Assembly (NCBI RefSeq): GCF_023822025.1
Contig: NZ_CP082909.1
Location: forward strand, 806,001 to 870,000
Direction of reading: 5' to 3'
From: Endozoicomonas sp. 4G
GTDB taxonomy: Bacteria; Pseudomonadota; Gammaproteobacteria; Pseudomonadales; Endozoicomonadaceae
DNA: 64,000 nt
Shown here: positions 1 to 64,000 of the stretch, piece by piece
Position numbering within the stretch: position 1 is the stretch's first letter
How the letters are laid out: each line of letters begins with the position of its first letter
Notes under the pieces: generated by a model
The model's database searches: none
Told to the model about the DNA's origin: nothing
Seen by the model: only the letters and a program-made list of their open reading frames with translations
Program-made: the position numbers and the translations under genes

Positions 1-30
1 AGGATATCATCAATAATTCGAAGTGATGGA

Positions 31-636
31 TCACTCAAGGCTGATACCAATGTGACTGATCCCTTCGTTTCTGGCCACAGCCCTGATCTTTTTCATAACA
101 TCCGGGCTCTGTTTGCTTTTGCTGATTTGATCCAATACTTCCTGAATAAACGCCATCTGTTGTTGATACAGTTCATGCTGTTCAACGTACTGCTGTAGTT
201 CAGTCCCTTTCAGCTCTTCCGCTTCTGTGTATTTGATAAATTTACCGATGGTGCTTAGTGAAAGTGTCAGGGCGCTGGCTGTTTCTCCGGCGTCGGGTTC
301 CATGGCACAGTTAACGGCGCAGATCGTACTGATCACACTGTCGTGAGCTGGAATAGCGCCAAACATCTCACACCCGTCAAGGTCGGGCACATTCGGTTCA
401 AGCTTCTCCAGAAGGCGCTCGAAGTTTTTGGCGGACTGATAGCCTGCGATGTTATCCCAGAGCATATTCAGACAGTGTCGAACGTCCTGGGGATGACCAA
501 ACTCTGTCAGTTCGGCAAACAGGGCAAAGTTGGGCCAGCTTCTTTCAGAGACAGCAGTGGCTACTGTTATGAGCTTCCAGGCTGAAAGTTTGTCCAGTTG
601 ACGCAGGAACTGAGCGTATTGTCTATGTGTGTTCAA
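31..636 (-). CDS. DUF416 (YjaG-like) protein
   Basis: A 201-residue soluble protein that I recognise as DUF416, the family of E. coli YjaG. Features of the family are visible: an N-terminal segment with WKLITVAT and the cluster ERSWPNFALF, then a central Asp-rich stretch and a C-terminal amphipathic helix. The biochemical function of the family is not known to me. The start is TTG, supported by GAGG seven bases upstream; no ATG lies near the N-terminus. No signal peptide or membrane segment. It lies at the window edge on the minus strand and its downstream context is not visible. The family call is from memory of the YjaG sequence and is fairly secure. Confidence 0.8.
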   Translation of the reverse strand: MNTHRQYAQFLRQLDKLSAWKLITVATAVSERSWPNFALFAELTEFGHPQDVRHCLNMLWDNIAGYQSAKNFERLLEKLEPNVPDLDGCEMFGAIPAHDSVISTICAVNCAMEPDAGETASALTLSLSTIGKFIKYTEAEELKGTELQQYVEQHELYQQQMAFIQEVLDQISKSKQSPDVMKKIRAVARNEGISHIGISLE

Positions 637-743
637 GATGAAGCCTCAGGCCAGAATATCCGGGCAGGGATTTTAGCGGGATTATTCCTGAAAGGCACTG
701 CGAAGAAGACGTTCTGGAGTCAGGTGGGGGATAAGCTCTGTGA

Positions 744-1292
744 TTAAAGTTGCCATTTGAAGTTAACAGTAAAGGAATCCAGATCGTAATCGGAATTGAG
801 TTCAATACTGGAATTGTCAAACATGCAGGTTTCTGCCTTTACGTTACTGTCGAATCGAAGCTTGCTGCACTTTCCAAACTTAAACTGGGTTTTTTCTTTG
901 ATGAAGTCCATACCTTCCTTGATAGGTCTGGCTACACCTATGTAGTCGAGCCCGAGAAATGCGGCACTGGCTGCTGCCTGTTCAGCCAGTTTTTTGGGAT
1001 CGCTAATGGCTTCGTATACAAAAGTACTGACTTCTTCCTGATTAATTTTAGATTTTTGCCTGATAGAGAGTTCAGGCATTCTGTTGACGCTTTTTGATTG
1101 ATTGATGGTTCTGGCAGAGAAAGGGTCAATGATTGAAATATCATCAGAGTAGGCTGTATTGTAGAGGGAAAATCCAGAAGAGTTATGACCTTCTGTGTCC
1201 GACATTGCCATAAGCGGAAACAGAGTCACCATCAGGCATGAACCCCACTTGCAACCTCTATGACAGTCGTTAAAAGACTTGCTTCCATTCAT
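744..1292 (-). CDS. Small exported protein of unknown function
   Basis: A 182-residue protein that I do not recognise. I start it at the ATG at 1292, which has AGGA eight bases upstream; the longer reading frame to 1367 has no such site. The N-terminus has basic and Cys residues and then a hydrophobic stretch (CLMVTLFPLMAMSD, about residues 19-32), which suggests a signal peptide. The rest is Ser/Asn/Asp-rich with an Ala-rich helix (LAEQAAASAAFLGL) in the middle and two further Cys residues near the C-terminus (GKCSKL and ETCMF) that could form a disulfide outside the cytoplasm. Neighbours give no functional hint. Confidence 0.55.
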   Translation of the reverse strand: MNGSKSFNDCHRGCKWGSCLMVTLFPLMAMSDTEGHNSSGFSLYNTAYSDDISIIDPFSARTINQSKSVNRMPELSIRQKSKINQEEVSTFVYEAISDPKKLAEQAAASAAFLGLDYIGVARPIKEGMDFIKEKTQFKFGKCSKLRFDSNVKAETCMFDNSSIELNSDYDLDSFTVNFKWQL

Positions 1293-1614
1293 GGTGATAA
1301 TCCTTGGTGAAGCACTGGGAACGCTTCTATTCAAATTATATTGCCAGTCTATACACCATGCTGGCAAGAGAAAGACCCTCGCCCTCTAAGTTAAGCATGT
1401 TCAGGCTAAAGTGTCTTGGGTTTCCTGTTCAATATAGCGACTTAATATATTTGTGTTTCTTAATTATTACAATGTGAAATAATTTCTCAAAATGATCGTG
1501 ATGAACGCTATAAAAACACAAAGTCTCAGTATCTGACTTTATCGGAAACAGGCTCGTTATCTTGAGCCTGTTTCGGGCTCTCAATCATGGCTGGTGGTGC
1601 CTGATCTCAGGCTC
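1293..1614. other. Intergenic region without a gene
   Basis: About 320 bases between the efpL stop and the start of the small exported protein. It is AT-rich around 1436-1500. The only structure I see is the hairpin at 1545-1574, listed separately. No convincing small gene. Confidence 0.6.
1545..1574 (-). terminator. Hairpin downstream of efpL
   Basis: A perfect 11-bp stem (GAAACAGGCTC paired with GAGCCTGTTTC) with an 8-base loop, 41 bases after the efpL stop. The minus-strand tail is not a long T run, so rho-independent termination is likely but not certain. Confidence 0.6.
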
Positions 1615-2181
1615 CTACGCTCTGGACATGAACTTGCCAGTTTCTGTATTAATCTTGATGGTTTCTCCCGTACTCAGGTATTCCGGAACCTGAACTTCAA
1701 GGCCAGTACTCAGTACAGCTGTTTTGGTTCGAGCTGCTGCTGAAGCACCTTTAATAGCAGGAGAAGTGTCAACAATTTCAAGAGCGATGGAGGATGGCAG
1801 TTCAACGGCCAGTAACTGGCCATCCACCAGGAGAGCGATCAGTCCTTCCATGCCATCAGACATATAGGGAAGTTGTTCTTTAATGGCGCTGGAATTTACC
1901 AGATATTGGCTGTAGTCCTCACTGTCCATGAAGGTAAACTCATCCCCTTCGCGATACAGAAATGAAACCGTTCTACGAAGTAGGTCGACATCAGTAAATG
2001 GGTCGTCGCCAGTGCAGGTCATTTCCAGCTTCTGACCACCGGGAACGGAGTTGAAGCGAAACTTGTAGAGGGTTGAGGCACCACGGGCAGATGGACTCTT
2101 GGCTTCTTGTTGTCGGACAATGTAATACTGGTTTTCAATCTGAACAATCTGACCTTTTTTCAGATCTTTGGCGTAGGCCAT
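1615..2181 (-). CDS. efpL: Elongation factor P-like protein EfpL (YeiP)
   Basis: EfpL is the EF-P paralogue that helps ribosomes through stalling sequences, acting at the E/P site. The protein has the KOW-like N-terminal domain (MAYAKDLKKGQIV), the functional loop SPSARGA, which carries Arg as in the YeiP/EfpL branch rather than the modified Lys of EF-P, and the conserved C-terminus with EIVDTSPAIKGASA and VQVPEYLSTGE. The start is the ATG at 2181, with GAGG nine bases upstream; the in-frame codon 13 residues earlier has no site and does not fit the family. Length of 188 residues matches the family. Downstream of the DUF3301 gene on the same strand. Confidence 0.93.
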   Translation of the reverse strand: MAYAKDLKKGQIVQIENQYYIVRQQEAKSPSARGASTLYKFRFNSVPGGQKLEMTCTGDDPFTDVDLLRRTVSFLYREGDEFTFMDSEDYSQYLVNSSAIKEQLPYMSDGMEGLIALLVDGQLLAVELPSSIALEIVDTSPAIKGASAAARTKTAVLSTGLEVQVPEYLSTGETIKINTETGKFMSRA

Positions 2182-2238
2182 TTGTTGCAACCTCGGTTCA
2201 AAGGGGAGGAATTCTATCACAGGATAGAAATGTCTACG

Positions 2239-2661
2239 TCAGTGCCTCCTGTCCCGGTAACTTTGTAGATCGACTACTTTAGGCGGAGTGCTACTCTTGG
2301 GCTGAGTATCCTCTGAATACTCTGCAGACAGGATCAGGTTGGAAGTTTGCTGCTCTTCAGAGCCAGTGTACTGCAAATCCATTATTTGCAAGTATTTGCC
2401 AATCAGACCGATGTGCCCCGGATAACGCTGATTCCCATTAGTCGTGAATTCAAAGCTGAAATCCCTGGCAAGGTGCATCTGACCGTCCGGGCCGCGTTTA
2501 AAACGTGTTGAGTAACGAACCACAGTCCCATCAAGAAACTGCAAGTTCATTTCCTTGCAGGCACGTCTGCCATGCATGATGGCGATTTCTCGCGCTCTAG
2601 TGGTATCAGCCCAGTACCAGACAAAAGCCGTCCCGATTAGCATCCAGATGATAATGTTCAT
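2239..2661 (-). CDS. DUF3301 membrane-anchored protein
   Basis: A 140-residue protein matching the DUF3301 pattern: one N-terminal transmembrane helix (MNIIIWMLIGTAFVWYWAD), then a cytoplasmic-looking domain with REIAIMHGRRACKEMNLQFLDGTVV and the YRFEF-like segment RDFSFEFT, then a Ser/Pro-rich tail. The function of the family is not known to me. The gene sits upstream of efpL on the same strand, a pairing I think recurs in gammaproteobacteria, and may be cotranscribed with it. No good ribosome-binding site is visible before the ATG. Confidence 0.8.
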   Translation of the reverse strand: MNIIIWMLIGTAFVWYWADTTRAREIAIMHGRRACKEMNLQFLDGTVVRYSTRFKRGPDGQMHLARDFSFEFTTNGNQRYPGHIGLIGKYLQIMDLQYTGSEEQQTSNLILSAEYSEDTQPKSSTPPKVVDLQSYRDRRH

Positions 2662-2949
2662 GGGAGAGCATTTTATAGCCAGACAAGGAATAAAAGCTAC
2701 GTCTCAAGCGTTTCTTTTGTGGTTCCTTCAGATGATTTCTACGAGTTAATCTCCAAGAGTCATGTTCCCTGACGTTCTGTGCAGTTAGTTGATTTTTTAC
2801 ACCTTTCCGGGTTTTGGTGATTTTATTTGTGATGTTGGGTTTTTTTTGGAAACATATCCTGAAAAAAATTTAAATTAAAAATTATTAACTGGTGTTTGAG
2901 CCGTATACTGGAATAAATTCATCAGGCAAAGCCAAGGTTGGAGAAATAT

Positions 2950-4071
2950 ATGTTGGTAGGTGTGCCAAAAGAAATAAAAAACCATGAGTATCGAGTTGGG
3001 TTAACACCTGCTGCAGTTCAGGAGCTCGTGGAACAGGGACATAAAGTGATTGTTGAGATGAATGCCGGAGCAGGCATCGGTTTCACCAATGATTGTTATA
3101 AGAATGCCGGAGCGACTCTTGTTGACACCGCCGAGGCTGTGTTCGAACAGGCTGAGCTGATTGTTAAGGTCAAGGAACCTCAGGCCGTTGAAAGAGCAAG
3201 GCTGCGTCCTCACCATACCCTCTTTACTTACCTCCATCTGGCTCCTGACGTTCCTCAGACTCAGGATCTGATTGAGTCCGGAGCGACCTGCATCGCTTAT
3301 GAAACGGTAACAGATGCTAATGGTCGTCTACCTTTGCTGGCTCCCATGTCAGAAGTCGCAGGTCGTATGTCTATTCAGGCCGGTGCTCACTGCCTTGAGA
3401 AGTCCCAGTCAGGTCGTGGCGTACTGATGGGCGGTGTTCCCGGCGTAGATCCTGCGAAGGTTGTTATTATTGGTGGCGGTGTTGTGGGTCAAAATGCGAC
3501 CGCTATGGCTGTTGGCATGGGGGCCGATGTTGTGGTTCTGGATCGCTCTGTCGACACCCTGAGACAGCTGGATGCCCGTTACGGCAACCGGATCAAAACC
3601 GTATTTTCTACTCATCACTCGATTGAAGAGCATGCACTGACCGCTGATCTGCTGGTAGGTGGTGTCCTGCTGCCAGGTGCTGCGGCGCCAAAACTGGTAA
3701 GCAAAGATCTCATCAGCCGCATGAAGCGTGGTTCTGTCATTGTTGACGTTGCTATTGATCAGGGGGGGTGTGTTGAAACATCCAGACCGACTACTCATGA
3801 TGACCCTACCTTCATCGTGGACGGTGTTGTTCATTATTGTGTGGCTAACATGCCCGGTGCTGTGGCCAGAACATCAACGGTGGCTCTGACCAATGCAACC
3901 CTGCCTTATGTTGTAGACATTGCCAATAAGGGTACCCGCAAAGCGTTGGAGGATAACCCACACCTGCTGGAAGGTCTGAATGTCTGCAAAGGTGTGGTGA
4001 CCTGTGAGAGTGTTGCCCAGGTGCAAAACCTGAACTATAGATCAGCTTCTGAAATGCTGTCTGAAATCTGA
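2950..4071 (+). CDS. ald: Alanine dehydrogenase
   Basis: Catalyses NAD-dependent conversion of L-alanine to pyruvate and ammonia in the cytoplasm. The sequence carries the family N-terminus MLVGVPKEIKNHEYRVGLTP, the substrate-site lysine region VKVKEPQ, and the Rossmann motif GGGVVGQNA for NAD. At 373 residues it is full length. The start is the ATG at 2950 with GGAG upstream; an in-frame TTG four codons earlier is not needed. The 290-base AT-rich upstream region contains TATACT at 2904-2909, a possible -10 box, but no clear -35. It stands alone, transcribed towards the convergent mmsA gene. Confidence 0.96.
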   Translation: MLVGVPKEIKNHEYRVGLTPAAVQELVEQGHKVIVEMNAGAGIGFTNDCYKNAGATLVDTAEAVFEQAELIVKVKEPQAVERARLRPHHTLFTYLHLAPDVPQTQDLIESGATCIAYETVTDANGRLPLLAPMSEVAGRMSIQAGAHCLEKSQSGRGVLMGGVPGVDPAKVVIIGGGVVGQNATAMAVGMGADVVVLDRSVDTLRQLDARYGNRIKTVFSTHHSIEEHALTADLLVGGVLLPGAAAPKLVSKDLISRMKRGSVIVDVAIDQGGCVETSRPTTHDDPTFIVDGVVHYCVANMPGAVARTSTVALTNATLPYVVDIANKGTRKALEDNPHLLEGLNVCKGVVTCESVAQVQNLNYRSASEMLSEI

Positions 4072-4092
4072 TTTACAGATGAACTGAACTGA

Positions 4093-4124
4093 AAACTCTG
4101 GTTTGCATATGGCAGCCAGAGTTT
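4093..4124 (-). terminator. Hairpin between ald and mmsA
   Basis: Stem AAACTCTGG / CCAGAGTTT with a 14-base loop between the convergent genes. On the minus strand it is followed by TTTT, which fits a terminator for mmsA; the plus-strand tail is not T-rich. Confidence 0.6.
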
Positions 4125-4158
4125 AAAGTTGAAGGTGGCATCTATTGTCTCAAACAAC

Positions 4159-5652
<1,494 letters not shown>

Positions 5653-6049
5653 GTCAGGGCTCCTTACAGTTCATTACTTTTATTGTTTACAGTAGCAACC
5701 AGTACCTTCTCAAGGTTACGGGAATTCAGTCTCCACATGAAGGGCTGAGCACCATGAATTCATGAGAAACTCCCTCCCGGCGGTTACCGGATACCGATTC
5801 AAAGGGGTGTTGAGCATACTGAATGGAAAAGTAACAAGATGAGGCATGAAGACATTTTTTGGAAATGTTCTGTAAATAGAATAGATCCAGCTCTCACAAT
5901 GTGAGAGTGTTTTCATTCCCATGACTCAACAGGGGGCTGTCTCATCCTCCTGGAGTCCGGGGTTGAAATGCCTGAATGCTTTAAGGTCTGTTAAGACTTT
6001 TTGCAGGGTCGGCATTTCATAACAAGAAGAACAAGAGAGGAAGAGTGCT
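5653..6049. other. Intergenic region between mmsA and the hemerythrin gene
   Basis: About 400 bases separating divergent genes, expected to hold promoters for both. The clearest structure is the dyad at 5891-5907, listed separately. A 68-codon minus-strand frame at 5716-5922 has no family features and I do not call it. Confidence 0.6.
5891..5907. promoter_or_regulatory. 17-bp palindrome, possible operator
   Basis: CTCTCACA and TGTGAGAG flank a single central A, giving a perfect 8-bp dyad. The one-base centre makes an RNA hairpin unlikely, so a protein-binding operator is the better reading. It lies 142 bases upstream of the hemerythrin gene and about 240 bases upstream of mmsA. I do not know the regulator. 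Confidence 0.4.
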
Positions 6050-6634
6050 ATGTCGTTACTGATCGATAGACTCGTGAAGGATCATGAACACCTTTTGCGC
6101 CTGCTCGATTGTCTGGATTACGAAGTATCCGGGTACAGGGATGATAGCGAGCATACTCCCAAAGTCTGGTTGATCCTTGATGCTCTGGATTACCTGCATC
6201 ATTACCCGGACTGCTTCCATCACCCACTGGAGTCCCGATTACTGTCCCGTCTTCGTCCGAGACTGACCGATGCCAGCCAGCGCGCCGTCATGGCAGAAGT
6301 AGAGGCTGAACATAAAGAAATACGTCAGTTAACCACCAGTTTGATAGAACGTTTCAATGCGTTGGCTATGGATCAGATTATCCCGGTCAATCAGCTGTTG
6401 GCGGATTATCAAAAATACGTTGAGTTGCAGAGAACTCATATAAGGAAAGAAAACAGGGTTTTGATTCCGGCAATGAAAGCCATTCTGACGGAAGAAGACT
6501 TCAGTCAGGTAGGCGAGGCTCTGAAAGGGACGCCAGATCCTCTGTTCGGGTCCCATACCTGGGAGTCCTATGAAAACCTCTATCAGTTTGTGGTGGAAGT
6601 TCCCGTTGACCAGGTCGTTGCCAAAGCACACTGA
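6050..6634 (+). CDS. Hemerythrin HHE domain protein
   Basis: A 194-residue four-helix protein of the hemerythrin HHE cation-binding type, which carries a di-iron site. Ligand-like residues are visible: LVKDHEHLLRLLD near the N-terminus, LHHYPDCFHHPLESRLL around residue 50-65, EAEHKEIRQLT around 85-95, and RTHIRKENRVLIPAM around 130-145. Such proteins are linked to oxygen or nitric oxide sensing and iron-sulfur repair; which applies here is not shown. The start has a strong AGAGGAAGAG site just upstream. It is a single gene followed by a strong terminator. Confidence 0.88.
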   Translation: MSLLIDRLVKDHEHLLRLLDCLDYEVSGYRDDSEHTPKVWLILDALDYLHHYPDCFHHPLESRLLSRLRPRLTDASQRAVMAEVEAEHKEIRQLTTSLIERFNALAMDQIIPVNQLLADYQKYVELQRTHIRKENRVLIPAMKAILTEEDFSQVGEALKGTPDPLFGSHTWESYENLYQFVVEVPVDQVVAKAH

Positions 6635-6635
6635 A

Positions 6636-6681
6636 AAACCGCCGCCTCTGAGGACGTTTCTGCCCTCAGAGGCGGCGGTTT
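6636..6681. terminator. Bidirectional rho-independent terminator
   Basis: A perfect 18-bp stem (left arm 6636-6653, right arm 6664-6681) around a 10-base loop, GC-rich in the centre and flanked by A and T runs, between the convergent hemerythrin and aacS genes. It should stop transcription from both sides. Confidence 0.92.
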
Positions 6682-6695
6682 CTGAAGTCTGTGTT

Positions 6696-8650
<1,955 letters not shown>

Positions 8651-8654
<4 letters not shown>

Positions 8655-9577
8655 ATTCGATCCTGTTTTATTGTTCTTTTAGATTGTTCTTTTAGGGCCA
8701 GTCCAGTATTCGAGCGTGAACCGATGCCCAGTTGCTGGCAGATAAAGGCAGCCGCTTCCAGAAGCTTTTCCATCTGTACGCCGGTTTTAATGTTCAGGCC
8801 TGTCATTAAATAGAGCACATCTTCCGTGGCGACATTGCCAGAGGCTCCCGGTGCGTAGGGACAGCCACCCAGACCGGCAACCGCCGAATCCACTACCGCC
8901 AGACCTTCCTCAAGGGAGGCGTAAATATTGGCCAATGCCTGTCCATAAGTGTTGTGGTAGTGGGCGGCAAGATGTGCCATGGGCACTTTACGACAACAGG
9001 CTTCTAATACTTTTTTAATCTGTAAAGGCGTTCCTGTACCTACCGTATCACCAAGAGAGACTTCGTAGCATCCCATTTGATACAAGGCTTTGGTGACTTC
9101 GGCCACTTGCTCAGGCGTGGTTGCGCCATCATAGGGACAACTGATAATGCAGGAAACATAGCCCCTGACTGGCATGTTATTTTGTCTGGCCAATTCCATA
9201 ACAGGCTCAAAGCGTTTCAGACTTTCGGCAATGGAACAGTTGATATTTTTCTGGCTGAACCCTTCGGAAGCTGAGGCGAACACTGCCGCCTCATCTGCTC
9301 CTGATTTCAGCGCATCTTCCATCCCCCTGAGATTGGGGGTTAAAGCCGTATAAACAACGTCACTTTGTCGTTTAATAACCTGAAAAACCTGATCTGAACC
9401 CGCCATCTGGGGAACATGGTTGGAGGAAACAAAACTGCCAGCTTCGATGTGTTGAAGACCCGATTGAGACAGCAAGTCGACCAGCTGTGCACGGATTTCC
9501 GGAGCTGCTGGTGTTGGCAGGTTCTGAAGCCCGTCACGGGCTCCAACTTCAACAATGCGGACAGAATCAGGCAGCAT
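8651..9577 (-). CDS. liuE: Hydroxymethylglutaryl-CoA lyase
   Basis: Splits HMG-CoA to acetyl-CoA and acetoacetate, the last step of leucine breakdown. A TIM-barrel enzyme: EVGARDGLQN holds the metal and substrate residues, GYVSCIISCPYDG and HYHNTYGQALAN carry further ligands, and GLGGCPYAPGASGNVATED holds the conserved catalytic Cys signature. I place the start at 9577, nine bases after GGGAGG; an ATG two codons upstream lies only three bases from that site. The true frame starts inside the liuD 3' end (11-base overlap), so translation is probably coupled. 308 residues, normal. Confidence 0.95.
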
Positions 9578-11621
9578 TTTCATGTTCCTCCCTGAACGCC
9601 AGAAGAGGTGAGCCTGCATCTACTCTGTCGCCTGTCTGGTAAAAGATTGACTCAACGATTCCGTTACAGGGAGCATGAACGGTGTGTTCCATTTTCATGG
9701 CTTCCATGACCAGCAGAGGGGTTCCGGCATGAACCTGTTGTCCTTCTGTCACCATCACTGAGCTGACGGTTCCGTTCATAGGCGCAGCCATCGCTTCAGA
9801 GCCATCGTGAGCAGCCAGGCATTGTCCTGAAAGGCTTAACTCAACGCTGAAGTCAGGGAAGAATATTTTTAGCCTGGCTTCAGGCAGTGGGACTGCACGA
9901 CATTGTACTGTAGAAGGCGGCGTGTGATGGCCAATAGACAGTTGTCCGGACAAACAACCTGACTCGGCCTCATACCAGTGAATATCAGCCTGACAATAGC
10001 CATCAGTCAGACTCACCCTGAACCCTTCGGACTCTTTTTCCAGTGAAATCGGGTAGGGTTGGTGGTTCAGGAACAGAGTCGTCTGATAGGGCGATTCAGC
10101 AGCGGGTAATGATCCTTCGTATTGAGATTGATGGAATTGATACAGGGCTCCGGCCATCAATGACATTCTTAACTGATCATGATCCAACTCTGTTTCAGGT
10201 GGGTGCTGATGAATGAAATGTGTGGATAACTCAGCCTGTCTAAAAGCAGGCTCATTGATCAGATGCAACAGAAAATCCCGGTTATCACTTAAGCCAGTCT
10301 GTTGGTAGTCAGACAAAGCCCGGGACATTTTATCAATAGCCGCTTCACGACTTTCAGCCCAGACCACCAGTTTTGCCAGCATCGGATCATAGTGGCTGGA
10401 GATATGGTCACCCTGTTGTATGCCGGTATCGATGCGGACATGATTCACGGCCTGAGGCCATTGCAAGTCCATGATTTTCCCGGAGGAAGGTAAAAAGTCA
10501 TGACCGGGGCTTTCAGCATAAATTCGAGCCTCAAGAGCATGACCATGACATTGCAGTTGATCCTGGGCCAGAGGTAAGGAGGCACCAGCGGCAATCGCCA
10601 GTTGCCATTCAACCAGATCCTGTCCGGTAATGGCCTCAGTGACCGGATGTTCAACCTGAAGCCGGGTATTCATTTCCATGAAATAGAAACGTTCATTATC
10701 AACCAGGAACTCAACCGTACCAGCTCCCTGATACTGTATTGCCTTACCAGCTGCGACTGCGGCCTCTCCCATACTTTTTCGCATGGCATCAGAAAGATTG
10801 GGGGCGGGGGCTTCTTCGATGACTTTCTGGTGACGACGCTGCAGAGAGCAGTCACGGTCGAAGAGATAAACACCTTCATTGTTTTGATCAAAAAAGATCT
10901 GAACTTCCACATGACGAGGCTGGCTGATATACGACTCCAGCAGCAGGTGGTCATCGCCAAAGCTTTTCAGGGCCTCTCTCCGGGCAGCCTGAAGGCCTTC
11001 CTGCAACTGGTCTGAATGTTCAATAATTCTCATGCCCTTGCCGCCACCACCCAGTGCCGCTTTGACCATCAGGGGGTAACCGATGCGCTTTGCCTCCAGG
11101 GTCAGAGTTTCATCAGACTGATCGGAACCATGATAACCGGGACAAACCGGGACACCGGCTTTTTCCATCAGGGCTTTGGCTTCACTTTTTGATCCCATGG
11201 CTTTGATGGCTTGATATCCGGGGCCAATAAAGTGAATACCAGCATCATGACAGGCTTTTGCAAAGTCGGCATTTTCTGACAGAAAACCATAGCCGGGGTG
11301 CACTGCCTGAGCGCCGGATTGTTTGACTACTTCAATCAGTTTGTCAGTGCACAGGTAGCTTTCCGGTGCGGGTGAGGGGCCAATGTAGTAAGCCTCATCG
11401 GCCAGATTTTTATGAAGAGCCTGGTAATCTGCATCGGAATAGACGGCAACTGTTGTAATGCCCAGTTTCTTGGCAGTTTTTATTACCCGACAGGCGATTT
11501 CACCCCGGTTGGCAATCAGGATTTTATCGAAATGTTTGACACTCTTGAGGTTGTTGTTAGAACGCATGGCTGTCTTCTCGCTCACGGCTGTCTTCTCGCT
11601 CATGGCTGTTTCCTCGCTCAT
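9567..11621 (-). CDS. liuD: 3-methylcrotonyl-CoA carboxylase, biotin-containing alpha subunit
   Basis: Carries biotin carboxylase and biotin carrier domains of methylcrotonyl-CoA carboxylase, which carboxylates 3-methylcrotonyl-CoA in leucine breakdown. The biotin carboxylase domain starts FDKILIANRGEIACRV, with the ATP-grasp glycine loop KAALGGGGKGMRI and EMNTRLQVEHPVTE; the C-terminal biotin attachment site is VMEAMKMEH. I start at 11621 because its ATG overlaps the liuC stop as ATGA; in-frame alternatives exist at 11633, 11603, 11585 (GTG) and 11567. The first 20 or so residues are repeats of a SEKTA-type hexapeptide encoded by an 18-bp minisatellite and lie ahead of the conserved domain. 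Confidence 0.95.
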   Translation of the reverse strand: MSEETAMSEKTAVSEKTAMRSNNNLKSVKHFDKILIANRGEIACRVIKTAKKLGITTVAVYSDADYQALHKNLADEAYYIGPSPAPESYLCTDKLIEVVKQSGAQAVHPGYGFLSENADFAKACHDAGIHFIGPGYQAIKAMGSKSEAKALMEKAGVPVCPGYHGSDQSDETLTLEAKRIGYPLMVKAALGGGGKGMRIIEHSDQLQEGLQAARREALKSFGDDHLLLESYISQPRHVEVQIFFDQNNEGVYLFDRDCSLQRRHQKVIEEAPAPNLSDAMRKSMGEAAVAAGKAIQYQGAGTVEFLVDNERFYFMEMNTRLQVEHPVTEAITGQDLVEWQLAIAAGASLPLAQDQLQCHGHALEARIYAESPGHDFLPSSGKIMDLQWPQAVNHVRIDTGIQQGDHISSHYDPMLAKLVVWAESREAAIDKMSRALSDYQQTGLSDNRDFLLHLINEPAFRQAELSTHFIHQHPPETELDHDQLRMSLMAGALYQFHQSQYEGSLPAAESPYQTTLFLNHQPYPISLEKESEGFRVSLTDGYCQADIHWYEAESGCLSGQLSIGHHTPPSTVQCRAVPLPEARLKIFFPDFSVELSLSGQCLAAHDGSEAMAAPMNGTVSSVMVTEGQQVHAGTPLLVMEAMKMEHTVHAPCNGIVESIFYQTGDRVDAGSPLLAFREEHENAA

Positions 11622-11628
11622 GGCTGTC
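11566..11628 (-). repeat. 18-bp tandem repeat across the liuD start
   Basis: Three adjacent 18-bp units (11566-11583, 11584-11601, 11602-11619; plus-strand unit ATGGCTGTCTTCTCGCTC with one or two changes) and a partial fourth. Eighteen bases are six codons, so unit gain or loss keeps the liuD frame. Each unit offers an ATG or GTG start on the minus strand. Confidence 0.9.
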
Positions 11629-12433
11629 CCCATGACGGTTTGCGTTTTTCAAGGAATGATGCCAGACCTTCCTGACCTTCCGGAGAGATTCTGATCCGGG
11701 CGATTTCCCGGCAGGCCATTTCAACAAACTCATCATCAATGGGTTTGTTATGAACGTTATGAAGCATGCTTTTGGCCAGTCGAGAGGCTTCCGGGGCGTT
11801 ACCAAGCAGCTGTTGAGTCAGTTCTTCTGCTTTGGTATTGAGTTCTGATTCAGGCACCTGTTCATGCAGCAGTCCCAGCTCAAGTGCTTTTTCCCCGGAA
11901 AAAACTTCGGCACTGAGAAAGTAACGACGGGCCTGACGGGTGCCTATGGCCTGAACCACGTAAGCGCTGATAACGGCCGGGATCAGGCCAATCCTGACTT
12001 CACTCAGGCTGAATCGGCTGTTGTCCGCTCCTACTGCGATATCGCAGGCGGCAATCAGTCCAATAGCGCCGCCAAATGCAGCGCCTTGCACTACTGCCAT
12101 GGTGGGCGCAGGGAAGTGATTCAGGGTGTCGAGTAATTCTGATAATAAGCGAGCGTCGTCGTAGTTCTCCTGCTCGCTGAGATGGATGGCACTCTTCATC
12201 CAGTTAAGGTCAGCTCCGGCAGAAAAATGTTTGCCGGAGCCTCTTAGTTGCAGCAGTCGTATCTTTTCACCGGAGGTTTGTTCACCTGAGGTCTGTTCAC
12301 CAGAAAGCTGTTTCAGGGCAGCAATCAGTTCGCTGATCAGTTCTGCATTCAAGGCATTACCCACTTCCGGACGGTTCATGGTAATGCTGGCAAGACCATT
12401 GTGGGTGGTGTCGATAATAAGAGAGTTGCTCAT
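11618..12433 (-). CDS. liuC: Methylglutaconyl-CoA hydratase (enoyl-CoA hydratase family)
   Basis: A crotonase-fold enzyme expected to hydrate 3-methylglutaconyl-CoA to HMG-CoA between the carboxylase and the lyase. The oxyanion-hole segments are GKHFSAGADLNWM and VQGAAFGGAIGLIAACDIAV, and the catalytic region SLSEVRIGLIPAVIS follows. Operon position between liuB and liuD supports this substrate. It overlaps liuD by four bases. A 15-bp in-frame tandem repeat encodes SGEQT units around residues 40-55, a surface loop in this fold, which makes the protein slightly longer than usual at 271 residues. Confidence 0.93.
   Translation of the reverse strand: MSNSLIIDTTHNGLASITMNRPEVGNALNAELISELIAALKQLSGEQTSGEQTSGEKIRLLQLRGSGKHFSAGADLNWMKSAIHLSEQENYDDARLLSELLDTLNHFPAPTMAVVQGAAFGGAIGLIAACDIAVGADNSRFSLSEVRIGLIPAVISAYVVQAIGTRQARRYFLSAEVFSGEKALELGLLHEQVPESELNTKAEELTQQLLGNAPEASRLAKSMLHNVHNKPIDDEFVEMACREIARIRISPEGQEGLASFLEKRKPSWGQP
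12266..12310 (-). repeat. 15-bp tandem repeat inside liuC
   Basis: Three 15-bp units (12266-12280, 12281-12295, 12296-12310), the third more diverged, encoding five-residue SGEQT-like units. The repeat is in frame, so copy changes would only alter loop length. Confidence 0.8.
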
Positions 12434-12450
12434 GGTATTACTTCCCGGTT

Positions 12451-14055
12451 TTACATTCTGAAAACGCCAAAGCGAGTGTCTTCAATGGGGGCATTAAGGG
12501 CTGCGGAGAGGCTCTGGCCCAGAACGTCACGGGTACTGGCGGGGTCAATAATACCGTCATCCCAGAGTCGGGCACTGGCATAAATCGGGTTGCCCTTGTG
12601 GTCATAGGTTTCGATGACCGGCGTTTTGATGGCGGCTTCTTCTTCGGCAGAAAGGGTTTCTCCCTTGCGGGCCAGGCTGTCTTTTTTAACCTGGGCCAGA
12701 ACTTCGGCAGCCTGTTCTCCACCCATAACCGAGATTCTTGCATTGGGCCAGGTCCACAGAAACCTCGGATCATAAGCCCGGCCACACATACCGTAGTTGC
12801 CGGCACCAAAACTGCCACCGATGATGACGGTGAATTTTGGAACGGTTGCGCAGGCCACCGCATTTACCATCTTGGCGCCGTCTTTCGCTATGCCTCCGGC
12901 TTCATAGTTTGAACCCACCATAAATCCCGTGATGTTTTGCAGGAAAACCAAAGGTCTGCGTCGCTGACAGCATAATTCAATAAAGTGAGCACCTTTTTGG
13001 GCGGATTCCGAGAACAGCACGCCGTTGTTAGCCAGGATGCCCACTGGATGACCATGAATTCTCGCAAAGCCGCAGACCAGCGTATTGCCATAGAGGGCTT
13101 TGAATTCATCAAATTCGGAGCCATCGACAATTCGGGCAATGACTTCACGAACGTCATAATTTTGTTTCAGGTCGGCAGGAATCAGGCCATAAAGTTCGCT
13201 TGGGTCGTGGATCGGAAGAGCGGGCTTTGCTGGCGGAATGGGGGGTGGTTTCTTGTTCAATCTGCCAATGGCACGCCTGACAAGCTCAAGGGCGTGAGCA
13301 TCATTTTCCGCCATATGATCTGCCACACCGGATTGTTCACAATGAACCCTGGCGCCACCCAGTGCTTCTGCCGTAACCTCTTCTCCGGTAGCCGCTTTGA
13401 CCAGAGGGGGCCCCGCCAGAAAAATGGTGCCCTGATTTCTGACGATGATGGTTTCGTCTGCCATAGCTGGCACGTAGGCTCCTCCTGCTGTACAAGAGCC
13501 CATAACCGCTGCTATCTGGGGGATTCCTTTGGCAGACATGTTGGCCTGGTTGTAGAAGATTCGGCCAAAGTGTTCTCTGTCTGGAAACACTTCATCCTGA
13601 TAGGGAAGGTTGGCCCCTCCGGAATCAACCAGATAGATGCAGGGTAAGTGATTTTGTTCAGCTATGGTTTGAGCGCGCAGGTGTTTTTTTACCGTAAGCG
13701 GGAAGTAACTGCCGCCTTTGACTGTGGCGTCGTTGGCCAGAATCATACATTCGATGCCAGCAACAAAACCTATGCCTGCAACAACACCGGCGCAGGGGGC
13801 TTCATTATCGTAGAGGTCAGCAGCAGCAAAACGGCCTACTTCAAGAAAGGGAGAGTTGGGATCAAGCAAATGGGCAATACGATCCCGGGCCAAAAGTTTG
13901 CCTCTGGCAGCATGGTTTTCTCTGGATTTTCGACTGCCGCCCAGGGCAATTTTTTCAAAACGAGTGTTAATCCGATCTACCAGAGCCTGCATGTGTTGCC
14001 GGTTCTTGTGGAATTCGGGACTGTCGGGTGCCACTTTTGAAGATAATACGGGCAT
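12451..14055 (-). CDS. liuB: 3-methylcrotonyl-CoA carboxylase, carboxyltransferase beta subunit
   Basis: The carboxyltransferase partner of LiuD. Hallmarks are [20 protein letters not shown] at the N-terminus, the crotonase-like CoA-binding segments [15 protein letters not shown] and [14 protein letters not shown], and in the second half [29 protein letters not shown] and the C-terminal segment with [14 protein letters not shown] use the ATG at 14055 (534 residues), which fits the family; 20 additional in-frame residues upstream look like leader sequence. It lies 95 bases after liuA and 17 bases before liuC in the same operon. Confidence 0.96.
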
Positions 14056-14150
14056 AGTGATCGTCTCTGATAAAGCTGTTTCAGAACTTGTTATTATTTT
14101 ATGGCTACGTAGCACTTGTACGGTACGAGGTGCGGCGCTCCGTGACGTTG

Positions 14151-15314
14151 TTAGCGGGACTCCTCGAACAGTTCCCTGCCAATCAACATACGACGGATTT
14201 CTGATGTGCCGGCACCTATTTCATACAGTTTGGCATCTCTGAGCAGGCGACCTGTCGGGTATTCATTGATGTAACCATTGCCGCCAAGAATCTGAATGGC
14301 ATCCAGTGCCATTTGAGTAGCACGTTCAGCGCAATAAAGAATGACACCCGCTGCATCCTTACGAGTACTTTCACCGCGATCACAGGCTGCTGCAACAGCA
14401 TAAAGGTAAGCTTTGCTGGCATTCATCTGGCTGTACATGTCAGCCACTTTGCCCTGAATCAGCTGAAATTCACCGATGGACTTGCCAAACTGTTTGCGAT
14501 CGTGGATGTAGGGGATCACGATGTCCATACAGGCTTGCATAATGCCGGTTGGGCCACCGGACAGAACTACCCGCTCATAGTCCAGACCGCTCATGAGTAC
14601 TGCGACCCCTTCATTGACAGTGCCCAGCACGTTTTCTTCAGGCACTTCACAATCTTCAAACACCAGCTCACAGGTGTTCGAGCCTCTCATGCCTAGTTTG
14701 TCGAGCTTTTGTGCACGAGAAAACCCTTTGGTGTTGCGCTCAACGATGAATGAGGTAATGCCACGGGAACCGTTTTTAGGTTCGGTTTTGGCATAAATGA
14801 TGTAGGTGTGGGCATCCGGGCCATTGGTGATCCACATTTTGTTGCCATTCAGAATATATCTGTCGCCTTTTTTTTCGGCTTTCAGTTTCATGCTGACAAC
14901 ATCTGAACCAGCGTTGGGTTCGCTCATGGCCAGAGCACCGATGTGCTCACCACTGATCAATTTGGGAAGGTATTTCTGTTTCTGTGCTTCGTTACCGTTA
15001 CGGCTGATCTGGTTGACGCAGAGATTGGAGTGTGCGCCATAACTCAGAGCAACGGAGGCAGAAGCCCGGCTGATCTCTTCCATGGCGATGACATGAGCGA
15101 GATAACCCATGCCTGAACCGCCAAACGCTTCTTCCACCGTTATGCCGAGTAAACCCATCTCTCCAAATTTTTGCCAGAGATCCATAGGGAACTGGTTGCT
15201 ACTGTCGATTTCCTGTGCGCGGTGAGCAATTTCGTGATCGCAAAACTGTTTGACCTGCTCTCTCAGCATGTCATTGGTTTCACCCAGGTTGAAGTTGAAT
15301 GTCAGGTAATTCAT
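14151..15314 (-). CDS. liuA: Isovaleryl-CoA dehydrogenase
   Basis: An FAD-dependent acyl-CoA dehydrogenase that oxidises isovaleryl-CoA to 3-methylcrotonyl-CoA and passes electrons to ETF. The protein begins with [12 protein letters not shown]-type sequence typical of the isovaleryl branch, has [16 protein letters not shown] and MWITNGPDA for flavin binding, and the C-terminal [19 protein letters not shown]. The catalytic Glu of the isovaleryl group is expected in the [14 protein letters not shown] region. 387 residues, normal. It is the first gene of the liu operon, so its upstream region should hold the operon promoter. Confidence 0.96.
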
Positions 15315-15590
15315 CGAGTGTCTCTTCGTTTAAATTATTATTGGTAGACTATAGGCACTGTTTGGCTATAGGCATTTTAATTTGTAGTCACGATCCCGAA
15401 GATCTTTCCGGACGTGTACTTAAACGGCAGTTATCGGGTAAATAACTGCACAGTATGAGACTTGCCAGACGCTAGTGTTCCACTTCTGAGGGTAAACGTA
15501 AATATATAACCGATTGATGTGCCAAAAAGTTGGCGAAACAGTAAGGAGTTACTTATTCTTTTTAACTATTAAATCTACCTGCCATAATAA
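15315..15590. promoter_or_regulatory. Upstream region of the liu operon with a LiuR-like site
   Basis: This 276-base region must carry the liuA promoter. At 15487-15502 the minus strand reads TTTACGTTTACCCTCA, which resembles the palindromic LiuR (MerR-type) operators of other proteobacteria as I remember them. The left half fits well and the right half less so. It lies 173 bases from the liuA start, far for a MerR-type operator. No liuR gene is in the window. Confidence 0.3.
15579..15587. repeat. Candidate left attachment site of the recombinase element
   Basis: CTGCCATAA here matches 21083-21091 exactly. It lies four bases outside the resolvase stop, while the right copy lies about 70 bases outside the large serine recombinase start. 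Nine bases can match by chance, so this is a proposal. Confidence 0.35.
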
Positions 15591-16151
15591 TCATAGTGCC
15601 AACGGTAGTTTCTTCTTAATGTTGTAGACTGATGCCCTGCTTACGTTCAAGCGTCTAGTAATCTCTGTTGCGCCTATGCCCTGCTCTAGTAAGGCTATTA
15701 CTGCCTTTTCGTCCAGCCTCGGCTTACCGCCCTTGTACTTGCCTGCGGCCTTGGCTTTAGCTATGCCCTCGGCCTGACGGTCTTTAATCCGTGCCCTCTC
15801 GAACTCAGCAACAGCGCCAAAGATGTGGAGCATTAGCTTACTCATGGCATCGCTAGAATCCTGCGTGAACGTCAAGTTCTCTTTATGAAAGACTAATGCC
15901 GCTCCACGCTCATTGAAGATTTCAACTAGCTTCTGTAGGTCTAACAAGTCTCTAGCCATCCGGTCAATACTGTGAACGTGGACGGTATCGCCCTTACGTA
16001 CCCATCTAATCAACTCTTGGAGAGCCGGACGGTCTACCGTACTCCCTGAGCACTTATCCTCGAATACCTCCATTCCTTGCTTGACTATCTCATACTGTCT
16101 AGCGGTGTTCTGGTCGGTAGTCGAGACTCGGATGTAAACTGCTTCGCCCAT
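15591..16151 (-). CDS. Small serine recombinase (resolvase/invertase family)
   Basis: A 186-residue recombinase with the catalytic domain first: VYIRVSTTDQN carries the nucleophilic Ser at about residue 10, followed by HVHSIDRMARDLLDL with the conserved Arg residues, and FGAVAEFERARIKDRQAEGI, the E-helix. A C-terminal helix-turn-helix (AVIALLEQGIGATEITRRLN) binds DNA. Such enzymes resolve cointegrates or invert short segments. GAGG six bases before the ATG supports the start. It lies at the left edge of the candidate mobile element, on the same strand as the other two genes of that element. Confidence 0.93.
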   Translation of the reverse strand: MGEAVYIRVSTTDQNTARQYEIVKQGMEVFEDKCSGSTVDRPALQELIRWVRKGDTVHVHSIDRMARDLLDLQKLVEIFNERGAALVFHKENLTFTQDSSDAMSKLMLHIFGAVAEFERARIKDRQAEGIAKAKAAGKYKGGKPRLDEKAVIALLEQGIGATEITRRLNVSRASVYNIKKKLPLAL

Positions 16152-16554
16152 GGTTTACCTCAAGTGTCTAATCAGGCTCTAAGAGTCGCCTACTATAGCG
16201 TCTAATTGCCTGAAGTCAACTCTGATTAAACAAGTATCCGGTAGGTGCTGTACGTCTAGCCAAGGTGTACTCTGGCTGGACAATCGAAACCACGGCAATA
16301 GCGCAGGGTTCAGGCGTTGTCAATAGGCTAGCATGGGCTCACCGTACAATCACTAACATGCCTAGCGACAAGCTCTCTCTTGACAACGAGGCGTACACTT
16401 ATAGATGTAGCGACAAGCCAGCATTGCGTTTTCAGTCAGGTTAATGTAAGAGGCAACAGCGTACCCCCCTCCCCCACTGGCACATGGGCGCACGGGGGAC
16501 ACTGGCAGAGGGCGACTTTACTCATATACGCCCACAGATTTTCCTCACAAAAAC
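16152..16554. other. Non-coding stretch inside the recombinase element
   Basis: About 400 bases between the resolvase and the GIY-YIG-like gene. I see no gene or strong hairpin. The 12-mer TAGCCAAGGTGT at 16258-16269 recurs at 19267-19278, and a C-rich run lies near 16460-16480. Confidence 0.5.
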
Positions 16555-17442
16555 TTAGTTCAGGCAGAGTGCATCATCGGTTGGAATGATGGTTGCCATT
16601 CGGGTCTTCAGCTCTGCCCTCACTTTGTCTTTTGTAGCTAGGGTAAACGTGCGAGTCTCCACGGGTTCGATGGTCAGGTCAGAGCCAGCGTCGAGGGCAG
16701 CCTTTATCATACGGGCGGCGGGCGCTCTGGAGTCTCTAGACTTAGCGGCATAGATGATAGTGCGAAGCTGACTGCTGAGCCTCAGTATCGTCACGCCGAG
16801 GTAATAGCGCCCTGTTGATTCATCGGTAATCCTGTAGATACTCGCTTCAAACTCTGCTGTGTCGAAGCAGTCAACCAAAGGCGAGCTGGAATCATCAATT
16901 CGCTTATAGTTCTGTACTTTACTTACTTTCTGGTGGCATCTCTTACAGTGCCCATTCCGTCGACGCTCCGTCTGCATCTGGCACCGATGGCAGAACTTAT
17001 CTTCAACGTCTGGCGTCCGTTCTGGTGTCCGCTGACTATGCCTTGTCAATACTCGTTCATCGACGCAGTGCTCTCGGTCAGTCTCCTGATGACTAAAAGC
17101 TAACGCCGCTAGGCCTGATTGCGCCTGCTTCTTGTCCGCCCAATGGAACGGTAAGGACTCTAATTGTTCTATCGTTAGGTCTGATTGTCTGCCAGCTGAC
17201 AGTGCATTGTTAATCAAGGCTGACTGGCCTCGAAAGTTATTCTCACGACGCTTAGCTGATGCAATTCGAGTACGTAACGTCTTCTTGAGACTATGGATTG
17301 TGTAGCCGATGCTAAAGAATCCGGTCTTCTGGTCGATTATACGGTATACACTGCCTTCAAAAATCATTTCCTCCCAGTTATCAATGGTAACGTCATTGAG
17401 CTGGTGATAATGCTGAAGTGTTGATGGGTTTGGCTTTTGCAT
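16555..17442 (-). CDS. Protein with two GIY-YIG-like domains around a zinc knuckle
   Basis: A 295-residue protein I do not recognise as a named family. Its two halves resemble each other: EGSVYRIIDQKTGFFSIGYT (about residues 29-48) and EASIYRITDESTGRYYLGVT (about 195-215), each followed by a helical stretch (ALINNALSAG / RMIKAALDAG) and DLTIE. This is the pattern of the GIY-YIG nuclease fold; the second copy keeps both Tyr positions (SIY, YLG), the first is degenerate. Between them lies a CxxC-x11-CxxC knuckle. AGGA precedes the ATG. Position between two serine recombinases suggests an element-encoded nuclease or DNA-binding protein; this is inference. Confidence 0.65.
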   Translation of the reverse strand: MQKPNPSTLQHYHQLNDVTIDNWEEMIFEGSVYRIIDQKTGFFSIGYTIHSLKKTLRTRIASAKRRENNFRGQSALINNALSAGRQSDLTIEQLESLPFHWADKKQAQSGLAALAFSHQETDREHCVDERVLTRHSQRTPERTPDVEDKFCHRCQMQTERRRNGHCKRCHQKVSKVQNYKRIDDSSSPLVDCFDTAEFEASIYRITDESTGRYYLGVTILRLSSQLRTIIYAAKSRDSRAPAARMIKAALDAGSDLTIEPVETRTFTLATKDKVRAELKTRMATIIPTDDALCLN

Positions 17443-17638
17443 TTACTGTTGTTCCTAATAATATTGCCTCTCACATCCCGTCCCACACCACACCCAATAG
17501 TTAGAACAACAATGGTGTAGGTATGAAAGGCAATATGATTAGCTATTGGGGATTGATTTAGTTGGTACGATTGGGGATCGTTGGCTTGGCTCGTGGCTTG
17601 GCGTAGTGTGTTCTTCAGTTTGGCGTATAGTTCTAGCT

Positions 17639-17700
17639 GTCAGTTATTGCGGTCAGTTATTGCGGTCAGTAAAAGCGGTCAGTTATTGCGGTCAGTGGCT
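17639..17700. repeat. 13-bp tandem repeat
   Basis: Four 13-bp units of GTCAGTTATTGCG (third unit changed in the centre) and a partial fifth, at the left part of the repeat array. Confidence 0.85.
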
Positions 17701-17932
17701 CTCAGAGCTCCATATAGGACGATTCTGAGGCGCTAGGGTAAGCGGTGGTGGCGAATTGCTTGCTCTTTGTCTACAGCAGGATTCGCTTTGGTTTCATGGG
17801 GTTGGCTGCTGTTTGGCTGCTGTTTGGCTGCTGGTGTTGCATAACGCTTTACTAATGTTAGCTTTAGTTTTCCCTCTTAAGGAAGGATTCACTTGCAGCT
17901 GGCTGAGTGCTTGGCTTGGGGGTTGGCTTGGG

Positions 17933-17985
17933 GTTGGCTTGGGGTGGCCCGATTTGGCATCTTGCCATTTTGGGCCGCCCCTAAC
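17933..17985. repeat. Hairpin repeat, copy A
   Basis: Starts GTTGGCTTGGGG and ends CCCCTAAC. Outer arms GGGGTGGCCC / GGGCCGCCCC and inner arms TGGCA / TGCCA around a TCT loop. Confidence 0.8.
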
Positions 17986-18138
17986 AGTGAACTCAGGACT
18001 CCAGTATGTTTACACTTTAGGTCAGGGTCAGTGGTGGCTGATTGTTTGGCTGAGTGCTGCATAACGCTTTACTAATGTTAGCTAAGGATTCACTTGCAGC
18101 TGGCTGATTGCTTGGCTTGGGGTTGGCTTGGAGTGAAC

Positions 18139-18471
18139 TCAGGACTCCAGTATGTCAGGGTCAGCGGTGGCGAATTGCTTGGCGAATTGCTTGGCTGAGT
18201 GTTGCTTACGGCGCTGGTTTTGAACTTCCACAATTTGTGTAAGCTGGATTAGTCCCTTGTCCTGCAAGGATTCCAGATAAGACTGCCCGTTTTGTGGGGT
18301 TAGGTAGGACGATTCAAAAGTGAATTCTCCTGTTTCCAGCTTGTTTTGCGGTGTCAGGTAGGACGACTGAACTCTCAGCTCTCCTATTCCCAGCTTGTTC
18401 AACATGGTTTTAGCCGGTTTACAAGCCTTGCGGTGAACTCTGGCGATTACCTTCAGTTTGCTCTTCCTCAA
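18139..18471 (-). CDS. Doubtful small ORF within the repeat array
   Basis: A 110-codon frame with a basic N-terminus (MRKSKLKVIARVHRKACKPA), a twice-repeated segment ending SSYLTPQN, and a Gln/Lys-rich tail. The duplicated segment reflects a DNA repeat of about 55-60 bp, and part of the C-terminal coding sequence recurs out of frame near 18465-18530. No convincing ribosome-binding site. It may be the remains of a gene or just translated repeat; I list it so it can be checked. Confidence 0.2.
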   Translation of the reverse strand: MRKSKLKVIARVHRKACKPAKTMLNKLGIGELRVQSSYLTPQNKLETGEFTFESSYLTPQNGQSYLESLQDKGLIQLTQIVEVQNQRRKQHSAKQFAKQFATADPDILES

Positions 18472-18621
18472 TTTGAGTAAGTTGGATTAGACCCTTGTCA
18501 TCGGTCAACAAGCCTAGCGGTGAACTCTGGTGAAACCTGAGCCATGGTGCTTAGCTGAGTGTGGTAGCCCGTGCTAGAACAGCTAGTGAGCAGGCGTTAG
18601 TTAGCTTGTTGGTATACTGAC

Positions 18622-18673
18622 GTTGGCTTGGGGGGTATCAATTTTCCATCTTGGTATTTTGGAACCCCCTAAC
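18622..18673. repeat. Hairpin repeat, copy B
   Basis: Starts GTTGGCTTGGGG and ends CCCCTAAC. Outer arms are GGGGG / CCCCC instead of the mixed arms of copy A; the inner arms are CCA / TGG. Confidence 0.8.
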
Positions 18674-18719
18674 AGTGAACTCAGGATTCACTTGCAGCTG
18701 GCCGATTGCTTGGCTTGGA

Positions 18720-18772
18720 GTTGGCTTGGGGTGGTCCAATTTTCCATCTTGGTATTTTGGGCCACCCCTAAT
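18720..18772. repeat. Hairpin repeat, copy C
   Basis: Outer arms GGGGTGGTCC / GGGCCACCCC, so the sixth to tenth base pairs differ from copy A but pairing is kept (one G-T pair). Inner arms CCA / TGG. It ends CTAAT instead of CTAAC. Confidence 0.8.
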
Positions 18773-18838
18773 AGTGAACTCAGTGGCTTTTGGCTCCGCC
18801 GTTAATTCAGCGGGTGGCCTGTCGAGAGGTTTTGATAC

Positions 18839-18891
18839 GTTGGCTTGGGGGGTATCAATTTGGCATCTTGCCATTTTGGAGCCCCCCTAAC
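18839..18891. repeat. Hairpin repeat, copy D
   Basis: Outer arms GGGGGG / CCCCCC as in copy B, but inner arms TGGCA / TGCCA as in copy A. The two stems therefore vary independently between copies. Confidence 0.8.
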
Positions 18892-18967
18892 GATGAACTC
18901 AGGACTCCAGTATGTTTACACTGGTGGCTGATTGTTTGGCTTGGGTTGGCTGATTGCTTGGCTTGGA

Positions 18968-19019
18968 GTTGGCTTGGGTGTCCCGATTTTCCATCTTGGT
19001 ATTTTGGGCCACCCCTAAC
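18968..19019. repeat. Hairpin repeat, copy E
   Basis: Outer arms GGGTGTCCC / GGGCCACCC with one mismatch, inner arms CCA / TGG, same flanks GTTGGCTTGGG and CCCCTAAC. Confidence 0.8.
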
Positions 19020-19201
19020 GATGAACTCAGGACTCCAGTATGTTTACACTTTAGGTCAGGGTCACTGGTGGCCGATTGCTTGGCTTGGGTTGGCTGAGTG
19101 TTGCATAACGCTTTACTAATGTTAGCTTTAGTTTGCCCTCTTAAGAAAGGATTCACTTGCAGCTGGCTGATTGTTTGGCGAAGTGCTGTGAACTGACTGT
19201 A

Positions 19202-19237
19202 TAGCTGACGTTGTGGCTGACGTTGTGGCTGACGTTA
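19202..19237. repeat. 12-bp tandem repeat
   Basis: Three 12-bp units of TGGCTGACGTTG with single changes in the first and third, at the right edge of the repeat array. Confidence 0.8.
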
Positions 19238-19476
19238 CTGCCACCTCCTGAAGATGGGAAGCCTAGTTAGCCAAGGTGTCCAGACAGTAGAACCACCCCG
19301 TCTTACTTTTAGCACTCCCCCCGTCTTACTTTTCGTACCCCTTTAACCATCATTAGAACCATCATAAAACCTATATTAATTAAGCGTGATTAGCTTTTGC
19401 TAGACAAAAGTGCGAGCAAAGTTCGGCTGAAGTTGGAACGTCAGGTGCCTGTCCGTTTCAAACAGGTTCCTACTCT

Positions 19477-21012
19477 TTAACGGGCGATAGCTAAACGTTC
19501 AACCTGTACGGCCTTAATCTCTTTGTCTGCTTCCTTCAGTGCGGCAATCTGTGTAGAACTCAGGGAACCGATAGGACTCCCGTTCTCCATAAGCCTGAAC
19601 TCTTGTCGATCCACCAGCACCGTCAAGCCGAGCTGACGTAACCGAGCGTTAACCCTATTAGCGATCTCAGGACTGCCTACCGATGAATCAATGTCATGCA
19701 TAATGTCAGCATAGGCGCTGATACGTTCGTTAACGGACAGTTTGGCTTTATGTTCCACCTGATAGGCTTGGAGTTTTGCCTGTGCTTGGCTTTTAGCGGC
19801 TATAGAGCCCGTTAGAGTAGCCGTTAGTGCTCCAATGGTACTAGGGTCTACTGTAGTGGCTATCGCTGCCTTAACGTTGTCTATGGCGGTCTGATGCCCT
19901 GCTATCGTTTGCTCCAGTTCACGTAATGTGGACGAATGCTCATCGTCATGCTCCGCTGGTGGCCTTGAATCAACGTTAGCCAACAGGCATTTTAGAGCGA
20001 GCATAGAGTCAGCGTAGGATACGTTCACGCCACCACTACATGACCTTAAATGTTCCTTAGCCACGCAACGTAGATACTTGTAGGGCACTCTCGGCTGATG
20101 ATAGACCCGTACGCCGCTACAAGTTCCGCACTTGACTATACCTTTGAATAGATTATCGGTATAGGACGCTAGACCTCTGCGTTTCGATTGGTCTTGCTTG
20201 CCCTTACGTAGCTCCAGAGCTGCATAGAATACACGTTCGCTGACTATCGGCGGATATAAGGGAACTGGAGTGGCGTTAGGCTCTCTTGGTGTCCATAGGC
20301 CAATGACGATCCCGCTAGTGAGAATCGAACGGATAGACGATATAGACCAACTTTTCTCATGGTCTGGACTATTGGTCTGCATGAAACGCTGAAGCTCTGC
20401 ATTGGGCATACCGTCAAGGTAGCGTTGGAATAGCTTCTGTATCAGCTCTGCACGCTCTGGAATAGGCTTATAGCCAGCGTCAGGGCAACGTTCAAGCCAC
20501 CAAGGGCATCTACCGCCAATACTTTTAGCCCTGCCATCCCGTGCCTTCTGCCAAGCTCCAAGGCTCCGTTGGCTTTTAATAAGGTTTTCTTCATGCGCAC
20601 GATGCAGGTTTACCATCGCTATCATTAGTGCGCCTAAGTTATCTTTGTCTGCTGGAGTGTAGACCTGATTATCACTCACGGTTGCTACCGTCACACCAGC
20701 CGCTAATAAGGCCTGAAATGTAGCCATGCCCTGCGATAGCTTGTCTCGACTCACTCGGTCTAATGATTCCACGATTAGTGCGCATGGAGTACTAATGCTG
20801 CCTGACTGGACAGCCGATAGGAAGTCTGAGAGCTCGCCTCGTTTGACGTTAGCCCCACGGAATGCTGAGACTCCGAGGTCATTGAAACTAACGTCTGAGA
20901 GCGTCCAGCCCTGCTTTATGGCGAACTCTCGGCTGGCTTTAGTCTGACGTTCGAGACTGGAGCCTTTGGCCTGTTGTTGACTGGAGAAGCGGCGGTAACT
21001 GTAAGCCTGCAT
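19477..21012 (-). CDS. Large serine recombinase (integrase)
   Basis: A 511-residue phage/ICE-type integrase. The N-terminal catalytic domain has SYRRFSSQQQ with the nucleophilic Ser near residue 10, ESLDRVSRDKL, and the E-helix LHRAHEENLIKSQR. The recombinase domain follows (GGRCPWWLE to SIRSILTSGIVIGLW), then a zinc ribbon starting KCGTCSGVRVYH with later Cys residues, and a coiled-coil region (TLRELEQTIAGHQTAIDNVK) as is usual for directionality control. AAGGA lies eight bases before the ATG. Its 5' end points outward to the proposed right attachment site, as is common for such elements. Confidence 0.94.
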   Translation of the reverse strand: MQAYSYRRFSSQQQAKGSSLERQTKASREFAIKQGWTLSDVSFNDLGVSAFRGANVKRGELSDFLSAVQSGSISTPCALIVESLDRVSRDKLSQGMATFQALLAAGVTVATVSDNQVYTPADKDNLGALMIAMVNLHRAHEENLIKSQRSLGAWQKARDGRAKSIGGRCPWWLERCPDAGYKPIPERAELIQKLFQRYLDGMPNAELQRFMQTNSPDHEKSWSISSIRSILTSGIVIGLWTPREPNATPVPLYPPIVSERVFYAALELRKGKQDQSKRRGLASYTDNLFKGIVKCGTCSGVRVYHQPRVPYKYLRCVAKEHLRSCSGGVNVSYADSMLALKCLLANVDSRPPAEHDDEHSSTLRELEQTIAGHQTAIDNVKAAIATTVDPSTIGALTATLTGSIAAKSQAQAKLQAYQVEHKAKLSVNERISAYADIMHDIDSSVGSPEIANRVNARLRQLGLTVLVDRQEFRLMENGSPIGSLSSTQIAALKEADKEIKAVQVERLAIAR

Positions 21013-21082
21013 GTTCGGTGTCCTTAGTAACTGGAGTACGAACGTGCAGGGTATCGCTAGTTAGTACTATGGTCAATTACGG

Positions 21083-21091
21083 CTGCCATAA
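21083..21091. repeat. Candidate right attachment site of the recombinase element
   Basis: CTGCCATAA, identical to 15579-15587. If these are the att cores, the element is about 5.5 kb and entered the region upstream of the T3SS operon, 56 bases from its first start codon. Confidence 0.35.
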
Positions 21092-21146
21092 CGATAGTTC
21101 ATCTAAGCTTTATGGAAGTATATGCAGCGTTTTTGGAAGAAGGTTT

Positions 21147-22865
21147 ATGCCAGACAGAGCGACGGGCGTCGGTACTACTCAAACTACGCCTCCTGTTGAT
21201 TTAGGACATTCAGAGCAGGAGGTCAGTGAAACAGGTCGGTTGGGTCCCAGAAATGTAACCGGAACACCGGGGCAGAGTCTGGTTGGCAGACGTGACCCTG
21301 AGGATTCGGATCCTGCACCAGGAAGTATACATTCACGGACTGCTTCTAGAATCCGTCATAGTCAGGAGGATTTGCCAGAACTCATAGAAGCAGAGCTGGA
21401 AGGTTCACTGAGCAATGATGAAGCTTCTGAATTGCTCCGTTCGCTTCAGGCCTCCAGAAAGTCTTCCGGCACAAGCCCTTCCAATCCTTCTGAACTTGAT
21501 GGGGCGCACTCAATACTTGACCCGGACGATGAAGAGGCTTCGCTTCAACCCGAATCTCAGGAAACACCTTCTGGAGAATATGAGGAAAGTTCTACCCCAG
21601 ACTCCGATGACGACCTTACATCAACACCGACTCCTGCTGAAAAAGCAAAGGTGTCTGTCAGTTCATCTGCGGATCCTGATGCGCAAAGAAGAAAAGAAGA
21701 ATTTAAAAATCAACTTCAGCCCAAGCTCGGTTTTTTCGATAGGCACAAAAAAGAGTCAACGGTCACCGCAGTGGGTAGTGTTCTGGTGGGCGTGGGTGCC
21801 CTCGGAACCATCATTTTCCCCCCAGTAGGATTTTGTATATACGCTTGCGGAATACTGGTGCTGAGTATGGGCCTTACCGAGTTGATGGCTTCTGGTGATG
21901 TTCCGGACAGCCCGCCGCCCACGCCGAAACCTGATAAGCCTGAACCAAAACCTGATGAATCTAAATCAAAACCGGGTGAAAACAATGCCGATGATGGCAA
22001 GTTTATGGCGGTTCGCAAACCCGTTCTGGAAGCCCTTACCCAGGGGGATGGTGCGATTCCTGTCAGGGAAGATGGTTCTCTGGATGAAGACGAAGCTAAA
22101 AAAAGACTTAGGAAGCTTGCGCAAGAGAGCGGGATTAATGCAGACCCTGAAGTGCTTTTGGAGCAAATGTCTACCGGCATACAAGCAGGTCTGCCCCTTT
22201 CAGAGGTGATTGCAGAGGCTCTTGCCGATGTATTGAGTAGGGATAAGAGTATTGATCCTCATGATGCAGAATTTAAAGCGGTCACAAATGCTATTTTGAG
22301 TGCCGCAGAAGCCATGATGGATGCCACATCGGCCAGTGAAAAAGAGCAGGCACTGACTGAATTCCTGGCAAAACTGAAAGAGATGTTGCCGAGAATGAGC
22401 GATGCATCGTTGGGCCAGCTGATGGCCATGACCCGGGGCGCTCTTGTCAGTTCCGGCACAGAAGAAGCCAGACAAATATTGACCAGTGTATTGAAGCTGC
22501 TCGAAGCAGAAATGGCAGAGCGGTCGTTAAAACAGCAGAGCTCAGCGGCACCCGGGGGATCTTCGAAAGTACCTCCACAACCCTCTGCCAGTGAAGCAGT
22601 CGCTTCAGAGCCGGTTGATCTGTCTATTTCAAAAAACCGGGTTCATTATCGGGTGCTTTCTTTTGAGTTGAGCACTTTAAAGAGTGCCGATCGTCTTAAT
22701 GGTAATGACAGCAATGACTTCCTGAATGCCGCCAAAGAGGTGCTCGAAAAGCCCAGGGGGGAAAGTATTACGGGAGCACAGTTTTTAGATGAGCTTGAAA
22801 GATATACCGGGGGCAGGTTCACTCAGATCATTGAAAAAATGAGAGATAAAAAACATTTTAAATAG
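21147..22865 (+). CDS. Unknown acidic protein with a membrane hairpin, possible T3SS effector
   Basis: A 572-residue protein without a family I recognise. I start it at the ATG at 21147, preceded by AAGAAGG; the longer frame crosses the proposed attachment site. The first 200 residues are Ser/Glu/Asp-rich and disordered-looking. A hydrophobic pair follows (TAVGSVLVGVGALGTIIF, and GFCIYACGILVLSMGL, about residues 210-250), then a Pro/Lys-rich linker (PPPTPKPDKPEPKPDESK) and a helical C-terminal half. Position just before the translocator genes on the same strand, the N-terminal composition and the membrane hairpin fit a secreted effector or an extra translocator; that is inference. Confidence 0.55.
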   Translation: MPDRATGVGTTQTTPPVDLGHSEQEVSETGRLGPRNVTGTPGQSLVGRRDPEDSDPAPGSIHSRTASRIRHSQEDLPELIEAELEGSLSNDEASELLRSLQASRKSSGTSPSNPSELDGAHSILDPDDEEASLQPESQETPSGEYEESSTPDSDDDLTSTPTPAEKAKVSVSSSADPDAQRRKEEFKNQLQPKLGFFDRHKKESTVTAVGSVLVGVGALGTIIFPPVGFCIYACGILVLSMGLTELMASGDVPDSPPPTPKPDKPEPKPDESKSKPGENNADDGKFMAVRKPVLEALTQGDGAIPVREDGSLDEDEAKKRLRKLAQESGINADPEVLLEQMSTGIQAGLPLSEVIAEALADVLSRDKSIDPHDAEFKAVTNAILSAAEAMMDATSASEKEQALTEFLAKLKEMLPRMSDASLGQLMAMTRGALVSSGTEEARQILTSVLKLLEAEMAERSLKQQSSAAPGGSSKVPPQPSASEAVASEPVDLSISKNRVHYRVLSFELSTLKSADRLNGNDSNDFLNAAKEVLEKPRGESITGAQFLDELERYTGGRFTQIIEKMRDKKHFK

Positions 22866-22959
22866 TCATTAACTGATGTTTTTAATGAAGTTTTGGCATT
22901 GAAGCCATGTACTAAATTAATGCTAATGTGATTTGCTCAAAGCGGCAGGGAGCCCATTT

Positions 22960-23796
22960 ATGACTGATTCCACACCATCGGTGGATAACAAGGGAGGAGT
23001 AACACTCACTGGCACACAGGGGTCTGTTCATCTTACTGATGCCAAAAGAGACTCACTCCGGGCTGCGGGTTTCAGTGATGCCCAGATCGATGCTTTGCTG
23101 TCACTGGCCGACCCTGATGATCAGGGGAATTCCCTGACACCTACTCACTTTTATACCGTTGACAAGTCAACACTCAACTCCCTCCAATATTCAGGCAAGC
23201 TCACGGACGCGGCAAAACAGCTGGTTTATGTCCAGACCCCGGTCTCCCTTATGAATCAGGTCAGTGATCCGAAAAACTGGCAGGGGGATAATTATATTGG
23301 TCCGGGTGCGGCCTCTGTAAATGCCTATTTGAACGGAGAACCTGTCGATTTTTCCAAGCCCAGTCTGGATGCCCTGGTGATGTCAGTGCTTACGGCCAGG
23401 GCAGAAATCATAGAAGTTCAGCTCAGAGACCAGATTGAATCAATTCAGGATAAGAACGCCCAGTTGGAAGTGGCAAATGACTGGCTGGCCAAAGCCAAGG
23501 CTAAAAAAGTGGAAGCCGGTACATCCGGCACATCAACCTTTAGTCAGGAGTTCAAGGAATTCTGGACTAGCCTTGGTGCCAAGTTTCAGGACGGCAGTGA
23601 TCACAATTCAGCCGACTGGGAAGTTAACATTGAAGGCCTGAAGACCAAAATTGAAGCTTTGACCAGTCAATCCCAACTGGAAACAACCAAGCTGCAGCAG
23701 ACTATAAATAAATATAACCAAAGCTTTGAAATGCTTTCGAACTTCGTCAACAAATACTATCAGTCACTCAGTACGATTATTCAGAACCTACGGTGA
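22960..23796 (+). CDS. sctA: T3SS needle-tip or filament-like protein (SctA candidate)
   Basis: A 278-residue predicted secreted protein. After a short N-terminus comes one copy of the motif shared with both pore proteins (residues 29-63, AGFSDAQIDALLSLADPDD), then a helix (SLDALVMSVLTARAEIIEVQ) and a C-terminal coiled coil ending NKYYQSLSTIIQNLR. The two-helix layout recalls EspA/SseB-type filament proteins. It lies directly upstream of the translocator chaperone and pore genes, where such proteins are coded. GGGAG precedes the ATG at 22960. The SctA assignment rests on architecture and place, not on strong similarity; an accessory translocator is the alternative. Confidence 0.55.
   Translation: MTDSTPSVDNKGGVTLTGTQGSVHLTDAKRDSLRAAGFSDAQIDALLSLADPDDQGNSLTPTHFYTVDKSTLNSLQYSGKLTDAAKQLVYVQTPVSLMNQVSDPKNWQGDNYIGPGAASVNAYLNGEPVDFSKPSLDALVMSVLTARAEIIEVQLRDQIESIQDKNAQLEVANDWLAKAKAKKVEAGTSGTSTFSQEFKEFWTSLGAKFQDGSDHNSADWEVNIEGLKTKIEALTSQSQLETTKLQQTINKYNQSFEMLSNFVNKYYQSLSTIIQNLR
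23044..23148 (+). other. Shared T3SS motif, copy in the tip-like protein
   Basis: Thirty-five codons matching the consensus K-x3-L-x2-MGFS-x2-Q-x-DALLSLADPDDEGNSL-x3-H found in three neighbouring T3SS genes; here the third position before GFS is Ala. Confidence 0.8.
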
Positions 23797-23814
23797 ATCA
23801 TGGAGGATTCCGTT

Positions 23815-24291
23815 GTGAATGAAGAAGCCAAGATGAATGAAGGTGAAGAACTTGATGATATGCTTCTTGAGTTCTTTGGCAAGGGTGGAACCTTCAAGGA
23901 CCTGAAGAATATGAGTGACGATGCCATGGAGGCTATATACAGCGTCGCTTATAACCTTTATCAGGGAGGAAAGTACGAAGAGGCACAAAAGGTCTTTCAG
24001 TTTCTCTGCTTCTACGATCACTTCAATCGAAAATACTTTATGGGGCTCGGTGCCTGTCAGCAAATGATGAAGCAGTATGAAAATGCTATTGAAATCTTCA
24101 CTTTTGCTACTGTGCTGGATGCCGACGATCCCAGACCTATGATCTACATCGGCGACTGTCATCTGGCGATGGGTGACAATGAAAAAGCAAAAATGTCTTA
24201 CGAGACAGCCATTGAGTGGACTGGAAACGCGGCTGCTTATGAGGAAGAAAAACAGAGAGCCGAAAGTATGCTGGATAACCTGAGCAGTTAA
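23815..24291 (+). CDS. sctG: T3SS translocator chaperone, SycD/LcrH class (TPR)
   Basis: A 158-residue class II chaperone that keeps the pore-forming translocators soluble before export. Three TPR units are visible, including SVAYNLYQGGKYEEAQKVFQ, YFMGLGACQQMMKQYENAIE and PMIYIGDCHLAMGDNEKAKM, the typical SycD/SicA layout. I choose the GTG at 23815, seven bases after a strong GGAGGA; an in-frame ATG at 23800 has only a weak site and an ATG at 23833 is also possible. It lies between the tip-like gene and the first pore gene, its likely clients. Confidence 0.9.
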   Translation: MNEEAKMNEGEELDDMLLEFFGKGGTFKDLKNMSDDAMEAIYSVAYNLYQGGKYEEAQKVFQFLCFYDHFNRKYFMGLGACQQMMKQYENAIEIFTFATVLDADDPRPMIYIGDCHLAMGDNEKAKMSYETAIEWTGNAAAYEEEKQRAESMLDNLSS

Positions 24292-24307
24292 GGGAAGAGG
24301 TGAAAGG

Positions 24308-25873
24308 ATGTCTTCAATCGGTCAGGGACCTGTCCCTACAGAACAAACCGGAAATATTCATCAGGCTTCTTTTAATGGCGTTGATGCCGTTGATAATGAA
24401 GAAAATCCGGTTCAACGGGGTTTTAGTCACCAGAACAGTTACTCAAGAACGGAAGGTGGAGAAGCTCCGAAAGCACAGATCAATGCGCCTGTCCTGGATG
24501 CGCCATCGGCTAATGCTGAGTCCGACAAAGCGACTTCAGAAGTATTGAAGCATCAGGAAGGGCAGGCAACAGACAAGTCGGGAAAAAGCCCCAAAACGCT
24601 TGGTGAGGTGGTTCAGGAACACAGGAACCTTCCCATCAGAAAGCAGACAGACCATCTTCAGGCTAAGCGTACTGAACTTGAAAAGATGGGCTTTAGTAAA
24701 TCCCAAATTGATGGGATGTTGTCTGTAGCTGATCCCAATGATTCGAAAAACACTCTTGCCCCGATGCATTCTGCTTCTGCCCGATTCCAGGACATGGACG
24801 CCCGGGGGGGCGATCCCAAGCTGAATACACTGTTTGATACTTTTGAAGACGTTATGGTTCGTTTTTCTGCCATCAGAGAAATCCCGGACGATCTCAAAGC
24901 AGAGCTGACCAAGGATCTTGATACGTTCACCAAAGCTGCTTTCAATGCTGAGAAGCCTTTGGATATTGATAGTGCTACCACGATGCTGGTGCAGATTCAG
25001 TCAAAACTGCAGAACGAACGACTCCGGTTTGATCAGGAAAGTATCAAGATAGGTCAAGTCGCTGCCGGGCAGCGCAGTAACAATATCATCGATAAAATCC
25101 GTGAATCCATTGCCAAGGTCGAAGAATCGAAAAAATCCCAAATGGTAGGGAAAGTTTTCAATTATATCGGGCTGTTCTTCATGGTGGTTGCTTCCATCGC
25201 AGTGGCTGCTGCGGGACTTCTTACCGGTGGTGCGTTAAGTATTGTTGCTGCAAGTCTGATGGTTGCGGCGACAGGTCTTATGATCACCATGACGGTTTCA
25301 TCAGAAACCGACAACTTCATGATGAAAATTTTTGACGGCCTTGCCAGTGACGAAGAAGGTGAGAAAGGTGCCAAAATTGGTGCCACGGTCTTTTGGGCGA
25401 CGATTATGATCGCACTTACCGCAGGCGCAGCTGTCGCAGGTGGCGCTATCGGTGCAGGTGGAACCGCTGCCAGTACCGCTTCATCGAGTGCCGCAACAGG
25501 TTCTTCAACGGGGGCAACGGTGACGGCGACAGGCGCTAACACGGCGGCAGCCTCATCAGCGGCTGTAGCAAAAAATGTTGCGATCCTGAACCGAGTAGGA
25601 CAAACCGCCCAGTGGATAGGGGGAGCCGGTCAGATAGCTTCCGGTGGTGCTGATATCGGAACCTCGGTTTACAAATACCAGGCAGACCAATTCAAAGCAG
25701 AAGCGCTTGATGAAAAAGCTGAAATGGTCAGGATCCAGAAGGCCATCGATGATGCTATGGAAGGTTTGGAAAAGGCTATCGAAGAACTCCAGAATGGCTA
25801 CTCCACAGCCGCCAGCATCATTAAAGCAAATCATGAAACCAAGACAACACTTGCGCGCAACCTGCGTGCCTGA
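24308..25873 (+). CDS. sctE: T3SS translocon pore protein, YopB/SipB/EspD class
   Basis: The larger hydrophobic translocator that inserts in the host membrane. At 521 residues it has a disordered N-terminus, one copy of the shared motif (KMGFSKSQIDGMLSVADPND, about residues 120-154), a coiled-coil region, and two hydrophobic regions: FNYIGLFFMVVASIAVAAAG with the following Ala-rich helix, and ATVFWATIMIALTAGAAVAG, separated by a short loop. A C-terminal amphipathic coil follows. This is the classical arrangement of the class. AGAGGT precedes the ATG; the gene begins 16 bases after the chaperone stop. Confidence 0.9.
   Translation: MSSIGQGPVPTEQTGNIHQASFNGVDAVDNEENPVQRGFSHQNSYSRTEGGEAPKAQINAPVLDAPSANAESDKATSEVLKHQEGQATDKSGKSPKTLGEVVQEHRNLPIRKQTDHLQAKRTELEKMGFSKSQIDGMLSVADPNDSKNTLAPMHSASARFQDMDARGGDPKLNTLFDTFEDVMVRFSAIREIPDDLKAELTKDLDTFTKAAFNAEKPLDIDSATTMLVQIQSKLQNERLRFDQESIKIGQVAAGQRSNNIIDKIRESIAKVEESKKSQMVGKVFNYIGLFFMVVASIAVAAAGLLTGGALSIVAASLMVAATGLMITMTVSSETDNFMMKIFDGLASDEEGEKGAKIGATVFWATIMIALTAGAAVAGGAIGAGGTAASTASSSAATGSSTGATVTATGANTAAASSAAVAKNVAILNRVGQTAQWIGGAGQIASGGADIGTSVYKYQADQFKAEALDEKAEMVRIQKAIDDAMEGLEKAIEELQNGYSTAASIIKANHETKTTLARNLRA
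24665..24769 (+). other. Shared T3SS motif, copy in SctE
   Basis: Thirty-five codons aligned without gaps to the copies in the neighbouring genes; the acidic loop is DPNDSKNTL instead of DPDDEGNSL. Confidence 0.8.
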
Positions 25874-25891
25874 GTCTCAAGGAGGTAGATT

Positions 25892-27385
25892 ATGTCACAG
25901 GTAGGACAGACAGGCGCGTCGCAAAATACGCCGGTGGACTATAGTTCTCAAGCACCCGCATTGGGTGGCACAGCCCCCTTGGATGAAGTGGGTCGTGGAG
26001 ATCTCGATGGCGAGAACCTTCGATATTCCCGTGAAGCCAAAGGCACCGAGGTTCTGAAAGGTCAACAGAACAGGGCACCAGAGCTTGATAAACCCGGTGA
26101 GGTCAAGCCTACCCATCTTGAAACAGCCAGTTCTGACGTCAACGACATCAGTAAGTTTACTCAGTCGTCTATTGAAAATACTAAAAAGCTGGCGGAAGGT
26201 TTGCGCACTGGCAACCTCAATCCGGAACAACAACAGCAGCTGAAAAGAAACACCGAACTTTTGAAAGGCAGTGCTGGCCTCTTAGGTAACCTTCATGGTC
26301 ATAATCTCGGAACGGCTGAGGGTAAGAGAAGTGTTCTTGCCGGAATGGGCTTTAATCAGAGCCAGCTTGATGCCCTGATGTCACTGGCGGATCCCGATGA
26401 TGAGGGTAACTCTCTGGCATCTATGCATGGCGGTCAATCAGCCTTACAGGGTAAAAAAGATGCTCTGAAATCCATGGGTTTCAGTGAGAGTCAGGTGGAT
26501 GCCTTGCTGTCACTGGCGGATCCTGATGATGAAGGCAATTCATTGATGTCAACTCACCAGGCCGGGTCCGGGAAACATAAATCGGCGCTTGCCTCTCAAG
26601 GGTTCAGCAATGCCCAGACACAACGTTTGACCGCTCTGTTGAACGGCCAGACATTTGGTACTGAACAACAAAAAGAACTGCTGAAGCAGATGGGTTTCAG
26701 TGATGCAGAAGCCGATGTACTGCTGGCAGCAGCAGACCCTCAATCGTTGAAAACACAAGGTAATCTTGCCCGAACAACCGATGCTAATCAGCTGGCCCAT
26801 CTGCAAGAGATGGCCAAGGCGGCCAACATTCTATCAACAGGCAGTCCGATAGGGGACAGAGTGCTGCAACAGCTGGTGGATATTTTTACCGTGTTTGAAC
26901 TCCTTCACGAGATGAGTATTCAGGGCCGAAGAACCGCCAGGGAAACCAGGGCTGTTGAGTATGACGCAGCCAAACAGGAAGTTCTGAACCAGGCCGACGA
27001 AATCAGAAGCGCTGCCGCATGGGCCTTGGGAGCCGGTATCGCCGGCGGTGTTGCGAAAATAGGTGCAGGTTCCGTGGCAATATTCGGAGCGCGGGGAGGC
27101 GGTTCCGCCGCTGAGCAGTCTATCAGGATGCAGCTGGCTACCCAGAGGGCTCAGATAGTAGGAGGTTTCGGTGACATTGCTTCTGCGAGCCTTAACTATC
27201 AGTCTTCAAAGCATCAGGCTCTGCAGAAAGAGCACGAAGCCTACCAGAAAACCCATGAAAACTCGGCTCAGAGTTCATCTGAGTGGATGCAGTTACACCA
27301 GGACATGGTGAAGACCGTACAAAGTAAAATGGACGAAATTATCAGAACCTGGTTCGAGACGCTGAAAACCACTACAAGGGGCTAA
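25892..27385 (+). CDS. sctB: Second T3SS translocator, EspB/SseD/YopD-like, with motif repeats
   Basis: A 497-residue protein. The C-terminal half resembles the smaller translocator class: DAAKQEVLNQADEIRSAAAW, then the single hydrophobic region ALGAGIAGGVAKIGAGSVAI, then QIVGGFGDIASASLNYQSSK and a long amphipathic coil. The N-terminal half has two nearly complete copies of the shared 35-residue motif, then two degenerate ones. Small translocators are often shorter, so the repeats explain much of the extra length. AGGAGG lies just before the ATG. It follows SctE by 18 bases and shares the SctG chaperone context. Confidence 0.85.
   Translation: MSQVGQTGASQNTPVDYSSQAPALGGTAPLDEVGRGDLDGENLRYSREAKGTEVLKGQQNRAPELDKPGEVKPTHLETASSDVNDISKFTQSSIENTKKLAEGLRTGNLNPEQQQQLKRNTELLKGSAGLLGNLHGHNLGTAEGKRSVLAGMGFNQSQLDALMSLADPDDEGNSLASMHGGQSALQGKKDALKSMGFSESQVDALLSLADPDDEGNSLMSTHQAGSGKHKSALASQGFSNAQTQRLTALLNGQTFGTEQQKELLKQMGFSDAEADVLLAAADPQSLKTQGNLARTTDANQLAHLQEMAKAANILSTGSPIGDRVLQQLVDIFTVFELLHEMSIQGRRTARETRAVEYDAAKQEVLNQADEIRSAAAWALGAGIAGGVAKIGAGSVAIFGARGGGSAAEQSIRMQLATQRAQIVGGFGDIASASLNYQSSKHQALQKEHEAYQKTHENSAQSSSEWMQLHQDMVKTVQSKMDEIIRTWFETLKTTTRG
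26324..26770 (+). repeat. Four tandem copies of the shared T3SS motif in SctB
   Basis: Copies start at the Lys codons 26324, 26453, 26579 and 26672. Copies 1 and 2 both contain ADPDDEGNSL; copy 3 keeps only the first half (SQGFSNAQTQRL), and copy 4 reads QMGFSDAEADVLLAAADPQ. Start-to-start distances are 43, 42 and 31 codons. Confidence 0.8.
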
Positions 27386-27439
27386 ACAGAGACGTTCAGG
27401 CTCTGAGGATTTCCGTCTTCGACATGCAGGAGGCATGAC

Positions 27440-28711
27440 ATGACTATTCCACTCGACAGGGCCGGTAGTGCATCAGCGCCATCGTTTCTGGAGAGTAACC
27501 AGAACGTTGCAGGTAACCAGGGAGCCAAAGGCAAGGTTGCCGGGCAGGAGGTTCGGGTCAAAACTGATGCTGCTTCTGCACTGCAAAATGCAGAAGAGAT
27601 GTCCATGGTCGCCGACCGCTTCAAGCAAACCAAACTTAAAGACAGAAAACTCTCCAGTGGTTCAGAACTTTCTGACAAGCTGCTTGAGCGTATCAAGAAA
27701 ATACAGGCTATTCAGGAAACCCAGGCATTTAAGGATCTGGCTAATAATTTCAGTAATCAAACCAACCTCAACCCCAACCAGGTTCTAAAGCAGGCTCAGG
27801 AATTTTCAGACGACGTGCTTGAGCAATTTGCAGCACTGGATTTTGCTGCAGACTATTTTGAAGCGCAGGGAGACGAAGACAAAGCCAGGCAAATTCGAAC
27901 TGCTCAGCAAAGCATCAGGGAAAAGAACCCGACACTGATCCAGGCGGGTCTCAATATCTCTGAGCCAGCAGCTAAGATGATCGAAGAAATGGGCTTTGAT
28001 GTTGATGTTCGCACAGTCCGGGAAAGCTATGCTGGCTTCATTGATTCAGCGAAGACAGACCATGTGCGAGATGACCGTTCACTCGTGCAAACGTATCGCT
28101 ACCTGGTAGAAACCTATGGCGCAGAAAATCTCGAAGGAGCTATCCAGGGACAGCTGGATCTCCTTGCGACGGATTTGAACTGTACCACTCACTCCACTTC
28201 GCCGGTCAGATTGAAAGTCATCATTGATGATATGAAAGGGTTGAAGATTCAATCAGGCGTTCATGATGCCTGCTGTGAAGCAGAAGAAAGACTGGAAAGA
28301 ACATTCCCTGAAGAAAACGTCGCTCGATTTGTAATGATGGAAGGGATGCTGGAGCTTGTCGATCAGCAGTGGGTCACAGACTCTGAATTTGAGAAGATGC
28401 CAAAAGACATGAATCTGAAAGGGCTGCAGGCTCAGATTTTTGCTTTAACTGCCATCGTGGAAGTTGTCAGCTCCATTCCTGAAGAAGTATTTACCAATGA
28501 TGAGACCAAACTGAATATGCTGTCTGCAGCAAAAGACAGTCTGGATACCAAAATTGAAGAGGAAGAGTCAGTGGCCATTGAAGAGGCTGATCTGGATGCT
28601 GTGCTGGATGATGATTTTCTGGGTGAGGTAACCGCCTCGCTGAATTTGCCACCGAGTAAAAAAGTTGAAACGCCTTTTTTTAATGCTGAGAAGGATAAAA
28701 AATCTCAGTAG
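27440..28711 (+). CDS. sctW: T3SS gatekeeper SctW (YopN/SepL/HrpJ family)
   Basis: Controls the switch from translocator to effector export at the cytoplasmic face of the export gate. The N-terminal region is low in structure, followed by a HrpJ-type helical domain (ELSDKLLERIKKIQAIQETQ, FSDDVLEQFAALDFAADYF). The C-terminal part (about residue 300 on) corresponds to the TyeA-like domain fused into one chain. At 423 residues it has the single-chain length of SepL/InvE-type proteins rather than split YopN plus TyeA. GGAGG is six bases before the ATG. The next gene codes a SycN-like chaperone, a partner of YopN-type proteins. Confidence 0.88.
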   Translation: MTIPLDRAGSASAPSFLESNQNVAGNQGAKGKVAGQEVRVKTDAASALQNAEEMSMVADRFKQTKLKDRKLSSGSELSDKLLERIKKIQAIQETQAFKDLANNFSNQTNLNPNQVLKQAQEFSDDVLEQFAALDFAADYFEAQGDEDKARQIRTAQQSIREKNPTLIQAGLNISEPAAKMIEEMGFDVDVRTVRESYAGFIDSAKTDHVRDDRSLVQTYRYLVETYGAENLEGAIQGQLDLLATDLNCTTHSTSPVRLKVIIDDMKGLKIQSGVHDACCEAEERLERTFPEENVARFVMMEGMLELVDQQWVTDSEFEKMPKDMNLKGLQAQIFALTAIVEVVSSIPEEVFTNDETKLNMLSAAKDSLDTKIEEEESVAIEEADLDAVLDDDFLGEVTASLNLPPSKKVETPFFNAEKDKKSQ

Positions 28712-28786
28712 CTACCATCAAAGACTCTATGGGTGATAACGGGCAGAAGCGCCTGTAAAAGCGGTTTAGCATGAGGGAAGCAAGCT

Positions 28787-29158
28787 ATGGATTGGCGCGA
28801 TGAAGTGGTTTCAGATATCGGTCGGGGAATGGGTGTTGAGGGACTCAGTTTCGGCGCATCCGGCGTGATCAGCATTGAGTTTGAATCTGAAAGAACCCTG
28901 TATCTGGAAACACAGGAAGAGGGCGTTCTTATCTACATGGTTCAGGGCTTGTCTCGATTCGATGCCGCCAAAAGTCTGGTTCATGCCCTGAGAAAATGTC
29001 ATTACACCCAGTCTCTTGTGCTGCCATTACAGGCAGGACTCAAGGGAGAGGAAGAACTGGTCTGGTTGATTTATCTCAATAATGAACAGTTCTCCCGCCC
29101 AACCGTTGAAAGTGCCATCGAAACCATAATGAGACAATCTGAGCAGCTTGCTGCTTAA
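28787..29158 (+). CDS. sycN: SycN-like chaperone of the gatekeeper
   Basis: A 123-residue class I T3SS chaperone-like protein that I align with Yersinia SycN: the N-terminus MDWRDEVVSDIGRGMGV, the beta strands SFGASGVISIEFESERTLYL, and a C-terminal helix. The fold of these small acidic proteins is alpha-beta, binding the N-terminus of a secreted partner. Its position directly after sctW matches the yopN-tyeA-sycN order. GGAAG precedes the ATG. In Yersinia SycN works with YscB; I see no YscB candidate in the window. Confidence 0.8.
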   Translation: MDWRDEVVSDIGRGMGVEGLSFGASGVISIEFESERTLYLETQEEGVLIYMVQGLSRFDAAKSLVHALRKCHYTQSLVLPLQAGLKGEEELVWLIYLNNEQFSRPTVESAIETIMRQSEQLAA

Positions 29159-29219
29159 GGCACCACAGGCTGGCAGGCCGGGCCTGCTGAAAACGTAACC
29201 CACTCAAGAGGTCTGTACT

Positions 29220-29636
29220 ATGGCCGAAAATATTATCAACTCAAAAGGCCTGACAGAGAAAGCGCTTGAATCTGCCGAAACCTTTGCTGCTCCAGAGAAA
29301 GTGGATGCAGGTGCAGCAGATAAATTTGGCAGCTTGCTTTCAGGTGATGCCGACGGACAGCAGGCAATACAAGCTGCTTCAGCGGTTGGGCAGCCAGAAG
29401 GGGAAGCCCTGACCCTGGGAGATAAGATTCTCAGGGGGATGCAGGGTTTAAAAGAGCATGTGGAAGCCGGTAAGGAGAATGTGGTTTCCAACCTGCAGCC
29501 TGGTGAAGCCATGACCATGCAGGACATGTTTAAAACCCAGATGGCCATGACCAACCTGATGGTCACCGAGGATTACATAGGGAAGATCGTCAGTAAGAGT
29601 ACTCAGACGTTTGATACTCTGCTGCGAAATCAGTAA
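29220..29636 (+). CDS. sctI: T3SS inner rod protein SctI
   Basis: A 138-residue protein whose C-terminal half matches the YscI/PrgJ pattern: LGDKILRGMQGLKEHV, then an amphipathic helix TMQDMFKTQMAMTNLMVTED and the terminal VSKSTQTFDTLLRNQ, close to the TTQ-x3-TLL ending of YscI. The N-terminal half is Ala/Gly-rich and probably flexible. The rod sits in the basal body under the needle. Place directly before sctJ is usual for these operons. AGAGG lies upstream of the ATG. Confidence 0.88.
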   Translation: MAENIINSKGLTEKALESAETFAAPEKVDAGAADKFGSLLSGDADGQQAIQAASAVGQPEGEALTLGDKILRGMQGLKEHVEAGKENVVSNLQPGEAMTMQDMFKTQMAMTNLMVTEDYIGKIVSKSTQTFDTLLRNQ

Positions 29637-29714
29637 TTCCTGATGGAGTCCTGAAGCAGGTGCACAGCTGTCTGGTTATTTTGAATCCAGAAATACAGCC
29701 GGAGTCACCCGTTC

Positions 29715-30503
29715 ATGAGCAAGGGAACTGTGCACCGTACTCTAAAATACCTGGGAGTCATCTGCCTCAGCCTGCTGCTGTCGGGGTGTCAGGTGGAGCT
29801 CTATTCCGGCCTTTCTGAAAAGGAAGGCAATGATATGCTGGCCATCCTGCTCGATGGTGGCATACCCGCAGAAAAGCTTATCAATAAAGACAAGATGGTA
29901 ACCCTGATGGTGCCATCAGAAGAAGTTTCACGTTCCATCAAGTTGCTCCGTGGCTATGGATATCCCAAGGAGAAGTATTCTTCCATTGGTGATATTTTTC
30001 CAAAAGATGGCCTGATCTCTTCACCCACTGAAGAGCGAGCCCGCTATACCTATTCCATGTCCCAGGAGCTTTCATCAACATTATCCATGATTGATGGCGT
30101 TATCACCGCTCGTGTCCATGTGGTTCTGCCTCAGGAGCAGGATTCTCTGAATGATGTCAATTACCCTTCCTCAGCTTCCGTCTTTATCAAGTACACACCG
30201 GAACTGGAGCTGGCGGGTTTCATTCCAAAGGTTAAAACACTGGTGTCTAATAGTATTGAAGGTTTGTCCCTGGATAAAATCACGGTTTCGCTCTTTCCTG
30301 CTACTCGCATTAATCAGGGAGGCAGTGCCGCCCCGAAAATGGAATCGGTATTTTTTGTTAAGGTAAATCCTGCTTCCGCCGGGGCTCTGAGGGGGGTTGT
30401 CTATGGACTCTTGTTTCTCTTGATGGTGGCTCTTGCCGGTTGTGGGGCACTGTATTGGATGATGTTCATGAAGAAAGGCAAGAAAAAAGTCAGGAAAAGT
30501 TAA
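29715..30503 (+). CDS. sctJ: T3SS inner-membrane ring lipoprotein SctJ
   Basis: A 262-residue YscJ/FliF-type ring protein. A lipoprotein signal peptide ends in the lipobox LLLSGC with Cys at residue 25. The first ring-building domain follows (LYSGLSEKEGNDMLAILLDG), then the second with IDGVITARVHVVLPQEQDS and ASVFIKYTPE, and a C-terminal transmembrane helix (VVYGLLFLLMVALAGCGALY) with a basic tail. It is anchored at both ends in the inner membrane and forms the inner ring with SctD, which is not in this window. GGAG precedes the ATG. Confidence 0.95.
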   Translation: MSKGTVHRTLKYLGVICLSLLLSGCQVELYSGLSEKEGNDMLAILLDGGIPAEKLINKDKMVTLMVPSEEVSRSIKLLRGYGYPKEKYSSIGDIFPKDGLISSPTEERARYTYSMSQELSSTLSMIDGVITARVHVVLPQEQDSLNDVNYPSSASVFIKYTPELELAGFIPKVKTLVSNSIEGLSLDKITVSLFPATRINQGGSAAPKMESVFFVKVNPASAGALRGVVYGLLFLLMVALAGCGALYWMMFMKKGKKKVRKS

Positions 30504-31198
30504 TGAACGCAGAACAGCCACACCTTCAGGAAGATCCTCAATCAGAACTGTTTCAGTCCATTGCTGAATTTAATCTGTACCTGGTGCGCTTTATTCATCA
30601 CAGCTGGTTGAAAACCATCAAGTTATCGCCTCTGGTCAAACAGCTGAGACAGGCCGGTCATGCAGATTACTATCTGTCTCATTTTTTATTAACAGAGTTC
30701 AAGCTGAACAATGACTATGATTACGACTTTGATGAAAAGCACAAAAGAGTAGCACTGGCTGACGAAGAAGCCCTTACAAAACTGGCTTTTTATCTGGGTA
30801 TTATTTTAAACGAAAGTGTTATTCGAAATACCCTTCGCAAGCAGGAAAGGATGTTGTTAAAGAAAACGCTGGGTGAGGACGGGTTTCGTTTTGCCGTTAA
30901 AAAGGCGCAGTTTTTCAGTCGCATCAGAAGCGACCAGGGGCCCAGTTTTTTAATTGACTGGGATCATCTGGATCGTTTTAAGCGTTATCTTCTGCAATCC
31001 GGTTTTCAGGTGCTCGGAAGGGCTTTCTCAGACAGTTCACCGGCCTTTACCAAAAGGCTGGAACTAAAGCTGCCAGTTTCGTTTCGTGATGATCTCCAGA
31101 GTTCAGAGAAGTCCGGTCTGGATATCAGACAGTGCAAGACACTGGTCGTTAAAGCACATAAAGAGGTGAATAGAGAATGGCGTCACCTGTTGGTCTGA
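30503..31198 (+). CDS. sctK: T3SS sorting platform protein SctK
   Basis: A 231-residue protein of the YscK type, which links the SctQ pods to the inner ring in the cytoplasmic sorting platform. The gene begins with an ATG that shares its A with the sctJ stop (TAATG), preceded by AGGAAAAG; the longer frame from 30440 is an overlap artefact. Family-like features are FNLYLVRFIHHSWL near the N-terminus, then ALTKLAFYLGIILNES and RKQERMLLKKTLGEDGF. The order SctJ-SctK-SctL supports the call, since SctK sequences vary widely. Confidence 0.85.
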   Translation: MNAEQPHLQEDPQSELFQSIAEFNLYLVRFIHHSWLKTIKLSPLVKQLRQAGHADYYLSHFLLTEFKLNNDYDYDFDEKHKRVALADEEALTKLAFYLGIILNESVIRNTLRKQERMLLKKTLGEDGFRFAVKKAQFFSRIRSDQGPSFLIDWDHLDRFKRYLLQSGFQVLGRAFSDSSPAFTKRLELKLPVSFRDDLQSSEKSGLDIRQCKTLVVKAHKEVNREWRHLLV

Positions 31199-31842
31199 CC
31201 TCTGGGCAGTTGATGATTGACCCGTCAGCGAAAGTCCTGAAATCACAAGATTATGCCGACTATCTTGAGTCTGAAGAAATCATCAGGAAAGCCCGGGATC
31301 ATGCCAGAGAAATACTGGAGCAGTCTCGTCAGGCCTACGAGAAGGAAAAGCAGAGAGGTTTTGAAGAAGGGTTAGCAGAAAGCAAAGTGGACCAGGCTGA
31401 GCAGATGCTTAAGGTTGTCAGTCGAACCATAAACTATCTCTCTGAGGTGGAGAAAGCCCTGGCCGATATTTTAATGTCGGGGATTAAAAAAATTATCGGT
31501 GACTATGACCAGGAAGAGCTGGCCGTAAGTTTGGTCAAAAATGCACTACAGCACGTCAGAAATGAGAAGCAGGTCACCATTCGCATCCCGCCCAGCCAAT
31601 TCAAGATGGTTAAGGCAAGACTCAATGAAATACTGGCAGAGTACAAAGGTGTAGGCTTTATAGATCTTGTGTCGGATGAGCGCCTGTCTACCGGTGACTG
31701 TATCATGGAGAGTGACATCGGGGTCGTTGACGCCAGTGTCGATCTGCAAATCAAGGCACTGCAAAAACGTTTTGAGAGAATTAACTCTGAAGCGGTAAAC
31801 AATATAACCAACGACCACTCAATGTTTGATAAGCCTGAATGA
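31177..31842 (+). CDS. sctL: T3SS stator protein SctL
   Basis: A 221-residue FliH/YscL-type protein that regulates the SctN ATPase. The N-terminal half is a long coiled coil (EEIIRKARDHAREILEQSRQ, KEKQRGFEEGLAES) and the C-terminal half a globular domain with VTIRIPPSQF and a GDCIMESDIGVVDASVDLQI strand, typical for the family. GAGG lies nine bases before the ATG, inside the end of sctK (22-base overlap). It is the last gene of this T3SS operon; sctN, expected to follow, is absent here. Confidence 0.92.
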   Translation: MASPVGLTSGQLMIDPSAKVLKSQDYADYLESEEIIRKARDHAREILEQSRQAYEKEKQRGFEEGLAESKVDQAEQMLKVVSRTINYLSEVEKALADILMSGIKKIIGDYDQEELAVSLVKNALQHVRNEKQVTIRIPPSQFKMVKARLNEILAEYKGVGFIDLVSDERLSTGDCIMESDIGVVDASVDLQIKALQKRFERINSEAVNNITNDHSMFDKPE

Positions 31843-32200
31843 TCGTGGTTTTCACTTAAAAATATAAACGGCTATAGTCGTTTTTATATTGTCAGAGTAA
31901 GGCTGTGTTAAATACTCATATCTTTGAGATTTGACGTGGTTGCTTCGGATGCTCTTAGTGAGTACATTAAACTCATTGACTTATTAATGGGTTTGGCTGA
32001 CCGCTGTGGAGGCATGAGCCAGAAGGGTTTTGAATAGAGCTATACTGATTTTCAAGGTAAGCATTGAGAATCCTTCTAACTGACAGTATCCAGACATTGT
32101 CCCATAATTTTCCTTTCCAACGATTCCACTTAACCCTGTCCGGTTTTGCTGAGGGCTGCTGCCAGACTGAAAGGCCGGACCTTCAGTAGAGGTTGGCATA
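31843..32200. other. Intergenic region between the T3SS operon and frdA
   Basis: About 360 bases. The left part holds a terminator-like hairpin (31861-31890). The rest should contain the frd promoter; I searched by eye for an FNR box (TTGAT-N4-ATCAA) and found none that fits. Confidence 0.5.
31861..31890 (+). terminator. Terminator-like hairpin after sctL
   Basis: AATATAAACG pairs with CGTTTTTATATT, with two extra T in the right arm, 18 bases after the sctL stop. The T-rich right arm fits a terminator; the stem is AT-rich and weak. Confidence 0.5.
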
Positions 32201-33973
32201 ATGCAGGTCATTAAGACCGATGTTGCAATTGTAGGTGCTGGTGGTACTGGCCTTCGTGCAGCGATAGCGGTTGCAGAAAAAGACCCGAACCTGAACATCG
32301 CGCTGCTTTCAAAAGTATACCCGATGCGCAGTCACACCGTGGCGGCAGAAGGGGGCTCAGCGGGTGTTATTCAGGATCATGACTCTTTTGAGAATCACTT
32401 CAAAGATACCGTTTCCGGTGGCGACTGGCTCTGTGACCAGGAAGCTGTGGATTATTTTGTTCAGAACTCCACTGAAGAAATGATTCGTCTGGAGCACTGG
32501 GGATGTCCCTGGAGCCGAAAGCCGGATGGTGATATTAACGTACGTCCATTTGGCGGTATGAAGATTGAGAGAACCTGGTTTGCTGCTGACAAGTCCGGTT
32601 TCCACATGCTGCATACGCTTTACCAGACATCTGTCAAATATCCCGCTATTGAGCGCTTTGACGAGTACTTTGCTACCGACCTGATTGTTGAGGATGGCCG
32701 TGCCCAGGGCGTAGTGGCCATTGAAGTTAAAACCGGTGAGCCAAAGGTTTTCCTGGCTAAGACGGTGATTCTGGCAACCGGTGGTTCTGGTCGTGTATTC
32801 CGCTTCAACACCAATGGCGCTATTGTCACCGGTGATGGCCATGGCATGGCGATGAGAGCCGGTGCACCACTGAGAGATATGGAGTTTGTTCAATACCACC
32901 CAACCGGTCTGCCCGGTTCAGGTATTCTGATGACCGAAGGTTGTCGAGGCGAAGGTGGCATTTTGCTTAATAAGCATGGCTACCGCTATTTGCAGGATTA
33001 CGGTCTGGGACCTGAGACCCCCGTAGGTCAGCCAAAGAACAAATATATGGAACTGGGCCCCCGTGACAAGCTCTCTCAGGCTTTCTGGCATGAGCAGCGT
33101 AAAGGCAACACCATTGAAACCCCGCTGGGTGATGCTGTGTTGCTGGATCTTCGCCACCTGGGTGAAAAGAAACTGATGGAGCGCCTGCCCCTGATCTGCT
33201 CACTGGCTAAAAACTATGTGGGTGTTGATCCGGTTCGTCAGCCTGTTCCGGTACGTCCTGCAGTGCATTACACCATGGGTGGGATCCGTACTGATATTCA
33301 CTGTGCCTCTGATATTCCCGGCCTCTACGCTGCGGGTGAATGCGCCAGTGTTGGTATGCACGGTGCTAACCGTCTGGGCTCAAACTCGCTGGCAGAAACG
33401 GTGGTATTCGGTGCAGTAGCCGGTGAGAAAGCGGCAGAGTTTGCTCAGCAGGCGGTGATGTCTGACGAGAAAAAACTGTTGGATCAGGCGAAAATGCATC
33501 TGGCCAGCATCGAACATCTGCGCAATGCCCAGGGCACTGAAAAAGCTTCTCACATTCGTCATGAGATGGTGAAAACCATGGAGCGCTGCTTTGGTATCTA
33601 TCGAATCGGCGAAGAGATGCAGGAAGGGGTCGACAAGATTGCAGAACTTCGTGAGCGCTTCCGTAACGTGCAGGTTGAAGACCGCAGCAAGGCTTTCAAC
33701 ACTGAACTGTTGCAGGCTTTTGAACTGCAAAGCTCACTGGCTGTCGCTGAAACCATGGCAGTAGGCGCCCTGAATCGTAAGGAGTCTCGTGGTGCACATC
33801 AGCGTATTGATGGCTTTGAAAAACGTGACGACGAGCAGTTCCTGAAACACACCCTGGCTTACTATAACGGTGACTCAGCCCCCCGTTTGGATTATCAGGA
33901 CGTCAATATTACCCGTTATCAGCCAGAAGAGCGTGTTTACGGCGCAGCGGCTGAGAAAAGCGATTCAAAGTGA
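32201..33973 (+). CDS. frdA: Fumarate reductase flavoprotein subunit
   Basis: Reduces fumarate to succinate in anaerobic respiration. Closely like E. coli FrdA: the FAD-binding N-terminus TDVAIVGAGGTGLRAAIAVA, the covalent flavin His in MRSHTVAAEGGSAG, the active site segment PTGLPGSGILMTEGCRGEGG and HYTMGGIRTD, and HGANRLGSNSLAE. 590 residues, normal. GAGG is eight bases before the ATG. It is the first gene of frdABCD; the presence of the FrdC/FrdD type of anchor distinguishes it from a succinate dehydrogenase. Confidence 0.96.
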   Translation: MQVIKTDVAIVGAGGTGLRAAIAVAEKDPNLNIALLSKVYPMRSHTVAAEGGSAGVIQDHDSFENHFKDTVSGGDWLCDQEAVDYFVQNSTEEMIRLEHWGCPWSRKPDGDINVRPFGGMKIERTWFAADKSGFHMLHTLYQTSVKYPAIERFDEYFATDLIVEDGRAQGVVAIEVKTGEPKVFLAKTVILATGGSGRVFRFNTNGAIVTGDGHGMAMRAGAPLRDMEFVQYHPTGLPGSGILMTEGCRGEGGILLNKHGYRYLQDYGLGPETPVGQPKNKYMELGPRDKLSQAFWHEQRKGNTIETPLGDAVLLDLRHLGEKKLMERLPLICSLAKNYVGVDPVRQPVPVRPAVHYTMGGIRTDIHCASDIPGLYAAGECASVGMHGANRLGSNSLAETVVFGAVAGEKAAEFAQQAVMSDEKKLLDQAKMHLASIEHLRNAQGTEKASHIRHEMVKTMERCFGIYRIGEEMQEGVDKIAELRERFRNVQVEDRSKAFNTELLQAFELQSSLAVAETMAVGALNRKESRGAHQRIDGFEKRDDEQFLKHTLAYYNGDSAPRLDYQDVNITRYQPEERVYGAAAEKSDSK

Positions 33974-33987
33974 CGGGAGCGCTGGAA

Positions 33988-34737
33988 ATGAGTAACAAAA
34001 CCATCAACATCGAGATTCTGAGATACAACCCGGAAAGCGATGACAAGCCTGGCTATGGCACCTTTGAGGTACCTTTTCTTGAAGAGTGGTCCATGCTGGA
34101 TGCCCTTGAGTACATCAAGGATGAACTGGACTCTTCCCTGGCCTATCGCTGGTCCTGTCGTATGGCTGTTTGCGGCAGCTGTGGCATGGTCATTAATGGC
34201 ACGCCCAAACTGGGTTGTGAGACCTTCCTGAGGGATTACCAAGGCACGATCAAGGTCGAGCCTTTGGCGAACTTCCCGATTGAGCGTGACCTGGTGGTGG
34301 ATGCAGAAGACTTCATCAACAAACTGGAGTCTGTTAAACCCTACATCATTAACGCAATGGAAAAACCGGTGGCAGAAGGTGTGACCAGACAGACACCCGA
34401 AGAGCTGAGTCTGTACAAGCAGTTTTCCAGCTGCATCAACTGTATGCTTTGCTATTCAGCCTGCCCGCAAATGGGAATTAATCCGTTGTTTGCAGGTCCG
34501 GCGGTTATCGCACTGGGACACCGTTATAATCTGGATACGCGGGATGACGGTTATGATGAGCGTACCGAAGTGATTCAAGGTAAGAACGGTGTCTGGTCCT
34601 GTACCTTTGTCGGCTATTGCTCAGAAGTCTGCCCAAAGAGTGTCGATCCGGCTGCTGCCATTAACCAGAACAAGTTGCAGGGGGCTCAGGACTGGGCTTT
34701 GTCTTTCCTGATGCCGCGTAAAGGAGGTCAGTCATGA
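33988..34737 (+). CDS. frdB: Fumarate reductase iron-sulfur subunit
   Basis: Transfers electrons from menaquinol to FrdA through three clusters: [2Fe-2S] in CRMAVCGSCG with the later Cys in KLGCE, [4Fe-4S] in CINCMLCYSACP, and [3Fe-4S] in GYCSEVCPK with partner Cys residues. 249 residues. I use the ATG at 33988 after GGGAG; a longer frame from 33970 overlaps the frdA stop and adds six residues that do not fit. It lies 14 bases after frdA and overlaps frdC. Confidence 0.96.
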   Translation: MSNKTINIEILRYNPESDDKPGYGTFEVPFLEEWSMLDALEYIKDELDSSLAYRWSCRMAVCGSCGMVINGTPKLGCETFLRDYQGTIKVEPLANFPIERDLVVDAEDFINKLESVKPYIINAMEKPVAEGVTRQTPEELSLYKQFSSCINCMLCYSACPQMGINPLFAGPAVIALGHRYNLDTRDDGYDERTEVIQGKNGVWSCTFVGYCSEVCPKSVDPAAAINQNKLQGAQDWALSFLMPRKGGQS

Positions 34738-35120
34738 GTCGTCGTCCTTATGTTCGTCCCATGAAGCGCACCTGGTATAAGGATCATCCTTTTTACCGTA
34801 CTTATATGATCAGGGAAGCGACCTGTGTATTTGACGCGCTTTACAGCATTAACCTGTTCTTCGGTATTCTTCAGCTGACCCGGGGTGAAGACGCCTGGGA
34901 GAGCTGGTTGTCTTTCCAGGCTAACCCTCTGATGATTCTGTTCACGGTTGTGACGCTGGGGATGACCTTGTTTCATGCCGTCACCTATTTTGGTATGACA
35001 CCGCGGGTATTGCCTCAACAGATTCGCAAGAAGGTGGCTGATACGGTGGTCAATAAACTGATGTATGCAGGTCTGGCAGGTGTTTCTGTCATTATTTTCG
35101 CTGCTACAGTGCTGTTTTGA
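34734..35120 (+). CDS. frdC: Fumarate reductase membrane anchor FrdC
   Basis: A 128-residue anchor with three transmembrane helices, part of the quinol site. It starts RRPYVRPMKRTWYKDHPFYR, as in FrdC, with helices around FDALYSINLFFGILQLTRG, NPLMILFTVVTLGMTLFHAV and LAGVSVIIFAATVLF. The ATG overlaps the frdB stop and follows AAAGGAGG, an ideal site. Confidence 0.94.
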   Translation: MSRRPYVRPMKRTWYKDHPFYRTYMIREATCVFDALYSINLFFGILQLTRGEDAWESWLSFQANPLMILFTVVTLGMTLFHAVTYFGMTPRVLPQQIRKKVADTVVNKLMYAGLAGVSVIIFAATVLF

Positions 35121-35131
35121 GGGAGAAGGTC

Positions 35132-35482
35132 ATGAGTCAGAAAAGACACATCGAGCCGTTGCTGTGGAGCTTGTTCGGTGCTGGTGGAACGACCATCGCC
35201 TTCTTTTTCCCGGCTGTGATTTTGGTGATCCTGGCGGTATCTCTGGGTGTGATTCCCGACGATGCATTGTCGTATGAAAGAATGTCAGATTTCTTTCTGA
35301 ATAACCTGGTTGGACAGCTGCTGCTTCTAGTCGCGCTGGTGCCTTCTTACTGGGCCTGCATCCACCGGATTTACCACGGTCTGCATGATTTGGGTTTTCA
35401 TCCGGGGGGTGGGCTGAAAGTACTGCTTTACGGGGCCACTTTGGTTTTGAGTGTGGTGACTGTGGTGTTGGTGCTGTTCTGA
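35132..35482 (+). CDS. frdD: Fumarate reductase membrane anchor FrdD
   Basis: A 116-residue anchor with three helices. It matches E. coli FrdD: EPLLWSLFGAGGTTIAF, then LGVIPDDALSYERM and HRIYHGLHDLGFHPGGG. I use the ATG at 35132, seven bases after AGGGAG; an in-frame codon at 35117 overlaps frdC. Last gene of the operon, followed by a strong terminator. Confidence 0.94.
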   Translation: MSQKRHIEPLLWSLFGAGGTTIAFFFPAVILVILAVSLGVIPDDALSYERMSDFFLNNLVGQLLLLVALVPSYWACIHRIYHGLHDLGFHPGGGLKVLLYGATLVLSVVTVVLVLF

Positions 35483-35501
35483 TTTAACAAATTTTCAGAT
35501 C

Positions 35502-35538
35502 AAAAAAAGCCGTCAGACTGTGTTTGACGGCTTTTTTT
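35502..35538. terminator. Bidirectional rho-independent terminator after frdD
   Basis: A perfect 14-bp stem AAAAAAAGCCGTCA / TGACGGCTTTTTTT with a 9-base loop. It has a T run on both strands and lies between frdD and the convergent unknown gene. Confidence 0.95.
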
Positions 35539-35540
35539 CT

Positions 35541-36260
35541 CTAACTGTCGCTGAAAGCGGACATTTCAATGCGCATCTGACGAAGCTGCTGCTCCAGGGC
35601 TTTTTGCTGATCAGGCATCAGTTCACCTTCCTGTAACTTCAATCCCAGTTGGTTGGCTATCTGGCTTAAATAAGAAAGGCATTGCTTTTCCATAAGTTTG
35701 ACCATCTCCGGAAGAAGGTCCTGTCCCAGCCTGCTGTTACTGAGGTATTCATCAGCTTTGACGGTGGCAATCATTCTGACCGGGCTTTCTGAGGTTCCCG
35801 GTTGGGTCATATAGCCACTGATTTGTTCAAATTGCTCTTCCGGTGAAACGTCCGAAACCACCAGTTTACTGACAATATCGTTAGCGGTAAGCTGGCCAGC
35901 GACATCTACTAACAGTTTTTTGGCTTCCTCTGGCTGATCTTTGGGCAGGATTGAAATCAGCTTGTTGAGTTGATTGAGGTCCTTGATGAAGCGTTCCATG
36001 GACGTTTGGGCTCCGACTAAATCACCTTCTTTAAAAAACTTCAGCATCATGCCCAAGTGTTCAGGCGCCAGTTTGCCTTCCGAAGGCGCTGTTTTGACAC
36101 CCCTTGAGAGAATCGACCTCTTCGCTGGCCCTGACTGAGGCCTTTCTGATGAAAGGTATTTCTTCGCTTCTGTCGATCCGTTGCCTTTATCAACAGACGG
36201 TTGGTTGGGGTCAAACTGTGTTTGGGGGAGCGGTTGTCCTGAGCCATCAATCTTTGACAT
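35541..36260 (-). CDS. Unknown helical protein next to T3SS genes
   Basis: A 239-residue protein I do not recognise. I place the start at 36260, where GGAATGG lies a few bases upstream; the frame is open to 36452, but that part overlaps the divergent deaminase gene. The N-terminal 70 residues are Pro/Ser/Gln-rich and look disordered (SGQPLPQTQFDPNQPSVDKG). The rest is helical: HLGMMLKFFKEGDLVGAQTS, a Leu-rich middle, and a Gln-rich coiled coil at the end (DQQKALEQQLRQMRIEMSAF). No signal peptide or membrane segment. The disordered N-terminus and nearby T3SS loci make a T3SS-linked role possible, but nothing proves it. Confidence 0.55.
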   Translation of the reverse strand: MSKIDGSGQPLPQTQFDPNQPSVDKGNGSTEAKKYLSSERPQSGPAKRSILSRGVKTAPSEGKLAPEHLGMMLKFFKEGDLVGAQTSMERFIKDLNQLNKLISILPKDQPEEAKKLLVDVAGQLTANDIVSKLVVSDVSPEEQFEQISGYMTQPGTSESPVRMIATVKADEYLSNSRLGQDLLPEMVKLMEKQCLSYLSQIANQLGLKLQEGELMPDQQKALEQQLRQMRIEMSAFSDS

Positions 36261-36376
36261 AGTACCATTCCATGGTTTTTTGCCGGAAAAGACGCCTGAA
36301 AGGGCAAGCATCTTTGCTGGTATTGCTGCCTGATTTGCAGGCGGGGCGGTATAATGATCATCTTCTGAAAGAATAG

Positions 36377-38147
<1,771 letters not shown>

Positions 38148-38153
38148 GAGTTC

Positions 38154-38177
38154 GACACTGCCTTTTCGGGCAGTGTC
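38154..38177. terminator. Hairpin between the SDR gene and the anti-sigma gene
   Basis: A perfect 9-bp stem GACACTGCC / GGCAGTGTC with a six-base loop between convergent genes. No T run follows. Confidence 0.5.
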
Positions 38178-38184
38178 AGTAAAC

Positions 38185-38877
38185 TTAATACGTTCGTGTA
38201 CTCCAGTCTCCTTTGTCCAGAACAGGCCCCATATCCCAGCCGTTGGATGCCCCCTTCTGGTCTTCGAGTGTGACAATAATCTTCGCTTTGGAAAGCCTTT
38301 CTGCCCATCCCCTGGGCAGGGTCATCTCTTTTGTACCGGACTCAGGCAGCATTCCCAGAGAAATGGGCTCAACACCATCCACCACCAGCCAGAGTTCACA
38401 GGCTTTTCCCTCGGGGATGGAATAAGGCTGAACGGTGTCCATGACCAGTTTCTTGCTGTCCAGAGAGGCGTTGAGAATCCAGCCGGGGCTTTTTTCCTGA
38501 TTATTGACGACATAAACGTATTCCATGCCGGTCGGATTGACTGACTGGAAGTTTGCCATAACCACGATAAGGGTCAGGGCAACAGAGGCAAAAGCAGAGC
38601 CTTGCCAGAATTTCAGGCTGCACCAGAAGGATTCTTTTTTGCGGGTGGCTTTCTCAATGTTTTTCCAGATATGTTTTGGAGGCTCGACAGGAGGCAGCGT
38701 CTCGTTCAGAACATCCAGATGCTCTCGCCATTCTTGTACTTCACGCTGAGTATCCTGGCTTACCGCCATTAATTCTTCAAATTGAGTTTTTTCATCAGGT
38801 GTCAGCAAGCCGAGCACATAGTCTGCTGCGGCCTGATTTCTTTCATCAGGATGGCTCAGGTCTAAGCGGTCATGCAT
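38185..38877 (-). CDS. RskA-type anti-sigma factor
   Basis: A 230-residue single-pass membrane protein. The N-terminal cytoplasmic part has the anti-sigma layout (AAADYVLGLLTPDEKTQFEE, then a helix), a transmembrane helix about residue 90 (GSAFASVALTLIVVMANF), and an extracytoplasmic RskA domain ending in ELWLVVDG, LPRGWAERLSKAKIIVTLED and GPVLDKGDW. I choose the ATG at 38877, eight bases after GAGG; an in-frame start at 38910 would extend the overlap with the sigma gene. The overlap (16 bases) with the ECF sigma gene supports a regulator pair. Confidence 0.9.
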   Translation of the reverse strand: MHDRLDLSHPDERNQAAADYVLGLLTPDEKTQFEELMAVSQDTQREVQEWREHLDVLNETLPPVEPPKHIWKNIEKATRKKESFWCSLKFWQGSAFASVALTLIVVMANFQSVNPTGMEYVYVVNNQEKSPGWILNASLDSKKLVMDTVQPYSIPEGKACELWLVVDGVEPISLGMLPESGTKEMTLPRGWAERLSKAKIIVTLEDQKGASNGWDMGPVLDKGDWSTRTY

Positions 38878-39434
38878 TCCTTCAACCTCATCAGTCCACG
38901 TCGAATCCATGTTTTTACTGTACCAATAGGAACTTGCAGCTGGTTGGAAAGATTCTGATGAGTCATGCCATCAAAATAACTGAGTTCCAGGCAGCGTCTC
39001 TGGTTATCGTTCAAGGTTTTCAGGCAGCGGTGGACTTCCTGGCTATTTTGCCTGTCAGTGATTATTTGCTCCTGGCTGGAACCCTGATCGACCTGATGGT
39101 CAAGCGCTTCCATTTCCATCCGGGGTTCCCGGTTCAGTTTTCGCAAATGGTCCAGTGCCTGATTTCTGGCAATGGTGTTCATCCAGGTCATGGGAGCGGC
39201 CTTACTGCTGTTATAGCTGGATGATGCCTGCCAGATCTTGATATAAACCTGCTGAAGACAGTCCTCAGCAATCTCCCGGTCTTTCACTATACGCAGGATC
39301 ACGGCAAAGAGTTTCGCCGAAGTCAGCTGATAGAGATGCTTTAAGGCTTTTTGTTCCCCCCGGGTACACCTGGCCAGGTCTTCAGCAAGGCTCTGGGGAG
39401 ACGGTGTTGATATTGGCTTGGACGTCAGACTCAT
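38862..39434 (-). CDS. ECF sigma-70 factor
   Basis: A 190-residue ECF sigma factor with region 2 (AEDCLQQVYIKIWQASSSYN, MTWMNTIARNQALDHLRKLN) and region 4 (LNDNQRRCLELSYFDGMTHQ, then QVPIGTVKTWIRRGLMRLKE). It has the SigK-like look and is paired with an RskA anti-sigma factor encoded just downstream with overlap. Starts are ambiguous: I use the ATG at 39434; the frame extends to a GTG at 39494 with no better site. The target regulon is not shown. Confidence 0.92.
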   Translation of the reverse strand: MSLTSKPISTPSPQSLAEDLARCTRGEQKALKHLYQLTSAKLFAVILRIVKDREIAEDCLQQVYIKIWQASSSYNSSKAAPMTWMNTIARNQALDHLRKLNREPRMEMEALDHQVDQGSSQEQIITDRQNSQEVHRCLKTLNDNQRRCLELSYFDGMTHQNLSNQLQVPIGTVKTWIRRGLMRLKECMTA

Positions 39435-39498
39435 TCCAGTGATTCTGTTAATGGGTAAAGCAGGATACTCTACCGGATAAATCACTCCCGTCACACAG

Positions 39499-39822
39499 CT
39501 ATAAGTTTTTGATGGCTTCGGAAACTTTGCGGTAGCAGGCTTTTATATCAGAGAGTAATGATTCGATCTTGTCATTTTCAGCGTGTTTACCGGCTGCTTC
39601 GAGCTCATCACTCAGCTGTATCAGCTGGCTGGCGCCCACCATCATAAATGAGCCTTTGATTCGGTGGGCCAGGCTGGCGATCTCGTGGTGCATCTGCTTT
39701 TCAACCGCTTTGTCCAGAGACTTCAGGTCGTCTTCTGTGGTGTTGAGGAATTCATTCAGAAGTGTCTGCATCAGAGGTGCATCGTCTTCGGTGAGTTGTT
39801 GCAGGTTCCCAAGGTCGATCAA
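39499..39822 (-). CDS. Histidine phosphotransfer (Hpt) protein
   Basis: A 107-residue single Hpt domain with the phosphorylatable His in LAHRIKGSFMMVGA and helices typical of the four-helix bundle. It would relay phosphate between a hybrid sensor kinase and a response regulator; neither is in the window. The start is TTG, six bases after GGAG; an ATG inside (residue 18) would cut the first helix. It is upstream of the sigma gene on the same strand, 64 bases away. Confidence 0.88.
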   Translation of the reverse strand: MIDLGNLQQLTEDDAPLMQTLLNEFLNTTEDDLKSLDKAVEKQMHHEIASLAHRIKGSFMMVGASQLIQLSDELEAAGKHAENDKIESLLSDIKACYRKVSEAIKNL

Positions 39823-39872
39823 TGGAGACTCCTTGATATCTGGATCGGTTGTCAGGGCGCTTATTCAGGCTC

Positions 39873-40154
39873 CTAGCCCTCTTTCAGTTCTTTAGATATT
39901 TCCCGAGCTTTTTCCATGGCCTTGTTAAATCCGTTCTTGAAAAGATTTTCCCTGATCTGCCTCTGAAGCTCTTCCGGGCTGATCATGCCGTCTTCTGCTT
40001 CACTGGCTTCACCTTCTTTGGTTTCTGCCTGTTTTTTGAGATCAGCAAAGCGCTCAGCTTCAGCGGCATCAATGGGTTGCACGGGTTGGGTTGGGTCAAC
40101 TTGTTGACCACGGTTGGAAGGCTGGATGGGATCAGCATCATGGTTAGTGATCAT
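39873..40154 (-). CDS. Small acidic protein of unknown function
   Basis: A 93-residue hydrophilic protein I do not recognise. It begins with Asn/Gln/Pro-rich, disordered sequence (NRGQQVDPTQPVQPIDAAEA), then an acidic helix (RFADLKKQAETKEGEASEAE) and a C-terminal basic helix (RQIRENLFKNGFNKAMEKAR). GGGAGAG immediately upstream of the ATG supports translation. It is upstream of the Hpt gene on the same strand. The size and composition would fit a T3SS-associated protein, but this is only a guess from the neighbourhood. Confidence 0.6.
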   Translation of the reverse strand: MITNHDADPIQPSNRGQQVDPTQPVQPIDAAEAERFADLKKQAETKEGEASEAEDGMISPEELQRQIRENLFKNGFNKAMEKAREISKELKEG

Positions 40155-40377
40155 AGTTCTCTCCCTGGGTTGGTCAGTTTGATGAGCGGTAATGTCTATG
40201 CTTATTTATATCGCCCACAACCATACTTAATTGTAGATAAACAGCTCAGGGACAAAATGGAAGTTGTTCTATCGGTCATGGATTGTTATTTCCAATCTAC
40301 GTAAGAACAGGGGGTGACACCTTAAAGCCCTCCATAGCTTCGCCGACAACTGGAATTAGTTAGGTTTGGAGAATGTT

Positions 40378-40683
40378 ATGAGTGGCCAACATTTCACATT
40401 GACCATCAGTCAAAGCACTACCGACGCAGGTGATTTTGCCATCCACATGAAAGAGGAAGGAAAATCCGAGCAACTTCTTGTCCATCTTCGATTTATGGAC
40501 TTACCCATGCTGGATGAAAAGTACCTGGATGATGTAGTTGGCGTTCTGGCTCGAAAACTTGCCAAACGCGTCATTGAATGGCGTGTAGCACCGGATGTTA
40601 ACCCCGACACCATGCCCGATGCACAGGATGAGGCGAGAGCCGTTGTCGATGCCGTGCTGGATAAAATGAAAAAAGGGCAGTAA
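40378..40683 (+). CDS. Small protein of unknown function
   Basis: A 101-residue protein starting at the ATG at 40378, six bases after GGAG. It has an N-terminal beta-like segment (FTLTISQSTTDAGDFAIHMK), the segment LPMLDEKYLDDVVGVLARKL, which looks helical, and an acidic stretch before a basic C-terminus. I do not recognise it. The gene is transcribed towards the GNAT gene. Confidence 0.6.
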   Translation: MSGQHFTLTISQSTTDAGDFAIHMKEEGKSEQLLVHLRFMDLPMLDEKYLDDVVGVLARKLAKRVIEWRVAPDVNPDTMPDAQDEARAVVDAVLDKMKKGQ

Positions 40684-40756
40684 CTGCCCTGATGCCTCTC
40701 TTTAGCCATACACGATTTTGCCGATTGAATACCTGATGAATTGATCATGTCGGGCA

Positions 40757-41290
40757 ATGGATATGCGCTTTGATCTGGGTAACGGATATTGTGTTAGAAG
40801 CTTTCTGTACGGTGATGCGTCATCGCTTTCACGTCATGGTAACAACTGGAATGTCGCCAAAAATCTCAGGGACAGTTTTCCACATCCTTACACGATAGAA
40901 CATGCCAGGGCATGGATTCAGCATGTTAAGGAAAATGAGGCTGACACCCGTTTCGTGATTGACTTCGAAGGGGAAGCCATTGGCGAGATCGGCTTTGTAA
41001 CCCAACTGGATGTCCATCGTTTTACGGCTGAAATCGGCTATTGGTTATCTGAATCCCATTGGGGAAAAGGGGTAATGACTCAAGCACTCAGCCGGGTTAC
41101 CCAGTATGCCATGGACGAAATGGGTCTTGTTCGTATTTATGCCGATGTTGTTGATTACAATAAGGGGTCTGGAAAAGTACTCGAAAAGTGCGGTTTTCAA
41201 CTCGAAGGGACCTTGAGAAAACATATTTTCAAAGGTGATGATTACTTTGATCAATACGTTTACGGTCTGATTCGCTCTGACGTTCAATAA
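40757..41290 (+). CDS. GNAT family N-acetyltransferase (RimJ/RimL-like)
   Basis: A 177-residue acetyltransferase of the RimJ/RimL-like subgroup. It has YCVRSFLYGDASSLSRHGNN at the N-terminus, RFVIDFEGEAIGEIGF in the middle and the acetyl-CoA motif RFTAEIGYWLSESHWGKGVM, then YADVVDYNKGSGKVLEKCGF and LEGTLRKHIFKGDDYFDQYV. The substrate could be a protein N-terminus or a small amine; the sequence does not decide. Confidence 0.9.
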   Translation: MDMRFDLGNGYCVRSFLYGDASSLSRHGNNWNVAKNLRDSFPHPYTIEHARAWIQHVKENEADTRFVIDFEGEAIGEIGFVTQLDVHRFTAEIGYWLSESHWGKGVMTQALSRVTQYAMDEMGLVRIYADVVDYNKGSGKVLEKCGFQLEGTLRKHIFKGDDYFDQYVYGLIRSDVQ

Positions 41291-41338
41291 TCTTTCTTTA
41301 CTTTCCTCCTCGACTTTCCTCTCCTTCTTTGCACACCA

Positions 41339-41370
41339 GACAGCCTTTCCCATAAAGAGAACAGGCTGTC
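41339..41370. terminator. Hairpin between the GNAT gene and sctV
   Basis: GACAGCCT / AGGCTGTC with a 16-base loop between convergent genes; on the plus strand a short T-rich tail follows. Moderate terminator. Confidence 0.5.
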
Positions 41371-41385
41371 ATTTATCAACATTGA

Positions 41386-43473
41386 TCAGAGTGATATACG
41401 ACCCAGGGGTTGTACTGTGATTTCTTCCGTCAGTTCCTGGTGGGATAATACCGCCAGATCATAAACTTCCAGCTCCAGAAGCTTTCTGACGTATCGACGA
41501 ATATCCATGGATGTGATCAGGACAGGCTTGTGTTCAAGGTGGCCAATTTTGCCCACTGTGTTTTTGACATTCTCAACAAAGCGGGCAGATTGGGATGGAT
41601 CAAGAGCCAGGTAGCTGCCCGCCGATGTCTGTCGGATGCCTCCACGAATGGTATCTTCAACATCCTGATCAAGAAGGTAGACAGGCAGCATGTTTTTACC
41701 ATTGGAATACTTGTAACTGATGTATCGCTTCAATGATGAGCGGACATATTCTGTTAATTGAACCACTTCTTTTTCTTTATGACCCCAGACGACCAGCGCC
41801 TGAAGTATGGATCTCAGGTTTCTGATCGAGATGTCCTCGGAGACCAGTCGCTGAAATATTTCAGTGATTTTATTCACGGGTAAAAGACGCTGGACTTCCT
41901 TGATCAGTTCGCCAAAAGAAGATTCCATTTTTTCCAGAAGGTAGCGAGTCTCCTGGATACCGATAAATTCTTCTGCGTATTTTTTCAGTACGTGAGCCAG
42001 ATGGAAGGTCAGGATTTTTGGGGCATCCATGTAATTAACGTTATTTTTTTCCAGCCTTTCTTTCTGGCTTTCTTCTGCCCAGAGCGTATCAAGGCTGGGC
42101 AGAAAGTCCTCTTCCTGTTCATAGGGGATCTTCAGCATTTCCAGGTGGTCAATGGTTTCACGAACGAACACATAACCGGGCCTGAAATGGCCACTAGCCA
42201 CAGGAACTTCCTGAAGCATGATGGAGTAAGTGTTATCCGCCATGGAGTCATTAAAGCGAAGGTGGATACCCGGGAAGGGAACCCCAAGATCCATGTACAG
42301 AGCTTTTCGAACTTTCAGAAGTTCGTCGTTAAGCATCTGAGTGTTCAATGTTTCCTGAATGGAAGTGGGAACATCAATAATAAGCGGCAGAGTTTGGGTA
42401 AACTCTTCCTGCTGATCCAACCTGGATTTAGCATCTCCGGCTGTTTCAGTGGCAGCGGCCATGGCCGGAATCCCGCCTTCGGCTTCCTGAGCCATCTCAC
42501 GGCTGGCCTTTCTCAACAGGTAGTAGCCACCCCCGCCAATCATCAGTGCCAGCATCAGAAATATAAAAGTAGGGAAACCGGGAATCAGTGCGAAACCAAG
42601 CAGCAGAACACCACCCACCAGCAGTGCCTTGGGCTTGTCAAGCAGTTGTCCACCAATTTCGTTACCCAGGTCTTTGGAATCTTCGTTGGATACCCTGGTA
42701 ACGATAATACCGGAGGTGATAGAGATCAGCAGAGCCGGTATCTGAGAAATCAGACCGTCACCCACCGTCAGGATGGCATAAAGCTGCAATGCCTCACCTG
42801 CCGTCATATCGTTCATCGTAGTACCAATGGCGACACCGGCGGTGATGTTCACAAAGATAATAATCAGACCTGCGATGGCATCGCCTTTTACGAATTTCAT
42901 GGCGCCGTCCATGGACCCGTACATCTGACTTTCTTTTTGAACCAGTTCCCGACGTTTTTGTGCCTCTTCCATTTCGATGGAACCGGCACGAAGGTCAGCG
43001 TCGATACTCATCTGTTTACCGGGCATACCGTCCAGGGAGAAACGGGCGCTGACTTCTGCAACCCTTTCAGAACCCTTGGTGATGACAAGAAACTGAACAA
43101 TAGTAATGATCAGAAAGATCACAATACCGACAATAAGGTTGCCGCCCACCACGAAATTACCGAAGGTATAGACGATTTCACCGGCATCAGCCTGAAGAAG
43201 AATGAGTCGGGTGGTAGTGATGGATAGCGCCAGCCTGAAAAGGGTGGTTACCAGAAGCACCGCTGGAAACGAAGAGAATTCCAACGGCGATAACAGATAG
43301 ATAGACGTCATCATCAAGATGAAAGAGAGCCCCATATTGAGGGCGATTAGAAAGTCCACCAGAACGGTGGGCATGGGCAATATGATGAGGCTGACGATGG
43401 CTACCAGCATAGCTGCCAGCATCAGGTCATTTCTTTGGCCCAGTTTATTAAGCCCTGCGATGACAGGATTCAT
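41386..43473 (-). CDS. sctV: T3SS export gate protein SctV (FHIPEP family)
   Basis: The large export gate subunit (YscV/InvA/FlhA family), 695 residues. The N-terminal half has seven or eight membrane helices (for example [20 protein letters not shown] and [20 protein letters not shown]) and the FHIPEP signature [20 protein letters not shown]. The C-terminal cytoplasmic half forms the nonameric ring that receives chaperone complexes. The preceding genes sctX and sctY give the yscX-yscY-yscV order of Yersinia. No good ribosome-binding site before the ATG. Confidence 0.96.
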
Positions 43474-43524
43474 GCTTTATGACCAGTCTGTTTGCAGGAG
43501 AGAGCAGTCTGGTCAAGCAAGAGA

Positions 43525-43818
43525 TTATTTTACAGCGGCTTTCTTTCTCTTTTTGAGCAGTGCTCGCCCCTTGATCCATTTGATGGCCCGGGTATCGATT
43601 CCAGGCTTCGCGTACTGCAGAAAAGTATCGGCGGCCTTGATGGAATCTTCAGGTCGATCAATTTGCAGGTAGGCATAGCTGAGCATTCGATAAACATCGG
43701 GGTTTTTGGGTTCAAATCGTTTCATCGCTTCCAGCAAAGCGATGGACTTTCGCGGCTGGAGATACTCCATATAGTAAGAGGCCTGGGCCAGCAACCATTG
43801 TCTCAATGGCTTATTCAT
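43525..43818 (-). CDS. sctY: T3SS protein SctY (YscY-like TPR chaperone)
   Basis: A 97-residue TPR-like protein (QPRKSIALLEAMKRFEPKNP, DVYRMLSYAYLQIDRPEDSI) with a basic tail. YscY-type proteins chaperone YscX and bind the export gate subunit. The call rests on size, TPR content and place between sctX and sctV; direct similarity to YscY is weak. GGGAGGA precedes the ATG. Confidence 0.78.
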   Translation of the reverse strand: MNKPLRQWLLAQASYYMEYLQPRKSIALLEAMKRFEPKNPDVYRMLSYAYLQIDRPEDSIKAADTFLQYAKPGIDTRAIKWIKGRALLKKRKKAAVK

Positions 43819-43860
43819 GGTTTGTCCTCCCTGTTGTTTTCTTTTATCAGCCTGCTTATA

Positions 43861-44232
43861 TTAGCCTGCAACCAAAATATTCCGTGTCATGGTCAGGTAT
43901 TCCTGCAATTCTTTAGACTCTTTCAATACGGCCAGCGCCGCCTTTGCTTCTGGCCATTCTTCGGCATGTTTGCTGAGCAGAGTCAACGCTATATCTGTCA
44001 TCATGTTATGTTCAGCAGGGGAGAGCGAAGGCGCGTTTTCACTCAGGGTGAGAGCGTATGTTTTTTGACGATCTTCGTAGGTGCGACCGAACTCAAGGGT
44101 TTTCCAGAAGTGGGCCGAAACACTTGCGCCAGAGGGTTTAAAAGAAGACTTGTCTTTCGGAAAGTCTTTATCAATAAAGTCACTGTTGACGAATGAAATA
44201 CCAGAAAGACCATTTTTAAAAGACACATCCAT
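43861..44232 (-). CDS. sctX: T3SS protein SctX (YscX-like)
   Basis: A 123-residue protein whose C-terminal half (TLLSKHAEEWPEAKAALAVL, then ELQEYLTMTRNILVAG) has the helical end seen in YscX. YscX is an early exported component that needs YscY and SctV. Support is mainly the gene order sctX-sctY-sctV. GAGG is 10 bases before the ATG. Genes X and Y occur only in Ysc-type systems, so their presence helps to classify this T3SS. First gene of the minus-strand unit, divergent from sctC. Confidence 0.75.
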   Translation of the reverse strand: MDVSFKNGLSGISFVNSDFIDKDFPKDKSSFKPSGASVSAHFWKTLEFGRTYEDRQKTYALTLSENAPSLSPAEHNMMTDIALTLLSKHAEEWPEAKAALAVLKESKELQEYLTMTRNILVAG

Positions 44233-44471
44233 AATGCCCAGCCTCGGTTTAAGTGAATTGATTCTCTTCGCTTTTGCATCGGCTGCATGGCAGCAAACCT
44301 AAAACTGTGTAAATGATTAGAATTGAAGGGTGATCTTGGATACACTGGTTTTGTTTGGCTGTATATTTAAATTAGCTATAAAAAATTAAAAATTGATTAG
44401 AAAAAGTAAATTTAGCCGTTAACACCTTTGTTGTGAGTTGTTTAGAGGACGGGCATGGAGGCACTCTTCGA

Positions 44472-46622
44472 ATGGGCTCAAAAACTCTCAAATTCTGGCT
44501 AATCTTATGGCTTGCTCTGTCTTTGTTGACCCCGCTGCTTTTGTTGCCGTCCTATTCCCGGGCGGCGATCTGGTCTTCTGTTGCTCAATCTGAAAGTGCT
44601 CGAAGACACATTGTGCGACCCGGTGAAACGCTCTCTATTATTGCCCAGAACTATGGCTTTGAGCTCCATGAACTGGCCGAATACAACAACATCACCAACC
44701 CTTCAAAACTGTTGGTGGGACAAACCATATACCTGCCAGACGGTTCTACTGAATCTATTGAGTCCGGGTTTCAGGAAGCCGCCCCTGCCCAGCCGCCAGC
44801 ACAAGTTTTAGATGCAACCGCATTTCCGCCAACAAGGTCAAAACCGGATGAAGCAGAATATTTCAGGTTGCAGCAGTGGATGGGCGGCCAGCAACAAACG
44901 ACAGGCATCGAAAGCATCGATTACAACTATGCGAAAAAGACTCCGCAACCTCAGGCTAAAGCGGGTTTTGAAGTTCCTCTGGAAACGGAAAAACCGGCCA
45001 AAGGAAACACTGCTGCCGGGGCTGCGGTTAAGCCGATGGAAAGTATAGAAACAGTCGGCAAGGAGTTGCTGAAAGAGGCGGAAGAAGAGATTGAAGATTC
45101 AGAGTCCCCAGCCCTGGCTGTCTTTGGAGACCGTCCTTATTCCTTCTATGGCAGTGGTGAAGATCTGGTTGAGGCATTACAGAACTTTGCTGCCAGTTAC
45201 TATGTTCCCGTCGTTATCTCTGAAGATGTGGTCGGTGAGGTGAATGGCAAGATTGGTCCATTGACGCCTATCGACTTCATGGATCACATGGCCAACATTT
45301 ATGGATTTATCTGGTATTTTGATGGTCACTCACTCTATGTCTACAGTGGCAGTTCCGCAGAACAAAAGATTATCAGTCTGGAATACATGACTACCGGGAG
45401 CTTCAAAAAAACACTTAAAAAAGTGGGTATATGGGATGGGCGTTTCTTCTGGAAAGAGCAACCCAAAGATGGCCTGATTTATGTATCCGGGCCGCCAAGA
45501 TATATTGAGATAGTAAGCCAAACGGCTGCGCTGCTGGACAATAAAGAAGGTGACCGACAGAAGAGCAAACTGACCGTGCGTATGTTCAGTCTCAAATATG
45601 CCTGGGCTACCGATAAAAGTTTCAATTTCAGGGGGCAGCAAATCGTTGTACCTGGGGTGGCCACTTTGTTAAGAAACATCATCAGTGGCGGTGGTGTTGC
45701 CAGTGTTGAGCGAAAGTCTGAACCGCTTAAAATGCAGCCTGCTAAAGGGGTTGTTCGCAACGGTGTTCAAAACAAGCAACAGGCTCAGCAACCGGGAGAA
45801 TCACTGAATGCGGGTGCCCAGATTGAAGGGGCATACATCAGCGCCGACCCAAGGCTCAATGCCATCATTGTCCATGATCTGGAGTCAAAGATGGCCATGT
45901 ATGAAGGTTTGATTGAGTCTCTGGACAAACCTTCTTCGCAAGTGGAGGTCAGTGTCTCCATTATCGATGTTAATACAGCCGATATAGAAGCGCTGGGTGT
46001 TGACTGGAACAATACTCGTGCTACCGGTTCTGAAATTAAATTTGATCCGGGCTCTTCAGCTTATAAAGATGATTTCTCCTCATTCACGACGGTTCTGGGC
46101 ATGAACATTGGCAGCTTTAATGCCCGACTCAGTTTGCTGGAAGATGAAGGTCGGGCCAAAGTGGTTTCCAAACCTTCTATTCTTACCCTGGACAATCTGG
46201 AGGCAGTCTTTGACAACAGCAGTACCTTTTATGTTCAGGTAGCCAGTCAGGAAGATGCGGAGCTGTTTCCTGTGACTTCGGGCACTGTTGTTCAGGTTAC
46301 CCCAAGAATTGTCAAAGAGGAGGCAGGCCGCCGGATTCACATGAGCGTAAATATTCAGGATGGTGGCGATTCTAATGACCAGAATCTCAGCCTGCCCAGG
46401 GTCAGTAACAGTTCAGTCAGTACCCAGGCGATCGTAAACGAAAATGAGAGTCTGCTGATTGGTGGTTTCTATAAGGAAAGCCAGGATCAGAAGACCACCA
46501 AAGTGCCTGTCCTGGGAGATATCCCCGTGCTGGGTCGTCTGTTCCGCGCGGATAAGAAGCAAAACACCAGTCAAATGCGCTTGTTCCTGATAACCCCGCG
46601 TATTCTCAGTACAGGAGCCTGA
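44472..46622 (+). CDS. sctC: T3SS outer-membrane secretin SctC with an N-terminal LysM domain
   Basis: Forms the outer-membrane ring. I start at the ATG at 44472, nine bases after GGAGG (716 residues). A signal peptide (residues 1-31) is followed by a LysM domain at residues 46-89 (HIVRPGETLSIIAQNYGFEL, ending LLVGQTIYLP), a linker rich in Pro, Gln and Glu, then N0/N1-type ring domains (YSFYGSGEDLVEALQNFAAS; PIDFMDHMANIYGFIWYFDG), an N3-like domain with an insertion, and the secretin core (VEVSVSIIDVNTADIEALGV, VPVLGDIPVLGRLFRADKKQ). LysM is not a usual part of T3SS secretins as I know them. Divergent from sctX, with an AT-rich region of about 240 bases between. Confidence 0.93.
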   Translation: MGSKTLKFWLILWLALSLLTPLLLLPSYSRAAIWSSVAQSESARRHIVRPGETLSIIAQNYGFELHELAEYNNITNPSKLLVGQTIYLPDGSTESIESGFQEAAPAQPPAQVLDATAFPPTRSKPDEAEYFRLQQWMGGQQQTTGIESIDYNYAKKTPQPQAKAGFEVPLETEKPAKGNTAAGAAVKPMESIETVGKELLKEAEEEIEDSESPALAVFGDRPYSFYGSGEDLVEALQNFAASYYVPVVISEDVVGEVNGKIGPLTPIDFMDHMANIYGFIWYFDGHSLYVYSGSSAEQKIISLEYMTTGSFKKTLKKVGIWDGRFFWKEQPKDGLIYVSGPPRYIEIVSQTAALLDNKEGDRQKSKLTVRMFSLKYAWATDKSFNFRGQQIVVPGVATLLRNIISGGGVASVERKSEPLKMQPAKGVVRNGVQNKQQAQQPGESLNAGAQIEGAYISADPRLNAIIVHDLESKMAMYEGLIESLDKPSSQVEVSVSIIDVNTADIEALGVDWNNTRATGSEIKFDPGSSAYKDDFSSFTTVLGMNIGSFNARLSLLEDEGRAKVVSKPSILTLDNLEAVFDNSSTFYVQVASQEDAELFPVTSGTVVQVTPRIVKEEAGRRIHMSVNIQDGGDSNDQNLSLPRVSNSSVSTQAIVNENESLLIGGFYKESQDQKTTKVPVLGDIPVLGRLFRADKKQNTSQMRLFLITPRILSTGA

Positions 46623-46698
46623 TCTGGCTCCTGGATCGTTCCTGCACGATTCTTGCCTTGTCATCATCTCTGATATGAACCACCTGAGTATTCGTATT

Positions 46699-46718
46699 AA
46701 TTCGAATTATTAAACATA
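46699..46718. promoter_or_regulatory. GlpR-like operator, distal
   Basis: A 20-base segment matching 15 of 20 positions of the E. coli GlpR consensus WATKYTCGWTAWCGAMCATW as I remember it, with the right half complete (AACATA). It lies 71 bases upstream of the glpD start. Confidence 0.35.
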
Positions 46719-46757
46719 TTGGTTTTTTTTGTAGCATAAGATTCGTTATAGTTTATA

Positions 46758-46777
46758 TATGTTCGCAAATATTCATT
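46758..46777. promoter_or_regulatory. GlpR-like operator, proximal
   Basis: Matches the left half TATGTTCG of the GlpR consensus completely and the last four bases of the right half. It lies 12 bases before the glpD ATG, where a repressor would block transcription. Confidence 0.4.
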
Positions 46778-46789
46778 TTGGGTGTGTCA

Positions 46790-48325
46790 ATGAAGCAGGT
46801 GAAGTCAGAGGATCTCTTTGACATTTTCGTGATTGGTGGTGGCATCAATGGTGTCGGTATTGCCGTTGATGCAGCTGGCCGGGGGCTAAAAGTAGGCCTG
46901 TGTGAGAAGTCTGATCTGGCCGGGGCGACCTCATCAGCCAGCAGCAAGCTAATTCATGGTGGTCTCAGATATCTGGAACATTATGAATTCCGGCTGGTTA
47001 AGGAATCGCTGGCAGAACGGGAGGTGCTCCTTAAAATGGCACCTCATATTGCTTTTCCCATGCGCTTTTGCCTGCCTCACAGACCTCACCTGAGACCGGC
47101 CTGGATGATTCGTGCCGGGCTGTTTCTGTACGACAATCTCAGTGCCCGGGTTTCTTTACAGGGGTCAAAATCCCTCAGGTTTGGTAAGGATTCTGCACTC
47201 AAAGAAGACTTCAGGAAAGGCTTCGAATATTCTGATGCCTGGGTGGATGATGCCCGTCTGGTGGTGCTGAATGCTATGGAACTTCAGAGAAAAGGGGGAG
47301 ACATTCGTACTCGCACTCAGGCGTTGCATGCTGAACGAAATCAGGGTGTCTGGCATATCACTTTACGGGACGAGATCACTGGAGAAGAGTCTGTTGTTCG
47401 AAGTCGTGCTCTGCTGAATGCGGCGGGTCCCTGGGTTCAATCTTTCTTTGACGAAGGGCTGAAGCAAAAATCCCCACGAAAAATCCGTTTGATCAAAGGC
47501 AGTCACATTATCGTTCCCCGTATTCATGAGGAACCTCGTGCCTACATTCTGCAGAATGAAGATAACCGGATTGTTTTTGTTATTCCTTATCTGAACAACT
47601 ATTCACTGGTGGGTACCACGGACGTTGAGTATAAGGGTGATCCCGCTGATGTGTTCTGCTCTGAGGACGAAAAACGCTATCTTTGCGACATCGTGAATAA
47701 ACACTTTAAACAATCGATCTCCCTGAATGACATTGTCTGGGATTACTCTGGAGTGCGCCCACTCTGTGAAGATGAGTCAGACTCTCCCCAAGCGATTACC
47801 CGTGACTACACCATGGAACTGGAAGATCAGGACGGTAAGGCACCGTTGTTGTCTGTCTTTGGCGGCAAACTCACCACCTATCGTAAGTTGGGTGAAGCGG
47901 CTGTTGGCAAACTTCAGCCTTATTTCCCTGATATGGGTGAAAGCTGGACCAAAGCGTGTCAGTTGCCTGGCAGTGAAGGGTTCAAGACTGTTCAGGAGAA
48001 CACTGAAGCACTCTGTCGTGCTTACCCCTGGTTGCCTCGGGAGATGGCTTCCCGCCTCAGTGGAACTTATGGAAATCTGAGCGCCCGTTTGTTGGGAGAG
48101 AGTCATTCACTGGATGATTTGGGTGAGCATTTTGGTGCCGGACTCTACGCTGTTGAAGTGGATTACCTGATTGAGCATGAATGGGCTTACCAGATTGAAG
48201 ACATCCTCTGGCGTAGGACCAAGCTGGGTATCGAGCTGGATGAATCTGGCAAGACCAGACTGGAAGCTTATCTGGCGAAGCGATTACCTGAACTGATTCC
48301 TGACAGGTTCATTGGTAAAAGTTAA
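46790..48325 (+). CDS. glpD: Aerobic glycerol-3-phosphate dehydrogenase
   Basis: A membrane-associated FAD enzyme that oxidises glycerol-3-phosphate to dihydroxyacetone phosphate and passes electrons to quinone. FAD-binding IFVIGGGINGVGIAVDAAGR, then SSKLIHGGLRYLEHYEFRLV, ARLVVLNAMELQRKGG, GSHIIVPRI, IPYLNNYSLVGTTDVEYKG and SVFGGKLTTYRKL are family motifs. 511 residues from the ATG at 46790; upstream in-frame non-ATG starts are less likely. It stands alone, without glpF or glpK, with two GlpR-like sites upstream. Confidence 0.95.
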   Translation: MKQVKSEDLFDIFVIGGGINGVGIAVDAAGRGLKVGLCEKSDLAGATSSASSKLIHGGLRYLEHYEFRLVKESLAEREVLLKMAPHIAFPMRFCLPHRPHLRPAWMIRAGLFLYDNLSARVSLQGSKSLRFGKDSALKEDFRKGFEYSDAWVDDARLVVLNAMELQRKGGDIRTRTQALHAERNQGVWHITLRDEITGEESVVRSRALLNAAGPWVQSFFDEGLKQKSPRKIRLIKGSHIIVPRIHEEPRAYILQNEDNRIVFVIPYLNNYSLVGTTDVEYKGDPADVFCSEDEKRYLCDIVNKHFKQSISLNDIVWDYSGVRPLCEDESDSPQAITRDYTMELEDQDGKAPLLSVFGGKLTTYRKLGEAAVGKLQPYFPDMGESWTKACQLPGSEGFKTVQENTEALCRAYPWLPREMASRLSGTYGNLSARLLGESHSLDDLGEHFGAGLYAVEVDYLIEHEWAYQIEDILWRRTKLGIELDESGKTRLEAYLAKRLPELIPDRFIGKS

Positions 48326-48337
48326 TTTCTGGAGAAA

Positions 48338-48368
48338 ATGAAAGGTGGAGACATCAGCCACCTTTCAT
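48338..48368. terminator. Hairpin between glpD and the GGDEF/EAL gene
   Basis: An 11-bp stem ATGAAAGGTGG / CCACCTTTCAT with a 9-base loop between convergent genes; on the minus strand a TTTT tract follows. Probably bidirectional. Confidence 0.7.
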
Positions 48369-48372
48369 GTGT

Positions 48373-50433
48373 TTATGAGTTTGCAGGCTTGTTTTTCCAG
48401 GCTCTCAGGAATTCGACAAACTCATGATCAGGAATGGGTTTACTGTAAAAATAACCCTGGCCTTCTGTGCATCCTGAGTTGATCAGGTGTGTTTCCTGTT
48501 CTTTGGTTTCAACACCTTCAGCGATGACTTCAATGCCAAAGCTGCGACCCAGTTGAATAATGGCTTCAACGATAACCGTGTTTTCCTTGTTTTCCGGTAT
48601 CCCTTCGACAAACGATTTATCTATTTTCAACTTATCGAATGGAAACTGTTTCAGGTAACTCAGTGAGGAGTAGCCTGTGCCGAAATCATCCATTGCAAGG
48701 GTGATTCCCGTTGCCTTGATATTATTGAGCTGTTCTGAGGAAAGCTTAATGTCTTCCATAATGGAGGTCTCGGTCACTTCAATTTCCAGCAACCGGGGTG
48801 GAATCTGGTATTTATTCAACAGGTACTTGATGCGGTCAACGATATTTTTATCTCTTAGCTGAATGGCAGAAAGGTTCACGGCAATTCTCAAATCATGGAA
48901 CTCTGTTTTATGCCACTCATGGAGCTGGTGGCAAGCGGACTCGAGCACCCAGTCACCTATAGGAATGATGTCCAGATTGTCTTCTGCCATAGGGATAAAC
49001 ATGTCCGGTGAAATAAGTCCCTTTTCAGGATGTTTCCAGCGAAGTAAAGCCTCGGCACCCACCATCTGCAGGGTCTTGAAATCAATCTGTGGTTGATAAA
49101 CCAGGCTCATTTCATGATGCTCCAGGGCTTCATGAAGATCCCTTTCAAGCCGCTTGCGCTGGCGGATCTCGGTGTCGATAGACGCAATATAAAACTGGTA
49201 GCGGTTCTGGCTTCGGGACTTGGCCATGATCATGGCGAATTCGGCCTGTTGCAGGAGCTTATCCACTTCCTGACCATCGTCAGGAAATAGAGTGATGCCC
49301 ACAGTGCCACTGATGGTTATCTTCTCGTCGTCCACTGTAATAGGGGCTGCCAGCTGTTTCAGAAGGGTCTGGGCCATTTCAGCGGCTGCATAAGGTTGGG
49401 TGCTACTGGCAAGGATGATGGCAAACTGGTCCTCTCCAAGCTTGCCAATAAAACCTTTATTACCAATATGATTTCTCAGGCGATCTGCAATTTTGACCAG
49501 CACATGTTCTGCTGCATTGAAGTTAAAGTGAGCGTTCAGTGATTTGAAGTCGTCAAGGCCAAGACAGAGAATGGCAATATGACCATCAGTACTTGCGGGT
49601 TTCTTGATCAGGCTCTGAAGGTGCTTCTGCAAGGTTTTTCGGTTTGGCAGGCGAGTTAAATAATCGTACTGAGACAGTCTCATGATCTGAGCTTCAGCTT
49701 TCTGCCTCAGGTTCAGGTTTCGTTCTATTGATTCCAAAAGCTGATTCGCGGTTCTCACCCAGAGGCCCAGCTCATTGTCCTGATGGCCTTTAGGCATGGG
49801 CAGTTTATGAGAGCCGGGCGCGTCCGGGTTAATCTGTGACAGATGTTTGATCAAACGGTTCAGAGGTTTGGTAAGAATCAACGAATAGATCATATAGAGC
49901 AGCAATGCCATGGCAACGGCTCTGAAAATACCGCTGACCAGGACAATCAGTGAGCGCTGGATGAACTCCTGTCCATGATAGGCTGTATCAATGGCCAAAA
50001 GCAGCTCGCCGTAATATTCATCAAAAGGTTCTTCCCGATAAAGAGGAGTACGATAAATTCGAACAGGTTCAAACAGGTAGTCCGAAAGTTGGCGATACCT
50101 TGAGCTGGAAAGATCACGTTTCAGCACAGCAAGCTCAGGTTCATCGGGTATTTCAATCGCTGCAATGTGGACTGACTGGTGCTCCATTAACCCGGTAAGA
50201 ATCTCTTTTCCCATTCTGGGTTCAAGTCTATAGGCGGCCTGAATGGCGGGCTCTCTGATCATGGCCAGTATTTGCAGGGCTTCGGAATCAATGATTTTAC
50301 TGGATTGGCGGGCATCAAAGAAAATCTGAACACAACTGATAGCAATACCCAGTAAGCAGGCTGCCATCAGAACCGCTTTAAGCAATTTGGCAGATAAGCG
50401 TTGCTTAGCATCAATGCCTGTGCTGGTTTCCAT
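48373..50433 (-). CDS. Membrane GGDEF/EAL protein, likely c-di-GMP phosphodiesterase
   Basis: A 686-residue membrane sensor. One helix at residues 18-38 (LKAVLMAACLLGIAISCVQI), an extracytoplasmic domain, a second helix near 165-190, a HAMP-like segment, a GGDEF domain and an EAL domain. The GGDEF signature is changed to GEDQF in GKLGEDQFAIIL, so diguanylate cyclase activity is unlikely. The EAL domain keeps EALLRW, DDFGTGYSSLSYL, KIDKSFV and EGVET, which fits an active phosphodiesterase that hydrolyses c-di-GMP. A single gene; signal unknown. Confidence 0.92.
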   Translation of the reverse strand: METSTGIDAKQRLSAKLLKAVLMAACLLGIAISCVQIFFDARQSSKIIDSEALQILAMIREPAIQAAYRLEPRMGKEILTGLMEHQSVHIAAIEIPDEPELAVLKRDLSSSRYRQLSDYLFEPVRIYRTPLYREEPFDEYYGELLLAIDTAYHGQEFIQRSLIVLVSGIFRAVAMALLLYMIYSLILTKPLNRLIKHLSQINPDAPGSHKLPMPKGHQDNELGLWVRTANQLLESIERNLNLRQKAEAQIMRLSQYDYLTRLPNRKTLQKHLQSLIKKPASTDGHIAILCLGLDDFKSLNAHFNFNAAEHVLVKIADRLRNHIGNKGFIGKLGEDQFAIILASSTQPYAAAEMAQTLLKQLAAPITVDDEKITISGTVGITLFPDDGQEVDKLLQQAEFAMIMAKSRSQNRYQFYIASIDTEIRQRKRLERDLHEALEHHEMSLVYQPQIDFKTLQMVGAEALLRWKHPEKGLISPDMFIPMAEDNLDIIPIGDWVLESACHQLHEWHKTEFHDLRIAVNLSAIQLRDKNIVDRIKYLLNKYQIPPRLLEIEVTETSIMEDIKLSSEQLNNIKATGITLAMDDFGTGYSSLSYLKQFPFDKLKIDKSFVEGIPENKENTVIVEAIIQLGRSFGIEVIAEGVETKEQETHLINSGCTEGQGYFYSKPIPDHEFVEFLRAWKNKPANS

Positions 50434-50976
50434 ATTCTTTGACTTCTTTCGATGCCATCCGTAGAACGTTTTTCAACGACAGACTTCATTGAGGCTGGCT
50501 GTTTATTAAAAAAACTAGGTGTTGATCAGGAGATTTTTATTTCCTTGTGAAATTAACTATAGAAAGTTAAGAGCGATCTACTAATACGAAATTGTAATTT
50601 TTAAACAGGGTTTTAATTAGGTTTTAATTGGGTTGGATAATTGTCGGAAGGTTTTTTTATTTTCTTTTTTTTTAAAAGTGATGGTAAATTGGCAAGTTTC
50701 TTAAACTACGGGCAGATTCAGACCTTAGTCCTGCAGCAATGACGCTAAAAATTTGGTAAACGGCACAATATCCTGCTGCACGCTGGCAGCTTCAAGTGCT
50801 TGCATTTGACATACTCACCACCCTAAAGGATGGTGATTCTGCACTAATTAGATAGTGCAGGCTTCAGCCTCACGGCTTTAGCAGTTTCCTGTTGCCGACG
50901 ACATTACAGCATCGTTCGCTTGGCAGGCTCTAAGGGTATGACCTACCCCGAATTTCGTATATGTGCATTTATGCTA
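50434..50976. other. Intergenic region, AT-rich, with an insertion sequence remnant
   Basis: More than 500 bases without a gene. The left part (to about 50700) is very AT-rich with A and T runs and should hold the promoter of the GGDEF/EAL gene. The right part contains the IS200/IS605 end listed separately and runs into the IS630-type element. Confidence 0.6.
50806..50974 (-). mobile_element. Right end of an IS200/IS605-type element with a tnpB tail remnant
   Basis: Read on the minus strand, the segment ends in a hairpin (arms around CACCATCC / GGGTGGTGA, plus 50815-50836) followed by TATGTCAA, the pattern of IS200/IS605 right ends. Before it a frame reads VGHTLRACQA, and a region after its stop reads REAEACTI, both of which I associate with TnpB C-termini and their 3' region. 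Two more small hairpins lie in between (50840-50860 and 50860-50882). The rest of tnpB is missing; the IS630-type element begins directly beside it. Confidence 0.5.
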
Positions 50977-51005
50977 AACCCAAACCATCTAGAAAACCGG
51001 AGTTT
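50974..51005 (+). repeat. Left terminal inverted repeat of the IS630-type element
   Basis: Thirty-two bases (starts CTAAACCCAAACC, ends CCGGAGTTT) perfectly inverted at 52256-52287. The TA at 50975-50976 would be the target duplication. Confidence 0.92.
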
Positions 51006-52284
51006 AATGGATTGGTACCTAGCGCACCCCGGTATAGGGAAGGTGCGCAATCACAGTCGTTCATTTACCTGTATGACTACGCCCACTACGACATGCCAAG
51101 CCCGTCGCTATAAGTAAGATAGTTTTCATTTTTTCTTGCTTACCCATGGTATTAAAAGTCTCCCCTCAACAGTGGCAGCAGACACAAGATTGTCTGCTCC
51201 AGCAGTCCATACATGCAGCTCACCCACGTACACGAGAGCGCTTTTCTGCGCTCTATCAAGTGGCACAGGGTTCTTCTGCAACTCAGGTTGCCAAGCAATT
51301 GGGGCGGCATCTCGAAACGGTCACTGACTGGATTCACCGCTACAATTCAAAGGGGCCGGAGGCTATGGTTTATAAGCGGACTGGGGGCCGCCCCCCTTTT
51401 GTCAAATTATCAGTAAAGCTGCTGCTTGCCTGATTGACCGGACACTGGAAAAAGCAGCTAACCAGGAAAGTTCTCTTAACTCACCTCGCTGGACGTTGAA
51501 ATACTTGGTTCAATGGTGTTGGGATTGCTTTCAGGTACGATGTTGCCGTGAGACCATACGACAGGTTCTTAAACGGCAGGGGTATTCATGGAAGAAAGCC
51601 AAAAACTGCTCAACAAGGCTGACTCGGTAAAACGGGCTACCTTTCTTGAAACTTTAAAGCCGTTGCTGTCAGAAGCCACTTTCCAGAAACGCCTGCTGGT
51701 CTACATTGACGAAGCTCATATTCATCAAGATGCCGATATTGGCTATGGCTGGTCCCGTAAAGGCGAAAGACTCTGGGTCAGTTCACACTCTCCAAAGCTG
51801 GCTGACAAGATCACCTTCTACGGAATCTATTACTACAATTTTGGTCAGGTCAGAATGTGGCCTTATCCCTGTGGGCGGAAAGAGCACACCGTTAATGTTC
51901 TGGAACGAATCAGGCAGGAGAACCCTGACAGGAAAATCGACATTGTGTGGGATGGTGCATCATGGCATACCGCACACTTTGTAAGGGACGCGGGGCTACG
52001 CCTGAATTTGAACATTATCCAGATGCCAGCCTACAGCCCTGACTTTATGCCTGTAGAAGCCTTATGGCGCTGGTTCCGGGAAGATGTTACATACCATCAC
52101 TGCCATAAAACGGCAGAAGATCTGCTCGAAGCCGCAAAAAAATTCGTTGAACGTATAAACCGAAATCCTGAAAAAGTAGCTGACAGACTCTGGGTCAAAG
52201 ATTCTCTTAATGATGAAGAAGAGCGCCTAAGGGCAAACAATCTGTCAGAGTGGTAAAACTCCGGTTTTCTAGATGGTTTGGGTT
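50977..52284 (+). mobile_element. IS630-family insertion sequence, frameshifted
   Basis: A 1308-bp element with perfect terminal inverted repeats flanked by TA on both sides (50975-50976 and 52285-52286), the target duplication of IS630 elements. It carries one transposase gene in two broken parts. The left end abuts an IS200/IS605 remnant; the right end lies about 40 bases from the solute-binding protein gene. Confidence 0.92.
51146..52256 (+). pseudogene. IS630 transposase with two frame changes
   Basis: The first part (51146-51433) is the helix-turn-helix domain (GSSATQVAKQLGRHLETVTD, then RTGGRPPF). After a run of C and T at 51391-51400 similarity continues in the -1 frame (from QIISKAAACLIDRTLEKAAN to LKRQGYSWKKAK), and after CAAAAAC near 51600 in a further -1 frame (from KLLNKADS), which forms the 51588-52256 frame. 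The DDE residues are present: YIDEAHIHQD, IVWDGASWHT and PVEALWRWF. Either two mutations inactivated it or frameshifting is used. The frames and joins were read by eye. Confidence 0.85.
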
Positions 52285-52287
52285 TAG
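52256..52287 (-). repeat. Right terminal inverted repeat of the IS630-type element
   Basis: Exact inverse of 50974-51005. It begins at the final base of the transposase stop codon. Confidence 0.92.
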
Positions 52288-52322
52288 AACTATTGTCCTT
52301 TGATAACTCTAAAGTCGAGTAC

Positions 52323-53090
52323 TTACAGGTACTCTTCCAAAATTTGATCAATAACACCTTCTGCCTTTAATTCCTGAAGAATGGTGTTGATCTTTTTCCC
52401 GTGCTGCTCAGCAGACTTACTGAACATGAAGGTTACTGGCACACAGTCGAATCTTTTTCCTGTGGCAAAGAGTCCTGTAAACCGGGTTTTCATCAGATGC
52501 TGTGCTACCAGTTCATCCATCAGTGCTGCGTCACTGCGACCTTTCTCCAGAAGCTTTAACACATGCAGCTCATCCTTGGAGTTGTTACGAATTACTTCCC
52601 CTGACTGAAAGTAAGGCTCAAACGTCTTATAGGTATAATTTTGCACCACTCCAAGCCGCTTGCCCCGGAGATCGCTGGGTTGGCTCACTCCCTGGTCGCT
52701 GTATTTTAGCTGGACAATCACTTCGCAGTGCTCTGAAAAAGGTTCAGTGAAATAAACTTTCTCAGCCACTCTTTCCCGCCATTGGGGGGAGCTCCAGGCT
52801 TCCAGGTCCAGACTGCCATTGCCTACTTTGTAAATGATTCGGTTGAAAGGGTAGTACTCTTCTACGAAGTCATAGTTGCTTCGTTGGCTGACGGCTTCAA
52901 GGATTTTCTGCACAATGCCTTTTTTACCATCTTTACCATCGATCCAGAAAAGAGGAGGATAGTTTGTTGGAAACAGCCCTGTTGAGATAGCAATTCTGTC
53001 TTCATCAGCCAGAGTAAGGGCACTGGGTAGCAGCAGGCAGAAGATCAGCAGTTGTAGTCCGTACTTTTTTTTGTTGTTGAACACTCGCAT
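52323..53090 (-). CDS. Periplasmic solute-binding protein, family 3
   Basis: A 255-residue SBP_bac_3-type protein. I start at the ATG at 53090; the frame extends further but overlaps the upstream gene. A signal peptide (residues 1-28, hydrophobic core GLQLLIFCLLLPSALTLA) is followed by a two-lobe binding domain with PPLFWIDGKDGKKGIVQKIL, then LRGKRLGVVQNYTYKTFEPY and RSDAALMDELVA. Such proteins bind amino acids or polar solutes; no transport genes are adjacent, so it may be a stand-alone sensor-like binder. Probably coexpressed with the sanA-like gene upstream (13-base gap). Confidence 0.88.
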   Translation of the reverse strand: MRVFNNKKKYGLQLLIFCLLLPSALTLADEDRIAISTGLFPTNYPPLFWIDGKDGKKGIVQKILEAVSQRSNYDFVEEYYPFNRIIYKVGNGSLDLEAWSSPQWRERVAEKVYFTEPFSEHCEVIVQLKYSDQGVSQPSDLRGKRLGVVQNYTYKTFEPYFQSGEVIRNNSKDELHVLKLLEKGRSDAALMDELVAQHLMKTRFTGLFATGKRFDCVPVTFMFSKSAEQHGKKINTILQELKAEGVIDQILEEYL

Positions 53091-53103
53091 TGCAGATCTC
53101 AGC

Positions 53104-53772
53104 CTATGTCGGAGGTGTATGACCAATATCGATCGTGGGTCCCAGGTATTTAGGGCCGGTGTTTAACCAGTGAACTTCCAGAACGGCCAGAACCCTGGCC
53201 AGCATCTCCCTGGTTTTATTGCTCAGGTCGCTGTTGGCTCCGTCGCCCGCGTTGAAAGCAATAGCATTAATATTGTTATTCTGGGCGATATAAAGTGCCC
53301 GTTTATTGTGATAGGCCTGTGAAATGATGGTGAACCGGTCAAGCCCGAAGACAAACTTTGCCCTTAGAATAGAGTCCAGAGTTCGAAAACCGGCATAATC
53401 CCGGTAGATTTTTTCAGCAGGAATCCCCATTTTCAAAAGGTCTTTGCGGATGGTGCTGGGCTCATCATAATAAGGCGTTCCATTGTCACCACTGATCAAA
53501 ATGTAATCGATTTTATTTCGGGTGTAGAGAAGGTACGCCGCCTTGAGCCTGAGATCATAATGATCGTTATTGCCTCCTTCGCGGGCATATTTACTGGTGC
53601 CGAGCAGGACACCCACTTCGTTGTATGAAATGCTTTCTACATTGTCATAAAGCCGTGAGCTGGTTTTGGTATTGACCAGCCAGTTAGCGACAGAGATCAG
53701 GGAAATGAGTCCTATCGCAGCAACGGCAAACAACCCTGTAACAGCTTTCAGGCGGGTCAGTCTGCCCTCCAT
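53104..53772 (-). CDS. sanA: SanA-like inner-membrane protein (DUF218)
   Basis: A 222-residue protein like E. coli SanA, a barrier-function protein related to vancomycin resistance at high temperature. One N-terminal helix (VTGLFAVAAIGLISLISVAN), then the DUF218 domain: EVGVLLGTSKYAREGGNNDH, DYILISGDNGTPYYDEPSTI, RKDLLKMGIPAEKIYRDYAG, FRTLDSILRAKFVFGLDRFT, then AYHNKRALYIAQNNNINAIA. The biochemical role is not established. Upstream of the solute-binding protein gene. Confidence 0.93.
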   Translation of the reverse strand: MEGRLTRLKAVTGLFAVAAIGLISLISVANWLVNTKTSSRLYDNVESISYNEVGVLLGTSKYAREGGNNDHYDLRLKAAYLLYTRNKIDYILISGDNGTPYYDEPSTIRKDLLKMGIPAEKIYRDYAGFRTLDSILRAKFVFGLDRFTIISQAYHNKRALYIAQNNNINAIAFNAGDGANSDLSNKTREMLARVLAVLEVHWLNTGPKYLGPTIDIGHTPPT

Positions 53773-53854
53773 TCGGAAGTCTCCGCAAAATAAGAAATTC
53801 AGAGACAGTTAACCATAATCATCCTGTTGGTTAAAGGCTATCGGACTCAGATCT

Positions 53855-55069
53855 TTACCTCAATGGGATACCCTGTACTTCTTTACAAACCTCCTGTCCT
53901 TCAGGGCGGGGTTCCTTGAGCTCTTCCAAAATATCTTTGAATTCACTGGCGATAAACCTTGAAGCCTGATGATTGGGAATGCCCAGCGATTCCAGTGAGA
54001 GAAACTGGTGATGGGTGGCAATGGCCGCCTGAAACTTTTTGACCACTTGTTCCGGGGTAGAAGCCAGAAAAGCCAGTTTTCTGCGGATCAGAAAGTTGTC
54101 TGCTTCGGGTTCAGCAATGTGGATAACCGGTTTTCCCTTGTAGAGTGCCATGGTTCCAATAGAGGATTTATGAACCATAACAGCGACAGATATTTTTGTG
54201 AGAACCGCTGTTGAATGACGATTATTTTCCATCAACCGGACATTTCCGGCAGCTATTTCCTTAATCAAGCGTCGCTCGATCTCACCATTGGTCTTAGGGT
54301 GGTGGGTGACCAGAAAGGCCACGGACGGCATCTTTCGGGTGGCTTCAAGAAAGACTCTGAAATACTCTTCATACGTGTCGTCATAGCCACCGGCAAATGT
54401 CACAACAGGCTCATTGGGACCAAGGTTTAGTTCAAGGCGGACAGACCGGTCATCCGTTTGACGGTAAATATCATCCCAGGCCTCAAGGGCTGGTTGTCCG
54501 GTTACCAGATACAGGGGAGTAGGACAAAGTACAAGGTCGTTAAAACTTACCCCGGTTGCGCTGCTGGGAAGATGGAATTCATCGATTGTTCGAATGGTTT
54601 TCAGAAACGCCTGCACATATTCCTGGTTGGTAATGTCATCAAAATTATCATACAAAGCCATAGTGAAGCTGCCTTGTTGCTTCATGTAGTTGAGAATCTG
54701 AGCCTGTGCAGCACTGGCCATTCCGGCATAGACGATCTTAGGGTTAATGCGTTGCGATAACTCAAGGAGAGCGCTCTCCGGCCAAGCGGTTTCCCGATTG
54801 TTGCGGAGCTGCTCTGGGTCGGGTACAGAAATAGTAAGGTTGAGCGGATGATTCCGGAAAATTTCTGCAGCCCTGCCCATCGATAAAATGCGGTAGTTGA
54901 GACCCTGCTTTTTCAAAGCTTTTTCAAGCTGCTTAAACGCATTACTTTCGCCTTGGTCATAAGCGACCAGAAGAACATCAATTTTCTGTGTTGCCAGTGC
55001 ATTGGAGCTGAAAATGTTTACAAAGAAACAAACAAACAACGCACAGAGAGTGTTTACATAGTTTTCCAT
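53855..55069 (-). CDS. Exported GT-B-like protein of unknown function
   Basis: A 404-residue protein. The start at 55069 follows GGAGG by four bases; the longer frame adds 20 polar residues. The N-terminus (ENYVNTLCALFVCFFVNIFS, then SNALATQ) is a signal peptide. The mature part has two Rossmann-like halves: DVLLVAYDQGESNAFKQLEK early, and FLVTHHPKTNGEIERRLIKE, then TAVLTKISVAVMVHKSSIGT and GKPVIHIAEPEADNFLIRRK, reminiscent of GT-B glycosyltransferases or UDP-GlcNAc 2-epimerase-like proteins. Such folds are normally cytoplasmic, so export is unusual. No nucleotide-sugar residues can be assigned by eye. Confidence 0.65.
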   Translation of the reverse strand: MENYVNTLCALFVCFFVNIFSSNALATQKIDVLLVAYDQGESNAFKQLEKALKKQGLNYRILSMGRAAEIFRNHPLNLTISVPDPEQLRNNRETAWPESALLELSQRINPKIVYAGMASAAQAQILNYMKQQGSFTMALYDNFDDITNQEYVQAFLKTIRTIDEFHLPSSATGVSFNDLVLCPTPLYLVTGQPALEAWDDIYRQTDDRSVRLELNLGPNEPVVTFAGGYDDTYEEYFRVFLEATRKMPSVAFLVTHHPKTNGEIERRLIKEIAAGNVRLMENNRHSTAVLTKISVAVMVHKSSIGTMALYKGKPVIHIAEPEADNFLIRRKLAFLASTPEQVVKKFQAAIATHHQFLSLESLGIPNHQASRFIASEFKDILEELKEPRPEGQEVCKEVQGIPLR

Positions 55070-55195
55070 ACTGCCTCCATTGGAATCCCCGTTACTGGTT
55101 TTTATCCATTTTTGAAACAGGGAAACCAACAGTCTGGTACAGAATTCCGTTTTAGGAAAGTTTGGCGGTGGGTTATTTTTTAGCCTTTCAGGCAG

Positions 55196-56281
55196 TTATT
55201 TTCGAGTCAGGAAGACACCCATTTCGCGATGATGGGTATATGGGAACTGATCAAAAAGGGCTATACGATGCACTTTGTGAGTCCGGGTGATCTTTTCCAG
55301 GTTCTGTTTCAATGTGTCCGGGTTACAAGAGATGTAGACAATATTGTCGAACCTTTGAACCAAGGCTTCAGTACCTTCATCAAGGCCGGCCCTGGGAGGA
55401 TCTACCAGAATGGTGGATACGTTATAACTGTCCAGATCAATATCCTGCAAACGTCTGAACAGTCTTTCCCGATTCATGGCCTGGGTGAACTCTTCACTGG
55501 ATAAACGGGCTATCTGGACATTCTCAATGGCGTTCAGCTCGAAGTTGTCGTGGGCAGATTGAACGGATGTCTTGGATATTTCAGTCGCCAAAACCTTGTC
55601 AAAGTGATTAGCCAGAACACAGGTGAAATTGCCATTACCGCAATACAGTTCGAGCAAATCCCCCTTCAGGCCAGCACAGACATCACTGGCCCAGCCAAGC
55701 ATTTGTTCATTAACTCCGGCATTAGGTTGGGTGAAGCTGTTCTCGACCTGAGTGTACTGGTAGGTTTTGCCCTTTACTTTCAGGGTTTCGACGACGTAAT
55801 CCCGATCCAGAACGATTTTCTGCTTTCGGGCACGACCAATGATACCAATGTTGTGGGAAATCTGTAATTTCTCTGCCGCAGCCTGCCACTCATCATTCAG
55901 TGGTTTGTGATAAAGCATACTGATCAGGGCTTCACCCGTCTGGGTCGTCAGAAATTCCAGCTGGAACAGTCTTTTTCGAAGAATCTCCTGTTGTTCTATG
56001 TCCCTGATCAACGGCATCATCAATTGATTGATCCGCTCTGAGCCGGCAGGAAACTGGTCAATGCTGAAAGGTTGTCGGGTCTTGGGGTCAAACATGCGAT
56101 AGTAGCTGTGTTCACCCTCATGCCAGATGCGGAACTCTGCGCGCATTCGGTAATGTTCTGGTCGGGATCTGAAAACCTCCAGCTCAGGAACATCAAAAAC
56201 CTGAAACTCTTCGCAGGTAAGGTTTACCTTTTCACTCAGCTGGGTTTGATACTTTGCAGGCTCTACAACGGCTAATGACAT
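55196..56281 (-). CDS. trmA: tRNA (uracil-5-)-methyltransferase
   Basis: Makes ribothymidine at position 54 of tRNA using SAM. Close to E. coli TrmA: YRMRAEFRIWHEGEHSYYRM, QVENSFTQPNAGVNEQMLGW, the SAM motif LLELYCGNGNFTCVLANHF, VDPPRAGLDEGTEAL and the catalytic Cys in YISCNPDTLKQNLE, and LFDQFPYTHHREMGVFL at the end. I use the ATG at 56281 (361 residues); the longer frame reaches into the terminator hairpin upstream. AAGAG precedes the ATG. Confidence 0.96.
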   Translation of the reverse strand: MSLAVVEPAKYQTQLSEKVNLTCEEFQVFDVPELEVFRSRPEHYRMRAEFRIWHEGEHSYYRMFDPKTRQPFSIDQFPAGSERINQLMMPLIRDIEQQEILRKRLFQLEFLTTQTGEALISMLYHKPLNDEWQAAAEKLQISHNIGIIGRARKQKIVLDRDYVVETLKVKGKTYQYTQVENSFTQPNAGVNEQMLGWASDVCAGLKGDLLELYCGNGNFTCVLANHFDKVLATEISKTSVQSAHDNFELNAIENVQIARLSSEEFTQAMNRERLFRRLQDIDLDSYNVSTILVDPPRAGLDEGTEALVQRFDNIVYISCNPDTLKQNLEKITRTHKVHRIALFDQFPYTHHREMGVFLTRK

Positions 56282-56298
56282 AATGCTCTTCGACCAAT

Positions 56299-56322
56299 AA
56301 AAACGGCCCGTATTATGGGCCG
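56299..56322 (-). terminator. Rho-independent terminator of the purine permease gene
   Basis: On the minus strand CGGCCC and GGGCCG form a stem with a 7-base loop, followed by five T. It separates the permease gene from trmA. Confidence 0.85.
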
Positions 56323-56355
56323 CTTTCAAAGAGATGAAAACCGGTTTTCAGCTCA

Positions 56356-57648
56356 TTAACTGAACATCACCAGTTTAATGGCGAACAGTAGAGAAAGAAT
56401 AACCAGGGCACTATTCAGGTCCTTTGCACGACCACTCAAGAGCTTGATGGCGGTGTAGGAGATAAAGCCAAAGGCAATGCCGGTGGTAATTGAGTAGCTC
56501 AGAGGCATAGAGACGGCGGCAATAACCACTGGCGCAGCCTCAGTCAGGTCATCCCAGTTAATCTGGAACATGCTGTGAGTCATCAAAACGGCTATAAAAA
56601 GCAGGGCGGGGGCGGTTGCATAGGCCGGCACCATGGCCGCCATCGGGGACAGAAACAGGGAACCCAGAAACAGCAGGCCCACCACCACAGCGGTAAGGCC
56701 TGTCCGACCACCCACCGAAATCCCGGCAGTACTCTCGACGTAGCTGGTAGTGGTTGAAGTACCCAGTCCGGCCCCAGCCATGCTGGCCATGGAGTCGGCC
56801 ATCAGGGCTCTGCCCAGCCGGGGGAATTTACCGTCTTTGTCCAGCAGGTCGCCTTTCTGGGCCACCGCAACCAGGGTGCCTGAAGTATCAAAGAGATCAA
56901 CAAACAAAAAAGAGAAGATAATGCTGATCATGCCCACCTCCAATGCTCCGGCAATATCCAGTTGCAGAAGCGTCGGGGCCACGCTGGGAGGTACGGAAAC
57001 CAGACCGTTCATTTCTACTTTGCCAGCAATCAGGCTGACGATAGTAATGGTCAGAATCCCGATCATGACGGATCCGGTGACATTGCGATAGTAAAGAGCC
57101 ACCGTCAGGACAAAGCCAATGGCTGTCATGATGGCACTCCAGGAACTCATCTCTCCCAGTGTCACCAGTGTTGCCGGGTCACCAACGACAATGCCGGCAT
57201 TCTGTAGAGCAATAAAGCCAAGGAAGAGGCCAATACCGGCAGCAATACCACCCCGTAATGACAGGGGAATGCTGTTGATAATCCACTCGCGAATCTTGAA
57301 GACACTTAATGCGAAGAAGCAGACACCCGAAAGGAAAACAGCTCCCAGCGCGATTTGCCAGCTATAACCCATCTGGCCGACAACGGTGAAGGCAAAGAAG
57401 GCATTCAGGCCCATACCAGGCGCAAGAGCAATGGGGTAATTGGCATACAAGCCCATGACCATACAGCCAATAGCAGCCGCCACACAGGTAGCGACAAAGA
57501 CCGCTCCCTGATCCATGCCGGTGGTTGCCAGCATGCTGGGGTTGACAAAAATGATGTAGGCCATGGTCAGGAACGTTGTAATTCCTGCCAGTACTTCCGT
57601 CTTAACATCCGTATGATGTTCTTTTAGTTTGAATAGCCGTTCTAACAT
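56356..57648 (-). CDS. NCS2/AzgA-type purine permease
   Basis: A 430-residue membrane protein of the AzgA-like branch of the NCS2 family, which takes up adenine, guanine or hypoxanthine with protons. About 12 helices; family motifs TEVLAGITTFLTMAYIIFVN, MGLYANYPIALAPGMGLNAF, FVDLFDTSGTLVAVAQKGDL and GAGLGTSTTTSYVESTAGIS. It could supply adenine to the deaminase encoded at 36.4 kb. The sequence does not decide the substrate. No convincing ribosome-binding site. Confidence 0.93.
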   Translation of the reverse strand: MLERLFKLKEHHTDVKTEVLAGITTFLTMAYIIFVNPSMLATTGMDQGAVFVATCVAAAIGCMVMGLYANYPIALAPGMGLNAFFAFTVVGQMGYSWQIALGAVFLSGVCFFALSVFKIREWIINSIPLSLRGGIAAGIGLFLGFIALQNAGIVVGDPATLVTLGEMSSWSAIMTAIGFVLTVALYYRNVTGSVMIGILTITIVSLIAGKVEMNGLVSVPPSVAPTLLQLDIAGALEVGMISIIFSFLFVDLFDTSGTLVAVAQKGDLLDKDGKFPRLGRALMADSMASMAGAGLGTSTTTSYVESTAGISVGGRTGLTAVVVGLLFLGSLFLSPMAAMVPAYATAPALLFIAVLMTHSMFQINWDDLTEAAPVVIAAVSMPLSYSITTGIAFGFISYTAIKLLSGRAKDLNSALVILSLLFAIKLVMFS

Positions 57649-57993
57649 GTTGAAGCTTCGCGTGAGAGTACAAGCCTACAATGATAACGATTTTTACAGA
57701 CGGGTAGAATAGGTGGGTGGTATCGTCATTTTCTCGATAAATCACGGTTTTTGGTGGGAATTTCTTAGATTGGTTTTTATCGATAAAACGGTGTCTTGTG
57801 CTTGTTTTCTTCTATGCCCCTACATGTAGTAGTCATGATTTTTTGTGAGCAAATAATGTCCACTTTGCTGTAAGCCTTGTCCCTGAGGGGATCAGTACAG
57901 GTTGAAATAGACCATTAACAGGGTTATCCACAGAAGTTGTGGTTAAATAAGCGGGGCAATTGAGTCGACCCTCAGGGCCGACTCTCGAAGTGA
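57649..57993. other. Intergenic region with a hairpin and a DnaA-box-like 9-mer
   Basis: About 345 bases. A hairpin GAGTCG / CGACTC at 57962-57984 follows the GIY-YIG-like gene on the minus strand and may terminate it, without a T run. A single TTATCCACA at 57924-57932 equals the E. coli DnaA box, but I see no second box or AT-rich unwinding element that would make an origin. The rest should hold the permease promoter. Confidence 0.5.
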
Positions 57994-58995
57994 TCAGGCG
58001 ACTGCTGCCAGCTTCCCGGTGTGCATTTCCCGAATTCTGCTATCGAGTTCAGCGAGAGTTTCAGCCATTTTTCTTCGCTCGTTTTCCTGATTTTCAGCAC
58101 TGCGCTGTGCACGTTGCTTTCTGTGGCGTTCAATAGCCTCACGTATGCGAAGCTGTTTCGGGCAGATGGGCTCAGCAACAATGATTTCTTTTTCAGCAAT
58201 GTCAGCGGGTTTTGACTCAATGCTCTCTGGTGGCTGGGAGTCTTCTTCAACCGCCGGTTCGGGCTGGACATCCAGTTGGCTCAGGGCATTGTTATCGCCG
58301 GCCAGACAGGCGTCAGCTGCGGCAGTAATCGCAGCCAGCTGGGCGGTGATGTCATCACTCATTTCAATGCTGTTCATCTGAACCATGGCATTGGCCCTTG
58401 AACCCGCAGATTGGGTAGGTTCGGGCTTTGGCTTTTCGGTCTCAGGCTGAGTAACTTCAACCTTGATGTCAGTTGCAGCCGGGGTAAGGTTCACTGCCAT
58501 CGGTGTAGATACCGGCTCGGGTGCCGAGTGTTGAGGGGTTTGGGCGACAGGAGCCTGTGTGGCCTTTTCATTGGCCGCTTGATTGCCCGCGTCGCCGGAT
58601 TTCATGGCAAGGCTTGGAGGTGTATTGCTATCACCTTCATTAATTTCAGCAAAAATAGAGGCCAGCTCTTTTTCAATGCTGGACTTACGCTGGCGCTTCT
58701 TCTTTTTAGGCAGGATTTTTACAGTACTGGTCTTATAGCCTCTGAGGCTGTCGGCACCAAAAAAATGGATGGCGTCCTGTTCGAGTTCCGCCAGCTCTTC
58801 ACGAGACTCGGCCCGATCCCATTCTTCTACGGTAAATTCATCCTCGCCATGGATGCGGATTTCTCTGTAGAGCGGGTAGTCCAGATCCTGGTGTGCGGCT
58901 GCCACCATTTTTTCCCACTGGCTCTCAAGGTCATTGCGAGTGGAGCCTACAAAAATTTGTTTGGTTACTTTATTGGTGACGGTGAAGATAATCAA
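57994..58995 (-). CDS. GIY-YIG-fold protein with degenerate active site
   Basis: A 333-residue protein. The first 90 residues follow the GIY-YIG layout: IIFTVTNKVTKQIFVGST, then LESQWEKMVAAAH, PLYREIRIHGEDEFTVEEW, ELAELEQDAIHFF and GYKTS. The GIY and YIG Tyr are both Phe here and the expected Arg is Gln, while the Glu is kept, so nuclease activity is doubtful. A basic patch (KKKKRQRK), a long Pro/Glu/Gln-rich disordered part and a C-terminal coiled coil (IREAIERHRKQRAQRSAENQ) follow. I start at a TTG at 58995 with AAAGG upstream, because the frame's first codon (59034) overlaps a TATAAT box. Confidence 0.7.
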   Translation of the reverse strand: MIIFTVTNKVTKQIFVGSTRNDLESQWEKMVAAAHQDLDYPLYREIRIHGEDEFTVEEWDRAESREELAELEQDAIHFFGADSLRGYKTSTVKILPKKKKRQRKSSIEKELASIFAEINEGDSNTPPSLAMKSGDAGNQAANEKATQAPVAQTPQHSAPEPVSTPMAVNLTPAATDIKVEVTQPETEKPKPEPTQSAGSRANAMVQMNSIEMSDDITAQLAAITAAADACLAGDNNALSQLDVQPEPAVEEDSQPPESIESKPADIAEKEIIVAEPICPKQLRIREAIERHRKQRAQRSAENQENERRKMAETLAELDSRIREMHTGKLAAVA

Positions 58996-59033
58996 CGCTG
59001 GATAACCTTTATACTGACGGTGACAGGCGCGCA

Positions 59034-59039
59034 ATTATA
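59034..59039 (-). promoter_or_regulatory. -10 box of the GIY-YIG-like gene
   Basis: A perfect TATAAT on the minus strand, 39 bases before the proposed TTG start. No good -35 element is seen at 17 bases. It overlaps the first codon of the open frame and so argues for the later start. Confidence 0.5.
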
Positions 59040-59111
59040 CCCGCCGATTTTCTTCTGTGTAGTGGGGATTGTGCACTATTCAAAAACTCTTTTAAGGGAT
59101 AGCGGACTGAG

Positions 59112-59135
59112 GCTGTATTGAAACGTCAATACAGC
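59112..59135 (-). terminator. Hairpin after rimI
   Basis: A perfect 10-bp stem GCTGTATTGA / TCAATACAGC with loop AACG, 18 bases after the rimI stop. No T run follows, so termination strength is uncertain. Confidence 0.5.
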
Positions 59136-59152
59136 TAAGAATATCCCGAATA

Positions 59153-59620
59153 TCATAGGATTTTTTCCGTCCTGACACTGAGGTCCAGAGCCATAACAAT
59201 AGCATCTTCAGCTTTATGATCTTTGCTGGCCGGGTAGTAGTTTTTACGACGGCCAATTTCACTAAAGCCTGAGTTCAGATAAAGGTTGAATGCTTTCTGG
59301 TTGGACTCCCGCACTTCAAGGAACAGGGTCTCTGCCTGCTTTGCTGAAGAGTCGATAAGTTGATTCAACATAGCCGAGCCAAAGCCTTTGCCCTGCTCGT
59401 TGCGAGAGACAGTCAGAATCAGCAGGCTGGCTTCTCCGGCAGCTATCATGACGACACCCTGGGCAACAATCCTGCCCTTGTGCTCGGCCACCGTGCAGAG
59501 ATAGCCTGAGTCGATACTGTCCATGTAGTGCTTTTGTTGCCATGGATGAGGCCCGGCCTCCTGCTCAATAGCAGCCAGTTCTGGAAGATCCTGATGAGTC
59601 ATTGCTCTAAACGACAGCAT
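59153..59620 (-). CDS. rimI: Ribosomal protein S18-alanine N-acetyltransferase RimI
   Basis: A 155-residue GNAT enzyme of the RimI type that acetylates the N-terminal Ala of S18. Features: LPELAAIEQEAGPHPWQQKH, the strand with EASLLILTVSRNEQGKGFGS that binds acetyl-CoA, ETLFLEVRESNQKAFNLYLN, and GFSEIGRRKNYYPA. Place after the HolD-like gene matches the holD-rimI order of gammaproteobacteria, which supports the call. Confidence 0.92.
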   Translation of the reverse strand: MLSFRAMTHQDLPELAAIEQEAGPHPWQQKHYMDSIDSGYLCTVAEHKGRIVAQGVVMIAAGEASLLILTVSRNEQGKGFGSAMLNQLIDSSAKQAETLFLEVRESNQKAFNLYLNSGFSEIGRRKNYYPASKDHKAEDAIVMALDLSVRTEKIL

Positions 59621-59654
59621 ATTAGTATTCTTTTCTGTGATAACTGAGAGGTTG

Positions 59655-60482
59655 TCAGCTGTCTGAGGTCAGCTCTTTAATGATCGGATAAATATCTCGC
59701 CAGGCTTCTGACTTGAGTGTTGGAAGTTTCATCAACTCATTAAGGCCATGGGTGACGATAAAGTGTTGGTCTGAGTGGAGTCCTTTCTGCAAACCTCTCA
59801 GATCGCTAAAGGTTCGGTTTGGATCAATCACAAAGCGGGCTGCTGCCTGACCTAGCAGCAGGACTACTTTTCGCCTGGCTAATCCAAACTGGTTGCTAAG
59901 GTAGGCGCATACCGCGTCGGCAGCAGCAGAATCATCCTGGCTCAGGTGCTCCATCAGGCCAATATTGCCCAGTGGCCAGACAAACTCACTGAAAGGCATG
60001 GCTTCCGACTCAGGCGGTAATTGAATGGCACGCAGGATATCGCTGAGTAACCGTTGGTGAAATCGAGAAAATTGATTCAGCCCGGAGTGAGGCATTTCTG
60101 CAACTACCAGACAGTGTTCGTTAGCTGACAGGGTTATCAGCCTGAACTTGCTGACAGCTACTGGCGGAGCTTCAGTTATAACGGGTTGTGTTACTGGCGG
60201 CACTGGCTTCGAGTCTTGTTTTGTTTCGACTCTACCGGAGATGCCCAGTAAATCTTTTGCCGTTGCAGCGCCCATCGTACTAGCAGAAGAAACTTGGGCC
60301 GACGCTTGTTGAGAAGATAGGCCGGAGGCCTCAGGTTTAAAGCTTTCCTCTGGCTCCTCTTCTAAACAGTCAAAAGGCCGGGGCGGCAGTGCATTAGGCA
60401 GGATCTGCCTTGGGAACCAGGTCTGGATTCCCATGGCATCGAGGTAGTGTTGTCGAGTTCGCTCGTTGATCCTGCCTTGCAT
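59655..60482 (-). CDS. holD: HolD-like protein, DNA polymerase III psi subunit candidate
   Basis: A 275-residue protein upstream of rimI, where holD sits in gammaproteobacteria. The N-terminus RTRQHYLDAMGIQTWFPRQI recalls HolD (LQQLGITQWSLRR), and the region FRLITLSANEHCL to LLSDILRAIQLPP recalls its core. A disordered Ser/Pro-rich linker separates the two. The C-terminus has uracil-DNA-glycosylase-fold features (VVLLLGQAAARFVI, THGLNELMKLPTLKSEAWRD), consistent with the UDG-like fold known for psi. Pseudomonads also have a long psi. No catalytic residues of a glycosylase are evident. It starts five bases after the leuA stop. Confidence 0.7.
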   Translation of the reverse strand: MQGRINERTRQHYLDAMGIQTWFPRQILPNALPPRPFDCLEEEPEESFKPEASGLSSQQASAQVSSASTMGAATAKDLLGISGRVETKQDSKPVPPVTQPVITEAPPVAVSKFRLITLSANEHCLVVAEMPHSGLNQFSRFHQRLLSDILRAIQLPPESEAMPFSEFVWPLGNIGLMEHLSQDDSAAADAVCAYLSNQFGLARRKVVLLLGQAAARFVIDPNRTFSDLRGLQKGLHSDQHFIVTHGLNELMKLPTLKSEAWRDIYPIIKELTSDS

Positions 60483-60487
60483 GGCTG

Positions 60488-62035
60488 TTACAGGTTTCCT
60501 GTCTGTGGGTTGGTTTTTGGATGATCAGCGTTCAGCAGGTTCAGGGCATTGATGTAGGCTTTCGCAGAAGCCACCACGATATCCGTGTCCGCTCCGGAGC
60601 CATTGACAATGCGACCCTGCTTTTCCAGACGCACGCTGACCTCGCCCTGAGAATCGGTACCGCTGGTAATCGCCTTGACATTATACAATGCCAGATGGGC
60701 ACCGGAATCAGCAATACTTTCTATGGCTTTAAAGACCGCATCAACAGGGCCAGCACCGGCACTGCGTATCTCTACTTCCTCAGAGTCCACCGCAATGACC
60801 AGATGAGCTTCAGGGGGTTTGCCTGTGCTGGAGCCGGCTTCCAGCTTAATCAGACGGTATTTCTCTTCTTCATTGCCTGAACGAACGTCACTGACCAGAG
60901 CCTGCAGGTCGTCATCGAAAATCTCAGACTTTTTGTCTGCCAGAATCTTGAAGCGGTTAAAGGCTTCGGTCAATTCGTCACGATCAGCAAAAGTAATGCC
61001 CAGCTCTTCCATACGGGACTGGAAGGCGCTGCGGCCGGATAATTTACCCAGGGTCAGGCGGTTGGTGTTCCAGCCAACGTCTTCAGCCTTCATAATTTCG
61101 TAGGTTTCACGGTTTTTCAGAATACCATCCTGGTGAATACCGGATTCGTGAGCAAAAGCATTAGCACCGACAATGGCCTTGTTAGGCTGAACCGGGAAGC
61201 CGGTGATACTTGAGACCAGACGGGAGGTAGGAACGATATGCCGGGTATTGATCCCCGTTTCGACGTTGAGTTCATCCTGACGGGTGCGGATTGCCATAAC
61301 GATTTCTTCAAGAGAGGCGTTGCCCGCTCTTTCGCCAAGACCGTTAATGGTGCATTCAATCTGACGGGCGCCATTAACGACAGCGGACAGGGAGTTGGCC
61401 ACGGCAAGCCCAAGGTCATTGTGACAGTGAACCGAGAAGATGGCTTTGTCTGAGTTGGGAATACGCTCAATCAGCTGGGCAATCGTGTTGCCGAACTGGT
61501 GCGGCAGCGCATAACCAACGGTGTCAGGGATGTTAATGGTGCGAGCGCCGGCATCAATCACCGCTTCAATGACACGGCACATAAAGTCGATGTCAGATCG
61601 TCCGGCGTCTTCCAGGGAAAACTCAACATCGTCAATCAGATTGCGAGCCAGTTTGACAGAAGCTATTGCCTGTTCCAGTACCTGCTCGGGCGTCATACAA
61701 AGTTTGTGTTTCATGTGCAGGGGGGAGGTGGCAATGAAGGTATGAATACGACCACGGGCAGCTGGCTGAATCGCTTGACCTGCGGCTTCAATATCCTTTG
61801 GCAGTGCCCGGGAAAGACTGCAGACAGTACTCTCTTTAATGGTTTCGGCGATGCTCTTGACGGCCTCAAAATCGCCCGGGCTGGCGATGGCAAATCCCGC
61901 CTCAATCACGTCAACCTTGAGTATTTCCAGCGATTTGGCAATCCGGAGCTTCTCGTCGCCAGTCATGGCTGCGCCGGGACTCTGTTCACCGTCTCTCAAG
62001 GTGGTATCGAAAATAATAACCTGATCGTTGCTCAT
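60488..62035 (-). CDS. leuA: 2-isopropylmalate synthase
   Basis: First committed step of leucine synthesis: acetyl-CoA plus 2-oxoisovalerate gives 2-isopropylmalate. It has [40 protein letters not shown]-type metal site (here [10 protein letters not shown]), [16 protein letters not shown] and [20 protein letters not shown], and a C-terminal regulatory domain (about residues 390-515), the leucine-binding part. 515 residues, normal. GGAG lies eight bases before the ATG. A 17-bp minisatellite lies about 60-120 bases upstream of the start. The gene is followed by the holD-like gene and rimI. Confidence 0.97.
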
Positions 62036-62625
62036 GGTTGCTGCTCCGCTGTTCTTTTATCAGCTCAATGTTTTTTTGCTGTACTTTTTACTTACTGCTC
62101 AAGGCTTTCTACTGCTCAAGGCTTTCTACTGCTCAAGGCTTTCTACTGCTCAAGGCTGTGCTGTATGACAATGCCGGTTTTGGTGGTGCTTGCAACAGGC
62201 GGCATTTTCTGCACTTGGCAGTCGGAATTTATTCAAATATAACTACTTTTCTGACTCTGGAGTCAGAGGGCCAGTTGGCCGGGGTCGAAGGTGAAGTTAA
62301 ATAATCTGCTCAAGGCAGTAGGAGTAGTAGGCGGGAAGAACAAAATATGGATTCAGGCGGCAACACCACGGCTGCACCGATGGCGCTACCGTGAGCGATC
62401 TGGAATGTTTTTGGCTGGTGCTTATCGTTCGCTACAGGCATTGTAATCACGCTCAGCGTTTTGAAATCAGCGTTAAGTTGTTTTGTGGATCGAATGAGGT
62501 CGAACTATATCCTCTATAAACCGTTTTGCCAAGCGGGTTGATCCGGTTTTCGAGACTGGATAGGATTTGTGCGACCCTACTTTCTTTTCGCCAAGGGCGT
62601 TCTGCCCATCAAAGGATAGCCGGAC
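62036..62625. promoter_or_regulatory. Divergent upstream region of leuA and the YajG-like gene
   Basis: About 590 bases containing the promoters of both genes and the 17-bp tandem repeat at 62094-62157. I looked on the minus strand for a Leu-rich leader peptide with an attenuator and saw none that convinces. The part from 62160 to 62600 shows no gene. Confidence 0.5.
62094..62157. repeat. 17-bp tandem repeat upstream of leuA
   Basis: Three identical 17-bp units of ACTGCTCAAGGCTTTCT (62094-62110, 62111-62127, 62128-62144) and a 13-base partial fourth, 59 bases before the leuA ATG. Confidence 0.95.
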
Positions 62626-63195
62626 ATGAAAAAAGCGTCACTTATTTTGCTGGGAGCCCTTGCCCTGGGCGGATGTGCCCTGAGCCCTCAGGAAGTGGAT
62701 GTCACTCCCAAAATTGCTGTGGAAAAGCCCGTTGAACCATTACAGGGAACCGTCAGTGTGACCGTTTACGATGAACGATTGTCCCGTTCTCTGGGTCATC
62801 GGGGAGGGGTCTATTCAGATACCAATGACATCACGACCAATGACCGTCTGACTCTGGCTATTCGCTCGGCGGTTGAGATGAGTTTGAGGGAAATGGGCTT
62901 GACCGTAACTGAGTCTGAAGATGTGCCTCAGTTCCAGGTTTATCTTGATGATTTGGAATACAAAGTGCCTGAAGGCAGTTATATCACCCAGGTTGACCTG
63001 AAGGCAAAAGTGCGGGTCAGGATTATCAAAGATGGTCAGCGTTTCGAAGGCGTCTACGCCACCGAAATCACCGAACGTGTACCCAAAGCACCGTCTGATG
63101 AAAAGAACGAAGAGTTGATCAATCAGGTGCTCAGTGATGTGCTGAGCAGGGCGTTGGCCGATCCAAAATTGACAGGCTTTCTGAAACAGGCCTGA
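62626..63195 (+). CDS. YajG-like outer-membrane lipoprotein
   Basis: A 189-residue lipoprotein with the signal MKKASLILLGALALGG and lipobox ALGGC (Cys about residue 17). The body resembles the YajG family: VSVTVYDERLSRSLGHRGGV, RLTLAIRSAVEMSLREMGLT, FQVYLDDLEYKVPEG and VRIIKDGQRFEGVYATEITE. Function unknown to me; the family is small and periplasmic. AGGA is nine bases before the ATG. Divergent from leuA. Confidence 0.85.
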   Translation: MKKASLILLGALALGGCALSPQEVDVTPKIAVEKPVEPLQGTVSVTVYDERLSRSLGHRGGVYSDTNDITTNDRLTLAIRSAVEMSLREMGLTVTESEDVPQFQVYLDDLEYKVPEGSYITQVDLKAKVRVRIIKDGQRFEGVYATEITERVPKAPSDEKNEELINQVLSDVLSRALADPKLTGFLKQA

Positions 63196-63385
63196 GTATT
63201 TATCGAATCAGCGTAAAGCGTCGTACTTTGAGGGCAGGAATGTAGCTCGGCTTGCAGAGCAAGCAACTTGTGCTATTTTTCTGTCCTTGAGGCGTTTTTA
63301 AAGCTGGTTTTATCGGACTGATTGCTTACATGCACCAGCTTACTAAATAAAATAATCACTTCTATTATGGTATGGGGCTGACTCG

Positions 63386-64000
63386 GTGCGCAATTTATTT
63401 TTTGTTATAGCAGTAATTTTTCTATCAATTGAAGCAAAAGCGAAAGGAATAAACGAAACAGGGGGTTACTATAATATGATTGCTACTCAATTGATAAATG
63501 CAGTGGCTGAAGCTCCATTGTCTTTAGTTTTTTATACCAGACCGTCAGAATACATACACAAAATAAAGCTTACCGGAAGGGCAGGTGTCGCTTATGGACA
63601 AGATATTGGGATTAATGATTTAGAATTAATCAGGAGCTATATTACCCAAGATAGAAATGGTGCAACTAAATATGCGGCTAATGCACCTGAAAAATTTATG
63701 GGTTGTTTACGGCCAGAACCCGGTGATCTAAAGAGCATAATTGACGAGTTTGATATGAGAGAAGGCCTTTATCTTTTTCGAGGCAGTCTTCTTAGTTTGA
63801 TTTCCGTGGCTGCATCATTAAGTGATCGGGTGTCGGTCTATAACGAGTTTGGGGCTGATCAGTTAAAATCGAATGAAAATGAATTTATTATCAACTCCAT
63901 GGTTGCAATGTTACTTTATCAGGGGACAAAAAATAAACTGTGTTATATTTTTTCAGACAGCAATGCTTTAGCATCTTTCCTGTCAGTTATTGTCAGGAAT
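63386..64000 (+). CDS. AT-rich exported protein, partial at the window edge
   Basis: A frame of 205 codons open to the last base. It starts with GTG at 63386, the only start codon after the upstream stop at 63353. The N-terminus RNLFFVIAVIFLSIEAKAKG is a signal peptide. The mature part is soluble-looking and unfamiliar, with YYNMIATQLINAVAEAPLSL near the start and LLSLISVAASLSDRVSVYNE later; it has Cys residues in MGCLRPEP and KLCYIFSD. The codon use is much more AT-rich than the neighbours, which suggests foreign origin. No strong ribosome-binding site before the GTG. Confidence 0.6.
   Translation, partial: MRNLFFVIAVIFLSIEAKAKGINETGGYYNMIATQLINAVAEAPLSLVFYTRPSEYIHKIKLTGRAGVAYGQDIGINDLELIRSYITQDRNGATKYAANAPEKFMGCLRPEPGDLKSIIDEFDMREGLYLFRGSLLSLISVAASLSDRVSVYNEFGADQLKSNENEFIINSMVAMLLYQGTKNKLCYIFSDSNALASFLSVIVRN

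Follow-up and report, generated by a model that had tools for sequence, protein, structure and literature searches.

The tip-like protein and both pore proteins, SctE and SctB, of a type III secretion system (T3SS) in the analysed window (the whole stretch of DNA, 64,000 nucleotides long) share a 35-residue motif, and we infer, tentatively and with a probability of about 0.4, that this motif is an assembly module joining the three. Comparison of the sequences establishes how the motif is distributed and conserved, that it spread long ago without later copying, and that it is restricted to translocators in the searched genomes.

Motif copies in the translocator operon

Judged from the sequences, the locus belongs to the T3SS translocon operons with the order tip-SctG-SctE-SctB (Table 1), and the TyeA and HrpJ models score over their cut-offs on the adjacent gatekeeper, SctW. 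The Pfam SctB2 model stays below its cut-off on the SctB of the window (13.6 versus 26.5). The motif copies that the sequence-only reading had claimed in the tip, in SctE and in SctB (two near-complete and two degenerate) were all recovered at the positions it gave.

Table 1. Features of the translocator locus, with positions in the window
Feature	Position	Strand	Details
Tip-like protein gene (SctA position)	22933..23796	+	motif segment N-terminal, EspA-like part C-terminal
Motif copy, tip-like protein	23044..23148	+	aa 38-72; E 1.5e-22, four-row profile
EspA-like coiled-coil part of tip	23248..23793	+	aa 106-287
SctG, SycD/LcrH class translocator chaperone	23800..24291	+	TIGR02552 E 1.3e-47; 161 versus cut-off 104.8
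SctE, large pore protein	24308..25873	+	SseC domain aa 226-518; PF04888 E 7.8e-20, 72.1 bits, cut-off 30.2
PVLDAP, PxLxxP-type chaperone-binding motif of SctE	24488..24505	+	aa 61-66
Motif copy, SctE	24665..24769	+	aa 120-154; E 3.6e-23, four-row profile
SctB, small pore protein	25892..27385	+	NF038055 38.5 bits, cut-off 37
PELDKP, PxLxxP-type chaperone-binding motif of SctB	26078..26095	+	aa 63-68
SctB motif copy 1	26324..26428	+	aa 145-179; E 1.2e-22
SctB motif copy 2	26453..26557	+	aa 188-222; E 4.1e-23
SctB degenerate copy 3	26576..26680	+	helix-turn-helix half only; E 4.3, four-row profile; E 2.7e-4, other search
SctB degenerate copy 4	26669..26773	+	helix-turn-helix half, loop lost; E 1.9e-4, four-row profile; E 1e-9, other search

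The four good copies can be aligned gap-free and share 18-24 of 35 residues in pairwise comparison and 53-75 of 105 nucleotides. A profile built from these four copies recovered them at E values of 4e-23 to 2e-22 and, across the whole genome of origin, found the motif at E <= 0.01 nowhere outside the tip, SctE and SctB; the next matches were at E 0.18, in an open reading frame just upstream (21486-21551), and then at 0.9 elsewhere. Local alignments of the N-terminal regions score 10 to 20 standard deviations over 100 shuffles used as reference (z of 12.2 for tip-SctE, 19.8 for tip-SctB and 9.9 for SctE-SctB, the last alignment also spanning the stretch around the PxLxxP motifs). The profile search and the z-scores rule out a chance likeness. 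The degenerate SctB copies are real repeats: across the 22 genomes of the two motif-rich genera, counterparts recur at E <= 0.5 in 13 genomes for copy 3 and in 21 for copy 4, tallies derived from pair counts of 78 and 210.

The tip-like protein is 287 residues long when read from TTG 22933 and 278 residues from ATG 22960. The former start is probably too early, because three of four orthologues start at the equivalent of ATG 22960. Outside the motif segment the protein looks EspA-like, that is, like a filament or tip protein, in a structure comparison by VIA-align that barely tested the motif part. The EspA (PF03433) and SseB (NF052422) models left it unmatched in the Pfam and NCBIfam scans; a short relative came close to the EspA cut-off (22.6 versus 23.4), and the best SseB score was 24.8, far below the NCBIfam cut-off of 155. 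Tip relatives are 205-218 residues long in the genera g6-g8. Outside the family they have 160-189 residues, with one paralogue of 341, in six of the eight loci examined; in two of the eight (L104 and L106) no clear tip or SctB could be recognised, and the count leaves out proteins of 163, 208 and 295 residues in L099 and L106 that matched the tip profile weakly, at 7.7-8.3 bits.

Distribution and history of the copies

Within the Endozoicomonadaceae, 24 of 37 genomes gave 87 profile matches, 85 of them in tip, SctE or SctB genes and the remaining two in orphan paralogues of the tip. Apart from these two, the expectation that the motif is limited to T3SS clients is confirmed in the searched genomes, and comparison of the orthologues bears out that it is kept in orthologous T3SS loci. 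Because 85 of the 87 matches fall in three proteins that must assemble together, this distribution favours the assembly module. So does the presence of the SctE copy in all 22 genomes of g1 and g5 and in none of the 15 others, as does the joint absence of the N-terminal tip segment and of recognisable SctB copies from all nine genomes of g6-g8. In G022 the SctE copy is split across two frames; it was taken from the longer fragment, with its first residues out of frame, and included among the 88 copies compared. Going by the species names given for L011 and L012, g1 would correspond to Neoendozoicomonas and g5 to Endozoicomonas sensu stricto. Dropped before the conservation and nearest-neighbour counts were L012 (the same contig as L052), the orphan tips L063 and L064, and the divergent operons L050 and L065; the short SctE fragment of L044 and L065 were dropped before profile building.

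The acidic loop, which the sequence-only reading expected to be conserved, is indeed intact in the tip (20 of 22) and in SctE (22 of 22); for SctB this does not hold, as 10 of 22 genomes have no copy with an intact loop. These are nine of the 12 g5 genomes and G019, in which the SctE loop is kept, so that strict compatibility among all three proteins is not required. One genome, G004, has an intact tip copy and no SctE copy, which weakens the assembly module.

The nearest neighbour of each of the 88 copies is its orthologue. This indicates an old spread followed by separate maintenance of each copy and, together with the nucleotide identities above, rules out recent duplication or gene conversion; it is also one of the grounds on which the assembly module is favoured, as are the low dN of the tip and SctB copies and the high column identity of the SctE copy. 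In comparisons with the two nearest relatives, the tip copy shows a dN of 0 at dS of 0.39 and 0.46, over 35 codons only, and the two SctB copies have dN values of 0.019-0.025, compared with 0.084-0.087 for the rest. The dN of the SctE copy (0.063 and 0.145) is no lower than that of the remaining SctE sequence (0.062 and 0.070), which counts against the assembly module. When more distant g1 genomes are compared, where dS is saturated, the dN of the motif is not always the lower one: 0.121, 0.08 and 0.039 versus 0.12, 0.172 and 0.18 for the tip; 0.131, 0.363 and 0.238 versus 0.187, 0.319 and 0.321 for SctE; and 0.33, 0.191 and 0.14 versus 0.287, 0.309 and 0.281 for SctB. The mean column identity of the SctE motif is 0.61, rank 17 of 487 windows, compared with 0.29-0.45 for the remaining windows printed upstream of residue 200. 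In tip and SctE, Pro-24 and the terminal NSL-x3-H hardly vary.

It is quite improbable that the repeat is a selfish or neutral element, duplicated between neighbouring operon genes and kept as a tolerated spacer. The genes are adjacent, the tandem copies of SctB stand at different stages of decay, decay has reached both the tip and the SctB copies of G019, and a different segment is common to SctE and SctB in G029 and G030, all of which would fit such a spread. Against it stand the absence of amino acid change in the tip copy, the loop pattern and the final His, still present in 22 of 22 SctE copies, and the age of the spread, with no recent copying.

A single spread of the motif before the split of two Endozoicomonadaceae genera is part of what appears to be the best explanation. 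In a tree of SctG, SctE and the C-terminal part of the tip, g6-g8 group at 0.998, g1 and g4 at 0.989, and g3 joins these at only 0.560; a published genome tree places the streamlined genera with Endozoicomonas sensu stricto (PMC13286007). In a tree of 34 columns, too short to trust, the tip and SctE copies are nested within SctB copy 2.

Beyond the family, five of 368 other genomes matched in a class set and seven of 397 in a phylum set, at E values of 0.0008 to 0.009. With a per-genome limit of 0.01, about four chance matches are expected per set (a few genomes are in both), and the matches span just 16-22 positions, within motif positions 2-24; given this number and this short coverage, they are treated as chance. 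Eight genomes outside the family have an SseC match (two in the class set and six in an order set, one of them below the family cut-off), and their T3SS loci gave no motif match at E <= 1; the best match anywhere in these genomes was at E 0.013, inside an open frame of 24725 residues. A scan of 84,980 species that reached close SctB relatives only returned four loci, titled Endozoicomonas, and in plasmids the tip N-terminus and the SctB repeats were unmatched at E 0.1. Absence of the motif from other T3SS is stated on the basis of these eight genomes, the SctB-limited scan and the plasmid searches.

Known folds, ligands and the chaperone

No described protein family in the searched libraries gives the module a clear match: the known-domain hit that would have spoken against novelty did not appear, as Pfam scans of the proteins and of single copies gave no family over its cut-off at the motif. 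The likeness of the second half to an EF-hand was not upheld. The motif resembles EF-hand loops in having an acidic loop after a helix and differs from them in the ligand pattern, since the full set of ligands at loop positions 1, 3 and 5, Gly at 6 and an acidic residue at 12 is present in none of the 88 copies. That the motif is an EF-hand-like switch, binding calcium and sensing it within the host or outside, is therefore very improbable; the EF-hand_8 match to the SctB of the window (E 3.3e-4, below cut-off) and the weak matches of three of 23 single copies speak for it, while acidic or amide residues (or Ser) occupy positions 1, 3 and 5 in only 16 of the 88 copies and position 5 is Pro in 19 of 22 SctE copies.

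With UBA domains the motif shares a helix-MGF/Y-turn-helix and marginal matches to UBA-like families, but the score in the window (14.0 bits) is under the cut-off of 22.4 and one of 23 single copies matches, at E 0.21; the copies show two helices in low-confidence models, without the third of the UBA bundle. Other small helical families also stay below cut-off, the commonest being RepB_primase_C (best E 0.012) and DUF4473 (best E 0.063), each matched by five of the 23 single copies. The many short IcmE/DotG repeats of Legionella (PDB 7muc, 9ngw) are matched by the first half of the motif, with a whole-chain E of 1.6e-8 and 21 stretches listed; homology was rejected, as the best single stretch has 12.1 bits over 14 residues with an E of its own of 1.5 and lacks the loop, an effect of summing over repeats. 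Matches to XopD and ribonucleotide reductase have E values of 0.5 or worse. Single-chain models predict helix pairs at five of five copies, which suggests, at low confidence (pLDDT of about 52-61 at the motif in the tip and mostly under 50 in SctB), a helix-turn-helix followed by a loop.

Translocators are exported and surface exposed. The motif might thus be a module facing the host or the sea, one loop on three exposed proteins that binds a single host surface molecule or ion, and the near invariance of Pro-24 and of the NSL-x3-H end would agree with this. The family is associated with corals, sponges, molluscs and fishes (PMC13286007), which also agrees with it. Nonetheless, no known binding domain clearly matches the motif and the pre-membrane region of a pore protein would be an unusual place for receptor binding, and we consider this account unlikely.

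The sequence-only reading had also offered an interaction with the chaperone SctG. As a sorting tag, the motif would be recognised within the bacterial cell, whether by SctG or by the gatekeeper and export gate, and would mark exactly the translocators to leave ahead of the effectors. Its restriction to the translocator class of substrates is consistent with such a tag, as is the place of SctG between tip and SctE, with no separate tip chaperone recognised among nine scanned open reading frames. PxLxxP has a chaperone-binding function (PMC4536800). A search for it that covered residues 1-160 of the best-scoring frame for SctE and for SctB (the G022 SctE fragment counting as a miss) located it in SctB of 34, SctE of 12 and the tip of one of the 37 family genomes. 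The option is kept alive by the 25 genomes in which SctE has no PxLxxP. It is weakened because an ordinary PxLxxP lies elsewhere in SctB and in the SctE of the window (in the window neither hexapeptide falls inside a motif copy) and because SctG is present in motif-less genera. The SctG of g6-g8 still shares 55-58% identity with its g1 and g5 counterparts, and only four columns separate the two sets by being fixed in one and missing in the other. Moreover, no SctG turned up within 13-kb stretches around the orphan paralogues of the tip, which carry the motif themselves, and several copies per client would presumably be unusual for a tag. A chaperone role is thus disfavoured and, on balance, unlikely.

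A proposed role in translocon assembly, and known systems

As an assembly module, the motif would consist of a small helical hairpin, about 22 residues long, and after it an acidic Asp/Asn-Pro loop with Asn-Ser-Leu-x3-His at its end. The motif would have entered the N-terminal, pre-membrane parts of all three translocators in one spread, and its copies may bind one another, or one common adaptor, outside the cell. Through them the EspA-like tip, SctE and SctB could dock into one translocon, with the tandem copies of SctB adding further contacts.

The helix pairs modelled at five copies and the resemblance of the rest of the tip to EspA favour this reading, and the low confidence of these single-chain models weakens it. 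To our knowledge, T3SS as a rule assemble with no module of this kind, and nine family genomes do so without the tip segment, which also counts against it. Furthermore, copies resemble one another little more within a genome than between genomes (for instance, tip-SctE 0.449 versus 0.434), a difference too small to indicate co-adaptation. A tip-to-pore contact, PopB-PcrV, is essential in Pseudomonas (PMC9600203), and this is a further reason to favour the assembly module.

As far as we know, recognition between tip and pore proteins at the end of the type III needle is poorly resolved. If the assembly module is real, its occurrence in all three proteins of one lineage, with the tip segment and the SctB copies missing together in sister lineages, would offer a natural handle on this contact. 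The motif also shows that the N-termini of translocators can be enlarged by a module spreading between unrelated genes of one operon. More speculatively, this one small undescribed domain might be a docking code common to all three translocator classes, with the unrelated segment of SctE and SctB in g7 as an independent instance of the same trick; we consider this less likely than not. The bacterium itself is related to symbionts of marine animals, and the proteins that carry the motif belong to its molecular syringe.

Compared with known systems, SctE and SctB of the window resemble the SseC/YopB-type pore proteins in the SseC domain, the match to an SctB model and the presence of PxLxxP in both, and differ from them by the motif copies in their N-terminal regions. 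The tip, in turn, differs from tip and filament proteins of the EspA/SseB/EseB type by about 105 extra N-terminal residues, which bear the motif.

The motif within the translocon operon

The window contains a T3SS translocon operon, in which a 35-residue motif common to the tip-like (SctA-position) protein, SctE and SctB had been placed by the sequence-only reading at positions that all proved exact on re-checking. A profile built from four motif rows and run on the whole 6.0 Mb genome gave five matches at E <= 0.01, found only in the translocon genes. The next-best matches had E values of 0.18, in the ORF immediately upstream of tip, and then 0.9 elsewhere. Alignments among the N-terminal parts of tip, SctE and SctB scored 10 to 20 SD over shuffles, with the SctE-SctB score raised by a short stretch common to these two proteins, running from YSR to a PxLxxP motif, which is probably the chaperone-binding region.

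The 615-aa ORF directly upstream of tip has relatives in nine other genomes of genus g1, a partial relative in G003 (genus g3) and, by eye, one likely membrane segment. Its DPDDEEASL stretch recalls the motif loop (E 0.18), no Pfam family was over the cut-off in it, and it is possibly a secreted substrate. Upstream of the T3SS genes, on the opposite strand, lies a gene for a serine recombinase with Resolvase and Recombinase domains. A second tip-like gene straddles the window start (G000:C1 of the same genome, about 804.9-806.0 kb); the C-terminal part of its 368-aa product matches the tip profile (E 2.8e-9) and weakly SseB (E 0.0022), and the protein carries an EF-hand-like stretch, TDASGKGQLTPEEW.

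Coordinates of genes and segments (L, fetched loci, with coordinates within the locus)
Feature	Sequence	Coordinates
Tip-like protein	window	22933-23796
SctG	window	23800-24291
SctE	window	24308-25873
SctB	window	25892-27385
SctW	window	27440-28711
YSR-to-PxLxxP stretch	window	24437-24505, 26021-26095
615-aa ORF	window	21018-22865
Serine recombinase	window	19477-21012
Second tip-like gene	L098	613-1719
Orphan tip paralogue	L064	7323-8162
Orphan tip paralogue	L063	5602-6408
Genes with the GQK..RRQNVLA.EV segment	L071	4719-6557, 6583-8010
Genes with the GQK..RRQNVLA.EV segment	L072	
Gene with the GQK..RRQNVLA.EV segment	L077	6460-7935
SctE over two frames	L044	3737-5318
SctE over two frames	L060	5307-6716
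SctB with other repeats	L067	5838-7313

Distribution and conservation

The operons of 36 other Endozoicomonadaceae were fetched and their genes classed, giving a sample of 37 genomes with our own. The motif was matched at E <= 0.01 in 24 of them, and 85 of the 87 matches fall in the translocon operon itself, within tip, SctE or SctB, as assigned by position and frame length. The remaining two belong to orphan paralogues of tip in G008 and G018, which stand away from that operon and have an intact motif; in G008 the neighbours are what we take to be a coiled-coil ORF and an ORF resembling dihydroorotate dehydrogenase. Given that an SseC-domain protein is over cut-off in all 37 genomes, the motif-poor ones are not T3SS-negative.

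The copy in SctE is carried by all 22 genomes of genera g1 (n=10) and g5 (n=12); in G022 the gene spans two frames, with the split at the motif. SctE of G016 also occupies two frames, in its C-terminal half, and both cases are either real or an assembly fault. With intactness defined by a pattern fixed in this analysis, 20 of the 22 genomes have an intact loop in tip (G018 and G019 have short deletions), and 9/10 g1 genomes (exception G019) and 3/12 g5 genomes have at least one in SctB. The six genomes of g2, g3 and g4 keep the N-terminal segment of tip, with the full motif in G004 only, and have no SctE copy; SctB of g2 and g4 has helix-turn-helix repeats that lack the acidic loop. SctB of G003 has internal repeats of another kind, near aa 102 and aa 242, instead of those of the motif. 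In the nine genomes of g6, g7 and g8 the tip segment is wholly absent (tip, 205-218 aa) and no SctB copy was seen.

SctE and SctB of the g7 genomes G029 and G030 have another segment in common (z about 11 over shuffles), distinct from the motif and about 30 residues long (GQK..RRQNVLA.EV), which occurs also in SctB of G035 (g8); it is a second case of a segment common to two translocators. In eight genomes outside the family with an SseC match, the T3SS loci yielded no match to the motif; the clearly recognised tip relatives there (6/8 loci) have 160-189 aa, apart from one extra 341-aa paralogue (L100).

For tip, SctE and the two main SctB copies of the 22 g1 and g5 genomes, the nearest neighbour was the orthologous copy of another genome in 88/88 cases, indicating that the module spread between genes before the g1/g5 split and that the copies were not homogenised afterwards. 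In comparison with the two nearest relatives, dN is 0 for the tip copy (dS 0.39 and 0.46) and 0.019-0.025 for the SctB copies, versus 0.084-0.087 for the rest of SctB; the SctE copy is not exceptional in this comparison (dN 0.063 and 0.145 versus 0.062 and 0.070). Across the 22 genomes, the SctE motif is among the best-conserved SctE stretches (0.61, rank 17 of 487 windows), the tip motif ranks 49 of 253, and the SctB copies 86 and 95 of 463, with the degenerate copies 3 and 4 at 233 and 222.

Known domains, chaperone binding and a proposed docking role

The likeness to UBA domains stayed below profile cut-off, and that to EF-hands did not hold. Pfam on SctB gave EF-hand_8 (E 3.3e-4) and UBA (E 0.048), both below cut-off, and copies scanned singly gave weak matches only, to EF-hand_8 in 3/23 and UBA in 1/23; the EF-hand ligand pattern occurs in 0/88 copies.

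In Chlamydia CopB, according to PMC4536800, the hexapeptide PxLxxP is required for binding of an LcrH-type chaperone. It was found in SctB of 34/37 genomes and SctE of 12/37, and in the window (SctE PVLDAP, SctB PELDKP) it lies outside the shared motif, which disfavours a chaperone role for the latter, although the 25 SctE in which it was not found leave that role some room.

The three carriers are the proteins that meet at the needle end, and in Pseudomonas the contact of tip with pore is described as essential in PMC9600203. We infer, as the most economical reading, a docking module, which would join tip, SctE and SctB to each other or to one common partner. The likeness of copies within one genome is hardly above that between genomes, so that co-adaptation between copies is not demonstrated.

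As far as its accessible part goes, PMC11521996 names the translocon genes of one family member and no more. Among the open-access papers listed by text searches on Endozoicomonas T3SS translocons and on T3SS translocators with an EF-hand or shared motif, no title or opening of an abstract described such a module. No other T3SS is known to us in which tip and both pore proteins carry one motif. The translocon operon itself is classed as ordinary, and what is new as the undescribed module common to its proteins.
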